From: Candidatus Bathyarchaeota archaeon
GTDB lineage: Archaea > Thermoproteota > Bathyarchaeia > Bathyarchaeales > Bathycorpusculaceae
Reading direction: 5' to 3'
Assembly (NCBI GenBank): GCA_029881805.1
Contig: JAOULW010000015.1
Coordinates: 1-42,999 of the forward strand
Length of the DNA stretch: 42,999 nt
Shown: positions 1-42,999 of the stretch, one piece after another
Layout of the letters: every line of letters starts with the position of its first letter
How positions within the stretch are numbered: position 1 is the stretch's first letter
Program-made: the position numbers and the translations under genes
Notes under the pieces: generated by a model
What the model saw: the letters and a program-made list of their open reading frames with translations, nothing else
What the model was told of the DNA's origin: nothing
The model's database searches: none

Positions 1-19
1 AAAATCCTGAACTTTGTGC

Positions 20-67
20 TGACGATTCGCACCTGCCCACACTGGAGATGTCACCAGCAACTCCTCC
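20..67 (-). repeat. Hairpin element copy A with T-arm-like flank
   Basis: This is one copy of the dispersed element whose plus-strand core reads CTGGAGATGTCACC followed by AGCAACTCC. Read on the minus strand it can form a GGAG/CTCC stem with a TTGC-containing loop. A tRNA T-arm-like sequence (GACGATTCGCACC on the plus strand) lies 8 nt away, as in copies B, F, G and H. It lies about 145 nt beyond the stop of the broken C45 gene, on that gene's strand. Confidence 0.55.
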
Positions 68-212
68 ATTTTTTCCGTACAGAGTGATTTCAAGCCTTGC
101 ATTTATTGCAAGAGTGTTTTCCTCTGTAGACAGCAGCTAACGACTGCGCACTAAGGAGCAGTGTTAAAACGAGAAGTAATGGAAACTATTGAATTTTCCA
201 CGGACAAGAATC

Positions 213-1255
213 CTACCTGTTTGAATAACCTGAGACGTCGTGTTTTTTGAACTCGTTTCTGCAAGGAGGATCAGCACATACGACTGCTTCGTTTTTTCCT
301 GGTGAAAGGATCCATGACCAACAGATGCCATAGTGAACTTGGCCATCGTAATCGTGGGTACACATTTTGTGTTCATGACTCTTTAAGGCGTTAATTATCA
401 TTTCATTATCGATGCTTCCCTTACTTTGGCGGAACCAGCTCAGGAGGAAGGGTTTCCTAGCAGAATATGTGTCAAAAGCCCAACGTCCACGTTCATCTTG
501 CGCGTTGTATTTTTCCATTTCAGGGGAATCAAAGCGTAGCGTAACGAATTCAAATCCTTTGTCTGCGTAGGTTGTCTTTGTCTTTTCTCGGTGTGCTTCA
601 ATCTTCGCGATTCCATCTTTTTTGTCTATCACCAAGTAGGCTGTGCCCCATGTTTTCGGGATTTTTTGGAGGAACTTTGTGGCTTGTTCTGTTGTCTTGC
701 AGTTGTCAAGTATCCATCTTGTTACTATGTTGAGCATTACCCCTGGTCCTGTGTTCACGAAGGTTGCAGAAGCTGAAGATATTGCGAGTCATGCTTCGCT
801 TATTCCTCCAAATCTTGACAAAAGCATCCCGTAGAAAGTGAAACCTAGGCTGTCCAATTTACCTTGAGGTTTTGTGTGGCAAATTGTTAGGTCTTCACTT
901 GATTCTTCTGTCCATTCATTATTTCTGGCAAGAACTGGTAAGCCACTTTTAGTATGACCGCTAGATGTGGCCATGACGAGACATGAAGGTTGTAGTCTGT
1001 AGGGTGAGAGTTCAAACGCTGCGAGAACATTATAGGCTATCCCGCTTCCATCAGCAATTCCTTGGAGTTCTTCTAATAGTTCAGGAGCGTATTTTCTGCT
1101 TCTTTCTCAAACTCCATACCTTTATCAAGGTTTTCTTTCGAAAATTTTGGAGGAAAACCTTCTATTCTTTCCTTCTTCAGCAATTTTCCCATATTCAGCC
1201 CTATGTCGTAATAAGAACCACTCACTTTTACTTCATGCACTATTCTCACCGTCAA
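213..1255 (-). pseudogene. Broken C45 family acyltransferase/peptidase (AAT-like, Ntn fold)
   Basis: The reading frame resembles the acyl-CoA:6-aminopenicillanate acyltransferase/C45 peptidase family, self-processing Ntn hydrolases whose nucleophile is an internal cysteine. Three pieces align end to end: an N-terminal part starting MTVRIVHEV (1255 to about 1075), a middle part containing LQGIADGSG and the likely catalytic PSCLVMATSSGH followed by GLPVLARNNEW, and a C-terminal part ISSASATFVNTGPGVML running to 213. The first join needs a one-base frameshift near 1075-1085, where the original frame stops at TAG. The second join is an in-frame TGA at 789-791 after GGISEA, where the family would have a glycine codon. 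The start overlaps the upstream ribbon-helix-helix gene by 23 nt, so the two probably formed an operon. Two independent lesions favour a decaying gene; sequencing error is the alternative. Confidence 0.75.
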
Positions 1256-1439
1256 GTTCTACAAGATCCGGCTCCAACTCTGAGATTCCAAGTTCGAAGT
1301 CATCGATGAGTTTATCTAGTATGGATTGCCGAGCAAAATCTGCAACACTGGAATAGTAGCCTCTTTCCACTAATTCATTAACAAATTGCACGACCTTTTC
1401 AGGAACTCTAGTCTTAACTTCAATAAGGTTTCTTGCCAT
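1233..1439 (-). CDS. Ribbon-helix-helix (CopG/ParD-like) DNA-binding protein
   Basis: This 68-residue protein starts MARNLIEVKTRVPEKVV and continues with FVNELVERGYYSSVADFARQ. That is the beta strand plus two helices of the ribbon-helix-helix fold, used as a dimer for operator binding by CopG, ParD and NikR-type proteins. A GAGGTG ribosome binding site lies 11 nt upstream of the ATG. The C-terminus is acidic (ELEPDLVELDGEN) and overlaps the start of the broken C45 gene. No toxin-like partner is visible, so antitoxin function is not supported. Autoregulation is plausible because a short palindrome lies between its TATA box and start codon. The fold call is fairly secure; the target is unknown. 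Confidence 0.75.
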   Translation of the reverse strand: MARNLIEVKTRVPEKVVQFVNELVERGYYSSVADFARQSILDKLIDDFELGISELEPDLVELDGENSA

Positions 1440-1468
1440 ATGCTTTTAACACCTCGCGTCCCTCTTAA

Positions 1469-1520
1469 GGGCTTTTGAAAGCCCATCTATAGACTCTAGA
1501 TAGGCTAGAACTCATATAAG
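1469..1520 (-). promoter_or_regulatory. Promoter and palindrome upstream of the RHH gene
   Basis: On the minus strand a TATA-like CTTATATG sits at 1513-1520, about 75 nt before the start codon. Between them is GGGCTTTTGAAAGCCC (1469-1484), which has two 7-nt complementary arms. This is the kind of short symmetric site that ribbon-helix-helix dimers bind. The role as operator is inference. Confidence 0.4.
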
Positions 1521-1536
1521 TGTTTCGCACGTTATC

Positions 1537-1584
1537 ATTGGGACTCGAACCCACTCACAGTGGAGATACTCCCCAGGGTCTCTC
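1537..1584 (-). repeat. Hairpin element copy B with T-arm-like flank
   Basis: The plus strand reads GGGACTCGAACCC (a tRNA T-arm-like sequence) then CACAGTGGAGATACTCCCC. It begins 26 nt after the stop codon of the minus-strand iron-sulfur gene at 1611. The remainder of a tRNA is not present, so this is not an intact tRNA gene. Confidence 0.6.
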
Positions 1585-1610
1585 CTTTTCTTGGCTTGAA
1601 CGACGAAGCT

Positions 1611-2546
1611 CTATCTTCTAATGAAAACGCCCAAGTTGCGAGAAAGGCTGGCCTGATATTCGATCAAGTCGAGCTTTTTCAGTTTTCTTACCGTTTGAGC
1701 GGACAGTTGATCGAGAGCAACTCCACACAATAGAAGGGCGGTTTCTTTCTCAGAGAATTGTTCCCTTCCCTCGATCCATTGCAAGAAATCTTTGTTTTCT
1801 GGGCATATTTTTTGACAGTGAAGACAGCCAACCAGACAGTTGTGCCATGAAGGGTCAATCCATGTTGGAAAAGGAATATCGCCTGGTTTCTCGTTGTGAA
1901 AAACTATGCACCGTTCGGCGCAGAGGAGAAACCGGTCAGAAGCGATGGCGCCAGTGGGACATTTCAGGCGGCAGGCATGACAGTTCTGACATCTTTTCAT
2001 CATCTGCACTTTTCGCCAGCTATCTTTATGACAAGGCATGTCCGAATAGACGGCCACAAGTTGCAGAAAGCTTCCCATGCCAACGACGTAGCATATGTTG
2101 TTTCTTCCGTACGTGCCGAGTCCGCTGCGCACGGCTAAAAGTTTCAAGGGCAATTTGGTGCGTGCTATACGGTGTCCTTTTGGCTCCAGAATTTCCTCTA
2201 CGATATCTTCCACCATCTTTCTTGTGTCGTCATAAGCTACGTAGGTCGGGGGAAGAATGAGTGTCTGCGATTCTCCATTCCATTTAAAAACGGCTTGGCT
2301 CTGAGGACGAGGGACAGCGACAACTATTATGGACTTGGCTTTTGGCAAGCTATCGGGGATCCGGAAATCAAACCAAGCGAGACGTTCCTGATAGAATTCT
2401 TCGTCAACCAAGCCTTTTCTATGGAATCCCTCTATCGCCTCTTGCAGATCATGAAGACGTCGTGCAGATACGATGCGACCCTGAAAGCCGCGTTCCGTTA
2501 AGTGAAGAAGTAATTCCTCCGAACAGCTCTTCATATTAAACCACAC
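1611..2546 (-). CDS. QueG-like 4Fe-4S protein (epoxyqueuosine reductase-related)
   Basis: This 311-residue protein is related to epoxyqueuosine reductase QueG and other double-4Fe-4S proteins. A family motif RSGLGTYGRNN is at 140-150. One ferredoxin-type cluster motif, CQNCHACRLKCP, is at 186-197, with extra cysteines C209 and C213. The second, CLVGCLHCQKICP, is at 237-249. It lacks the long C-terminal HEAT-repeat domain of true QueG, and the last 60 residues are helical. In archaea such proteins are often orphan reductases or corrinoid-activation relatives, so a role in queuosine synthesis is not established. It stands alone between two copies of the hairpin element. The best start is uncertain, since ATG codons at residues 1 and 5 are both usable. 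Confidence 0.75.
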   Translation of the reverse strand: MWFNMKSCSEELLLHLTERGFQGRIVSARRLHDLQEAIEGFHRKGLVDEEFYQERLAWFDFRIPDSLPKAKSIIVVAVPRPQSQAVFKWNGESQTLILPPTYVAYDDTRKMVEDIVEEILEPKGHRIARTKLPLKLLAVRSGLGTYGRNNICYVVGMGSFLQLVAVYSDMPCHKDSWRKVQMMKRCQNCHACRLKCPTGAIASDRFLLCAERCIVFHNEKPGDIPFPTWIDPSWHNCLVGCLHCQKICPENKDFLQWIEGREQFSEKETALLLCGVALDQLSAQTVRKLKKLDLIEYQASLSRNLGVFIRR

Positions 2547-2912
2547 TTTCTTTCTGATTGGCTAAATGCATTCATCACCTAGCCATTAGCTTCCAGGAGC
2601 CTGTTTATTAATGTGCTCATGCACATGGAAGAATTTTAATTCTTACACTGTGGAGATATCTCCCGAAGTCCCAACTATTAGTCGGCTTTTCGTCTTTTTT
2701 GATATACCATATTAGACAAAGATAAGCTCATTAATAAAAGTTTATTCTTCAACAGTGTGGACACTTTTGTTTTTTGCGTCCCTAATGTGTGTGTTGCGTT
2801 TTTTGATATAGAAAAGTTATTCATAAGCTTAAAGTGCATCTATGGTATAAGATTTTATTGAATATGAAGGGGAAATGGAGGTGACATACATACGAAGATA
2901 ACTCCTTCTGGA
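2547..2912. other. Intergenic region with hairpin copy C and AT-rich promoter DNA
   Basis: No convincing gene lies here. It contains hairpin copy C, two similar stretches TTTTTTGATATA (near 2696 and 2798), and CAGTGTGGACAC near 2755, which resembles part of the hairpin element. A GGAGGTGA ribosome binding site for the next gene lies at 2877-2884. The two genes on either side diverge, so both promoters must be here. Confidence 0.5.
2644..2674 (-). repeat. Hairpin element copy C
   Basis: The plus strand reads ACTGTGGAGATATCTCCCG and then AAGTCCC. The core GGAGATATCTCC is a perfect 12-nt palindrome. Unlike copies A, B, G and H, no T-arm-like sequence lies beside it, and it is upstream rather than downstream of the nearest minus-strand gene. 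Confidence 0.55.
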
Positions 2913-3824
2913 TTGCTGAATATTATGTTGATGGCTATGCTTGTGGCTGCATTGTTTTTTGTTATTGTGAAAAGTCCGCCGCCTTATGACCCGTGGGCTG
3001 ACATGAACGATGATGGGTTCATAGACGTTAAAGACATTCTTCATGTGGCTTTGCAGTATGGAGCGAGTGGAACCCCAATAACTAAGGCTAGTATAGCTTT
3101 TGATAGTGATTGGATTGACATAACAGACAAGTGTGGACAGGTTTTCTCGGTGGTGCATAATTTGAGCAGTGTGGACATTATTGTGGACATAACGGGAAAA
3201 ACAACACTGGATGGTGGACCGCATCAGCGATATCTCGGCTTATCAGACTACATCCCAGGATGGCAGAGAACCTATGGCGGAACAAACAATGATTATGGGT
3301 ATTCTGTGGTGCAGACTGTTGACGGCGGATATGCATTAGCAGGCTCCACTAATTCTTTTGGCGCTGGCTTCTATGATTGCTGTTTAGTTAAGACGGATAT
3401 GAGCGGCATTCTACAGTGGAACAAGACCTATGGAGGAACAAACTCTGATATGGCATTTTCTGTGGTGCAGACTGTTGACGGCGGCTACGCACTAGCAGGT
3501 GACACTAATTCTTTTGGCGCTGGCTCCTATGATTGTTATTTGGTGAAGACGGATGCGGCTGGTAATCTACAGTGGAACAAGACTTACGGCGGAACAAACC
3601 CTGATGCAGTATCTTCTGCAGTTCAGACGAGTGACGGCAGATACACTCTAGCAGGCTCCACTAATTCTTTTGGTGCTGGTTCAGGCGATTTTTATTTGGT
3701 TAAGACTAATGTTGAGAATGGTTTATGCTGGTCGTCCTCCACGCTAGACAGCATAGAACTATACAGAGGCATAACAGACCAATACTGGAACTACGTGCGA
3801 GTGCGCATATGGACAATCAAATAA
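2913..3824 (+). CDS. Secreted protein with dockerin-like EF motif and about three propeller-type repeats
   Basis: An N-terminal hydrophobic segment (IMLMAMLVAALFFVIV) looks like a signal peptide or anchor. Next comes a calcium-binding dockerin-like loop, DMNDDGFIDVKDI, near residues 30-42. From about residue 115 there are three repeats of about 50 residues, each containing TYGGTN, a VVQTVDGGYALAG-type strand and a YLVKTD-type end. They resemble bacterial and archaeal repeat proteins predicted to form beta-propellers. The final 35 residues break the pattern, so the protein may be truncated. The start is odd. The strong site GGAGGTGA (2877-2884) is followed 7 nt later by an in-frame ACG (2892) where ATG is expected, and the first ordinary start is TTG at 2913. 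Cell-surface location is inferred; the ligand is unknown. Confidence 0.65.
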   Translation: MLNIMLMAMLVAALFFVIVKSPPPYDPWADMNDDGFIDVKDILHVALQYGASGTPITKASIAFDSDWIDITDKCGQVFSVVHNLSSVDIIVDITGKTTLDGGPHQRYLGLSDYIPGWQRTYGGTNNDYGYSVVQTVDGGYALAGSTNSFGAGFYDCCLVKTDMSGILQWNKTYGGTNSDMAFSVVQTVDGGYALAGDTNSFGAGSYDCYLVKTDAAGNLQWNKTYGGTNPDAVSSAVQTSDGRYTLAGSTNSFGAGSGDFYLVKTNVENGLCWSSSTLDSIELYRGITDQYWNYVRVRIWTIK

Positions 3825-3922
3825 AACAAACACACAATCCTCTTTTTCCTATTATAACCACTTTTCAGTCTGTCAAAAAAATATGATGACCTATGGCAAA
3901 CGGCTTGCTCGCATCGATGGGA

Positions 3923-3941
3923 GTTTGGCGAAAAGCCAAAC
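3923..3941. terminator. Perfect 7-bp hairpin between convergent genes
   Basis: GTTTGGC, a GAAAA loop and GCCAAAC form a perfect inverted repeat between the stop codons of two converging genes. It could stop transcripts from either side or protect their 3' ends. No T-tract follows, so the terminator role is weak. Confidence 0.3.
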
Positions 3942-3999
3942 GATTCAGCAGGTGTTCTCCCCAGTTATGGTTCAATCATCGAAAATTTCAGTTTCTGCT

Positions 4000-4683
4000 C
4001 TAGAAACCTACGTCGTATATATTTTCTGGATAGATGACGTGACCTCCATCGCACCAGATGCCCGTAGCAGCTATCATAACTTTCCCCGTATATAGGTTCA
4101 AAATGACTGTTATTCCAAAATCCATTGGGGTAACGAATAAAATCAAGAATGGATAATTGACAAAAAAGTCTTCTTCTCTCGGCCAAACCACGTAATGATT
4201 TGGACTTTGGTTCATAAGGTCATCTATTGTCCTTGTTCCATTTTCGACAGATGTCATATTGAAACTATGAGACTGCTCATAGGATTTTATGAATGTCAAA
4301 TTTTCATAGTCAAGCCTCAGAACTAACTCATGGATAAGCCCTTCGCTACTGGGTTCCAAAGTTGATGCAACAATAAACCATTCCCCTCTCCATCCATATC
4401 CATGAGGGCAGACCAGCACCGAATAGTTACCGTTCCTAGAAAATTCAGCCATCACATCCAAATTTTTTGTTTTGTTCCACACTTCCCAAAAAGTCTCATT
4501 ACTAAACCAATCGTTAAAATTAAAGAAATAAATTTCAGACGGCTCCAGCCCGTGCGTCTCTTCACTTCTTATCATCGTCCAGTAGAAAATTGGCGTAAGA
4601 ACCAGCAAAACAAGACAAATGCAAATAATAGTCACTCTAGGTTTTCTAGTAAGCCAACTCAAAAATTGCATATCTCTTCTCAT
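4000..4683 (-). CDS. Membrane-anchored extracytoplasmic protein of unknown function
   Basis: This 227-residue protein begins with a basic stretch (MRRDMQFLSWLTRKPR), then one transmembrane segment (VTIICICLVLLVLTPIFYW, about residues 17-35). The rest is probably outside the cell. It contains several Asn-X-Ser/Thr sequons (NET, NKT, NYS, NLT, NMT, NGT), which suggests a glycosylated surface protein. The C-terminal third has a hydrophobic strand-rich region (NYPFLILFVTPMDFGITVILNLY). I do not recognise the family. It faces the dockerin-like gene and ends about 175 nt from it, so the two are not an operon. Confidence 0.6.
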   Translation of the reverse strand: MRRDMQFLSWLTRKPRVTIICICLVLLVLTPIFYWTMIRSEETHGLEPSEIYFFNFNDWFSNETFWEVWNKTKNLDVMAEFSRNGNYSVLVCPHGYGWRGEWFIVASTLEPSSEGLIHELVLRLDYENLTFIKSYEQSHSFNMTSVENGTRTIDDLMNQSPNHYVVWPREEDFFVNYPFLILFVTPMDFGITVILNLYTGKVMIAATGIWCDGGHVIYPENIYDVGF

Positions 4684-5203
4684 ATACTAGTTCTGAGATT
4701 CTGCCTTTTAATTCTACAGTTTAGAACAGCAACTTTCGCAAACGTAGACACATCAACTATGGGAGGAAGCCAATGAACGATCCTTTGAGTTAAGAATTAA
4801 CAAATCTCATGGCTGGTCGCAAGGAAGATATGAGTTCAGGGAGACTTAAGGGCTGGATGGGTAAGAAACCTATGCAATTGGTGTCTTACCCGAGCGAATC
4901 GAGGCAATGAGAATTAGAAGTCTACAGGGAGCTTCATTGAGAGCTTTAGACCTATCATACAAGGCTTTTAGTTCTGCATTGGGTAACTTTGGGTTGTCTT
5001 TACAGTGCACACAAAAATCCCCTTATATCGACTTGATATATATAGTAAAGTAATTCAAACCAATTCTGCTTTGTGCCTGCATAAGTCAGAGGGGTTATTT
5101 TTGAGGAGATTGTGGAAAAACAAGTTGAAAAGTTTGTTTGTTCTGGATGTTTTTGAAGGGTTAAATAGAGCTCAAATACAACCTTTCACGGGGGTAAAAT
5201 ACC
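4684..5203. other. Long intergenic region, no secure gene
   Basis: The only coding hints are a 33-codon frame at 4809-4910 (starting MAGRKEDMSSGR), with no ribosome binding site, and a longer frame at 5005-5220 whose composition does not look like a protein. A TATA-like GATATATATAG near 5034 and TTAAATAG at 5161 may serve the small gene at 5204. No recognised repeat lies here. Confidence 0.4.
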
Positions 5204-5350
5204 ATGAAAATCCGACTTAGAATAAGATTTCGAGGTAAGCGTGGTTACGATATCAGCAGTGTTCCTCTCAAGAGTTTAGAGAGAGCAAACAAATATAGAA
5301 AGAAGCGGTGGGAGCTGAAAGAGGGTTGGTTGGTTCTGGAAGCTTTCTAG
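5204..5350 (+). CDS. Small basic protein, 48 residues, convergent to the recombinase gene
   Basis: The frame reads MKIRLRIRFRGKRGYDISSV and continues to KKRWELKEGWLVLEAF, 48 residues with a strongly basic first half and a beta-like pattern. A TATA-like TTAAATAG at 5161 lies 43 nt upstream and a GGGGG stretch 10-14 nt upstream. It ends 11 nt before the stop of the convergent tyrosine recombinase gene. Small basic proteins next to integrases can be recombination directionality factors, but nothing in this sequence proves that here. I do not recognise the family, and it could be a chance frame. Confidence 0.45.
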   Translation: MKIRLRIRFRGKRGYDISSVPLKSLERANKYRKKRWELKEGWLVLEAF

Positions 5351-5361
5351 TCTAAGCTTTT

Positions 5362-6654
5362 CTATTTGGTTTGTTGTTCTTGGTCTTTCGTAAGCCGTTC
5401 TAGACCGAGATCAAGAGCCTTTCTAATCGTCTTTGCAAGTTCAATGTTTATTCTGTCTGAGATTTCTGCAGCTTTCATACCTTCCTCTTCGGTTAGTTTT
5501 TCTTCAGGAAGCTGAGACGCCCATGCAGAGAGGTAGAGTCTTAATGCATCATTTTGGTTCTTCAAGCTCTCGACAAACTTCATCAATGGTTGCAGCTTTT
5601 CAATTTCCTTCTTTGTTTTGACATTTTCTTCAGAGACTGTTTCAGTTATCATTCTTTGCTGAGTCATTTCCTCTTGAAGCTTGACTATGGCTTTTTTCAG
5701 AGTCTCAATCTTCTCGACCTCTGCTTTTGGCTGCTCCTTAATCGTGAAGAATCTCTTGAGTTGGCTGAATTTCTCCTTGAGTTTGACAGTTGTCAGGTAA
5801 GTGTCGTCGCTTTCTGCTATGGCTTTTCCACACAGCTTCTTTCCTGCTGTCAAACCGATTCCAGAGTCTATGGCTGCAGATAGAAACATCTTCCTGAAAC
5901 AGTGAAACGTCAGGTTCTTTCCATTCAGGTTAATTTTTGCGTTTTCCGCTAGCCTCTGCAAAAGTCGGTTTAGCCATTCGTCTGAAATATGACTAGCGCT
6001 ATTTGAAGGAAAAAGATAGGGGTTGCCGTTCTTTTTCTCTAGGGTCGGTAGATAGGCTTTCAAAAGGTCTACGGTTTCATGGCTTAGGAAACAATGCGCT
6101 ATCACATCTTCCTTGCTTGTCATCAAGTCAAAAGAAATTGGCGGTTCTTGGTCTAGTGGAGGCAAATCGTCTTTTTTGATTTTTATGAAATCGCCTATTC
6201 TTAACCCTAAGTCTGTAGCCATGCTTAGAATCACTCTTTCCCTCAAGTCTGCAACTTTAAACATAGCTCTTATATGCTCGATGTTTAGTGGAAAGTTCTT
6301 GGTTGTTTTGACTGTCTTGGCTATTCTGCTTCCTGCTCTGAATCTTATCGGCATTTCATAAAACCTGAAAAGCTGCCTTATTCCCAAAGTCCAGTTTCTT
6401 GCAGTGTTGATACTGTAGCTTTCTAGCAGATAGCTGTGAAACTTCTCGATTTCCTTCTCAAATCTTGCAGCTCTATTTCTATAGTCAATGAGGTTCTCTC
6501 CTGCTCTCTGTGTTAGATCATCTTTTCTCATTTCCAGAACCTCTTCTGCGCTCTTGCCAAACCATTCACAGAACTTCTTCAAACCATGCCTATACTCTTT
6601 CTTAGTGTGAGGATTCGATACCGAATCTAAGAATTGCTGAACACTCATTTCCAT
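5362..6654 (-). CDS. Tyrosine recombinase/integrase with C-terminal coiled coil
   Basis: This 430-residue site-specific recombinase cuts and rejoins DNA through a covalent 3'-phosphotyrosine. Residues 1-110 form an SAM-like core-binding domain (YRHGLKKFCEWF, NTARNWTLGIRQLFRFY). The catalytic domain shows R152 (DLGLRIGDF), K181 (TSKED), H251-x-x-R254 (HCFRKMF) and the nucleophile Y286 (SDDTYLTTVKLKEKF), so it looks active. Residues 310-370 form a long coiled coil (EKIETLKKAIVKLQEEM), followed by a helical tail. The last histidine or tryptophan of the usual set appears replaced near K277. A perfect AGGAGGTG ribosome binding site (6661-6668) lies 6 nt before the ATG, with a TATA-like element behind it. 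It is not interrupted by an attachment site, unlike SSV-type integrases. It may act on the tRNA-end repeats in this window. Confidence 0.9.
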   Translation of the reverse strand: MEMSVQQFLDSVSNPHTKKEYRHGLKKFCEWFGKSAEEVLEMRKDDLTQRAGENLIDYRNRAARFEKEIEKFHSYLLESYSINTARNWTLGIRQLFRFYEMPIRFRAGSRIAKTVKTTKNFPLNIEHIRAMFKVADLRERVILSMATDLGLRIGDFIKIKKDDLPPLDQEPPISFDLMTSKEDVIAHCFLSHETVDLLKAYLPTLEKKNGNPYLFPSNSASHISDEWLNRLLQRLAENAKINLNGKNLTFHCFRKMFLSAAIDSGIGLTAGKKLCGKAIAESDDTYLTTVKLKEKFSQLKRFFTIKEQPKAEVEKIETLKKAIVKLQEEMTQQRMITETVSEENVKTKKEIEKLQPLMKFVESLKNQNDALRLYLSAWASQLPEEKLTEEEGMKAAEISDRINIELAKTIRKALDLGLERLTKDQEQQTK

Positions 6655-6660
6655 TCTTCC

Positions 6661-6692
6661 ACACCTCCTTTCGTTCAGTGTGGTATATCAAA
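6661..6692 (-). promoter_or_regulatory. Recombinase promoter with a CAGTGTGG-ATATC motif
   Basis: Read on the plus strand, CACCTCCT (ribosome binding site complement) is followed by CAGTGTGGTATATCAAAC at 6675-6692. The ATATC part doubles as the TATA region of the recombinase. CAGTGTGG next to ATATC resembles the left part of the dispersed hairpin element (CACTGTGGAGATATC in copy C). This suggests, but does not prove, that one protein binds both. Confidence 0.45.
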
Positions 6693-6895
6693 CTTTCCGA
6701 AAAACCAACTAATCGTAAGGTCTACTCCCGCAAACCCTATTTTTCGTGTAAAGCGGAGCCATTTGACTGGAGAATAGTAGATGCATGTTTGAAAAGTGGT
6801 CATTACTTCTTCATCGAGCCGCAAGAATTTTGTGTTGTCCATTCCGAAAGGCAAATATAAGAATCATTACGAGACTCGGAATTGAGGACCTTAGA

Positions 6896-7075
6896 ATGAA
6901 GGAATATGAAATCCTCTACGATACTGGTAGCTGTCGGAAACTTGTCGCTGAGATCAATCGCATGGCAAAGGAAGGATGGCAAGCAAAATCGATAGGCGGT
7001 TTAGGTGCTCCGACTGGCATTTCTGCGGTTTACGTGTTGATGGAGCGGGAAGTCACTAGGTCTACAAGAACGTAG
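6896..7075 (+). CDS. DUF4177-like small protein
   Basis: This 59-residue protein begins MKEYEILYDTGSCRKLVAEI and contains EGWQAKSIGGLG and VYVLMEREV. The strand-helix-GW-strand-strand layout resembles DUF4177 and related small alpha/beta proteins of unknown function. The start at 6896 is chosen over a longer frame from 6785. GAGG lies 8 nt upstream and a TATA-like AAATATAAG lies about 40 nt upstream, while the extra N-terminal residues look non-coding. It stands between the divergent recombinase gene and hairpin copy E. Confidence 0.6.
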   Translation: MKEYEILYDTGSCRKLVAEINRMAKEGWQAKSIGGLGAPTGISAVYVLMEREVTRSTRT

Positions 7076-7080
7076 TCCTG

Positions 7081-7110
7081 TCTGCAATGGAGATATCACC
7101 CAATCTCCCC
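7081..7110 (-). repeat. Hairpin element copy E
   Basis: The plus strand reads CAATGGAGATATCACCCAAT and then CTCCCC. On the minus strand GGAG and CTCC can pair around a GGTGATAT-containing loop. It begins 16 nt after the stop of the minus-strand DUF5700 gene, and ends 5 nt beyond the plus-strand gene at 6896, so it lies between two converging stops. Confidence 0.55.
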
Positions 7111-7125
7111 CTATTTTCAACTCAA

Positions 7126-8199
7126 TTATGAATTCTGATCAGGTATTTCTCTTCTGCGGTTTTTCCTGCGCTCTTTCTTCACAAGCGAGCCGAGTTCATT
7201 GACTTTCTCTTCTATTTTTCTGCCAAATCGCAGAAATTCCGACCGCCTATTCGGAGAGATGCCTCGATAAGCTTCAAAATACCTTTTGAAGAACCAGAGA
7301 CTGCCTTCTAAAAGTGATTCAACGATTGCTGAACTACCATATTTATCTACTATACAGTTTGTCATATGGTACCCTAGAGCGTAGAAAGGTCCATTCGATT
7401 TTAAACCTGAATTCAGGAGTTTTTCTGTCTCTTCAAAATCTGTTTCTTCATAGATAGCTCGACGAATCTCACGAAGCAACTTCAAGCCTTCAATCGCCTT
7501 CTTCTCCATCTGCGACTCCGAGCTCAATCCTCCAACGAATGTCGCTGAGCCTTCAAGAAAGATGTATGTCAGCACTTCGTAGAATTTCCGGTCCTTCTTG
7601 TCTGGAAAAGGATAGTGCACAAGGTCGTCGAATTTTGGATGCATATTCTTCACAGACTGGTCTATTGGGCACACATTAAGCTGCAGTCTGTGAAATGTTT
7701 CATGAGAAATGGTACGTATCAGAAGCCGAAAATCATCCTTAAAATGTTCGATATTTACACCACATGTCTTCCTGGTGGCCCATCCTCGTACTCCCCAACC
7801 GACTGCAAAGCTACAGTGATCTCGGAATACAACATCTTTCGGGGCAAACACAGAAATCCTTTTCAATACCTGATTCACCATGTCATCTCCGTAGTAACTA
7901 ATTGTATCAATCAACCTTTGGTATCTTTGCAGATTAATGGAGATATCAGCAAGACCAAAAAGATTCCATGGGTTTAACCACTTCCAAATCATATCTAGTG
8001 GTTTATGGCTGACAGCTCGTTTGATGAACTTACCTAAACGTTTTTTTGTAATCCACGGCTTCGGAATGTAACCTAAGCTACGCCGGTGTTTTATCATTTC
8101 ACTGAACGCTGGATGATTCACAACCTTCATGGCTTCATCCATAGTAACGGAGTCTTTAGTGAAAAGCTTCAGCAGTTTCTGTAAGCCAGAGATGTCCAA
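7126..8199 (-). CDS. DUF5700-like putative zinc-dependent peptidase (main part)
   Basis: This 357-residue protein has an HETFH zinc-peptidase motif at 166-170, preceded by RLLIRTIS, and a downstream FLEGSATF whose glutamate (E216) fits the third ligand of a gluzincin. The layout and the opening DISGLQKLLKLFTKD match DUF5700, a family of predicted zinc peptidases of unknown substrate. The C-terminus is very basic (KKERRKNRRREI). No signal peptide is seen, so it is probably cytosolic. The only available start in frame is a TTG at 8199 with no ribosome binding site. The frame stays open and protein-like for 40 more codons upstream, back to an A8 tract, where it would join the frame of the preceding ORF. 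It is therefore probably the downstream part of a longer gene. Confidence 0.7.
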   Translation of the reverse strand: MDISGLQKLLKLFTKDSVTMDEAMKVVNHPAFSEMIKHRRSLGYIPKPWITKKRLGKFIKRAVSHKPLDMIWKWLNPWNLFGLADISINLQRYQRLIDTISYYGDDMVNQVLKRISVFAPKDVVFRDHCSFAVGWGVRGWATRKTCGVNIEHFKDDFRLLIRTISHETFHRLQLNVCPIDQSVKNMHPKFDDLVHYPFPDKKDRKFYEVLTYIFLEGSATFVGGLSSESQMEKKAIEGLKLLREIRRAIYEETDFEETEKLLNSGLKSNGPFYALGYHMTNCIVDKYGSSAIVESLLEGSLWFFKRYFEAYRGISPNRRSEFLRFGRKIEEKVNELGSLVKKERRKNRRREIPDQNS

Positions 8200-8251
8200 G
8201 TCAAGTCTGATACTTCTTGATATACTCTGGGCTTCTGACCTGGGGAAAGTC

Positions 8252-8659
8252 TCATTCCTGAATTGTAAGGCATGCCATCCAGTATTGCTGATGGCTTCGT
8301 AATTGCGATAATGTATCTTTGCTAAAAAAAAGGGCGGCTCTTACGAGGTTCTCGAAATCAGTTGGGACAGGAATAGTGTCTTCTTCAGGAATCTGTTTTG
8401 GGATTGCTCCATAGAAGCCTCTACCCCAATCATTTTGGAGTTTCTGAAGAACAAACAGCTCTTTTACTTCTTCAGGGTTATCAAGATTGGAGAGCTGGCG
8501 AAGAAGGAAACGAGCATCTTCAATGGAAATTAGATCTTTTAATCTTTCAATCATATTTCTTGTATGTTCGCTTGTGGCATGTTCTTCTAAATCTTGCCAG
8601 TTTAAATTTTGCTCTAATTCAATACTAGTGTATTTTGTCAACAGGACACCGTTTCCCAA
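8252..8659 (-). CDS. N-terminal piece of a split DUF5700-type gene, or separate unknown protein
   Basis: This 135-residue frame begins near LLTKYTSIELEQNLNWQDL and is helical (TRNMIERLKDLISIEDARFL). It has no recognised domain and its start is uncertain (TTG at 8659 or 8638). At 8324-8331 there is a run of eight A (eight T on the coding strand). One base fewer there would carry the frame from FENLVRAALFF directly into LAKIHYRNYEAISNTGWHAL and on into the DUF5700 protein, giving one protein of about 510 residues. The last 25 residues in the present frame (SKDTLSQLRSHQQYW) would then be frameshift product. This could be transcriptional slippage, a true mutation or an assembly error. Confidence 0.5.
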   Translation of the reverse strand: MGNGVLLTKYTSIELEQNLNWQDLEEHATSEHTRNMIERLKDLISIEDARFLLRQLSNLDNPEEVKELFVLQKLQNDWGRGFYGAIPKQIPEEDTIPVPTDFENLVRAALFFSKDTLSQLRSHQQYWMACLTIQE

Positions 8660-8725
8660 TCTCTGTTTGCCCTTTCAATACCTGTAGCCGCATTTAAAGG
8701 ATTTTCATGTCTGTATGCGTCTAGA

Positions 8726-8773
8726 GTTGGGTTTGAGCCTTCCCCGTTCTGGTGATATCACCAGCAAGTTCCC
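8726..8773 (-). repeat. Hairpin element copy F with T-arm-like flank
   Basis: The core CTGGTGATATCACCAG is a perfect 16-nt palindrome, followed by CAAGTTCCC. To its left GGGTTTGAGCC resembles a degenerate tRNA T-arm, placed as in copies A, B and G. It lies between divergent genes, so it is not 3' to a gene, unlike most copies. Confidence 0.5.
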
Positions 8774-8802
8774 TGAGCACAAGCTCCTCTTTAATCGCAA
8801 AA

Positions 8803-8845
8803 AACTAAATAGACCTCTATCAATAATACAGCAGATGAGGTGATA
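8803..8845 (+). promoter_or_regulatory. Promoter and ribosome binding site of the DpsL gene
   Basis: A TATA-like AACTAAATAG lies about 40 nt before the start codon, and GAGGTGATA lies 2-8 nt before the ATG at 8848. Spacing fits a short leader. No obvious metal-regulator palindrome is visible apart from hairpin copy F further upstream. Confidence 0.4.
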
Positions 8846-8847
8846 AT

Positions 8848-9399
8848 ATGGCTAGGGTAGCGCGAGAAATGGTGGAGAAGGCTGGCATCAATGTTGACCA
8901 GCTAGTGGAGCTGCTAGTCAAGAATGCTGCAGCTGAGCTTACAACTTACTACTACTACACTATCCTTCGATGTAATCTGATAGGACTCGAAGGAGAAGGG
9001 ATCAAGGAGATCGCAGAAGCCGCTCGCATTGAAGACCGTAATCATTTTGAGGCTCTTGTTCCTCGCATATACGAGCTCGGAGGCAAATTGCCAGAAGATA
9101 TGAAAGCGTTTCATGATATCTCGGCTTGTCCACCTGCTAAACTGCCAACGGATCCAACTGACACCATGGCAATGCTGAAGGTGTTGGTGGAGGCCGAAAG
9201 ATGTGCAGTGCGAGGATATACACACATCTGTAACATGACCGCTGGCAAGGATCACCGGACATACGACTTATCTCAGGCGATCCTTAACGAGGAAATTGAG
9301 CATGAATCTTGGTTCTCTGAATTCCTAGGCGAGGGACCATCCGGCCACTTCATGCGCAGAGGCGAGACTTCGCCATTTGTCTCCAAGTTCCTCAAGTAA
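8848..9399 (+). CDS. dpsL: DpsL-type ferritin (DNA protection/iron storage)
   Basis: This 183-residue ferritin-fold protein oxidises Fe(II) with peroxide or oxygen and stores iron in a 12-subunit cage. Visible ferroxidase ligands include E30 (NAAAELTTYYYY), E62 and H66 (IEDRNHFEA), E115 (VLVEAERC) and the E149-x-x-H152 motif (NEEIEHESW). C94 (ISACPPAKLP) and C119 (AERCAVRG) are 25 residues apart, the same spacing as the conserved cysteine pair that marks DpsL proteins of Sulfolobus and other archaea and distinguishes them from Dps and bacterioferritin. It is followed by a ZIP metal transporter 62 nt downstream and a cytochrome b5-like gene, an iron and oxidative-stress unit. Start ATG is supported by GAGGTGATA. 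Confidence 0.9.
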   Translation: MARVAREMVEKAGINVDQLVELLVKNAAAELTTYYYYTILRCNLIGLEGEGIKEIAEAARIEDRNHFEALVPRIYELGGKLPEDMKAFHDISACPPAKLPTDPTDTMAMLKVLVEAERCAVRGYTHICNMTAGKDHRTYDLSQAILNEEIEHESWFSEFLGEGPSGHFMRRGETSPFVSKFLK

Positions 9400-9461
9400 G
9401 CCTTCTCCGCTCTCTCCCCCTTTTTAGTCCAACAGATATTGTACAGGTCTGCGAGTTACAA

Positions 9462-10211
9462 ATGATCGAGGAAACAATTCTACTTGGTGCCGTGGCCAGT
9501 CTAGCCGCTGGCTTAGCCACTGGCGCCGGAGCTTTGCCAGTGCTGTTTACAAAGAAAGTTTCAGATAGGTTGTTGGATGTCATGCTTGGGTTTTCGGCTG
9601 GTGTTATGCTGGCAGCTACTTCATTTAGTTTGATCGTGCCAGCTATTGATCTGAGCGGTCCTTGGGTTGCTGTTTTTGGAATTGTTCTAGGAGCTTTTGC
9701 GTTACATTTGATTGACCGCTTTATTCCTCACTTTCATCCAGCGTTAGGTGCAGAAGGACCTTCTTCGAGGTTATCGAAAGTTTGGCTGTTTGTCATCGCC
9801 ATAACTATTCACAACTTTCCTGAAGGGTTGGCCGTTGGAGTCAGCTTCGGCAGCGGCGACGTGGCGGCAGGAACTGTCGTTGCCATGGCTATCGGGCTTC
9901 AGAACATGCCTGAAGGACTTGCAGTCGCGCTGCCCTTGTTAAGGGAAGGATATAGCAGAAGAAGATCTTTATGGTATGGGACTTTGACCGGATTGGTTGA
10001 GCCTGTTGGGGGTTTGTTGGGTGTTGCCTTGGTCTCAATTTTTCATCCGATTCTGCCTTGGGCACTGGCTTTTGCAGCAGGCGCCATGCTTTTCGTCGTG
10101 AGTGATGAGATGATTCCTGAAAGCCACAGGAAAGGTTTTGAGAGAGAAGCGACTTTTGGGTTAATAGTTGGATTTGTGATCATGATGCTGCTAGACTGTT
10201 TATTTGGTTGA
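9462..10211 (+). CDS. ZIP family divalent metal transporter
   Basis: This 249-residue protein has about eight membrane segments, starting at residue 5. The ZIP signature is in TM4, HNFPEGLAVGVSFG (near residues 117-130), and in TM5, QNMPEGLAVALP, with EPVGG in the next segment. The histidines, glutamates and asparagines in these form the metal site. A short histidine-containing loop (IPHFHPALG) precedes TM4. It resembles ZupT-type importers of zinc, iron or manganese; the exact metal cannot be told. It sits 62 nt after the DpsL gene on the same strand, suggesting supply or balance of iron for the ferritin. Confidence 0.85.
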   Translation: MIEETILLGAVASLAAGLATGAGALPVLFTKKVSDRLLDVMLGFSAGVMLAATSFSLIVPAIDLSGPWVAVFGIVLGAFALHLIDRFIPHFHPALGAEGPSSRLSKVWLFVIAITIHNFPEGLAVGVSFGSGDVAAGTVVAMAIGLQNMPEGLAVALPLLREGYSRRRSLWYGTLTGLVEPVGGLLGVALVSIFHPILPWALAFAAGAMLFVVSDEMIPESHRKGFEREATFGLIVGFVIMMLLDCLFG

Positions 10212-10251
10212 AAAGCGTTTTTCTTTTGTCTTACTTGGAATGGTCATACGT

Positions 10252-10512
10252 ATGAAGGAATTCACTGAGAAAGAGCTAGCTCAGTACGATGGGAAAAACG
10301 GAAATCCAGTGTATGTGGCGTACAAGGGAAAGGTATACGACGTTTCAAGTAGTTTTCTTTGGAAAGATGGAACGCACCAGGTTTTTCACAGCGGTGGTGT
10401 GGATTTGACGGATGCCTTAGAACAAGCTCCACATGGCGGAGACGTTCTTGAAAAATTTCCCGTGATTGGGATCTTACGTAACGTAGTTTTCGATACACCA
10501 TCTAAGCCATGA
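10252..10512 (+). CDS. Cytochrome b5-like heme-binding domain protein
   Basis: This 86-residue single-domain protein begins MKEFTEKELAQYDGKNG and contains YVAYKGKVYDVS, the classical b5 strand. The heme ligand loop reads HSGGVDLTDALEQAPHGGD, with H46 in the HxGG position and H61 as likely second ligand. It is soluble and may carry electrons. The start at 10252 is preferred because family members begin with this strand-helix pattern. An in-frame ATG at 10240 would add four residues. It follows the ZIP gene by about 40 nt and probably belongs to the same transcript. Confidence 0.8.
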   Translation: MKEFTEKELAQYDGKNGNPVYVAYKGKVYDVSSSFLWKDGTHQVFHSGGVDLTDALEQAPHGGDVLEKFPVIGILRNVVFDTPSKP

Positions 10513-10544
10513 GGCACGCATTAGGATAATAGCTCTGTGTAAGT

Positions 10545-10594
10545 CGGGAGAGATTTGAACCCTATCCACAGTGGAGATATCAACTGCAACTCCC
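10545..10594 (-). repeat. Partial tRNA-Ile 3' end joined to hairpin element copy G
   Basis: CGGGAGAGATTTGAAC at 10545-10560 is identical to 16 nt of the 3' end of tRNA-Ile (16670-16685). It runs into CACAGTGGAGATATCAACTG and CAACTCCC, a hairpin copy. The element begins 5 nt after the stop of the minus-strand propeller gene. The rest of the tRNA is absent, so this is a fragment. Confidence 0.75.
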
Positions 10595-10598
10595 TTCT

Positions 10599-12254
10599 TT
10601 ATATGTGACTTAGGATAGGGGTTCTTCTTCTATGAAAAATGGCTGATATTAGTGTTGCAGCCATGAACAGTGCTAGAATAAGGAAAGATGGAAACTCTGG
10701 TATCACATGATACTGATGCTGGTATCCAAATTCGTCTTCACTGGTGATTGTGTTGCCAACTTTGTCTTCAGCAGTAATTGTGTAGTTTACCCACGTGCAA
10801 TAGTCAAACGCAGGTATAGTGCCGTTCCACGTGTTGCCTTCAAGGTTAGTCATGTTGACGACGTACCATGTTTCGCTATCGGGACTATAATTTAGATTCA
10901 CCTTTTTCACTCCGCTTTCGTTGTCAACAACATTAGCATAAACCATAACCTCATCATCTGGTGTAACAGTGTCGTTGATCGGCTCCTGATACACGTTTTC
11001 TATTAGAGGCGGAGTTGAATCTTCTAACACTTTGAACACATAGAGACTGTCCCAACCAGGCCCTCCCATCGCTATTATGCCACCGTCTCCTGACATAGAA
11101 ATTAGCGGACTGAATTGCATCAAGTCGAATTCGCCTATCATGGCACCATCTGATTTGAAGAATAACGCCTTGTAAGATGAGGCGTTTGTCACGGAAGCAG
11201 CGATTATTCCACCATCATTACTAACAGCCACATCCCATCCTATTGAACCTTCAAACCGGATCCAATCCTCAGTTTGATTACCTCCCGATCGCATGCGAGC
11301 ATCAGTCCAAAAGTGCAAACCGCACGGTCCCGGAAAGCCCATGCCACACAGGATCTCATCGCCGTCAGAGCTCATGTCTAAAGAAAAAAATGGACCATAC
11401 CCAGTCCATGTTGCGTTAGGATCTCCCGACAGACCAGTGGCGTTTGCCCAATAGTGAAGGTAATCATACTCAAAGTTAGATATGGCAGCAACGGAATAAC
11501 CATCGTCAGACACTGCTATGTCTCTTATGGGAAAGCTCAATGAACTTCTGGCATGCCACAGCTTTGGTGGAGAGGTTGCGTTGTGTGCGTCCTTGTAGAA
11601 CGCAACGAACCCTCCTGTTCCAGATGTAGGCGTCCCTCCTGCAGCAACGAACCTACCATCTGGAGACATGTCGACAACGTGAACAAGAGATTCCGGATAG
11701 TCCACCCAAGTAGTAGGCTGGTCAGAACCTGACTTCGTGGTACACCCAGCATAGAACCACACATTTACGTCTGTTCCGACTACTACAACATAATTGCCAT
11801 CATCCGACATGTCTAATGCGCCCCTCTCAATTGCTCCATACATGTATATACTACCCCATGTTGGAGCATTAGAGGCTCCAATTCTTGATCTTGAATTGTT
11901 AAAGTAATATATGCGGCCTTCTTGAGTTCCTACAGCTACGTATTCTCCGTCAGCCGATATCGCAACTGATATAAAATTCACTAGTGGGTTCTCCCACCAT
12001 TTAGGACTTGAACTATTTGCAGCGAAGTAGTATAAACCACTGCCATTCACAACAGCTATGTAATTACCGCCTCGTGATACTGCCACGTCATATACACTCA
12101 TTGAATTGTTCCACAGCATCTCCACACCATATACTTTCGATGTTTCTATATCGCCAGAAGCATTCACCTCAAAAGTGCTGAATCCTAAACATAATAAAGT
12201 CGTCAATAGTAACAAGATCAGAGCAAACACATTCTTGCTTCTCATAAACACCAC
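10599..12254 (-). CDS. Secreted WD40/PQQ-like beta-propeller protein with PEF-type C-terminal anchor
   Basis: This 551-residue protein has a signal peptide (about residues 8-32, FALILLLLTTLLCLGF). It then has repeating blade motifs such as VAVSRGGNYIAVVNG, VAISADGEYVAVGT, LDMSDDGNYVVVVG and VDMSPDGRFVAAGG, each about 50 residues, giving a seven- or eight-bladed propeller to about residue 410. A fibronectin/Ig-like region follows (STPPLIENVYQEPIN onward). The end HVIPEFPSFLILALFMAA plus FHRRR is an IPEFPS motif, a hydrophobic segment and basic residues, matching PEF-CTERM-type archaeosortase substrates. No archaeosortase gene is in the window. Many N-glycosylation sequons are present. The gene stands alone between two tRNA-Ile 3'-end fragments. 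Its function is probably surface binding, but the ligand is unknown. Confidence 0.75.
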   Translation of the reverse strand: MVFMRSKNVFALILLLLTTLLCLGFSTFEVNASGDIETSKVYGVEMLWNNSMSVYDVAVSRGGNYIAVVNGSGLYYFAANSSSPKWWENPLVNFISVAISADGEYVAVGTQEGRIYYFNNSRSRIGASNAPTWGSIYMYGAIERGALDMSDDGNYVVVVGTDVNVWFYAGCTTKSGSDQPTTWVDYPESLVHVVDMSPDGRFVAAGGTPTSGTGGFVAFYKDAHNATSPPKLWHARSSLSFPIRDIAVSDDGYSVAAISNFEYDYLHYWANATGLSGDPNATWTGYGPFFSLDMSSDGDEILCGMGFPGPCGLHFWTDARMRSGGNQTEDWIRFEGSIGWDVAVSNDGGIIAASVTNASSYKALFFKSDGAMIGEFDLMQFSPLISMSGDGGIIAMGGPGWDSLYVFKVLEDSTPPLIENVYQEPINDTVTPDDEVMVYANVVDNESGVKKVNLNYSPDSETWYVVNMTNLEGNTWNGTIPAFDYCTWVNYTITAEDKVGNTITSEDEFGYQHQYHVIPEFPSFLILALFMAATLISAIFHRRRTPILSHI

Positions 12255-12313
12255 TCGTCGAATTTCGCTTCAGTATATCAACTTCAGTTTTTATGGTTTG
12301 TGGAGAATTATAG

Positions 12314-12372
12314 GTGGGCCGGGAGAGATTTGAACCCGGCACATCTGGGTGATATATTCCATTTCTTTCCCC
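12314..12372 (-). repeat. Exact 22-nt copy of tRNA-Ile 3' end, with hairpin-like sequence H
   Basis: Positions 12314-12335 match 16664-16685 without a mismatch: the discriminator and flanking base, the 3' acceptor strand and the T loop of tRNA-Ile. The match stops abruptly on both sides. CCGGCACATCTGGGTGATAT follows, a weak relative of the hairpin element. The size and position fit an attachment site left by integration at the tRNA 3' end. Confidence 0.8.
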
Positions 12373-12518
12373 TGCAAATTCCCATTTTCTTTACATAAAA
12401 TTGCCAATATTATCTGCCAATGCGCGCGCGTACAAAAACGATTATTAGCCACAAAATCCTAGAGTGGGTCCACGTGCTTGTTTGCGAGCCGGATGATTGA
12501 ATAGGGTTGGAGAACTAG

Positions 12519-13349
12519 TCACTTTTTTCGGTAGACCCACACTATCAAAGGTATAGCTATGGCTAGATAAGCAAGGTGGACTAGTACTCTTGCCCACTCA
12601 GCGTTGACTGTGTAGCCGAACATGACGGCAAACACGGAACCCACAACACCTTTGTGGTGAAATGCGCTGTCGCTTGGAATGTTTAGGTTGTATGCTGGTT
12701 GACCAAGCCAGCCCCATGATGCAGAACCAGTGTACTCTACAAGTTCGTGTACTCCATAACCAACTAGCCCCCCCGCCAAAAGCACTAGCAATATACTTGT
12801 GAAATAGAAAAACTTGTGCATGTTGATTCTCATACCCACAACGAACATTGCATAGGCTAGAATGATTGATCCAACAACTCCTAGAAAGGCGCCAACAAAG
12901 GTGCTAGCAGCATCATCTACTAAGAAAGGAGTGAGGAAGAGCACGGTTTCGAGTCCTTCACGGAATGTGACGATGAACGAAAAAGATGTTAGAGCAAGAG
13001 TCGCTCCTCGAGTAACAATATCTTTTACCCTTTGCTCCACTTCGTTTCGAAGCTCCCTGCCTTTGCTAGCCATCCAGTAAATCATGGAGGATATTACAAA
13101 AACTGCAAAGAGGGCAGCGACTCCCTCAAACAACGCTTTGGTCGATCCAGTTAAGCTGCCGTAGAGAAGCCAGACGAAGATTCCGATGACCACACTTGCT
13201 CCCATGGCGACGTAAACTCCGTACCATACGTACTTTGAAAGAAGGCTTCTCCCAGTTCGTTTAAGATAGGCCAGGATTATCGCTGTTATAAGAGCAGCTT
13301 CCAACGCTTCTCTGAAAGCTAACAAGAACTGTCCGATCAACTGGTTCAC
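12519..13349 (-). CDS. FTR1 family high-affinity iron permease
   Basis: This 276-residue protein has about seven membrane segments. It carries the two REXXE motifs of FTR1, REALE (13-17) and REGLE (130-134), which bind and pass iron. It lacks the periplasmic domain of EfeU-type fusions. A GTG at 13349 is the chosen start because family members begin a few residues before the first REXXE helix. A longer frame to 13502 runs through the coding region of the upstream regulator and is unlikely. The gene follows the PadR-TRASH regulator by about 35 nt and shares its strand, so it is probably in the same transcript. Cysteine or histidine exporters are alternatives that the REXXE pair argues against. 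Confidence 0.85.
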   Translation of the reverse strand: MNQLIGQFLLAFREALEAALITAIILAYLKRTGRSLLSKYVWYGVYVAMGASVVIGIFVWLLYGSLTGSTKALFEGVAALFAVFVISSMIYWMASKGRELRNEVEQRVKDIVTRGATLALTSFSFIVTFREGLETVLFLTPFLVDDAASTFVGAFLGVVGSIILAYAMFVVGMRINMHKFFYFTSILLVLLAGGLVGYGVHELVEYTGSASWGWLGQPAYNLNIPSDSAFHHKGVVGSVFAVMFGYTVNAEWARVLVHLAYLAIAIPLIVWVYRKK

Positions 13350-13384
13350 CAGCTTCCATTTCTCAGCATCGTTACTCGCTTTCC

Positions 13385-13822
13385 CTAGGATAGTTCTTCT
13401 TTGTAAGAGTGTGCGCAGTGCACACAGCAGAAGGTCGCTTCCTTTCCATCGATAACTTCGCGATGTCCCCCTTCGTAGACTTTGCATCCACAGTTTGCAC
13501 AAGTCTCAAGACTCGCTTCAATAGCCACTGAGACTAATTTGTCAAATCTCTTAAACAGTCTTGTACAAAGCAGTGTTCCCTCTTCGGTTAATTCAAAGAT
13601 TTTTCTGTTTTTTTCGCCTATGGGTTTATCAGTGTGCATTACCAAGCCCTTCTCCTCAAGTTTTTTTAGAAACGGATAGACAAGGCTTGCGCTAACTTCC
13701 TTTCCTAGGCGCTTTCTGAATCTACTAAGGATGCTATAACCGTGATTTGGACCCTCGTACAAGATGGTTAGTATATAGAAACGCGAAAAGTCTACGATTA
13801 AGTCGTCAAATTCTGACTTCAT
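13385..13822 (-). CDS. PadR-type regulator with C-terminal TRASH metal-sensing domain
   Basis: Residues 1-90 form a PadR/winged-helix domain (ILTILYEGPNHGYSILSRF, SASLVYPFLKKLEEKGLV). A short linker leads to a TRASH-type metal-binding domain with C111-x20-C132-x3-C136 plus extra C108, C113 and C133 (CANCGCKVYEGG and FCCVHCAHSY). TRASH domains bind copper or other soft metals in archaeal regulators and copper proteins. The gene is divergent from the CopA ATPase and upstream of FTR1. It therefore probably senses copper (or iron) and controls both sides through the palindromic 92-nt region between them. The exact metal is an inference. Confidence 0.85.
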   Translation of the reverse strand: MKSEFDDLIVDFSRFYILTILYEGPNHGYSILSRFRKRLGKEVSASLVYPFLKKLEEKGLVMHTDKPIGEKNRKIFELTEEGTLLCTRLFKRFDKLVSVAIEASLETCANCGCKVYEGGHREVIDGKEATFCCVHCAHSYKEELS

Positions 13823-13914
13823 TTTTTATCACTTTTATTGATATATCTTCTAAAGAAATATTTATATATTTCTAGTTTATATATCTTTTGCGGATACATC
13901 TTGGTGAACTACCG
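13823..13914. promoter_or_regulatory. Divergent promoter/operator between regulator and CopA genes
   Basis: The region is AT-rich and contains the inverted repeat AGAAATAT-TTAT-ATATTTCT at 13854-13873, flanked by GATATATC (13840-13847) and TTATATATC (13877-13885). The symmetric centre could be the operator for the PadR-TRASH protein, and the flanking sites can act as TATA boxes for the two directions. GGTGA at 13904-13908 is the ribosome binding site that supports the CopA start at 13915. Confidence 0.55.
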
Positions 13915-16407
13915 ATGACCAACAAGAAAAAGATAATACCTATCAGAGGAATGCATTGTGCCTCGTGTGCCCAGACCATAGAAAAGGCTCTCAAAGAAAC
14001 TCCTGGGATCACGGAGGCTAATGTCAACTTGGCATCCGAAAAAGCTTACGTAACTTACGATTCAAGCATAACTGGCGAAAACGAAGTTATAGCGGCAATC
14101 AACGCCACTGGCTACGAGGCTCGCTTGGAGACTAAAAAGACCATTCTCAAAATCGGAGGGATGACATGCGCGTCTTGCGCCCAAACGATAGAAAAGGTCC
14201 TTAGGAAGATCGAAGGCGTCGTTGAAGCAAACGTGAACCTTGCATCTGAAAAAGCTGTGGTCGTGTACGATCCTCAAACAATAGATTACGAAACCATAAG
14301 AAAGGCCATAGAAGCGACGGGTTATCAAGTGCTTGGCAGAGAGGAAGGTTCTGCCAAATATGAGCAAGCAATAGAGGAAGAGCAAAGAAAATTCAATGAA
14401 GCAAAGATGAGGATGAAGATTTCATGGGCCGTCACCATACCAATAATTGCGTGGATGATACCTGAAATGATCTTCGGAATAGCGTGGCCAAACATGACTT
14501 TGTATACAATCGGAACCATTCTATTAGCCATTCCAGCACTGTTTTGGGCAGGCAAAGAGACTCTTCTGTCTGCAGGAAAGAAAGTAGCCCACGGCAGAGC
14601 CAACATGGATGTGTTAATAGCTTTAGGTACATTAACCGCCTTTATCACTGGACCTGCCACGTTTTTCAGCCCCATTCTAAATTACGCAGGGGTTTCGGCG
14701 ATGATCATGTCATTTCACCTTCTAGGAAGATATATCGAGGCGAAGGCAAAGGGCAGGGCATCTCAAGCCATAAGAAAGTTGCTGGAATTGGAGGCTAAGA
14801 CCGCTCGAATCTTGGTGGATGGCAAGGAAAAGGAGGTACCTGTTGACGAAGTCACTGTGGAGAACATTATGATTATCCGACCAGGGGAAAAAATCCCCAC
14901 TGACGGTGTCGTGATTGAGGGCCAAAGCTCAGTTGATGAGTCGATGGCAACGGGCGAGTCTATGCCTGTGCCGAAAAACGTTGGGGACAAGGTAATAGGA
15001 GCCACAGTAAACCAGCGAGGAATGTTGAAGGTAAGAGCCACTAAAGTGGGACAAGACACCTTTCTGTCCCAAGTCATTAGGCTAGTTGAGGAAGCTCAAG
15101 GGTCGAAGGTTCCCATCCAAGAATTTGCTGACAGAGTAGTTAGCTATTTTGTCCCGGCAGTATTAACCCTATCATTTTCGGCTCTGGTTCTATGGCTTAT
15201 CTTTCCTGACCAAGTCAGCGTGGTCACAGCTTGGGCTCAACAATTCTTGCCTTGGGTCAATCTTAACCTTGGCGTCGTCACTCTTGCCATATCTGCGTTC
15301 ATTTCAAGTCTTGTGATTGCTTGCCCTTGCGCCCTTGGACTGGCAACTCCTACCGCTCTAATGGTTGGAACAGGTATGGGAGCTGAAAAAGGTGTGCTGA
15401 TTCGCCATGGTGCGGCATTACAGACTCTTAAGGAGGTTGACACGATTGTCTTTGACAAAACGGGGACCATCACAAAGGGTAAACCAGAAGTTACTGATGT
15501 AGTTCCTGTAGAAGGCTATTCGGAAGAAGAGGTTCTACGATTAGCCGCAAGTGTTGAGGTTGGATCAGAGCATCCCCTTGGAGAAGCAATTCTGAGAAGA
15601 GCTAAAGATGGAAATCTAGAGCTTTACAGTGGAGAAGCTTTCGAGGCTATAACGGGGAGAGGAGTGAAAGCGAAAATCAGTCTTTCTTCCCCAAAACTAG
15701 TTCTGGTTGGAAACAGAAAGCTGATGAAAGAACAAAAAGTGGATTATAAGCCCTTAGAAAATGTTTTGGAACGTTTCGAGCGGGAAGCCAAGACGGCCAT
15801 GCTTCTTGCCGCAGAGGGAAAAATCGCGGGAGTGGTTGCTGTTGCAGACACACTTAAAGATGATTCAGTGCAAGCTATAAGAGAACTCGAAGAGATGGGA
15901 ATCAAAACGACTATGCTCACGGGAGACAATGAACTCACTGCAAAGGCCATCGCCCAAAAAGTCGGGATATCCAGGGTTTTGGCTGAAGTCCTCCCAGACC
16001 AAAAGGTGAAGGAAATTCAGAGACTACAGGAAAATGGGGAAACAGTTGCTATGGTCGGCGATGGCATAAATGACGCGCCGGCTTTGACAGCAGCAAATGT
16101 TGGAGTTGCCATAGGAACTGGGACAGACATTGCCATTGAATCTGCTGACGTAACATTAGTTAGGGGAAAATTGTCTGGTGTAGTCACCGCTGTAAAGCTC
16201 TCACGAGCTACGTTTAGAAAAATCAAGCAAAACCTTTTCTGGGCCTTCTTTTACAATGCCGCTGCCATACCATTGGCCATGTTAGGCTTGGCTCACCCAG
16301 CTTTGGCGGAAATTGCGATGGCAACAAGTTCAGTCAGTGTAGTAACAAACGCAAATCTGCTTAGAAGGGCTAAAATTCTCCTTTCATCCCAAAACACGCG
16401 GAGGTGA
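13915..16407 (+). CDS. copA: CopA-type Cu(I)-transporting P1B ATPase
   Basis: This 830-residue copper-exporting P-type ATPase has two N-terminal heavy-metal domains, with GMHCASC at about residues 12-18 and GMTCASC at about 82-88. Eight membrane segments include the ion-binding CPC near 469-471 ([13 protein letters not shown]). The phosphorylation motif DKTGT starts near D514. Also present are a P1B HP motif (SEHPLGEAI), TGD (MLTGDNE) and GDGINDAP near 715. Motif set and CPC type indicate Cu(I) or Ag(I). The start at 13915 is favoured by GGTGA 6 nt upstream; a TTG nine codons earlier is possible. The YHS gene starts 6 nt after its stop, and the regulator is divergent, completing a copper-resistance set. 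Confidence 0.95.
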
Positions 16408-16413
16408 GAGTTC

Positions 16414-16551
16414 ATGGTGAAAGATCCGGTTTGCGAAATGGAAGTGGATGAGAAAACAGCGAAACACAAGGCAGAACATATGGGAAAAACCTACTATTTC
16501 TGTGAACTTGGTTGCAAAAAGAATTCGAAAAGAACCCCCACAAATAAATGA
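16414..16551 (+). CDS. YHS-domain protein, 3' end probably frameshifted
   Basis: The 45-residue frame starts MVKDPVCEMEVDEKTAKHKA, with GKTYYFCELGCKK further on. This is the YHS domain, a small metal-binding module (C7 and C30/C34) found with copper ATPases. The ribosome binding site GGAGGTGA overlaps the CopA stop codon (16400-16407). After CKK the frame reads NSKRTPTNK, whereas one more A in the run at 16514-16519 would give KEFEKNPHK, the typical YHS ending, so a one-base deletion is likely. It probably still folds, since the cysteines precede the shift. It is expected to serve as a copper chaperone or sensor; that role is inferred. Confidence 0.7.
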   Translation: MVKDPVCEMEVDEKTAKHKAEHMGKTYYFCELGCKKNSKRTPTNK

Positions 16552-16664
16552 GAATGTAATGTAAATAGCGGAAAACAGTTTTCAATGAAGTGAAGGTATG
16601 AAATCTGAACATTCACTTGACCGTAACGAAGAAATGTAGCGTGCGTCCCACACAGAATCCAATG

Positions 16665-16739
16665 TGGGCCGGGAGAGATTTGAACTCTCGACCTTTCGGT
16701 TATCAGCCGAACGCTCCAGCCAAGCTGAGCTACCGGCCC
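16665..16739 (-). tRNA. tRNA-Ile(GAT)
   Basis: The acceptor stem is GGGCCGG/CCGGCCC, with a D arm, an anticodon stem TTCGG/CCGAA around CTGATAA (anticodon GAT), and the T arm GAGAG-TTCAAAT-CTCTC. No CCA is encoded. A TATA-like GAGTTTATAG lies upstream. Its 3' end is duplicated at 12314-12335 and partly at 10545-10560. Confidence 0.95.
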
Positions 16740-16834
16740 CTGTCCATCAACATCAACTACTATAAACTCTTCAACTGTTTTTAAGGATTTTCGGAAGTCT
16801 TTTAATTACTTGCGGCTATTCTCTTTGTCTAAGA

Positions 16835-16909
16835 GGGCCCGTAGCCCAGTTGGATTAAGGCGCCGGCCTTCGGAGCCGGAGAACGGGGGTTCAAATCCCC
16901 TCGGGCCCG
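16835..16909 (+). tRNA. tRNA-Arg(TCG)
   Basis: The acceptor is GGGCCCG/CGGGCCC with discriminator G, anticodon stem CCGGC/GCCGG around CTTCGGA (anticodon TCG), and T arm GGGGT-TCAAATC-CCC type. No CCA is encoded. It diverges from tRNA-Ile, about 95 nt away, and TTTTAATT near 16801 may be its TATA box. Confidence 0.95.
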
Positions 16910-17142
16910 CTGAACTTTATTACCTAAAAGAGAACTTTCACTAAGAGAAAACATGTTGTTTTGGGGTTTGTGTGTATTCGAATAATGATATGAGTGCTTC
17001 ATCGTAGACTCGCGTCAAAGTCCATGCTCAACCATTCAAAAACAATTTAACTATTGTTTCCCTAGAGGTGCGTGCAAATCTTCCCTATAAGAATTGTTAT
17101 AAGGGTAAGTTGCCTAGTATTTGATTAATCAGATGACTTATT
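16910..17142. other. Intergenic DNA after tRNA-Arg
   Basis: I see no gene or repeat in these 233 nt. A TATA-like GTTATAAGG near 17096 lies about 47 nt before the small candidate frame at 17143. No copy of the tRNA-Arg 3' end is visible nearby. Confidence 0.3.
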
Positions 17143-17304
17143 GTGGAATCCATAGAAGAACATGAGAAAAGAACAGAACATACGATTATTGCTTGGAATC
17201 TAAAACGCTGCTGCTTTGTTTGTATGGAGTGTGGAGCGGAATTGAGATCAAGAAATGCTCCATCAAATAGTCACAAATTCACGCTTTTCTCTGCTGAAAA
17301 ATAA
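17143..17304 (+). CDS. Candidate small zinc-knuckle protein, 53 residues
   Basis: The frame starts with GTG (VESIEEHEKRTEHTIIAWNL) and contains KRCCFVCMECGAELRSR, a CxxC-containing half zinc ribbon. There is no ribosome binding site and only one CxxC pair. A short overlapping ATG frame at 17133 stops after ten codons. It may be a real small protein or a gene remnant. I do not recognise the family. Confidence 0.3.
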   Translation: MESIEEHEKRTEHTIIAWNLKRCCFVCMECGAELRSRNAPSNSHKFTLFSAEK

Positions 17305-17450
17305 CGGTTCAGTCTAATAGCTAAGGATGTAGTATCGGCTAAGGAAACGACTGTTAGGAATAGGACATTTTTTCTGTTCATATTTCTTCATGAATCTCTT
17401 GAGATTGAGGCAAAATAATTCTATGGTTTAGAACACTAAAAGACTTTTAG

Positions 17451-17480
17451 CATTTCAAATCTGCCTTATCGTAGATACGG
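17451..17480. repeat. Short dispersed repeat K1
   Basis: CATTTCAAATCTGCCTTATC followed by GTAGATA. It resembles K2 (25251-25280, CTTCAAATCTGCTTTTTCAT) and K3 (25891-25920, TTCGAATCTGCTTTTCGTAG). All three are on the plus strand in intergenic DNA. Confidence 0.4.
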
Positions 17481-17485
17481 TTATC

Positions 17486-17671
17486 TTACTTCTTTCCAAG
17501 CATGATCAAACCTAAGCCAAATAACTCAAAGGCAACGCCCAAAGCGATGAAACCTAAATCATACAAAAGTTGACTAGCACCCCAATCTTGATCGATGTTC
17601 ATCCTAAATGCGTAGTTTAACGCAATAAACAAGCCAAAAACGAGAAAAACTATACCTATGGCCAATAGCAA
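17486..17671 (-). CDS. Small two-helix membrane protein
   Basis: This 61-residue protein has two hydrophobic segments, AIGIVFLVFGLFIALNYAF and DLGFIALGVAFELFGLGLIM, with a short polar link containing NIDQDWGAS. I do not recognise the family. The start is uncertain. TTG at 17671 is the nearest usual codon, but the frame is open for 12 more codons to a GGTGAGGTG ribosome binding site at 17708-17716 that has no ATG, GTG or TTG at the right distance. It ends 5 nt after repeat K1. Confidence 0.5.
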   Translation of the reverse strand: MLLAIGIVFLVFGLFIALNYAFRMNIDQDWGASQLLYDLGFIALGVAFELFGLGLIMLGKK

Positions 17672-17879
17672 ATGCTTAAGATATCTATTTGAACTAGCGA
17701 TAATCCCACCTCACCAAAGTCTTTAGCAATGGCACTAGATTAAGTTTAGGAAAAATCTAGACTCCCAAAGTTTGTTTCGTAATTGACTTCTTACAACATT
17801 GCTATTTACCGAGATACTGGTCTTCAGTTGAAAGAAGAGAGTCTTAATATACAATGTCGATAATAATACAAGTAGCCTT

Positions 17880-18470
17880 TTGAGCCCTACGCCGAGGGCA
17901 TTGGGTTTCCAAGGTTACTCACTTTACACTGAACTGGAATTGGTAGAGCTGATATCAAATAAGATAAGAATCAATCCCTTTCCTAATAGGGTAATGCAAA
18001 TTCCTGAAAGAGACGTCTTCTTTTACAGAAACTACAGCTTTTTTGTCAGAAAAACTCTAAGAGAACCTTTGTTTCAACGTTTCCTTCGTTGGTTGCTTAA
18101 AAGAGAGAAAATCAATAACAGTGTGATTAGTGGCATTCAGATCAAGGTTCTCCCGTTCCAAAAGAAGAATGGAAATAAACTTGCGGGGAAATGGAACAGG
18201 CATGGCAACATACTCATTTTTCCAGTAAGCTTTGAACTCTACAGAAAGTTGGTGTTAAAACACGGAAAAGAAATCGCCAGGTCTTATGCTAAGAGCAGAG
18301 CTTGCGCCACTCTTATTCATGAGATTCTGCATGCGAAATATTCAAACGATGAAGAAAGAGTCAGAAGACTAACAGAGAGGTATTTCAGCATCTACGCCAG
18401 AAACCCGAAGACCGAAGACTTTGAGAGCGTCATTTTCGAAATTCTATTCGGTAGTAGAAATGAGGCTTAG
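17880..18470 (+). CDS. HEXXH-containing putative metallopeptidase
   Basis: This 196-residue protein has a predicted zinc-binding helix, ATLIHEILHAKYSNDEERVR, containing HEILH near residues 143-147. It resembles small gluzincin-like or SprT-like peptidase domains but does not match a family I can name. The N-terminal part is basic and helical (FQRFLRWLLKREK), and there is no signal peptide. The start is a TTG about 35 nt after a TATA-like TTAATATAC, so the mRNA may be nearly leaderless. The RNase HI gene overlaps its last 11 nt, so the two are cotranscribed. Confidence 0.6.
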   Translation: MSPTPRALGFQGYSLYTELELVELISNKIRINPFPNRVMQIPERDVFFYRNYSFFVRKTLREPLFQRFLRWLLKREKINNSVISGIQIKVLPFQKKNGNKLAGKWNRHGNILIFPVSFELYRKLVLKHGKEIARSYAKSRACATLIHEILHAKYSNDEERVRRLTERYFSIYARNPKTEDFESVIFEILFGSRNEA

Positions 18471-18876
18471 AATTTATTCTGATGGCGCTTCGAGAGGCAA
18501 TCCAGGAATTGCAGCGATAGCTTTTATGATTATGACTGAGGATGGCAAATTGCTGAAGAAATATTCCAAATATGTAGGAATTCGAACAAACAATCAAGCT
18601 GAGTATGAAGCTTTGATATCCGCCCTTGAATCTGCCTCCACATTGACTGATCACGAAGTAACCTGCTACATAGACAGTGAAATTGTTGCAAAACATCTCA
18701 ACGGTGAATACCAGGTCAGAAATCCGAGACTGAAAGCCTCCTGGTTAAAAGTGCAAGAGCTAAAGCAGAAGTTTCAAAGAATAACGTTCAAGAGTGTTCC
18801 ACGAACTGACATTTACATTGAACAAGCAGATCGGCTAGCTAACCAAGCTCTAGACAGAGTCAAAAACAACCTATAA
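18460..18876 (+). CDS. rnhA: Ribonuclease HI
   Basis: This 138-residue enzyme cuts the RNA strand of RNA-DNA hybrids. The DEDD catalytic set is visible: D8 (RIYSDGASRGNPG), E48 (TNNQAEYEAL), D72 (YIDSEIV) and D124 (EQADRLANQAL). The size fits an archaeal or short bacterial RNase HI without an N-terminal hybrid-binding domain. The start at ATG 18460 is chosen because the protein then begins directly with the first strand; the ATG overlaps the end of the metallopeptidase gene. It probably works in primer removal and R-loop repair. Confidence 0.9.
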   Translation: MRLRIYSDGASRGNPGIAAIAFMIMTEDGKLLKKYSKYVGIRTNNQAEYEALISALESASTLTDHEVTCYIDSEIVAKHLNGEYQVRNPRLKASWLKVQELKQKFQRITFKSVPRTDIYIEQADRLANQALDRVKNNL

Positions 18877-19025
18877 ACAAGCAGGTTCACAAACAACACT
18901 TTCATCAACGTCACTTCTAGTCAAGTTTCTGATTTACAATTAGATTAAAAAAGATTATAAACTCTAAATTTTATGATTTTGTTAGAAAGTTATAAACCTG
19001 GAAAACTTGACTGGGATTTGATCGT

Positions 19026-19610
19026 ATGATTTATGAAAAGATAAAAAGCCGGAGAACTATCAGAAAATATGTGCAGAAAGATGTCCCAAAGGAAATGCTG
19101 TTAAGATGTGTTGACGCTGCGCGGCTTTCACCTTCTGCGGCTAACCGCCAACCATTGAAGTATGTAGTAGTCAACGATGAGGAGCTTCTAGAAAAAGTAT
19201 TCAGCACGTTAAGTTGGGCCGGATACCTGCCGGATCATCAACCCAGTGAAAAAGAGATGCCGAGAGCCTACATCGTTATTCTCTTGGACAAGAATATTCT
19301 TCAAAAACCAGGCCATGACGCAGGCATAGCAGCGATGAGCATTTCAATGGTTGCTCACGATCAGGGTTTAGGTTCCTGTATCCTTGGTGCTGTCGATAGA
19401 GAAAGACTGAAGAAAATCTTGAATTTACCCGATAGTCTCGATATCATTCTGGTAGTCGCTCTCGGATATCCAGCCGAAAACCCCGTAGCCGACAAAGTTA
19501 GAGATCTAGACACAAAATACTGGCTTGACGAAAACGCGGTATTACACGTACCAAAGAGAGAACTCGAGGATATAGTCAAGTGGAATGGATACCAAAAGGA
19601 TCATACCTAG
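19026..19610 (+). CDS. Nitroreductase family FMN-dependent oxidoreductase
   Basis: This 194-residue flavoprotein fold shows the FMN phosphate-binding motif SRRTIRKY near the N-terminus, the loop SPSAANRQPLKYVVV, and GLGSCILGAVD near residues 116-126. The family reduces nitro compounds, quinones or other acceptors with NAD(P)H, or dehalogenates; the natural substrate cannot be told from sequence. ATG 19026 directly starts the typical first helix (MIYEKIKSRRT). It stands alone, with methyltransferase genes downstream on the same strand. Confidence 0.85.
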   Translation: MIYEKIKSRRTIRKYVQKDVPKEMLLRCVDAARLSPSAANRQPLKYVVVNDEELLEKVFSTLSWAGYLPDHQPSEKEMPRAYIVILLDKNILQKPGHDAGIAAMSISMVAHDQGLGSCILGAVDRERLKKILNLPDSLDIILVVALGYPAENPVADKVRDLDTKYWLDENAVLHVPKRELEDIVKWNGYQKDHT

Positions 19611-19657
19611 ACCTTTTCTTTCGATTTGATCATTAATATAGGAAAATCTCAAAAGAA

Positions 19658-20224
19658 ATGTGCACACACTTCGTTAGAGAGAAAAGTGGCATGCCACATA
19701 GAAGATCAGGATATGGTTCGCATTCATTTCTTAATGAATATATTTGTAACAATAGATGTAGGAGGATCATGGAGATCGGTGTTGCGGATGGTGAAAACGC
19801 GAGGAATATGATAAGAGCTGCTTTTCGAAATTTCTCTCCAGAAGAGGTGGAATATTTTGGATTCGATCTTTTTGGAGGAAACGACGGTTCTTGGATTGAG
19901 CAAGTCAGGCAGAAACTGGAGGAGAACGGGTGTAAGCTTAAGCTTTTCTCGGGAGATTCTGTTAAGACTCTTCCTGAACTCGTGAAGACCTTGCCCAAGA
20001 TGGACCTGATCTTTATTGACGGAGGCCATTCTTATGCAACAGTGAAGAGTGATTGGGAGAACTCGAGAAATCTTATGCATGATGAAACGGCCGTTTTCTT
20101 CCACAATTATGATTTCTCAGGTCCGAAAAGTGTTGTCGACTACATCAACAGAGAACAATATGCTGTTGAGATAATCCATACTCCATCAGACTGCGATGCA
20201 GCCTTGGTCAAAAAGAAGGTTTGA
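19658..20224 (+). CDS. Class I SAM-dependent methyltransferase
   Basis: The Rossmann-fold motif I reads RIMEIGVADGENARNM, motif II is near YFGFDLFG, and later strands MDLIFIDGGHSYATVKSDW and HNYDFSGPK fit methyltransferase_24-type domains. The substrate is unknown. Two ATG starts are possible, 19658 and 19691. The family usually begins with a mphRsGY-like segment, which fits MPHRRSGYGSHSFLN at 19691. The transcription factor S gene starts right after its stop codon, suggesting translational coupling. Confidence 0.7.
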   Translation: MCTHFVREKSGMPHRRSGYGSHSFLNEYICNNRCRRIMEIGVADGENARNMIRAAFRNFSPEEVEYFGFDLFGGNDGSWIEQVRQKLEENGCKLKLFSGDSVKTLPELVKTLPKMDLIFIDGGHSYATVKSDWENSRNLMHDETAVFFHNYDFSGPKSVVDYINREQYAVEIIHTPSDCDAALVKKKV

Positions 20225-20227
20225 GAC

Positions 20228-20554
20228 GTGAAGTTTTGCGATAAATGTGGTTCCTATATTAAGAAGACGAAAAACGGTTATTTCTGTCGAAAGTGTGGAA
20301 ATGTGGTTCAAGCTAATACTGTAACTCAACTCACAGACGTGAAGAAGACTAATGATTCTAGCATGATTTATGTAGTGAATGATTCACACTATGAATACGT
20401 GAAAGTTTCTCAAACGTGCCCAAAATGTGGAAACAAAGAAGCGTTCCATTGGTTCTCTAGAGTCTCCGGCGAACACGCAGGTATTAGAAGGGAAAGAACT
20501 ATAGAACATTCCAAATGTACAAAATTTTCGCACTCATGGACCAAAAGCTCCTAG
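20228..20554 (+). CDS. Transcription factor S/RPB9-like protein, divergent paralogue
   Basis: This 108-residue protein has an N-terminal zinc ribbon (CDKCGSYIKKTKNGYFCRKCG) and a C-terminal zinc ribbon starting CPKCGNKEAFHWF. This is the layout of archaeal TFS, the TFIIS-like factor that enters the RNA polymerase secondary channel and stimulates RNA cleavage. Two points are unusual. The acidic Asp-Glu tip of the C-terminal hairpin is missing (the region reads SGEHAGIRRERTIEH). The last zinc ligand is also changed: HSKCTKFSHSW has Phe where Cys is expected, one base away (TTT for TGT). Cleavage activity is therefore unlikely; an inhibitory paralogue like Sulfolobus TFS4 is one possible reading. 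The start is a GTG right after the previous stop. Confidence 0.8.
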   Translation: MKFCDKCGSYIKKTKNGYFCRKCGNVVQANTVTQLTDVKKTNDSSMIYVVNDSHYEYVKVSQTCPKCGNKEAFHWFSRVSGEHAGIRRERTIEHSKCTKFSHSWTKSS

Positions 20555-20629
20555 TCAAAGCTATTGCCATTCAAGAGGTTGAGTACCAGTCTTCTTTAAT
20601 CTTTCCGCAAGAAATCATAGCAAGCCACA

Positions 20630-20758
20630 TTAGTGGGAATGGGCTTGAATCCTTTTGGCTATAAATTCTCCGCGAGCCTTCTGAACCTTGAAGGCCAACA
20701 CTGAAATTCCCAAAAGAACAGCGACCAAAACAATTAAGTAAACACGATTTTTGCTCAT
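20630..20758 (-). CDS. Small single-pass membrane protein, 42 residues
   Basis: MSKNRVYLIVLVAVLLGISV begins a 42-residue protein with one membrane helix, followed by a basic tail (KVQKARGEFIAKRIQ). GGGGA lies 7 nt upstream of the ATG. It was too short for ordinary gene calling, and an unrelated frame over the same DNA (20571-20771) looks non-coding. It is convergent with the TFS gene. Function is unknown. Confidence 0.5.
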   Translation of the reverse strand: MSKNRVYLIVLVAVLLGISVLAFKVQKARGEFIAKRIQAHSH

Positions 20759-20937
20759 AGCATTTCCCCATTTATGTTAGAAATCCCTTCATTGTCGTTT
20801 CGAGTTCTTATGACTTACGGAAGAAAATCCTACTCTAACGCTTTCAAGTCAGCTTTATAATAGATTTTATTACGGCAAACTCAATACTCCAAGAGAAAAA
20901 CTAATTTGATAATGCTGGGGATAGTAAATTGCTTACT

Positions 20938-21678
20938 ATGAGAATATCTTTTGATTCTGCCGCCGAATTCTATGACGAAACAAGAGGCCCACCCAAATCG
21001 GTTATGGACCAACTTGTCAAAACATTGATGGATGAATTGGATGGATACAAAACTGTTTTGGATGCAGGAGTGGGGACTGGACGATTTGCAAAGCCTTTGC
21101 AAGATAATGGATTCAAGGTCGTTGGAGTCGACATTGCGAAGAGGATGATCGAAAAAGCCGCAGGAAAAGGCGTAACCAACATGATTTGTGGCGACGTTTG
21201 TTTTCTTCCTTTTAAAGAAGACTCCTTTGATGTTGCAGTCTGTGTGCACATTCTACATTTGATCAGGGAATGGAAAATGGCCCTTCAGGAAGTTTGCAGA
21301 GTGACGACGAAGGCTATGATTTCAATAGACTACATGCGTAAAAATCCGGTTAGAGAAGCTTACAATAGTATACTCAAAAAATATGGGTACGAAAGCCGTC
21401 GGCTTGGCAAAGGAGAACGGGAACTAAAGAATTTAGTTAAGCCAAAATCTGTACCTGTAGCATCTTACGAAACAAGTGCAGATGAGCGACTCAACCATCT
21501 AGGCCAAAGAGCCTATTCAAGCCAATGGGAAATTCCAGAAGATGTAAACAGAAAAGTTGTTAGTGAGTTAAAAAAACAGTTTTGGGGTAGAAAGTTTCCC
21601 CAAGAACTGCACCTTCTAGTCTGGAATGTACGTGACTTGGAAGCTTATTGCGGTACTTTCAAGTCTGCCTTGTCATAG
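20938..21678 (+). CDS. Type 11 SAM-dependent methyltransferase
   Basis: This 246-residue protein starts MRISFDSAAEFYDETRGPP, the usual opening of the family. Motif I is VLDAGVGTGRFAKPL, motif II VVGVDIAKRMIEKA and motif III GDVCFLPFKEDSFDVAV. Family members modify lipids, quinones or small molecules. An upstream TTG at 20929 would add three residues. A TATA-like CTTTATAATAG lies near 20851. The substrate cannot be predicted. Confidence 0.8.
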   Translation: MRISFDSAAEFYDETRGPPKSVMDQLVKTLMDELDGYKTVLDAGVGTGRFAKPLQDNGFKVVGVDIAKRMIEKAAGKGVTNMICGDVCFLPFKEDSFDVAVCVHILHLIREWKMALQEVCRVTTKAMISIDYMRKNPVREAYNSILKKYGYESRRLGKGERELKNLVKPKSVPVASYETSADERLNHLGQRAYSSQWEIPEDVNRKVVSELKKQFWGRKFPQELHLLVWNVRDLEAYCGTFKSALS

Positions 21679-21785
21679 ATGAAAATAGAAGTTGTATATG
21701 CTCAGTTCGACAGAGCACTGAAAACTGTTTATACAAAATAAATAAGGAGGCAAGTGTAACTACTGTCGTTTAGAGGGAAAATCAT

Positions 21786-23885
21786 TTGTCTCTCTTCTTA
21801 GGCAGAGAAACGGTGAACGAAAACAAAGTTGAACTCCCTGTGAAGGCGTTTCACCGTCACCTCATGGCTCTTGGAGCCAGCGGATCAGGCAAGACTGTGC
21901 TCTGCAAATGTGTAATGGAGGAGGCTGTGAGAAACAATATCCCCCTGATAATAGTCGATCCTCAAGGTGACATTGCCTCCCTCTCTTTGAGAGGGAAACC
22001 TGAAGAAATTGAGAAACATGGCACACCGTTGTCAATTCAAGAAGAGTTCTTCGAGAAGGCAAGGGTAGCCATATTCACTCCTGCCAGTAGCAAGGGCATC
22101 CCGATCTGTGTTAACCCTTTGAGGTTTCCTTCAGAAGACACCCCACGTGAAGAATCGATCTCGGCTCTCGACATGATAGTTACGTCCCTTACAAGCTTTC
22201 TAGGATACGACTTGGATTCAGATGCTGGAAAAGGAGCCAAAGCATACTTGTATACGATATTAGAACATTTGTGGCGAGAAGGACAGACGATTAAAGACAT
22301 GGGACACATGGCTGACATAGTTCTAAGGCCCCCAGCAAAAATCACTGGGACTCTTTACGATCTAGTAACCAAAAAAGAGCCCCAGGAGATTGCAAGAAAA
22401 CTTCGGTTCCTTACGGTAGGAACGCCATCACTCATGTTTCAAATGGGGGTTCAGATAGACATTGACATGTTTATGGACCAGAGCGATGGGAAGGTGCCGG
22501 TCAACATCATCTATCTGAACACCCTCAACTCCGCAAACGACAAGCAATTTTTCTTGGCTACTCTTCTTAGAGAACTTTATTGCTGGATGTTGAAAAACCC
22601 TTCAGAAGATGTTCAGCTGCTATTTTATGTTGACGAAATTGCTCCATATATTCCGCCTTATCCTAGAAATCCTCCTCCAAAGGAAGCGTATGCTCTTCTG
22701 TTCAAGCAAGCAAGGAAGTATGGAGTTGGGCTTGTGGCGGCCACCCAAAACGTGACTGACATAGATTATAAGGCACTTGCTCAGGTGAATACGTGGTGCT
22801 TGGGGCGCATGATGACGCAGCAAGACATCGCCCGGGTACAGAAGATTATACAGTCAATAGCTCCTATGCGAGCTGAGATGATTTTGCAGAGACTTCCTAG
22901 CCTCCGAACTGGTGAGGTTCTTATGTTGTCCCCTGACTTTTATGATGATGTGGTGGGTTTTCAAGTTCGGTGGTTGGTGACCGAACATTTGACGCTGGAT
23001 GAGAAAGATCTGCCCCAATGTTTATCCCCTGAATCGAAGATGTTCTTCGAAAAGTACTCGCTAGAGCAAAAAGAAGTCGCAGAAAAGCCTGTTGCGGTCG
23101 CTCCCTCCCCTTCATCTAAGAATCTAGAGCAACGAGTTCAGCTATTTCTCAACTCTGCAAGACAAGCCGTCTCATTAAATTTCATATCAGAAAACTTGAA
23201 AGTTAGTGTTGAAGATGCAAAAAGAATGCTTGTTGAACTCGGCAAGATCGGAGTTGTGGAAAGAGGCCGCGTCAAAGGCAGCACCGAAGACCTATACTGG
23301 TTATCGAAGTTCGGCTTCAAGCCCTCCATGAATATTATTGGAGAGATTCTGACAATTCCTGTGAGAATTACACAAGTAGAGGCTTGTAAGAAAGCCAAGT
23401 CTATGCTTGAAGGTGGAATCCTAGGGAAGAAAGAAGAAATCTATGATGCAGAGCTATCTCACATTCCTATCTGGAGAGTTTCAGCAACGCGCGAAACGAA
23501 AAAATTACTCTTTCTAAAGAAGAAAGAAATTGACACATACTACATCAACGCACGTACCAACGCTATTGTATCACTTGAGAAAAGAGAAATAGTTTTTCAC
23601 AAGTTGATCAGACAGGATGTAGAAAAGCTGAAAGACTTGGATGATGATGACGAGATAACGTTTATTCCAAGACTACCCGGCGAGATAGAGAGTTTTCCGA
23701 AAATATCATTGGGGATAGACAAGGTTTGTCGAAAATTGAAAACGACGTTAGGTGTGAAGCCAGTTTCTGCGGAAATGGTGCTGTTGCCAGTGTGGAACTT
23801 AAAGGTGCAACATAAAAAAACGGCAGCTAAACGCACAATCATTATGGATGCGGCCACAAGTCGTATCTTGTCTGGACATTTTTGA
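21786..23885 (+). CDS. HerA/FtsK-like ATPase (DUF87/DUF853-type)
   Basis: This 699-residue protein has Walker A GASGSGKTV at 30-38, DPQGD at 58-62, a Walker B-like FYVDEIAPYI near 282-291, and the sensor-like GLVAATQNVTDID. This matches the HerA/FtsK/TraG group of hexameric DNA-pumping ATPases. The second half, after about residue 440, contains helix-rich winged-helix-like repeats (ISENLKVSVEDAKRMLVEL) and a basic C-terminal domain of unknown role. It is not fused to NurA nuclease, and no Mre11/Rad50 genes are near, so a role in end resection is unproven. The start is TTG at 21786, with GAGGG about 9 nt upstream. Alternative functions are DNA transfer or a DUF853-type repair ATPase. Confidence 0.8.
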   Translation: MSLFLGRETVNENKVELPVKAFHRHLMALGASGSGKTVLCKCVMEEAVRNNIPLIIVDPQGDIASLSLRGKPEEIEKHGTPLSIQEEFFEKARVAIFTPASSKGIPICVNPLRFPSEDTPREESISALDMIVTSLTSFLGYDLDSDAGKGAKAYLYTILEHLWREGQTIKDMGHMADIVLRPPAKITGTLYDLVTKKEPQEIARKLRFLTVGTPSLMFQMGVQIDIDMFMDQSDGKVPVNIIYLNTLNSANDKQFFLATLLRELYCWMLKNPSEDVQLLFYVDEIAPYIPPYPRNPPPKEAYALLFKQARKYGVGLVAATQNVTDIDYKALAQVNTWCLGRMMTQQDIARVQKIIQSIAPMRAEMILQRLPSLRTGEVLMLSPDFYDDVVGFQVRWLVTEHLTLDEKDLPQCLSPESKMFFEKYSLEQKEVAEKPVAVAPSPSSKNLEQRVQLFLNSARQAVSLNFISENLKVSVEDAKRMLVELGKIGVVERGRVKGSTEDLYWLSKFGFKPSMNIIGEILTIPVRITQVEACKKAKSMLEGGILGKKEEIYDAELSHIPIWRVSATRETKKLLFLKKKEIDTYYINARTNAIVSLEKREIVFHKLIRQDVEKLKDLDDDDEITFIPRLPGEIESFPKISLGIDKVCRKLKTTLGVKPVSAEMVLLPVWNLKVQHKKTAAKRTIIMDAATSRILSGHF

Positions 23886-23912
23886 AAAAGGATACAGCGA
23901 ATGTCATAAAAT

Positions 23913-24065
23913 TCATTTCTTCTTTCTTTTTTGTTCTTTTAAATATTTGACTAAGCTACCGAAAAGTATTCCAATGCAAATCAACAGAAGGTTGAGATGT
24001 ATCAAGGCGAAAATGTAGCTCATGAAACCATTATCCTTTTTGTCTAAGAATTTGCTGGGTAACAT
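23913..24065 (-). CDS. Small single-pass membrane protein, 50 residues
   Basis: The frame reads MLPSKFLDKKDNGFMSYIFA, then LIHLNLLLICIGILFGSLVK and a lysine-rich tail (YLKEQKRKKK). One membrane helix with a strongly basic cytosolic end makes it look like a real small protein. No good ribosome binding site is visible; an internal ATG at residue 15 is also possible. It is convergent to the HerA-like gene. Confidence 0.45.
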   Translation of the reverse strand: MLPSKFLDKKDNGFMSYIFALIHLNLLLICIGILFGSLVKYLKEQKRKKK

Positions 24066-24270
24066 TACTTATTGGTTTTGAAACAAGAATTCAGATTACG
24101 AATAATTATTTCAATGCTTACTTCACAAAATATGCTGAAGAATGAAGGGGAAAAGGTTCATGAGCATTTTGTCTCCGCTTCTATGTCAATTTGGTGTATG
24201 CAGGGTAGGCAGCTTCATATCTGGACAAGCGTTCGTAAAGCAAGAAGAATAATTTAAAATACAAGGTATT

Positions 24271-24648
24271 GTGATTCAAGCTCAAGAAGTGATAGAACTG
24301 AATGTGAGATATGTAGCGCTAGGCATGGTGTTTATATTCATCGGCATAGCGGGCCTACTCTATTTCCATGGAATGGTGATTGTTCAACCAGAACAAGGTT
24401 TTGTGGAAGCTGGAGCAGCAAAAAACCTGACTCTCCTTGGACTTTACATGGGCATGGGCTGCTTGGTTGTCGGAACAATAGGCGGATTCCTAATAGGCTA
24501 CGCTGTCTATCTTCATGCATTAGGGCCTCCAGAAACATTACTTACCGAAACTTCAGGAATAAGATTCTGCCGACATTGCGGTTCAGAAAACAAAGACGAT
24601 GCTCTTTTCTGTGAAAGATGCGGCAAGAAAATATCTGAATCTACATAA
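24271..24648 (+). CDS. Membrane protein with C-terminal zinc ribbon
   Basis: This 125-residue protein has two membrane helices (ALGMVFIFIGIAGLLYF and LYMGMGCLVVGTIGGFLIGY). A C-terminal zinc ribbon reads CRHCGSENKDDALFCERCGK near residues 100-119. Such zinc-ribbon membrane proteins are common in archaea; their role is unknown. The start is a GTG just after a TATA-like TTTAAAATAC, so translation may be nearly leaderless. Confidence 0.65.
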   Translation: MIQAQEVIELNVRYVALGMVFIFIGIAGLLYFHGMVIVQPEQGFVEAGAAKNLTLLGLYMGMGCLVVGTIGGFLIGYAVYLHALGPPETLLTETSGIRFCRHCGSENKDDALFCERCGKKISEST

Positions 24649-24711
24649 CCGAGAAGCGACGTTCTATTGGGCGTACCTACTAGTGTGCCCTTAGTCTTTG
24701 AAAATGCTAAT

Positions 24712-25155
24712 CTATCTGTTCGAACGAATGTGTCTGCTTTCATGAGTTGTGGGCATTAGATTCTCGTCAACCACCAAGGTCATCGGTGTTCTTTTTAGTT
24801 CTTTGATGCGGTTTTCAATGGTTGCTCGCATTTTAGTTCTGACGTTTTTGCCGTGAGAAGGAACTATTCTATCTATTCTTTTCACGAGAATAGGATCGCT
24901 AAGGGTGTTCCTAATCCAGTTTTGGAAGTCTTTTCTTTGAAGATGAAATATCAGACTTTCTAGCGAGATAGATTTTATTTTTTCAAGGAAGTCATATAGT
25001 CCTTTGGCGTTTTCCCCTATTGGCTTTCCAAAGGCTTCATAGAAATAGAAGGCTTCTTCATCCCTTACTGTTCTTAAGATCCTAATCGCTTCTTCGTCAA
25101 CTTCTAAATTTCTGCGTCTTGTAGTTTTTCTTTCGTTTCGAATTTTCGAGTGCAT
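24712..25155 (-). CDS. DUF5752 family protein
   Basis: This 147-residue protein contains EEAFYFYEAFGKPIGENAKG, then SISLESLIFHLQRKDFQNWI. That is the DUF5752 pattern of a helical domain in which aromatic and HLQRKDFQNW residues are conserved. Function of the family is unknown. The N-terminus is basic (MHSKIRNERKTTRRRN). It stands alone, convergent with the zinc-ribbon membrane protein. Confidence 0.7.
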   Translation of the reverse strand: MHSKIRNERKTTRRRNLEVDEEAIRILRTVRDEEAFYFYEAFGKPIGENAKGLYDFLEKIKSISLESLIFHLQRKDFQNWIRNTLSDPILVKRIDRIVPSHGKNVRTKMRATIENRIKELKRTPMTLVVDENLMPTTHESRHIRSNR

Positions 25156-25466
25156 TCAAATCATATGTTTGATATTTGAACGGCGAGATAGCTTTTATGC
25201 ACTTGAAATTCAGCGTTGAAATACTTATTCTGACTTCTAAAGACCTAACGTAGCAACTTCAAATCTGCTTTTTCATGGGTTATTCTTGAAGCCTCTATTC
25301 CTTAGGGGTATAATGTTTGGTCAAAGATTAATCGTAAACTTCTGTCAAAAATTGAGCATTATTACATGCAGAATACCTTGATGAATGCAAAAGTTGATTT
25401 TGCATATAGATATCGACTTCATAACGTTATTAGCCCACTGCTCGAATTTAGATTATTTGAATAGAC
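25156..25466. other. Intergenic region with repeat K2 (25251-25280)
   Basis: It contains CAACTTCAAATCTGCTTTTT, a member of the K repeat family. The preceding CTAAAGACCTAACG resembles the bases before K1. No gene is visible. It is AT-rich and holds the divergent promoters of the DUF5752 gene and the next membrane protein gene. Confidence 0.4.
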
Positions 25467-25868
25467 ATGTCTCATGTTAGAATGGAATTAAATCTCAGGG
25501 AATATTTGCATGAGAAGGCCCAAGAGTCGAGGAACAATGAGAGACAGGGTTACTTGATGCTTGTTGCTGGAGTCACATTTTTTGTGGGAGGTGTATTGAC
25601 AAACCTGAAAATACCAGGTGACGTGTGGTGGTTCCTAATCATTCCTTATCACGCAGATTTTAATGCTGGAGCCATTTTAGGTTTGAGTCTGATAATGAGT
25701 GGCTTGTGTCTAATGATTCTTGGAATCATAGTGGGATCAAACTACCATCGCGAAAGAGAGTGGCTCATGGAAGAATTAAAAAAAACATACATGAATGAAT
25801 TGAGAAAAGCAAAGGCGAACGAATTAAAAATCCAGACCGAAAGCAAAAAGAAAAAGAGTTTCTCCTGA
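25467..25868 (+). CDS. Two-helix membrane protein with basic coiled tail
   Basis: This 133-residue protein has two membrane helices (YLMLVAGVTFFVGGVL and ILGLSLIMSGLCLMILGII) and a charged C-terminal helix (REREWLMEELKKTYMNELRK) ending KKKKSFS. The N-terminal 25 residues are polar (REYLHEKAQESRNNERQ). I do not recognise the family. It is flanked by repeat K2 upstream and K3 just downstream. Confidence 0.55.
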   Translation: MSHVRMELNLREYLHEKAQESRNNERQGYLMLVAGVTFFVGGVLTNLKIPGDVWWFLIIPYHADFNAGAILGLSLIMSGLCLMILGIIVGSNYHREREWLMEELKKTYMNELRKAKANELKIQTESKKKKSFS

Positions 25869-26158
25869 AATTTCTCTGACATTCACTCTGACGCATTCGA
25901 ATCTGCTTTTCGTAGATGTTTTCAATTTCAACGAGATCTCGCAGCTCACGTAGAAGATTTTTGTAGAACTAAATTCTACTGTCGCTTGGCGTGTGAAATG
26001 GAAGGGCATTGCGAGAAGGCATTCCTCATTTTCCGCCTTCACTCTTTGCACCTGTCGGTTGTCAGAACACAGACAATGCTCGTGTATGAATACGTTGTTC
26101 TGAAAAATGCTCCCAATCGAAAAAGCATGACAGGGTGTCTAAATTATTGTGGGCAAAT
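25869..26158. other. Intergenic region with repeat K3 (25891-25920)
   Basis: K3 reads GCATTCGAATCTGCTTTTCG then TAGATG and begins about 23 nt after the preceding stop codon. The rest of the region shows no convincing frame. Confidence 0.4.
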
Positions 26159-26824
26159 TTAGGCTCTTCCGACAGGACAAACACTCACACAGACACCGCA
26201 TATTGCTTCTCCAAGAATCTTCTTATTGTGTTTGGTAACGGTGTGACATAGATTGACGTCTATCAAATTGTCTCGTTGAACATTCGAAGTCCAGTTTCTG
26301 CCTTTTAGGGCTCTCACTGGACAAACCTTTACACACAGCAAACATTTTCCACATTTGCTTTCAGAAATGGGTTGAGATGTTCTCAAAGGAGCGTCAGTCA
26401 ATACAGAAACTAGACGTACTCGTGGTCCGTACTGTGGTGTGATGAGAAGGGCGTTTTTGCCAATCCAGCCTAGTCCAGCACGTGTGGCAACCATCTTGTG
26501 CGAAATTAATCCTTCCAATTTCTTGTCATTCACCTTTTGCGAGGCTGGTATCGGCAATGCTTTGTATCCCCAAGATTGGATAAGATTTGAAGATTTGATT
26601 GCCATAGAATCAAGCAGTTGATTTACTGTGCGATAATGGTGAGCATAAGTCGGCGTGGGACCGTTTCTGATTTCGTCTATTATAACGTCTGACAATCGAA
26701 CGATAATGGAAACACCGATCTTCAGAGGCTCCACTCTTTTGGGAAGAACTCCTTCCAAGTCTGCAAAACCGACAATGCAGGCACCCCACTCCAAAACCTT
26801 TTTCTTCAGGTTCTCCGAGTTCAT
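26159..26824 (-). CDS. QueG-like 4Fe-4S protein, short
   Basis: This 221-residue relative of epoxyqueuosine reductase has the RAGLGWIGKNALLITPQYG signature near 113-131. Cluster motifs are CGKCLLCVKVCP (about 158-169) and CGVCVSVCP near the C-terminus, with C193 between them. The domain set matches many archaeal iron-sulfur proteins annotated as epoxyqueuosine reductase. It lacks the HEAT-repeat tail. Together with the 1611-2546 gene it makes two QueG-like proteins in the window. No queuosine pathway gene is nearby, so another redox role is likely. The C-terminus ends soon after the second motif (CPVGRA). Confidence 0.75.
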   Translation of the reverse strand: MNSENLKKKVLEWGACIVGFADLEGVLPKRVEPLKIGVSIIVRLSDVIIDEIRNGPTPTYAHHYRTVNQLLDSMAIKSSNLIQSWGYKALPIPASQKVNDKKLEGLISHKMVATRAGLGWIGKNALLITPQYGPRVRLVSVLTDAPLRTSQPISESKCGKCLLCVKVCPVRALKGRNWTSNVQRDNLIDVNLCHTVTKHNKKILGEAICGVCVSVCPVGRA

Positions 26825-26855
26825 GCGAATCAGCTCTCCTTTGGAAATATCGATT

Positions 26856-28127
26856 TTATGCTTTGAGAAAACTAATCAGTTTCGGCATCAGTTCCGTTCC
26901 GTGTTCCAAGACGCCTAGACTTCCCTTTCTACATTCTCTCTCGGAGAACTTGAGAATGTTGTCGCCTTTGATTTTATCGCCAGATATTAACAGTGGAACT
27001 GGATCGTCGCTGTGAGCCTTCAATTTGCATGGTGTCGCGTGGTCTGCGGTAACGCAGACTATACAATTTTTCAACTCTATTTTTTGCAGTAGTTTCCCAA
27101 AGAAGTGCTTGTCGATTATAGAGATTAGTCGGGTCTTAAGGCTGAATTTTCCGTCGTGGCCTGGTTCGTCTGGACCTTTGATGTGGATGTAGAAGCAGTC
27201 ATAAGAAGGCATTAGGTCACGGAGTTTTTCCACTCTGAGGTTGCAGTCTTTTTCTAGGTTCTGTGATGGAGGAGGAAGGTCAACAATGTGCATGCCGGTC
27301 AGCTTTGATATTCCTCTTTCAACCGGCATGTCTGTGAGAGAAACAAAGCGAACACCATATTTTTCGTTAATGTTAAAGAATTTGGGCAACAGATGCCCGG
27401 CATCTCTGGTGAGAATCACGTTTGCTTTCAGTTTTCCTCTTGCTGTGCGCTTTTTGTTGATTTTGTGTCTGTCCAAAACTACGTGGCTTTTGTCAACAAA
27501 TTCGTTGACGAGTTTTGCAGAAGTCTTCGCTTCTTTAGAACCGTTCGTGGGTTCGCATTTCTTTAGAACCATTTCATTTTTGGGTTTCGCTACTCCCAAC
27601 CCCTCAATTCTCTGGTAGGCAGGATCAGTGTTTGTTATTCTGCTTGAAAGGTTCTTTCGTTTGCTTCTTATGACCAAGACTGCCCTATGTCCTATTGTAT
27701 TCTTGAATTCAAAATCTGCTGGATGCGATTCCAATTTCACATTTTCATCTACAGCTCTGCTTAGCTCCGCGGCTTCTTCTGCGGTTAAGTCTCTTCCTGC
27801 TCTCCGGTCGATGATCTTCTTTCCGTCACCTAATGTTGCAAAGTTGCATCTTAAGGCAAGGTCGCCATCTTCTACAGATATGTCGGCGCCGATGGCTTCA
27901 AGGATACCTCTGCCAGTGCTATGTTTGAAGGGGTCATATCCTAATACAGAAATGACTGCTACATCACTTTCTGGAGCAACGCCTTTTCCTACGGTATACA
28001 TTAATCCGTTTTTGCCGTTTCTCGCAAAAGAATCCATGTTGGGCGTCTCTGCAGCCTCCAGTGGAGTTTTATTTGCCAACTCTTCGATTGGCAAGTCGCC
28101 CATGCCGTCTATAACCACGTAAATCAA
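26856..28127 (-). CDS. apgM: 2,3-bisphosphoglycerate-independent phosphoglycerate mutase, archaeal type
   Basis: This 423-residue enzyme interconverts 3- and 2-phosphoglycerate in glycolysis and gluconeogenesis. The alkaline-phosphatase-fold metal ligands are D7 (VVIDGMGD), the catalytic S54 in PESDVAVISVLGYDP, and the late motifs KGPDEPGHDGKF and TADHATPC. The size (about 410-425 residues) fits ApgM and not the 510-residue bacterial GpmI. The first codon ATG at 28127 gives the normal MIYVVIDGMGD start. It ends 32 nt upstream of the QueG-like gene start and may be cotranscribed with it. Confidence 0.95.
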   Translation of the reverse strand: MIYVVIDGMGDLPIEELANKTPLEAAETPNMDSFARNGKNGLMYTVGKGVAPESDVAVISVLGYDPFKHSTGRGILEAIGADISVEDGDLALRCNFATLGDGKKIIDRRAGRDLTAEEAAELSRAVDENVKLESHPADFEFKNTIGHRAVLVIRSKRKNLSSRITNTDPAYQRIEGLGVAKPKNEMVLKKCEPTNGSKEAKTSAKLVNEFVDKSHVVLDRHKINKKRTARGKLKANVILTRDAGHLLPKFFNINEKYGVRFVSLTDMPVERGISKLTGMHIVDLPPPSQNLEKDCNLRVEKLRDLMPSYDCFYIHIKGPDEPGHDGKFSLKTRLISIIDKHFFGKLLQKIELKNCIVCVTADHATPCKLKAHSDDPVPLLISGDKIKGDNILKFSERECRKGSLGVLEHGTELMPKLISFLKA

Positions 28128-28549
28128 CCTTAGAATAATGGCGCCTCCGTCATTAACTTACGACTTTCGTTCTTCATCCTATTAGAACTTATCCATTCAT
28201 ATGTGTCACGGAAGCATGCTAGTTCGAAGACAAGAAGAAGGAGCTTAGCTTTTAGCGTCTTCTTCTACAACGCCAAAAAAGCACGGAATGCTATTAACGA
28301 GACATCCTAATGAGATTGAAATCAGTTTTCTGTATGGTCGTGTGAGTTCAAGCATGTTTATGAGGAACTACTTCAACCCTGTCTAGATAAGCGACTCGAA
28401 AGAAAGAACGTTTAGAGCAGTATCGAGCATTATGGAAACAATCTCATAGGTCCCTTTTCTTGCAGAGCGAACGTTCAAACTTGCAACTTTTGGAGCTTAT
28501 GTCTTGTAGCGCGCTAAATCTCCGCACCTCTTTTTACGTCACGCGCCTA
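28128..28549. other. Gene-poor region with hairpin copy J3 and a 22-nt repeat
   Basis: No gene is convincing. A 22-nt sequence at 28219-28240 recurs at 29673-29694 with one difference. J3 (28514-28535) reads CTAAATCTCCGCACCTCTTT and begins about 15 nt after the FkbM stop. It resembles the reverse complement of copy J2, and like the other copies lies just after a stop codon on the same strand. Confidence 0.4.
28514..28535 (-). repeat. Hairpin element copy J3 (degenerate)
   Basis: The minus strand reads AAAAAGAGGTGCGGAGATTT, related to the 5' part of J2 (AAAAAGAGAGATTGCGGGAG). It is the weakest member of the family. Confidence 0.35.
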
Positions 28550-29296
28550 TCAAAAATGTGGAATACAAAAGAGGTAAACACACCAGTCAAACGATGATAT
28601 GTGCATGCGAGCGATTCCAACTAAATAATATCCATGTTTCTTCAAGAATCTTTTCACCTTATCCACGTTTTTTGAAAAGACCTCAATTACTATTTTTGGC
28701 TTATACTTGCTGATCGTTTCTTCTAACCCACAGAGAACTTCGTACTCCGCGCCCTCCACGTCTATTTTTATCCAGTTCACCATACCGATGCTGAGGTCCT
28801 CAAGAACATGATCCGTCACCCTGCCGTCCACCTCAACCCATCCTCTGCTCCAATTTGTCTTTGTACTATGCCGAGCAGTGGCTTCTCCAATAAACAGCTT
28901 TAGCTTGCAATCCATATTCCAAGCTGCTAAGTTAAGTGCAATCACATTTTCGAGTTTATTAAGCTCTATGTTCCTTTGTAGTGTCTGGTAGTTCAATGGA
29001 TGGGGCTCTATAGCTACAACTTTCCCCTCATTACCAACGATTTTTGCTGCGTGTAGTGCATACTTTCCAATGTGTGCCCCAATGTCTACAAAGACTCCTC
29101 CGTTTCTTGGCTCCAACCATGGTTGCATAAAACTCTCAAACTCACGAGAAAGAATCTCAAGGCTCTCACGGTCCAGGAGAGAATAGTAAATGCCATCTAT
29201 CTTGATGATAGTACTCTTACATAATTTCTCCATTATTTCTTCTACATTATCGCCCAATCCGAAAATGTTTTTTATGATAGCATTAGGAACTCGCAA
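28550..29296 (-). CDS. FkbM family SAM-dependent methyltransferase, start damaged
   Basis: The protein (248 residues from a TTG) shows GGVFVDIGAHIGKYALHAAK, IEPHPLNYQTLQRNI and the closing motif WIKIDVEGAEYEVLCGLEE, a complete FkbM methyltransferase domain. FkbM enzymes usually methylate sugars, often in surface glycans. The start is odd: TTG 29296 has no ribosome binding site. The frame stays open and protein-like for about 35 codons upstream (TRFLGDNVKRLQRIGLGYSV). An AGGAG at 29411-29415 followed by ATG at 29406 sits in another frame. A one-base indel near 29360-29400 would join them. It could be a sequencing error or an inactivated start. Confidence 0.7.
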   Translation of the reverse strand: MRVPNAIIKNIFGLGDNVEEIMEKLCKSTIIKIDGIYYSLLDRESLEILSREFESFMQPWLEPRNGGVFVDIGAHIGKYALHAAKIVGNEGKVVAIEPHPLNYQTLQRNIELNKLENVIALNLAAWNMDCKLKLFIGEATARHSTKTNWSRGWVEVDGRVTDHVLEDLSIGMVNWIKIDVEGAEYEVLCGLEETISKYKPKIVIEVFSKNVDKVKRFLKKHGYYLVGIARMHISSFDWCVYLFCIPHF

Positions 29297-29611
29297 AACC
29301 GCTATGCAAAAGATTCGTATCTTATCGCTAACACTATATCCTAAGCCAATCCTCTGGAGCCTCTTTACATTGTCTCCAAGAAATCTTGTGACCGAAAGTA
29401 TGTCATCAGTCTCCTAAAATGAATAGCCTTGTAGATTAGTCGTGAAGGTAAAAGATTTATGAATCAATAATATTGATTGAGGATTAAGCATAGAAAAAAA
29501 GCGCTAAAAAAGAATGAACTTCGGAACGTATGATCCCATTGACTTGCGCTATCCAAATGCGATGGTTTTGCCCAAAAAACCGAGGGAAGCGCGAAGACCG
29601 AAGGTTTCTGC

Positions 29612-29646
29612 GAGTGGACCGGGGGGATTAGAACCCAAATGGGTTC
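29612..29646 (-). repeat. tRNA-Ala 3'-end fragment ending in a new hairpin
   Basis: GAGTGGACCGGGGGG at 29612-29626 is identical to tRNA-Ala DNA at 31277-31291 (flank, discriminator and 3' acceptor strand). The T-loop follows as ATTAGAACCC for ATTTGAACCC, with one G fewer. The fragment then runs into GAACCCAAATGGGTTC (29631-29646), a perfect hairpin with a 4-nt loop. It is not an intact tRNA. Confidence 0.65.
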
Positions 29647-29823
29647 AGGTTTAAGACATTTCTCAGCGCACACTAGTTTGAAGACAAGAAGAAGTATTGT
29701 CAATGAAATCGTGAAAGAACGGCATCGTTAAAGCTTACAGATAGAGAAAGAGTACCAGCTTATTAATTTCTAGTAGACGTTTAATCTCAACGACCTGAAA
29801 ATGTAAAACCGGATTATTGACAG

Positions 29824-29853
29824 AAAAAGAGAGTTTGCGAGAGACACCTCTTT
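29824..29853 (+). repeat. Hairpin element copy J1
   Basis: AAAAAGAGAGTTTGCGAGAG then ACACCTCTTT. It is closest to J2 and in opposite orientation to copies A-H. It lies about 57 nt before the DUF3795 gene rather than after a gene. Confidence 0.45.
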
Positions 29854-29910
29854 GATTGTGCCTGAACATAACCTTTAACCGTCCCGACCACTATTGAATG
29901 ACCATCTGAA

Positions 29911-30396
29911 ATGGGGTGGAAAGAAGGGAAGACCCTTATGGAAAAATCAAATCTAGCTGATTTCGTAGGTTATTGTGGACTATACTGTAACGCCTGTGGA
30001 ATCCGTCAAGGAAAGATCAAAAACGCTGTCGAAAATCTACACAACATCATTGCCTCCTATGGGTTTGACAAGATCATGCCCGAGCTTTCACAATGGGAGC
30101 CACGTTTCAAGCATTACAACGAATTCGAACAGGTTATGAATGGGCTAGTCAAATTATTTGGCGACTGCACAGGTTGCCTCCAAGATGGAGGAGACCCAAA
30201 CTGCAAAGTTAGGCCATGCGCAAAGCAGAAGAATTATCGCACTTGCACAGAATGCGACGAAGCTGGCAACTGTGAGAAACTGAATCCCTATCGCAAATAC
30301 TATGAAGTTGCTCTCAAAAGCATCAAGCAACATGACATCAGGAAATATGCTGAAGAAATGCAGAAAAAGGTTGACAAAGGATATAGCACACCATAA
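29911..30396 (+). CDS. DUF3795 cysteine-rich protein
   Basis: This 161-residue protein has the DUF3795 pattern: YCGLYCNACGIRQGKI near residues 21-36, then CTGCLQDGGDPNCKVRPCAK and TCTECDEAGNCEKL. The cysteines are likely to bind iron-sulfur or zinc. The family is widespread in anaerobic archaea and bacteria and its role is unknown. Two starts are possible: ATG 29911, or ATG 29938, which would begin MEKSNLADFVGYCG and is the better family match. It is bracketed by hairpin copies J1 and J2 and lies inside the interval bounded by the tRNA-Ala ends. Confidence 0.75.
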   Translation: MGWKEGKTLMEKSNLADFVGYCGLYCNACGIRQGKIKNAVENLHNIIASYGFDKIMPELSQWEPRFKHYNEFEQVMNGLVKLFGDCTGCLQDGGDPNCKVRPCAKQKNYRTCTECDEAGNCEKLNPYRKYYEVALKSIKQHDIRKYAEEMQKKVDKGYSTP

Positions 30397-30405
30397 AAGG
30401 GTACG

Positions 30406-30436
30406 AAAAAAGAGAGATTGCGGGAGATGTCTCTAG
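30406..30436 (+). repeat. Hairpin element copy J2
   Basis: AAAAAAGAGAGATTGCGGGA followed by GATGTCTCTAG. It lies 9 nt after the stop of the DUF3795 gene and in the same orientation. AGAGA and TCTCT can pair around TTGCGGGAGATG, the same layout as the GGAG/CTCC copies read on the minus strand. Confidence 0.55.
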
Positions 30437-30657
30437 TAGCGTAGCTAAAAACTTCTGTGTGGTTTAGATTTTAGTTTAGCATTTTCTGTTTTGCTTTATT
30501 CCTAATTCTGATCACACTACAAGAGGCAATTAAATTTCTACTATTATAGCTCGTTTTAGGTTGGAAAATGAAAATGCGTACAATTTACGGAATTTTATGT
30601 TTTTATCTTGTGAAATTGCTGTCTTTTCTCTCTTTTGGACTCAATATGCCCAAAAAT
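30437..30657. other. AT-rich intergenic DNA
   Basis: This is the rest of the gap before the DUF1508 gene. I see no gene or repeat in it. Confidence 0.3.
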
Positions 30658-30690
30658 TTTTATACTCTTTTAACCAATTAGGAAAGGTGA
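30658..30690 (+). promoter_or_regulatory. Promoter and ribosome binding site of the DUF1508 gene
   Basis: TTTTATAC (30658-30665) is a good archaeal TATA box, and GGAAAGGTGA (30681-30690) lies 7 nt before ATG 30698. The leader would be about 10-15 nt. Confidence 0.6.
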
Positions 30691-30697
30691 ATTAGCA

Positions 30698-30889
30698 ATG
30701 ACAACACCGATGCCAAAATTTGAAATCTATAAAGACACCGCTGGAAAATTCCGTTGGAGATTGAAAGCTCCTAACGGTGAGATTATAGCGGTCAGCGAAG
30801 CCTACGAGTCAAAAGATGGTTGCAACAACGGAATAAATTCTGTTAAGATGAACGCGCCAAAAGCTGAAATTAAAGATTTGGCGATGTAG
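30698..30889 (+). CDS. DUF1508/YegP-like small protein
   Basis: This 63-residue protein, MTTPMPKFEIYKDTAGKFRW then RLKAPNGEIIAVSEAYESKDG and GINSVKMNAPKAEI, is a single DUF1508 repeat. The family member YegP of Escherichia coli has two such repeats; this one has one. The fold is a small beta-sheet/helix protein and the function is unknown. Promoter and ribosome binding site are both clear. It is within the tRNA-Ala-bounded interval. Confidence 0.85.
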   Translation: MTTPMPKFEIYKDTAGKFRWRLKAPNGEIIAVSEAYESKDGCNNGINSVKMNAPKAEIKDLAM

Positions 30890-30932
30890 CAACCGAAAAA
30901 GCTTCGCTCAACATCTCCCACATTTTTTGTTT

Positions 30933-31214
30933 CTACAGAACTGTCTCTAAGATTACTGAAGCATAAACCACGTCCTTCAAGCTGAATTCTTTATTACCAC
31001 TAATTTGAATGACACCATTGGGAAAATGAAGAAACAAGCTCCATTTACCTTCCTTCTTTTCATAGGAAAAACCGAGTAATTCCTGCCTTTTGAAAAGCTT
31101 GAGAAACGCAAGTAACTCACGTTCGTAATTATGTTTCATAACGAACGCCAATTGAAACATCGACGTGAGCTCAAAAAGCGATTGTTTCTGGATTTTGAAT
31201 ATATCGGAAATCAT
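30933..31214 (-). CDS. Small hypothetical protein, 93 residues
   Basis: MISDIFKIQKQSLFELTSMF starts a helical N-terminal half (ERELLAFLKLFKRQELLG). It is followed by strands (FSYEKKEGKWSLFLHFPNGV, KDVVYASVILETVL). I do not recognise the family and there is no clear ribosome binding site. It is convergent to the DUF1508 gene and ends 44 nt from it. It could be real or a chance frame. Confidence 0.4.
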   Translation of the reverse strand: MISDIFKIQKQSLFELTSMFQLAFVMKHNYERELLAFLKLFKRQELLGFSYEKKEGKWSLFLHFPNGVIQISGNKEFSLKDVVYASVILETVL

Positions 31215-31279
31215 GTATCAGAGTGACGTAATCATCTGATTGACTAAAAACGAAAGTTGGACTTGTACCCAAATGGGAG

Positions 31280-31354
31280 TGGACCGGGGGGGATTTGAAC
31301 CCCCGACTTCCGCATTGCGAATGCGGCGTTCATACCAAACTGAACTACCGGCCC
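31280..31354 (-). tRNA. tRNA-Ala(CGC)
   Basis: The acceptor is GGGCCGG/CCGGTCC (one G-T pair), anticodon stem CCGCA/TGCGG around TTCGCAA (anticodon CGC), T arm GGGGG-TTCAAAT-CCCCC, discriminator A. No CCA is encoded. Its 3' end is duplicated imperfectly at 29612-29635. Confidence 0.95.
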
Positions 31355-31585
31355 AGAACTTTCTTTTGGAAAAAAACGTTCACCAGGAAATATAGAGCTT
31401 TTGGTTTGATTTTGGGCTTCCAAGTAATCCAGAATTGAGGATAGAGCGTTTTCCATTTGCGTTTTTTCTCCTTTCTCCACGGTTTTTTGGTGGGTAATCA
31501 GGAGCGCATACGTTTGGCTCACTCACAAAACCCATAGGGAGTTTTGGAGATGGTGAAAGTAACCAAACCGCAGGAGTGAAGACTA

Positions 31586-31708
31586 ATGAGGAGTAAGACT
31601 AAAATGGTGCTGCTTGCTTTTTTACCAGTGTGCTTGATAATTTTAAGATACGCGTTCGAGTTCTTTTTCTCAGGTGGGCCAGACGCAATTCCGCATGGCA
31701 TCGTATAG
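31586..31708 (+). CDS. Small membrane protein, 40 residues, overlapping the next frame
   Basis: MRSKTKMVLLAFLPVCLIIL then RYAFEFFFSGGPDAIPHGIV. AGGAGTGA lies 7 nt before the ATG, the best ribosome binding site nearby. It has one membrane helix. It overlaps the first 79 nt of the frame at 31630 in a different phase. Either two overlapping genes exist or a frameshift splits one membrane protein. I do not recognise the family. Confidence 0.4.
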   Translation: MRSKTKMVLLAFLPVCLIILRYAFEFFFSGGPDAIPHGIV

Positions 31709-31968
31709 TCGAGTACATTGAAGACGCAGCAGTCATCATGGGTTTGGGTTGGCTAAGAGTTTCTTTGCCAGCAATAAAATGGGTATGCCTACTGTTCGGT
31801 GGAGTATATTTCGTGTGCGGAGTATCCCCAACATTGCCGCAGCCGCTGCCGTGGATTATCAACTGGAGCATAATTCTATGTGTTTTCTACTTCGGGGCGC
31901 GGGTTGAGTACATCAGAACGGGGCAAGCCGAAAGGGACATGATGAGCAGAATAAAAAAGCAAGAATAA
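31630..31968 (+). CDS. Membrane protein of unknown function, 112 residues
   Basis: After a basic N-terminal part (VRVLFLRWARRNSAW) come two membrane helices (IKWVCLLFGGVYFVCGV and WIINWSIILCVFYFGA) and a charged tail (GQAERDMMSRIKKQE). The GTG start at 31630 has no ribosome binding site. The upstream overlapping 40-residue frame has one, so this may be the downstream half of a frameshifted gene, or may be translated by coupling. Confidence 0.45.
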   Translation: MLDNFKIRVRVLFLRWARRNSAWHRIVEYIEDAAVIMGLGWLRVSLPAIKWVCLLFGGVYFVCGVSPTLPQPLPWIINWSIILCVFYFGARVEYIRTGQAERDMMSRIKKQE

Positions 31969-32016
31969 GTCGGCGGTGCAAATCCGCCTCAACTTTTCTT
32001 TGAGGGTTGTTAAGGT

Positions 32017-32223
32017 ATGAAACTGAGAGAAAAAGCCAAACTTACAACTTTGCAAGAATTAGGCGAAAACTGCTTGTCATGGAAACAGCAGCTTGGCGCA
32101 AAAGAAATCAGCCTAGAAGGATTCTGCAGCGAAGTCTCCGTTCCAGAAGAGAAAAAGAAAGGGAGATGGTGCAACTCTCTGAATTTGGCAACTTATTTAA
32201 GAGAAATGGAAAGAAACTCGTAA
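32017..32223 (+). CDS. Small hypothetical protein, 68 residues
   Basis: MKLREKAKLTTLQELGENCL, then SWKQQLGAKEISLEGFCSEV and NSLNLATYLREMERNS. The start has AAGG close upstream (AAGGTATG). The pattern is helical and soluble and the family is not recognised. An overlapping frame from 32007 shares part of the DNA but reads less like a protein here. The next small membrane protein begins 18 nt after its stop. Confidence 0.4.
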   Translation: MKLREKAKLTTLQELGENCLSWKQQLGAKEISLEGFCSEVSVPEEKKKGRWCNSLNLATYLREMERNS

Positions 32224-32240
32224 TTTTGAAGGTGATAGAA

Positions 32241-32384
32241 ATGTTGGATATACCATCTATTTCAGCAGTAGTAGCAGCTGCAGGTGTGATAATCGGTGTT
32301 GTGCTGACTGTTATAGAGCTCAGAAACCTAGTAAAGCAAAGACAAAAGCCACGGCTAAAGGCAAGACCAAATCTGACAAAGTGA
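32241..32384 (+). CDS. Small single-pass membrane protein, 47 residues
   Basis: MLDIPSISAVVAAAGVIIGV then VLTVIELRNLVKQRQKPRLK. An N-terminal membrane helix is followed by a basic tail. GGTGAT lies 6 nt upstream of the ATG. Similar short archaeal proteins are common, with no known role. Its last 65 nt overlap the 3' end of the convergent membrane-protein gene at 32320. Confidence 0.55.
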   Translation: MLDIPSISAVVAAAGVIIGVVLTVIELRNLVKQRQKPRLKARPNLTK

Positions 32385-32580
32385 AATGATAGTTTATCAA
32401 TGGATATGGAATTGTAGCAACAACACTTGCAGGAAGTATAACCAGAAACGCTGCTATCAATCCGATTCCCACAGCGCGTAACCATATCTGATGATGAATC
32501 CAACCCGAAAAATAAAAGCCTAAACCGGGCCACACAAAGTTGAGAGCAAAGGCAAGAATTTCTCGTGTTCCCTTCTTCAT
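32320..32580 (-). CDS. Membrane protein coupled to the Lrp-like regulator, 86 residues
   Basis: This 86-residue protein has three hydrophobic segments (ILAFALNFVWPGLGFYFSG, LRAVGIGLIAAFLVILPASV, LSDLVLPLAVAFVFALLGF) and a basic start (MKKGTREI). Its ATG overlaps the stop of the Lrp-like gene by 4 nt, so the two are translationally coupled. Function is unknown. It ends inside the convergent small gene. Confidence 0.6.
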   Translation of the reverse strand: MKKGTREILAFALNFVWPGLGFYFSGWIHHQIWLRAVGIGLIAAFLVILPASVVATIPYPLINYHFTLSDLVLPLAVAFVFALLGF

Positions 32581-33191
32581 GACTCAACATCTTCTTTCAT
32601 ATTCGCCAAGAGAAAATCTGCTATTGTCTTAAAGGTCAAAGGTTGAAAATGCTCCTTCTCGAGTAAACTCACAACAAAGCTTTCGACATGCGCCGTGTTC
32701 ACGCTTGGAATCTGTTTTATCACATTTATGGTTTTCATATATGAAGAATAGTTCTTGTGAAACGAAACAAAGACTCTATCGCAGCCTAAACCCATTCCAT
32801 TCATAGCCATCAAAACTGCAGTGGGGTTTTCCTCTGCAAATTTCTTTGAAGTTTGCCTTAGTTCTTCGGTTTCTTTGGGTGAAAGTTGTCTTGCGAAGCC
32901 GACGAAAGTAATCGCCATAATCTCAAGCTTAAGTTTCTGAAAGTCCGGTATCATGGTGTATTCTTTGATGTATCCTTCTTTCTCCAATTTTGTTCTTGTT
33001 CTGGTAACTGTAGGTTGAGAAGTTTCAATGACCTTGGCCAAATCTCTGTCACTTCTTCGGCTGTCCTTCATAAGCTCACAGATCAGCTTCAATTCGACAT
33101 CTTTAATTTCACGTCGTCGTTTGGCTTTCTTTTTATCACGGCGTTTAACTTTCTTTTTCTCACGTTTAACATACATGCGCAATTCACTCAT
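32577..33191 (-). CDS. Lrp/AsnC family transcription regulator with basic N-terminus
   Basis: This 204-residue protein has an unusual lysine/arginine-rich first 28 residues (KREKKKVKRRDKKKAKRRRE). An Lrp-type helix-turn-helix follows (DVELKLICELMKDSRRSDRD, ETSQPTVTRTRTKLEKEGYI). The C-terminal alpha/beta region fits a ligand-sensing RAM-like domain, although diverged. The basic arm may add non-specific DNA contact. It is cotranscribed with the small membrane protein and may regulate it. Confidence 0.75.
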   Translation of the reverse strand: MSELRMYVKREKKKVKRRDKKKAKRRREIKDVELKLICELMKDSRRSDRDLAKVIETSQPTVTRTRTKLEKEGYIKEYTMIPDFQKLKLEIMAITFVGFARQLSPKETEELRQTSKKFAEENPTAVLMAMNGMGLGCDRVFVSFHKNYSSYMKTINVIKQIPSVNTAHVESFVVSLLEKEHFQPLTFKTIADFLLANMKEDVES

Positions 33192-33218
33192 GGTTCATCA
33201 CCTTCAATTTCTAAATAC

Positions 33219-33791
33219 TTATTGTTTTTTTGTGAACGAGTCAACGTCCATCTTCAAAGCCTCTGCCGGCTCAACCCACAAAAACTCTTGAAGCTCATCT
33301 TGGTCAACTTTTACTTCGGTGATTTGGGCTTCACACAGGAAATCCAAAAAGATAAAGTGTCTCGGTTCATGAAATTCCTCCGAGCAAATTGCTTCTTGCA
33401 AGTTTAGAAGCCTAATGGGCGTTATTTCCAACCCAGTTTCCTCCTTGATTTCTCTTTTCAAGGCTTCTTCAATTGATTCTCCAAGTTCTATGTGCCCTCC
33501 TGGCAGCGTAAAACGATTTTTCCACTTCGAGGGCTTAGCCAACAGCACCTTTTTCTCGTCGTTTAATATTAACCCTCCAACAGTAGGTTCAGGGCACCTG
33601 CGCTCCTTCTTTTTCTGCTCTCCCACAGCTTTACACATTAGATCCTTAATCGCTGGGCTGATTTCCCCAGGGTAATGAGGCTTAACTATGTATTTCCCAA
33701 AATTCTTTAACAATTCAACTGGAACATCATATATCGTTATGTGCACGTATCTTCTCTCTCCAGGACAGATCAGTTTTGTCCAATCACTCAT
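33219..33791 (-). CDS. Nudix hydrolase
   Basis: The Nudix box GGHIELGESIEEALKREIKE-ETGLEI lies at about residues 97-122, matching Gx5Ex7REUxEExGU, so it should hydrolyse nucleoside diphosphate-linked compounds using Mg2+. A roughly 70-residue N-terminal extension (CPGERRYVHITIYDVPVELL) precedes the Nudix domain and has no recognised family. Substrate unknown. The start overlaps the stop of the upstream zinc-finger gene by 8 nt (translational coupling). Confidence 0.85.
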   Translation of the reverse strand: MSDWTKLICPGERRYVHITIYDVPVELLKNFGKYIVKPHYPGEISPAIKDLMCKAVGEQKKKERRCPEPTVGGLILNDEKKVLLAKPSKWKNRFTLPGGHIELGESIEEALKREIKEETGLEITPIRLLNLQEAICSEEFHEPRHFIFLDFLCEAQITEVKVDQDELQEFLWVEPAEALKMDVDSFTKKQ

Positions 33792-34407
33792 GATTCAACC
33801 CCTCTATTTGTTTAGTTCCACAGTATTGGCACTCTTCTGAGGCAATTGGAATTTCCTTATCACATTTAACACATCTTTTCATAAAAGCCTTTGATGTGCG
33901 GCCGGCACGACTTAGCATTTCATGAACGCTCAGGGGCTTCTTTTTCGCTTCAGACAAGACTGCCATAGACAATACTAGTAATAGCAACGCCGGGATTAGC
34001 ACGGGTAATGGCGGACCACTGGTCGATGACACAGGTCTCGTTAATAGAATAAAGAACAACAAGAATAGCGTGATTGAGAATACGAGAGAGACAACTGCTC
34101 CCACGGACTTCATGGCGTTTCTTTGTTCATAGCATTTGGAACAAACATGTAACTTTGCTGACTTGACTTCATAAACGTAGAGACAGTGACCACAATAGCT
34201 TTGGCTACAATCATTACAAAGGCCTACGGCCAAAAGATCTGGATGGTTAGGACATCGATGAGTAGTTCCCCCCAAATCAGGGGGAACAAGCACTGTGGCT
34301 CCACAATAACTGCATTTCACTTGAGCCGCTCCGGAAGGAATGAGCGTTCTATAAGGTGCTCCACAAAACGGACAGGCAAAAGCCTTCTCTTTCGTCACGC
34401 TGGTCAC
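33784..34407 (-). CDS. Zinc-finger membrane protein (zinc ribbon plus B-box-like)
   Basis: This 207-residue protein begins with a zinc ribbon (ACPFCGAPYRTLIP, CSYCGATVLVPPD). A B-box-like segment (HRCPNHPDLLAVGLCNDCSQ and SYCGHCLYVYEV) comes next. Two membrane helices (GAVVSLVFSITLFLLFFILL and PVLIPALLLLVLSMAVL) and a last CVKCDKEIP/CQYCG zinc ribbon follow. It is probably an integral protein with cytosolic metal-bound domains; its role is unknown. It is upstream of and overlapping the Nudix gene. Confidence 0.7.
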   Translation of the reverse strand: MTSVTKEKAFACPFCGAPYRTLIPSGAAQVKCSYCGATVLVPPDLGGTTHRCPNHPDLLAVGLCNDCSQSYCGHCLYVYEVKSAKLHVCSKCYEQRNAMKSVGAVVSLVFSITLFLLFFILLTRPVSSTSGPPLPVLIPALLLLVLSMAVLSEAKKKPLSVHEMLSRAGRTSKAFMKRCVKCDKEIPIASEECQYCGTKQIEGLNHE

Positions 34408-34500
34408 TAATTATGGTTTAACTTGAAGAGAGATTTAACAGTACTGTTTCAAGTATTTTGTTCTAAAAAATAGGGAGTTTAGACGAGTATTGCCCTTTTC

Positions 34501-37500
34501 TTACGAGATGGATACGTATATTTTCTTTTCATCTAATTGGGACTCGTGCCATTCAGCCTCGACTTGCTCGCAACTAATGTGTAAGTGAACCTTTTTGGCG
34601 CGGACCAGCTCCGCCATCTCTTTCAAGTAAGGCTTTAAGAGCTTGGTGTTTTCTTCTTCAAGCTCAGCTACGTGAACAGCGTTTAAAACGTCCGTCGGCG
34701 TGTATCCTAATTCTTTCCTTAACGCTTGAACTCGACGGGCTAAGTCCCGCATTAAACCTTCGCCAAGCAGACTTTCGTCGCGTTGTGCATTCAAAACTAC
34801 TTGAAAGTCGTTCTCTGAGGCTGAAACCCAATCTTTTTGACTGACATATTCAGGCATTGTCTGAGCATATTCTACGGTTTTGACGTTTGCAAGTTCCAGC
34901 AAGAGTTCCTCGTTGTCCTTCAAAGCCTTGCAGAGCTTATCAGGAGCAACGACAACTACCTTGTTTAGCGGCCATCTTCTTTTCAGTTTAGCTGATTGTC
35001 TAGCTGAGTACGCCAGTGAGACACATTTGAGTATGGTTTGAAAGTCTTCTTCTAGAGCCTTGTTTTGCATTTTCTCTTCGGGGTTTGGCCAGCTCTCAAA
35101 ATTCACTGACTCCGGCAATTCTGGGTTAAGTCTTCTGTAGACTTTTCGGTATAGTGCCTCACTCAGATAGGGCGTGATTGGGTTGAAAAGCGTTGTAGCT
35201 GTTTTAAGAGCATGATGTAGGGTCGCGTATATTGCCTGCCTTCTTCCTAGAGTTTCTGGGTCGTCTGTCCAAAGCTCTTTTCGAACCATAGGCACGTAAA
35301 GCCTGCTTAATGTTTGTATGACGAAATCTTCTAGAACAGCCAGAGCGAAATTGAATTCACACTTTTCTAGCCTTGTTGTGTAATCTTCTATTGTTCTTTG
35401 TAGTTTTGAAAGTAACCATAAGTCTGGGTTCTTGAGTTCATTCAATTGTTTTGCCCATTCAAACGTGTATTTTTGAGGATCAAAGTCATCAAATTCAGCG
35501 TTTTGTAAAAAGAATCTGCTGAGATGGTATAGTGTGGATAACACTTGATATGGGCGGCGGCTTAGTTCTTGAAGGTCGAAGTTTATGAAATCTACTGGAG
35601 AGCATTTTCGTAGCATGTAGAATCTGGATATGTCCGCTGAGTATTTCTGAAGGAGTTTGTTTGCCTCTATCATGTTTCCGAGGCTTTTGCTCATTTTCCT
35701 GCCTCTTGCGTCTTGGGCCAGACCTTGAAAGAGAAAAGCCTTGTATGGCGCCTCAGATTTTCCAGTCAGTATCACATGCTCTAAAAGGAGTGTGTTCGCC
35801 CATCCACGGGTTTGGTCTATTCCTTCTGTTAAGAAATCCGTGGGCACATATTTCTCAAATTCTTCTTTGGTGAATCTTGCGTATGGTGAAGCTCCACTAT
35901 TGTGCCAAGTATCTAAGACATAGTCTTCTCTGCGCATCGTTCCGCCGCATTTTTCGCATTTGAATGTTACGCGGTCAACCCACGGTTTGTGCAGTTCAAA
36001 ATGTCCCTGCGGTTTTTCTATGGCTTTCTCTATTAGCTCTCTTTTGCTTGAAACCAAAGTTTTTGCTTCGCATTGTTCACATTTCCATACTGGCAACGGT
36101 GCTCCCCAAACGCGTTCTCTTGATATGCACCATGGCTTTCCTTCTTTGAGGAAGGAGAGAAAACGGTTTTTGGGGCCTTCATAAAAGTATTCTACTTTCT
36201 CGGCTGCTTGTACGACTTTCTCGTTTATTTTTTCTGTCCTTAGGAAGTATTCTCTCCTAGCAAGCCAAACCAGCTTGTGGTGAGAGCGCCAGCATGTTGG
36301 ATACTCGTGCTTAACGGTTTTGACTTCAACGAGCAAACCTCTCTTGCGAAGTTCTTCAACAACCATTTCGTCTGTGTCTCTTGCGAATATGTCGCTGAAG
36401 ACTCCAGCGTCGGCTGTGAATTCGACTTCATCGTTAAAGGGAGCGAAAACTGGAACGCCACGTTTTTGTGCGGCGAAAAAGTCTTCTTCCCCGTTTCCAG
36501 GCGCTAAGTGCACGACTCCTGTAGCGGTATTTACGTCCACGAAGTCTTCGCAGATAACTCTGTGTACGAGAGGATGCTTATCCAATTCTGCTTGTTTTGG
36601 AACTATGTCTTTGAATGGGTATTCGTATTTTTTGCCTTCTAGGCTTTTACCCGGGACGGTCTCTGTCACTTCGTATTTTTCTATGTTTAGTTCTTGCATG
36701 ACAGGTTCGACGCGTTGTTTCACAAGTATCCATTTTTCGTTGTCAACGCTGACCTTGGCGTACTCTGCGTCCGGATGAACCGCTAGCATTGTGTCCGTGA
36801 TGAGTGTGAATGGCATCGTGGTCCAAACGAGAAAATATTCGCTTTGGTCTTCGGCCAGTTTGAATTTGAAGTATAGTGACGGGTCTTCAACTTCTCTATA
36901 CGAGTCTTCGTAGCCTACTTCTGCGCTGCTTAGGCTCGTTTGGCAGCCTGGGCAATAAGCAACAACATAATAGCCTTCTTCCAGTAAGCCCTGGTCCCAT
37001 GCACGCTTGAGGTACTGCCATTCTTTCTCAATGTAATCGTCGAGATACGTCCAGTAGGCTTTTTCTTGATCTATGAAGACTCCGAGCATCCTGTCGACTT
37101 CAACCCATGCACGTTGATATTTCATGATGGCCTTTTTACATTCTTGTATGAAGCGTTCTTCTCCGACTCGTTCAAGAAGTTCCCGCTTGTTCTTTACGCC
37201 CAAAAGTTTCTCAACTTCCAGCTCGACTGGTAAGCCTTGACAATCCCATCCTGCCCAAAATGGCATGTAAAAGCCTTGCATTGATTTCCATCTGTAGCGA
37301 AGGTCTTTCATCGCGCGGCCTCTCGCATGGCCGACGTGTGGAATACCGTTAAGGGTCGGTGGTCCTTCAACCCATCCTGTTATGCCGTTGTTGTTTTCCT
37401 GTTTAAATTCCATCAGTTTTTCTTTTATTTGATTTTCTTGCCAGAATTCGCGGATTTCTTTTTCAAGCTCAAGCGGGCGATATTCTATGTTAAGGTTTGG

Positions 37501-37530
37501 GATAGAATTAGTTTTGAATTTCGCGGTCAC
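34501..37530 (-). CDS. ileS: Isoleucyl-tRNA synthetase
   Basis: This 1009-residue class Ia synthetase attaches isoleucine to tRNA-Ile. The HIGH motif is HVGH at 65-68 (PPTLNGIPHVGHARG), KMSKS is near residue 612 (GRKMSKSLGN), and GWDCQGLPVE is the class signature. The CP1 editing region has WTTMPFTLITDTMLAVHP and GVVHLAPGNGEEDF, then YPTCWRSHHKLVWLARR. Zinc-binding cysteine pairs occur (CEQCEAKT, CEKCGGTM). GWDCQG and WTTMPFTL resemble the variant typical of Bathyarchaeia rather than the usual WTTTPWTL. It stands alone on its strand, with no obvious operon. Confidence 0.95.
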   Translation of the reverse strand: MTAKFKTNSIPNLNIEYRPLELEKEIREFWQENQIKEKLMEFKQENNNGITGWVEGPPTLNGIPHVGHARGRAMKDLRYRWKSMQGFYMPFWAGWDCQGLPVELEVEKLLGVKNKRELLERVGEERFIQECKKAIMKYQRAWVEVDRMLGVFIDQEKAYWTYLDDYIEKEWQYLKRAWDQGLLEEGYYVVAYCPGCQTSLSSAEVGYEDSYREVEDPSLYFKFKLAEDQSEYFLVWTTMPFTLITDTMLAVHPDAEYAKVSVDNEKWILVKQRVEPVMQELNIEKYEVTETVPGKSLEGKKYEYPFKDIVPKQAELDKHPLVHRVICEDFVDVNTATGVVHLAPGNGEEDFFAAQKRGVPVFAPFNDEVEFTADAGVFSDIFARDTDEMVVEELRKRGLLVEVKTVKHEYPTCWRSHHKLVWLARREYFLRTEKINEKVVQAAEKVEYFYEGPKNRFLSFLKEGKPWCISRERVWGAPLPVWKCEQCEAKTLVSSKRELIEKAIEKPQGHFELHKPWVDRVTFKCEKCGGTMRREDYVLDTWHNSGASPYARFTKEEFEKYVPTDFLTEGIDQTRGWANTLLLEHVILTGKSEAPYKAFLFQGLAQDARGRKMSKSLGNMIEANKLLQKYSADISRFYMLRKCSPVDFINFDLQELSRRPYQVLSTLYHLSRFFLQNAEFDDFDPQKYTFEWAKQLNELKNPDLWLLSKLQRTIEDYTTRLEKCEFNFALAVLEDFVIQTLSRLYVPMVRKELWTDDPETLGRRQAIYATLHHALKTATTLFNPITPYLSEALYRKVYRRLNPELPESVNFESWPNPEEKMQNKALEEDFQTILKCVSLAYSARQSAKLKRRWPLNKVVVVAPDKLCKALKDNEELLLELANVKTVEYAQTMPEYVSQKDWVSASENDFQVVLNAQRDESLLGEGLMRDLARRVQALRKELGYTPTDVLNAVHVAELEEENTKLLKPYLKEMAELVRAKKVHLHISCEQVEAEWHESQLDEKKIYVSIS

Positions 37531-37672
37531 CTTGCATCACATTACACCCGCAAATACACCAAAATAGCATAAGGCACATATAACCTTTTTGAATTGATAT
37601 TTAATATAATAGGCAAACTATCAAGCGTGTACTTTTTATTTCGGTTGATCGTATGATCCCGTCGGCGATGCC

Positions 37673-38641
37673 ATGTTTGAAGCCGTAAAATCGCTTGGTA
37701 CTGTTTCCAGAGCTGAGTTTCTACTGCCGAATTTGGGATCGCTTATTATGGGGCTTGCTTGGGGAGCGATACCCTCTACAAGTATTCTTGATTTGGTGGC
37801 TATGATGCTCTTGTCTTTTTCCATAATAAATCTAAGTTCTGCCATCGGTGCACAAGTCAATACGTTCTCAGACCGCGAATTAGATTCAAAGGATCATCGC
37901 AAGAAACAACTCGTCGAAGCAATTAATTCTTTTGGAGCATGCCTACTGAAGAAGGTGCTAGTCATCGAGTTTGCTCTTACTTTGGTTCTGGTCTTTGTAT
38001 TCATGGCAATTCAGCAGAAACCCATTCTGCTACTTCTGTGGATAATTGGAATTTCCCTGGGATATGCCTACTCTGCCCCGCCTTTGAGATTGAAGTCGAG
38101 GTCTTGGGTTGCCCCAGTGACGCTTATTCTTGTTTTGGCCGTCTTTCCGGTGCTATTTGCGTATTACTCCTTTACGTCTGAAATGAACCCTTTCTTTATC
38201 CTGTCTCTCGTCGGGCTCGCCTTGACAGTATACGGCGTAATAATACCGACCGAGATCCGAGACTACTTCGGAGACAAAGCAATGGACATCGAAACAATGA
38301 CGGTTCGCTTGGGACTGGCTAAGGCTTCATTACTAGGGATTGTACTGCTCACTCTAGGCGCAGTATTCACTGGGACAGCCTTCATTCTAGAGTGGACTTG
38401 CATGCAACACTCTTGGTTAAGTGTTTTTCTGCTCGCTATACCGGCTGCCGTCCTGTTCGTTCTGAGAAAAATCATGAAGCTCTACTCGCTCTCCAAGCAA
38501 CTTGATCCTTCCAACAGCCAAAAATCTGTTGCAGAGGATATTGTAAACTTGTCTGCGCACAATCCGCAGTGGATAATGCTTGTTACGCAGACATATAGCC
38601 TAATGTCGATTATATTACTTGTAAGCAAGTTCTTATTCTGA
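37673..38641 (+). CDS. UbiA family prenyltransferase
   Basis: This 322-residue protein has about eight membrane helices. The two Asp-rich motifs are NTFSDRELDSKDH (N63, D67, D71) and EIRDYFGDKAMDIETMTVRLG. A YSAPPLRLKSR motif lies between them. The enzymes transfer polyprenyl groups to aromatic, heme or glyceryl acceptors, including archaeal lipid (DGGGP) synthesis; the exact acceptor is not clear here. TTTAATATAATAG near 37600 is a promoter candidate. It is divergent from IleRS and convergent to TldE. Confidence 0.85.
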   Translation: MFEAVKSLGTVSRAEFLLPNLGSLIMGLAWGAIPSTSILDLVAMMLLSFSIINLSSAIGAQVNTFSDRELDSKDHRKKQLVEAINSFGACLLKKVLVIEFALTLVLVFVFMAIQQKPILLLLWIIGISLGYAYSAPPLRLKSRSWVAPVTLILVLAVFPVLFAYYSFTSEMNPFFILSLVGLALTVYGVIIPTEIRDYFGDKAMDIETMTVRLGLAKASLLGIVLLTLGAVFTGTAFILEWTCMQHSWLSVFLLAIPAAVLFVLRKIMKLYSLSKQLDPSNSQKSVAEDIVNLSAHNPQWIMLVTQTYSLMSIILLVSKFLF

Positions 38642-38892
38642 TCAACTATTCTGCATAGCAGGTGCGTAGTTTAAGCGGATTCGCGCGCTACAGAAATGAG
38701 TTCACCGCGTCCAGCGTCTTCGGATTCCGCAGATGATCATTGAACTTTGTGCATGTCTTCTGATTCTCTGTTCCTTCAGCCTTCCTACGCTTTGTCTTCA
38801 CTCAAAATCTGAGTGTAGACTTATGGAAGCGTGGCGCTAAGAATTGCTGTTAGTGTCTTCAATGTTGGTGGAGGGTAGAATCCACCTTGCCA

Positions 38893-40287
38893 CTATCCAA
38901 CAATTGAAAAACCATCGAAGACTAGCGTGGGAGTCTCAACGGTGAAAACGGTCTTTTCCAAATCGCCGCCAACATCACGTAATTGCTTAAGTCCATTGTA
39001 GAAGTCTCCAGAGACCGATACCGGCTCCAGCGGCCATTTTTTCTCACAATCTTCGACTAAGAAGGCACTCTGTGCGACCGCGGAGAATTCTCCAGTTGAA
39101 ACGTCACTGTGGAATATTCCTATGGGAATGTCAACTATCAATATGGCCTGTCCATCTATTGAGGCAATCAAAGCATCTAGGTTCTTATTTCCGGGTTCGA
39201 CTGCAAAGTTTTTGAACTGGATTTGTGGCGAGGTTTCATAGGGAATGCTTGAGCCAAAAATCCGAGTTTGGCGAGTGCAGTTACCGGTTGATTCGGTGCC
39301 GTAGATTTGTGCATAGTAACTGTCAAATAGGAACTGTTTTATCCTGCCTTTTTCGATTATAGTGGTCTTCTGTTGAGGGTATCCTTCTGCGTCAATGGCC
39401 TCAGTGTTTATTCCCGTTGGATTTTGTCCATCATCTATAATCGTCAATCTTGAGTCAGCTATCTCCTGTCCAATCTTGTCCCCGAGTGGTGAAAGCCCTT
39501 CAACAACAGACCCTCCACTTGTGGACTGTCCCAGGCTGGCGACAATGTAAGAAGCTGCGGCAATAGGCACCCATATTGTTGGTAAAACCGTTGTTTTATT
39601 GAGTTTTTTTGCGTCAAGAAGACTGACAGCCTTTTGTGCAGCCTTTGTTCCTATGCCGCTGGTTTTTATTAGACGTTCGCGTGTAATATCGAATTCATAG
39701 GCTGTTCTTCGTTCTTCTTCCTTGACCGCGATGCAGGCGACTTCACACCCGTTGAGAGCTGACCTAGAGGCTTGTTGAAGTCCGTTAGTGTTTCCTACGG
39801 CAAATCCGCCCCATTCTGCGGAACATTCGCTTTCCACCGCGTGTATTCGCTTGTCAAATTCCTGTGCTTCTTTGACAGTGTCGCGGGCTATGTTAATCAG
39901 TGTTTCTTCGCTCAAATTCAATATCTCTTTTGTGAATACTCCTTCCTTGCCTGGCCGCTTAGGTTTGCAGAAGCCTTTGAATCGTTCGTCTTTGATTGAG
40001 ACCGCCCGCAAGCTAGATAAAGCTTCATTGATGCTTCTTTTTATCCTTTCAACTGATATTCCACTTGACGAGGCGAAACTGACCATGTTGTCTTTGGCAA
40101 CTCTAATCGCATTTCCCTCGACACTTCCGTCTGTTGCATCCACCACTCCCTGTGAAATTTTCACTTTAGTTGCATGTTCATAGAATAGGTATAGCTCAAA
40201 CTCTGCTTTCCCATCAATCGTTCTAGCATACTTCAAACCCGAATCCACAGCAGAAAGCAGTTCATCTTTCAAATTCTCGTATTTCAT
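38893..40287 (-). CDS. tldE: TldE/PmbA subunit of a metalloprotease
   Basis: This 464-residue protein is the non-catalytic partner in the TldD/TldE heterodimer. It shows family features such as SSSGISVERIKRSI and SASGG-like STSGGSVVEGLSPLGDKIG. It lacks the HExxxH of TldD. The pair degrades unfolded or leader peptides. It starts 20 nt after the TldD stop on the same strand, with a ribosome binding site (AAAGGTATG) close upstream, so the two form an operon. Confidence 0.9.
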   Translation of the reverse strand: MKYENLKDELLSAVDSGLKYARTIDGKAEFELYLFYEHATKVKISQGVVDATDGSVEGNAIRVAKDNMVSFASSSGISVERIKRSINEALSSLRAVSIKDERFKGFCKPKRPGKEGVFTKEILNLSEETLINIARDTVKEAQEFDKRIHAVESECSAEWGGFAVGNTNGLQQASRSALNGCEVACIAVKEEERRTAYEFDITRERLIKTSGIGTKAAQKAVSLLDAKKLNKTTVLPTIWVPIAAASYIVASLGQSTSGGSVVEGLSPLGDKIGQEIADSRLTIIDDGQNPTGINTEAIDAEGYPQQKTTIIEKGRIKQFLFDSYYAQIYGTESTGNCTRQTRIFGSSIPYETSPQIQFKNFAVEPGNKNLDALIASIDGQAILIVDIPIGIFHSDVSTGEFSAVAQSAFLVEDCEKKWPLEPVSVSGDFYNGLKQLRDVGGDLEKTVFTVETPTLVFDGFSIVG

Positions 40288-40306
40288 ACCTTTTTCACCT
40301 TTCTCT

Positions 40307-41734
40307 TTATCCGGCCTTGCCTCCGAACGTCACTTCCCTAATGACCAATTCCGGTCCACCCAACCCGCAGGGCAAGGGAAATTGACCGCCCTTTCCACAC
40401 CCACCAAAGTATCCTGCTTCTAAGTGAAGGTCTTTGGTCCCGCCTTCAACATTGGATAGTAAATTGAGAATGTTCCCTGACAACGATACTTCGCGGATGG
40501 GCTCCTTAATTTCGCCATTTTGCACCCAATAACCCCGTTCCGCCTTGAATAAGAAGCTTCCATCCCCTCCGACCTGGCCACCTGAGGTCTGGATTGCGTA
40601 GACACCGGTATCCAACGATTCTAAAGCTTCCTCTTTGGTCAGGTCACCTGCAGTGAAGTAAGTGTTTGTCATCCTTGGTATTGGCATAAATCCAAAATGC
40701 ACTGCTCTACAGTTTGCTGTTGGCTCTTGCTTAAGGTACTTTGCAGTTCCTCTATTGTGCAGGTAATGTTCGAGTACTCCTTCGTTCAAGATAACAGTTC
40801 TACTTGCTTTCATACCTTGATCGTCGTAGGGTAGCCATAGGCCGCCAAATTTTGAAATGTCTGGGGTTCCATAGTCTACGATCGTGGCGTTTTTGGTTCC
40901 GAGTTTTGCTCCAATTTTTCCTGCTAGAGGAGATTCGCCTACAACTATGAAGTCACCCTCACTGAGGTGACCGAACGATTCGTGTGCTAACACCCCCGCT
41001 AGTCGGTTCTCTATCAATGCTCTGAACTTTCCTGCCGAGCAGGCCTTCGCTCTTATCTGCTCTTTTGCATATGTGCCTGCCTCTTCTCCAATGTCTTCTG
41101 GCGTTGAACCCTTAGTGTTGAAATGTTCCAACCCCAGTGTTCCGCCTGCTTGCGCTCCTCCATTCACAAGGCTTCCCGATGTAGTCTTAGATGTAACCCG
41201 GCATTGCAGGTCAGCAAGCTCAAAATTCCAGTCAATCACTGAGCCTTCACTGTTTGTGAAGAGCTTCCTTCCGTAAAGTTCTCCGTATCGTCCTATGATG
41301 CTGCTGATGCTTTTTCCGCATTCACGAGCCTTATCGACGGTTCTGTTGACCAGATCAGTCTTGTAGCCCAGATCTTCAGTTTTCGGATGAGTCTTTACTT
41401 GGAATGTGTCCGATTTCTGACTTTTAAGTGGAGTTCTTCTATCGAAATCCAACTTCAGGGAAGCTGCATTAGCAGAGGCTTTGGCCATTTTGCACGCTCT
41501 GGTAACAGTTCGTTCCAATTCTTTGTCTTCTTCACTGGATGTAAACGAGTATCCAGATGCACCGCCATAATAGCAGACAATGCCAATTCCGGCGCGAGAC
41601 CTTAGAATGACATCCTTCCAAACGTCATTAACACGGGAAAGTGTTCTCAAAGTCAGGTCCTCAAACCTTGCCTCAACAAATTCAGCACCTATTTTTTCCC
41701 CAAGTTCTACACACTTTTGAAGTTCCGTTAACAT
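40307..41734 (-). CDS. tldD: TldD subunit, zinc metalloprotease
   Basis: This 475-residue protein contains HESFGH near residues 250-255 (VLAHESFGHLSEGD), the HExxxH zinc-protease motif of TldD. The C-terminal region (GGQVGGDGSFLFKAERGYW) and the glycine-rich GGCGKGGQFPLPCGLGG are also family features. It acts as a heterodimer with TldE, encoded directly downstream. GGGTGAT lies just before the ATG at 41734. The protein is cytosolic. Confidence 0.92.
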   Translation of the reverse strand: MLTELQKCVELGEKIGAEFVEARFEDLTLRTLSRVNDVWKDVILRSRAGIGIVCYYGGASGYSFTSSEEDKELERTVTRACKMAKASANAASLKLDFDRRTPLKSQKSDTFQVKTHPKTEDLGYKTDLVNRTVDKARECGKSISSIIGRYGELYGRKLFTNSEGSVIDWNFELADLQCRVTSKTTSGSLVNGGAQAGGTLGLEHFNTKGSTPEDIGEEAGTYAKEQIRAKACSAGKFRALIENRLAGVLAHESFGHLSEGDFIVVGESPLAGKIGAKLGTKNATIVDYGTPDISKFGGLWLPYDDQGMKASRTVILNEGVLEHYLHNRGTAKYLKQEPTANCRAVHFGFMPIPRMTNTYFTAGDLTKEEALESLDTGVYAIQTSGGQVGGDGSFLFKAERGYWVQNGEIKEPIREVSLSGNILNLLSNVEGGTKDLHLEAGYFGGCGKGGQFPLPCGLGGPELVIREVTFGGKAG

Positions 41735-41927
41735 ACAATCACCCTTGGACTTTCAGTACTCAGACATGTATTTATGTACGCATATTAACGCTGTCGGTCT
41801 GATAAGTATTAAAATCAACGCACATATTGTAATCACATTTTGTGACTATGGAGACAGCGTAGGCACTGTTCTAAAACGTAGCATTATAAGTCACTCACAG
41901 GCGAAATTGTCTGGAGATAGCCTGACA

Positions 41928-42275
41928 GTGAAAATCCAAACTCTCTTGCTGATATCTATCACAGCGTCTTTTGTTCTTTCTCTTGTTGCAACGTTAGCAT
42001 CTTATAATATTATCAACCCTTCAGATCCAAGGATTCTTGATGTAGGGTGGCTGTACAGAGGTTGGCCGCTTCACTGGATGATAGAATCGTGGTCATTTTG
42101 GAGTCCACCACCATATCCTCATCGCTTTACCTTTCAACCAGTGAATTTTCTAGTCGATTTCATATTCTACGCGATTGTTTTTCAAATTCCGATGCAAATC
42201 TACATGTATTCAAAAGAAGCCAGAAAATCCCCATACGTCAAAAAACAGCCGAACAAATATCCTGCTCCGCACTAG
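41928..42275 (+). CDS. Membrane protein of unknown function, 115 residues
   Basis: Two membrane helices (IQTLLLISITASFVLSLVAT and VDFIFYAIVFQIPMQIYMY) enclose a region rich in Trp, Pro and Tyr (DVGWLYRGWPLHWMIESWSFW). The C-terminus is basic (KEARKSPYVKKQPNKYPAPH). The start is GTG 41928 because GGAGAT lies about 9 nt upstream and a TATA box (ATTATAAG) near 41883. A longer frame from 41745 has an N-terminus unlike a protein. It is divergent from TldD. I do not recognise the family. Confidence 0.5.
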   Translation: MKIQTLLLISITASFVLSLVATLASYNIINPSDPRILDVGWLYRGWPLHWMIESWSFWSPPPYPHRFTFQPVNFLVDFIFYAIVFQIPMQIYMYSKEARKSPYVKKQPNKYPAPH

Positions 42276-42589
42276 GTAGATGTTTCTTTATGTGTTCTTT
42301 GGAGGATTATGTGTTCTTCTGCATAGAAACCTCGTAGACATTGGTTTGGTTGACGACTCTTCAGCGGACCAATCAAGAAGACATGAGAAAAAATGAAGCC
42401 TCCAGCAGAAGACGCTAGAAAAAAGATTGATGACTACGCGTACGCTGAGTGGTTTGAATATACAATGAATTGAGAAAAAGATTACAAATAATGCAAACAA
42501 AACGCTAAACTCGACTTTTTTTGTTATTAAAGTCTCTCTTCAGTCAAAAATGGGAAGTTTGTGGGATGACGTCGCCAATAGTTGCGTGT
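42276..42589. other. Intergenic region, one short frame
   Basis: A 26-codon frame at 42393-42473 (MKPPAEDARKKIDDYAYAEW) is protein-like but has no ribosome binding site. No repeat or RNA is recognised. It separates the membrane-protein gene and the DinB-like gene, which converge. Confidence 0.35.
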
Positions 42590-42999
42590 TTAAAGCCCCT
42601 TCCATCCCATTGGAGGCGGCTCAACATTTATTTGCCAAAGAAGTGCTATCAATTCACCTCTATGATGAACTTCCTCTTCGAATACATGGATTAGGGCGTC
42701 CTCGGCTGTAATTTCAATAGTCTTGTCATCATCGCCTTTTACCGAATACGTTTTGTTGAGCCCTTCAATAGGCAATGAGTCAAAGTAAACCTTTATCCTC
42801 TTCTCCACTTGTTCCATGTAAGCTCTCACTTCCTCAAAGGTTCCATATGCATCATATTTTCTTTTGGACCGAAGATTTTCTCCTTGCAAAAAATCCAACC
42901 AGTAATCAATCGCGCCTAGAGTATGGACAAATATGTTCCTAATTGAGTGAAAGCTCGCTTCCCTGTTCTCGGTGAATTCTTCCCAAGACAGTCTTGTAA
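42590..42999 (-). CDS. DinB/YfiT-type protein, N-terminus beyond window edge
   Basis: The frame is open to the right edge, so the gene start is outside the window. The visible part contains NREASFHSIRNIFVHTLGAI and DYWLDFLQGENL, and ends DALIHVFEEEVHHRGELIAL, the four-helix bundle of DinB-like proteins with metal-binding histidines (H in FVHTL and HH in EEEVHHRGE). Such proteins bind nickel or zinc and act in thiol or damage-related transfer reactions. The second ligand position is EEVHH rather than the usual HEVHH. Confidence 0.75.
   Translation of the reverse strand, partial: TRLSWEEFTENREASFHSIRNIFVHTLGAIDYWLDFLQGENLRSKRKYDAYGTFEEVRAYMEQVEKRIKVYFDSLPIEGLNKTYSVKGDDDKTIEITAEDALIHVFEEEVHHRGELIALLWQINVEPPPMGWKGL

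Follow-up and report, generated by a model that had tools for sequence, protein, structure and literature searches.

Two short stretches to the left of the tRNA-Ile(GAT) gene in the window, which is the whole of one contig (C20; 42,999 nt) from a Candidatus Bathyarchaeota archaeon, are in our estimation (probability roughly 0.85) the displaced 3′ ends of this tRNA, left by two successive site-specific integrations. In both, the tRNA-Ile 3′ end breaks off in the T-loop and is followed directly by a conserved motif, termed E in the following (about CAGTGGAGATATCWCCCG), which is probably a recombinase-binding att arm. Each incoming element, presumably in circular form, would bring its own copy of the 3′ end and thereby restore the tRNA gene, while the old 3′ end would be displaced outward and become fused to E. 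Because new inserts would enter between the tRNA and older inserts, the insert with the propeller gene (10561-12313) would have come first and the one with metal-transport genes (12336-16663) second. Five further E junctions in the same orientation follow to the left and look like older, decayed insertions of the same kind, possibly also of tRNA-Ile origin. The features of the row, with E-values for matches to R1, a sequence model of the E junction built from an alignment of 25 sites, are as follows.

24-74, plus strand: leftmost E junction (R1 E-value 9.7e-9)
1539-1592, plus strand: E junction with a T-loop-like end, GACTCGAACCC (R1 E-value 1.1e-7)
2627-2690, plus strand: E junction without recognisable tRNA end, with a recombinase gene in its interval (R1 E-value 3.1e-5)
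5362-6654, minus strand: 430-aa tyrosine recombinase (P0001), candidate enzyme (Pfam PF00589, 2.9e-13; PHROG integrase; co-occurrence with E)
7080-7117, plus strand: E junction without recognisable tRNA end (R1 E-value 2.6e-4)
8724-8774, plus strand: E junction with decayed T-loop part; ferritin-like, ZIP and cytochrome b5-like genes in its interval (R1 E-value 4.4e-7; Pfam)
10545-10560, minus strand: second tRNA-Ile 3′-end fragment, outer acceptor part diverged (exact 16-mer; 10/13 over the tRNA-specific part)
10561-10603, plus strand: E arm of the propeller insert (R1 match 10543-10603, E-value 1.2e-13)
10561-12313: insert 1 (older), a single-gene segment running from the E junction at 10543 to the following tRNA fragment at 12314
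10599-12254, minus strand: 551-aa exported propeller-like protein (ORF; weak propeller Pfam matches)
12314-12335, minus strand: 22-nt displaced tRNA-Ile 3′ end, from the acceptor 3′ strand to the T-loop, at the nearest junction (13/13 match to tRNA-Ile over the tRNA-specific part)
12336-12391, plus strand: degenerate E arm of the metal-transport insert (R1 match 12314-12391, E-value 8.4e-9)
12336-16663: insert 2 (younger), with FTR1 permease, PadR-like regulator with TRASH domain and heavy-metal P-type ATPase (ORFs, Pfam)
16664-16739, minus strand: tRNA-Ile(GAT), intact, which closes the row on the right and is the integration target (ARAGORN and Rfam tRNA model)

The sequence CGGGAGAGATTTGAAC is present exactly at 10545-10560, 12320-12335 and 16670-16685, the third copy being the 3′ part of tRNA-Ile(GAT) on the minus strand; the identity of the first and third, claimed in an earlier sequence-only reading of this DNA, is thus exact. 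These three are the only copies in the 2,203,294-base genome (three forward, none reverse), all on one strand and within 6.2 kb, and a reversed control pattern occurs nowhere in it. Allowing up to two mismatches yields four matches where 0.04 are expected, a number which none of 100 shuffled sequences reaches. The two left copies follow a common plan: the tRNA-Ile 3′ end up to the T-loop (..GATTTGAAC), then E (about CAGTGGAGATATCWCCCGCAA). The 13-nt acceptor/T-stem part of the 10545 copy matches tRNA-Ile at 10 of 13 positions and two tRNA-Gln genes equally well; a T-loop base and the location favour Ile over Gln. A TTGTGGAGAAACT-like motif stands left of some Ile-type ends, but as it is found elsewhere too, nothing is claimed for it.

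That the two fragments enclose a single gene was also correctly seen; the 551-aa ORF is the only gene of size in 10561-12313. The case was, however, understated: R1 matches begin at 24, 1539, 2627, 7080, 8724, 10543 and 12314, seven junctions in a row, all on the plus strand and spaced every 1-4.5 kb, the row ending at tRNA-Ile (16664). At an E-value below 0.05, R1 found 55 matches in the real DNA of the loci and 0-1 in Markov-shuffled DNA of the same loci, a contrast somewhat flattered by the partial training of R1 on these loci. Going outward, the match to tRNA-Ile drops from 13/13 to 10/13 and is then unrecognisable, which fits ageing in this direction; the five outer junctions are not assignable to tRNA-Ile. 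Window positions 1-136 overlap the reverse strand of contig C29 (C29:1-135; 136 bp at 99%), which is its probable continuation, and left of the junction at 24 no more E junctions occur in 7.5 kb of C29.

Each interval bounded by E holds one to four genes, encoding, from left to right, an acyltransferase-like protein; a Fer4 protein; two unknown proteins and the tyrosine recombinase; a DUF5700 protein; ferritin-like, ZIP and cytochrome b5-like proteins; the propeller protein; and FTR1, the PadR-type regulator and the heavy-metal ATPase. The closest archaeal relatives of the latter (73-80% identity) are in Bathyarchaeota genomes, which makes a Bathyarchaeia host probable. Among ORFs and Pfam matches, an integrase gene is present in 2627-7080, and none in 10561-12313 or 12336-16663. 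The recombinase segment is flanked by a 54-nt inverted repeat (70%; 2667-2720 and 6670-6723), one arm of which directly follows E at 2650, and a 303-aa ORF in the same interval (2913-3824) contains three tandem 156-nt repeats (3261-3728). A paralogue of ORF 4000-4683 is found beside tRNA-Leu(GAG) elsewhere in the genome (C10:172928-177300, L239), where a further series of E junctions has it in its first interval; related cargo is thus present at two tRNA genes. At a second tRNA gene of the window, tRNA-Ala(CGC) (31279-31354, minus strand), a slightly decayed 3′ end of this tRNA (GTGGACCGGGGGGATTAGAACC, 29614-29635) lies 1.65 kb to the left and faces the gene, with one 161-aa ORF between them (29911-30396); this is probably the same kind of event.

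Filled and empty sites were compared in a genus other than that of the window, the relatives found including none from the latter; G085 and G073 are congeners. In G085, a 6.7-kb segment with a gene for 2147 aa separates tRNA-Ile from TTCAAATCTCTCCCGGCCCAC, which equals the last 21 bases of the tRNA gene itself and so forms a 21-bp direct repeat. G073 has the exact empty site; there, tRNA-Ile is joined directly to the flank beyond the G085 repeat, with about 95% identity on both sides. With this clean counterpart of the strain comparison that had been called for, repeated integration at tRNA-Ile, as first proposed, is the best-supported reading. In G091, about 6.3 kb with two E junctions separates tRNA-Ile from the gene that touches the tRNA in G073, and the far side of this gene is bounded by an Ile-type junction, which is the very serial order put forward earlier. 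An ancestral position of the propeller gene would have spoken against such a history; the gene is missing at this place from all 20 tRNA-Ile neighbourhoods compared in relatives, and in G034 a 54% homologue is located 12 kb away in opposite orientation. G004 (L040 8400-9950) has about 1.5 kb more than its congener G034 between tRNA-Ile and tRNA-Arg, an insertion with an 11-bp overlap which does not seem to lie at a tRNA end.

Motif E is not restricted to tRNA-Ile. Two other tRNAs of the same genome, tRNA-Leu(TAA) and tRNA-Phe, have perfect copies of their 3′ ends fused to it, 1.7 kb and 5.1 kb from the respective genes and facing them, and a 23-nt 5′ end of tRNA-Glu is joined to it 2.2 kb from tRNA-Glu; the best tRNA matches (13/13), those to tRNA-Ile, tRNA-Leu(TAA) and tRNA-Phe, lie near their own tRNA. 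Relatives have E likewise with tRNA-Arg(CCT), with tRNA-Pro(GGG) and with a gene that has a tRNA-Leu-type 3′ end. Where an E junction has a tRNA gene within 15 kb, matches of at least 14 nt number nine; all of them face the parental tRNA and none faces away. At some junctions the tRNA part is a 5′ end, cut in the D-loop. R1 matches with E-values up to 1e-5 were found in 113 of 163 genomes of the order, with up to 28 per genome, and with E-values up to 1e-6 in 130 of 257 genomes of the class, about half; most of the genomes used are drafts. Across 85 junctions, tRNA end and E are conserved and the outer flanks are not; on the outer side of the junctions no conserved motif is enriched over shuffles. 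A search for virus contigs with T-loop plus E found none. A Ile-type tRNA end plus E faces tRNA-Gln(TTG) in G073 (L185 10203-10272), with much of the core in common, possibly reflecting a change of target between tRNAs.

Two types of tyrosine recombinase are linked to E sites, and both are candidate enzymes. The 16 genomes with a strong homologue of the 430-aa P0001 have a median of 12 E copies (range 4-28), the 85 others a median of 1 (Mann-Whitney p=3.6e-9, a value not corrected for phylogeny); in two loci (L370, L374) the start of a P0001-type gene is close to E. The other type (472 aa; C22:75436-76851), present in 83 of 101 genomes, has an intact copy just upstream of tRNA-His in the window's own genome; its best homologues in nine other genomes also adjoin tRNA genes, and its C-terminal remnants abut the tRNA at several inserts. 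When it was tried as the E-specific enzyme, its copy number proved to correlate only weakly with that of E (Spearman 0.30); either type may act on E.

As to the nature of E, the sequence-only reading had a hairpin copy (“G”) joined to the 10545 fragment. The motif is present (GTGGAGATATCAAC at 10571), but the junction at 10543 folds no better than shuffled DNA (z -0.6), nor do three others (z -0.9 to -1.4); E is therefore better taken for a dyad in the DNA or an att motif than for a stable hairpin, and what had been called a hairpin belongs to the attachment junction. The idea that E is the coding start of an integrase gene was likewise set aside, since by inspection spacing changes within it break the reading frame. 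An SSV-type (suicidal) element, in which integration splits an att site lying within the integrase gene, was considered as well; the ends of the integrase remnants are located outside the tRNA end, at a distance of a few tens of bases, and the spacing changes in E keep no frame.

Several observations count against serial integration: the two tRNA-proximal inserts lack an integrase, the 10545 fragment ties with tRNA-Gln, the outer junctions resist assignment, and some relatives have perfect junctions between a tRNA end and E at a great distance from the tRNA gene of origin. In G111 (L393), two perfect tRNA-Arg(CCT) ends with E (9780-9841 and 11417-11487) lie 1.6 kb apart and far from the tRNA-Arg(CCT) gene; such junctions, bearing ends of tRNAs located elsewhere (also on C1 of G085), are not explained by simple serial integration. 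A rival reading is a system resembling integrons, in which a recombinase supplied in trans would insert, remove and reshuffle cassettes that lack an integrase but bear [tRNA end / E] sites, with entry at tRNA genes. Host-type cargo alone in most E-bounded intervals and the tracking of E copy number by the P0001-type recombinase would agree with this, as would a second difference between G085 and G073: a 2.9-kb segment of G073, flanked on both sides by E, is missing from G085, where the join falls inside E. This difference could also stem from homologous recombination or deletion. The C-terminal integrase remnants abutting the tRNA at several inserts are at odds with such a system, since they indicate that many inserts may be formerly self-sufficient elements that lost their integrase, and neither attC boxes nor a folding site are present. 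We regard it as unlikely. The same tentative standing is given to its extension to the whole class, that is, an archaeal gene-cassette system integron-like in function and with unrelated sites, with small integrase-less cassettes, a modular site (one of several possible tRNA ends plus the universal arm E), rows at tRNA genes and a recombinase in trans.

It has also to be considered that the 10545 copy arose from the 12314 copy by duplication, or that both are a dispersed repeat containing a tRNA end by chance, without two integrations. The unit of tRNA end and E is in fact a dispersed family, some copies of which are far from the parental tRNA; yet E sequence, cargo and outer flank are not the same at the two junctions, with no common sequence seen beyond fragment and E, the tRNA end varies from copy to copy and fits the neighbouring tRNA, and a relative has an empty tRNA-Ile site, so that this explanation appears very improbable. 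A chance or convergent T-arm-like sequence might be invoked on the grounds that the T-loop sequence is common to all tRNAs, but the count over the whole genome refutes it, with only three copies in 2.2 Mb, none of them outside a stretch of 6.2 kb, and with no shuffle out of 100 reaching the observed number of matches; it is hardly credible. Serial integration at tRNA-Ile is the preferred reading. If true, many tRNA genes of these uncultured archaea would be places where accessory genes enter, among them genes for metal transporters, exported proteins and acetyltransferases, and motif E would be a simple handle to map many small mobile segments which integrase-based island finders discard; moreover, with one arm joined to different tRNAs at two tRNA loops, target change by tRNA-targeting integrases becomes directly testable.

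Tandem reuse of one site, targeting of tRNA 3′ ends, rarer targeting of 5′ ends and integrase loss are all described for archaea (PMC8371274, PMC6563490). Tandem tRNA integration is known in archaea, and here it is well supported. As in tRNA-targeted tyrosine-integrase islands and their tandem arrays (PMC4383910, PMC8371274), an intact tRNA is accompanied by a displaced fragment of its end, correctly arranged and oriented; the direct repeats are exact, one tRNA site has been used again, and integrase has been lost. A precise empty site exists at tRNA-Ile in another genus (G085 versus G073). Not every insert of the row has an integrase. Islander takes a tRNA plus its fragment as the definition of an island but accepts only those that have an integrase and measure 2 kb or more; in its set of 3919 islands, just 4 tandems comprise three or more (PMC4383910). 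Here, the tRNA-proximal inserts are without integrase and one is 1.8 kb long. A further difference from tRNA-targeted islands is that one arm, E, is joined to more than one tRNA, at ends cut in the T-loop as well as in the D-loop. The cryptic integrated elements of Thaumarchaeota (PMC6563490) are, likewise, archaeal, of unknown kind, mostly at tRNA 3′ ends and bounded by short att repeats (median 17 bp); the portion of that account drawn upon mentions no arm common to different tRNA targets, unlike E. The pTN3-like integrases (PMC8371274) use the 5′ half of tRNA genes, which resembles the junctions here whose tRNA 5′ end breaks off in the D-loop, and the position of the 472-aa integrase immediately before tRNA 5′ ends; E, in contrast, serves 3′ ends too.

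Archaeal integrons (PMC9668308) share with the present rows the small gene cassettes in one direction, most without a nearby integrase; they differ in that here attC boxes and a folding site are missing and entry is at a tRNA gene, not at attI beside intI. Boxes of the form RYYYAAC..GTTRRRY in this order were found in 3 of 173 E sites (1.7%) versus 0.9% of random windows, and E was rejected as an integron attC on this count and on folding (z -0.6 to -1.4 at four sites). The proteins of the row that were scanned with Pfam gave no match to Cas1, as would mark a casposon. In the literature searched no paper describing arm E was found, which does not show that none exists. Less usual in comparison with these known systems are one att arm common to many tRNAs, its use at both T-loops and D-loops, the small, mostly integrase-less cargo and the high copy number.

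Follow-up and report, generated by a model that had tools for sequence, protein, structure and literature searches.

A conserved site, rather than the palindrome first noted there, marks the probable control region between the divergent genes for a PadR-TRASH regulator and the copper ATPase CopA in an uncultured archaeon. Judged from sequence, there is a probability of roughly 0.7 that this region is a divergent promoter in which a common TATA element adjoins an operator at 13841-13861, that the PadR-TRASH protein binds this operator and that Cu(I) on its TRASH cysteines derepresses copA and the following YHS gene. The best reading of the protein itself would be that of a copper-responsive regulator, probably a repressor, of copA (in cis or in trans) and of its own gene. 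Comparison of related sequences shows that the site is conserved, that it has a defined position with respect to TATA-like sequences, that it accompanies copper-type ATPase genes both in cis and in trans and co-occurs with the regulator, and that the predicted metal-binding cysteines are conserved.

Genes of the copper cluster

The window, i.e. the whole stretch of 42,999 nucleotides analyzed, stems from a 2.2-Mb genome. The intergenic gap separating the divergent regulator and CopA genes covers 92 bp (13823-13914) with an A+T content of 76%. The flanking genes are those that the sequence-only reading had named (Pfam):

12519-13349, minus strand: FTR1-type permease (PF03239, 2e-59), GTG start assumed
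13385-13822, minus strand: PadR-TRASH regulator, 145 aa (Pfam), ATG at 13822
13915-16407, plus strand: CopA, Cu-type P1B ATPase, 830 aa, two HMA domains (Pfam, TIGR01511), ATG at 13915
16414-16551, plus strand: small YHS-domain protein, possible copper chaperone (PF04945, 5.1e-10)

CopA scores 568 bits with TIGR01511 (cutoff 397), and its translation contains the CPC, YN and MxxSS transmembrane residues, which we take to be the mark of P1B-1 Cu(+) ATPases. The regulator and the downstream FTR1 gene are probably carried on one transcript. The proposed grouping of CopA, YHS and FTR1 with the regulator recurs in relatives: the YHS gene is again found next to copA, and FTR1 is located after the regulator in some relatives and after copA-YHS in distant ones, its association being patchy overall. 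About two dozen loci carry the regulator without an adjoining copA. Genes for ferritin-like, ZIP transporter and cytochrome b5-like proteins (Pfam) lie near the copper cluster, at 8848-10512 of the window.

The regulator and its family

The regulator consists of a PadR domain (residues 17-83; PF03551, 5.5e-16), whose 58.8 bits exceed the curated Pfam cutoff of 27, and a C-terminal TRASH-type domain (residues 107-143; PF24273, 1.8e-5), whose 25.3 bits fall just below the curated cutoff of 27. Its DNA-binding domain is PadR, not Lrp/AsnC-type. An AlphaFold2 model (pLDDT 87) comprises a winged helix, a long helix (residues 80-101) and a small Cys-rich C-terminal unit. PadR structures are the top Foldseek matches to this model in the PDB, over about 100 alignment columns, a span close to that of the PadR part, so that these alignments apparently leave the C-terminal Cys domain uncovered. 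The modeled fold is that of a PadR winged helix with a predicted C-terminal dimerisation helix. TRASH cysteines C108, C111, C132, C133 and C136 are kept in all 85 aligned regulators and C113 in 82 of them, the alignment having been made without L119 and L120, two broken copies with in-frame stops.

A search of 300 related genomes yielded 86 loci that were examined; the full set comprises 87 regulator loci, including the window and a paralogue from its own genome. This second PadR-TRASH gene (G000:C24:129567-129989; L002, L035) is 67% identical to the first and diverges from a YHS gene. The fusion of PadR and TRASH domains had been called uncommon, a statement that needs qualifying, as a full-length-type orthologue (E < 1e-40) is present in 39 of 90 genomes from the same family. 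No paper joining the two domains was found in a search of the open-licence literature. One report describes an H. salinarum PadR protein that is increased with Cu/Ni and whose deletion had no clear effect (PMC6978704).

Most named relatives bear the label Candidatus Bathyarchaeota; the family also reaches Asgard, Hadarchaeal and other lineages, with record labels of Thorarchaeota, Borrarchaeum, Freyarchaeota, Heimdallarchaeota, Prometheoarchaeum, Brockarchaeota, Hadesarchaea/Hadarchaeum, Nitrososphaerales and Diapherotrites. Two further close relatives, L192 and L226, are found in records labelled Firmicutes and Latescibacterota, probably on misbinned contigs.

A conserved operator candidate in regulator promoters

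The sequence-only reading had proposed as operator a palindrome, AGAAATAT-TTAT-ATATTTCT, between the divergent genes. It is indeed present, and occurs only once in the window. Because 46 of 2000 dinucleotide shuffles of the A+T-rich gap (13823-13914) also produced arms of at least 8 nt (spacer 0-8), the palindrome is only modestly unlikely and, taken alone, weak evidence. Footprinting across 84 orthologous regulator promoters (counted without L118, L119 and L120, whose frames are divergent or broken) points to another conserved element, AGATATATCT, usually arranged as ATATATCT-N5-AGATATAT. The elements compare as follows in the gap:

13841-13861, no strand assigned: operator candidate ATATATCT-TCTAA-AGAAATAT, imperfect inverted repeat with 7 of 8 pairs (footprint)
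13839-13864, no strand assigned: match to the longer module described below, one mismatch (pattern search)
13854-13873, no strand assigned: 20-bp palindrome with two perfect 8-nt arms

With at most one mismatch, AGATATATCT is found in 70 of the 84 regulator promoters, compared with 1.55 of 84 in shuffled sequences and 4 of 394 upstream regions of other ORFs at the same loci. The arrangement ATATATCT-N5-AGATATATCT, allowing three mismatches, is present in 65 of 84 (shuffles 0.1), whereas the palindromic 20-mer reaches only 20 of 84 at the same tolerance. The operator register is thereby corrected to 13841-13861, partly overlapping the palindrome.

The regulator-sense sequence of the window, AGAAATAT-ATAA-ATATTTCT-TTAGA-AGATATATCA, illustrates the difference: the earlier proposal paired blocks one and three, while the pairing kept in relatives is that of block three with the last block. 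That the palindrome itself is the operator is favored by its exact symmetry in the window and, in four relatives (L037, L041, L047, L066), by near-symmetry (7 of 8). However, the left arm, i.e. the first block in regulator sense, keeps RGAAATAT while the right arm changes to ATATATCT or ATGTATCT (L050, L057, L061, L089), showing no co-variation of the arms, and the first block would fit a BRE rather than an operator arm. Moreover, of 41 anchored regulator promoters 5 have arms that match at 7 or more of 8 positions, and the second arm is missing from the trans copA promoters (0 of 20 CopA promoters), in sets that were picked by the ATATATCT-N5-AGATATATCT consensus and are biased against the palindrome, with the divergent-copA label set by hand. 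Given the footprint over 84 promoters, a count free of this bias, and the lack of arm symmetry, the palindrome was rejected as operator, a role we consider very unlikely. From its sequence it looks like one operator arm combined with a BRE/TATA-like element of both promoters, the left arm reading as the right operator half-site and the right arm as a BRE-like part of the regulator promoter. The palindrome is thus largely absent from relatives that have these genes, but a candidate switch at this place is not; what stands of the original proposal is a conserved site linking regulator and CopA within the gap, and what falls is the palindrome as its operator. The opposite extreme, that the A+T-rich conserved motif belongs to the core promoter (TATA/BRE) alone and has no operator role, would suit a motif region that is 76% A+T and overlaps TATA-like sequence. 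Its near absence from the 394 other upstream regions argues against a general promoter element and led us to discard this reading; the motif also tracks the regulator and copper-type ATPases and is absent at other P-type ATPases (see below), making a purely generic origin exceedingly improbable.

Within the window's own genome, the regulator-sense pattern AWATWTCTNNNNNAGATATATC has a match without mismatches only at 13840-13861, and the only one-mismatch match of the site pattern is the promoter of the paralogue. Inspection by eye of 21 loci from labelled groups outside the Bathyarchaeota revealed AGATATATCT, exact or with one mismatch, in several (e.g., both Borrarchaeum loci, Brockarchaeota, Nitrososphaerales and Prometheoarchaeum); it was missing or weak in others of these loci (e.g., Thorarchaeota A361, Diapherotrites and Latescibacterota). 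A distant subfamily (L105-L117; 46-53% identity), in which the regulator is the first gene of an operon with CopA, followed in several cases by YHS and FTR1, has a variant upstream site close to AAATATAT-N9-ATATATTT, possibly reflecting co-evolution of regulator and operator.

Predicted promoter layout

The following promoter elements were assigned in the gap:

13859-13868, no strand assigned: probable TATA element common to both divergent promoters (sequence, spacing)
13861-13868, plus strand: TTTATATA, candidate TATA for copA (sequence)
13859-13866, minus strand: TATAAATA, candidate TATA for the regulator (sequence)
13903-13907, plus strand: SD-like GGTGA of copA (sequence)
13832-13828, minus strand: SD-like GTGAT of the regulator (sequence)

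Given the TATA element and the SD-like GGTGA shortly before the copA ATG, transcription would be expected to start near 13890 for copA and near 13836 for the regulator. The gap also contains a 46-bp inverted repeat (13840-13885). Its outer arms were considered as two separate TATA boxes, a possibility weakened by the positions of the SD-like elements; since GGTGA and GTGAT imply short leaders, the single TATA element fits both genes.

The site at distant copA genes

P-type ATPases from 20 regulator-bearing genomes (30 places examined) were screened with the module pattern AGATATATCT-N5-AGANAYRYTTA, allowing two mismatches. The module is present at 19 of 23 copper-type ATPases and at none of the seven other P-type ATPases in these genomes. 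For 16 of the 19, the ATPase gene and the regulator are on different contigs or at least about 90 kb apart, and at these distant copA genes the module still immediately precedes the copA TATA box. The four copper-type ATPases without it are L134, L151, L132 and L136; copA follows the regulator in one operon in L134 and L151, with a site-like element upstream of the regulator, and L132, where the site is absent, adjoins a regulator fragment. One such fragment (G123:C1:1722927-1723058) adjoins a second copA without the site. Among 28 genomes lacking the regulator (30 of 36 places examined), the module occurs at 2 of 7 copper-type and 0 of 23 other ATPases; two regulator-less genomes with the site at copA are G086 (95% complete) and G009 (75%).

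Across the 90 genomes of the same family, a site with at most one mismatch occurs in 30 of the 39 that carry the regulator and in 2 of the 51 that lack it. The corresponding Fisher value (1e-13) should not be read at face value, as the genomes are related and some sites lie in the regulator's own promoter. Six regulator-bearing genomes among the 90 had no module match. The pattern occurs at 62 places over the 90 genomes versus 5 for a reversed control pattern. Seven of 30 matches examined among these 62 places adjoin neither copA nor the regulator; all of them except L182 have two mismatches, and they look like background. A two-mismatch match, AGATAAATCTTRTGTAGTAATAYTTA, is kept between other genes in four genomes (L184, L185, L186, L188).

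Proposed mechanism and alternatives

The PadR winged helix would bind ATATATCT-N5-AGAAATAT at 13841-13861 as a dimer. At the regulator gene, this operator would be flanked by the TATA box on one side and the expected start on the other, such that the bound protein would block transcription (autoregulation). For copA, the operator would abut and overlap the BRE, and the bound protein would most likely keep TFB/TBP off. Cu(I) on the C-terminal TRASH cysteines would then cause a change in shape that turns on copA-YHS and also affects regulator-FTR1. We infer that the regulator binds the site, that copper is the signal and that relief of repression, instead of activation, turns on copA.

The main rival concerns this last point: the copper-bound regulator could activate copA from just upstream of the BRE/TATA and repress only its own gene, as proposed for Pyrococcus furiosus CopR. 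CopR is described as a dual regulator with a motif directly upstream of the BRE and a C-enriched TATA box at its targets (PMC7830388), and a C is likewise present in the TATA-like stretch of several trans copA promoters here (AGAAATACTTATA). However, the inner half-site overlaps the edge of the BRE/TATA instead of lying clear of it, TTTATA is kept in many copA promoters, and Thermococcus onnurineus CopR is reported to be a repressor (PMC7830388). We regard activation as possible but rather doubtful. Less probable still is a sensor for another thiophilic metal, or for redox or iron, with FTR1 as a main target. FTR1 adjoins the regulator here and in some relatives, and TRASH/YHS cysteines are not metal-specific by sequence, but the trans sites are found at ATPases with the copper-type CPC/YN/MxxSS residues and the linkage to FTR1 is inconsistent, making this unlikely. 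Derepression of copA by copper is the preferred reading.

Relation to known copper regulators

CopR is PF0739 of P. furiosus, with homologues in T. onnurineus and Saccharolobus solfataricus (PMC7830388). As described there, CopR resembles the present regulator in being divergent from copA with a common promoter, in having a semi-palindromic site directly upstream of the target BRE, and in two features predicted for the present protein, namely the joining of an HTH protein to a TRASH domain and autoregulation (PMC7830388). Unlike the Lrp-like, octameric CopR with its site TTNNCAWWWTGNNAA, the present protein has a PadR winged helix, the site ATATATCT-N5-AGATATAT and a predicted metal response. 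As in TRASH-type regulators, the regulator and copA have a candidate operator/promoter in common, which is conserved both between the divergent genes and upstream of copA. By analogy, the regulator may work like CopR/CopT-type TRASH regulators, while its PadR DNA-binding domain places it outside them. It shares the PF03551 domain and fold with LmrR, B. subtilis PadR and Rv3488 of the PadR family, but differs in having a probable TRASH domain as effector part. Like the archaeal cop cluster (regulator, CopA/CopB, chaperone), the locus unites a regulator, CopA and a small YHS/TRASH-like protein; in contrast, the regulator fold differs, FTR1 is added, and regulator and copA are apart in about two dozen relatives.

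We see an even chance that PadR-TRASH proteins constitute a widespread copper sensor of Bathyarchaeia, with kin in Asgard archaea, Hadarchaea and others, that does the job of CopR with an unrelated DNA-binding fold, that operator and single TATA form a compact two-way switch, blocking the regulator gene downstream of the TATA and copA upstream of it, and that the module persisted as copA and regulator became separated. For large archaeal groups that are uncultured and whose regulators have received little study, the analysis provides a candidate operator and a candidate regulon of metal homeostasis. It also suggests that, in archaeal copper sensing, the TRASH sensor has been combined with no fewer than two distinct DNA-binding folds.
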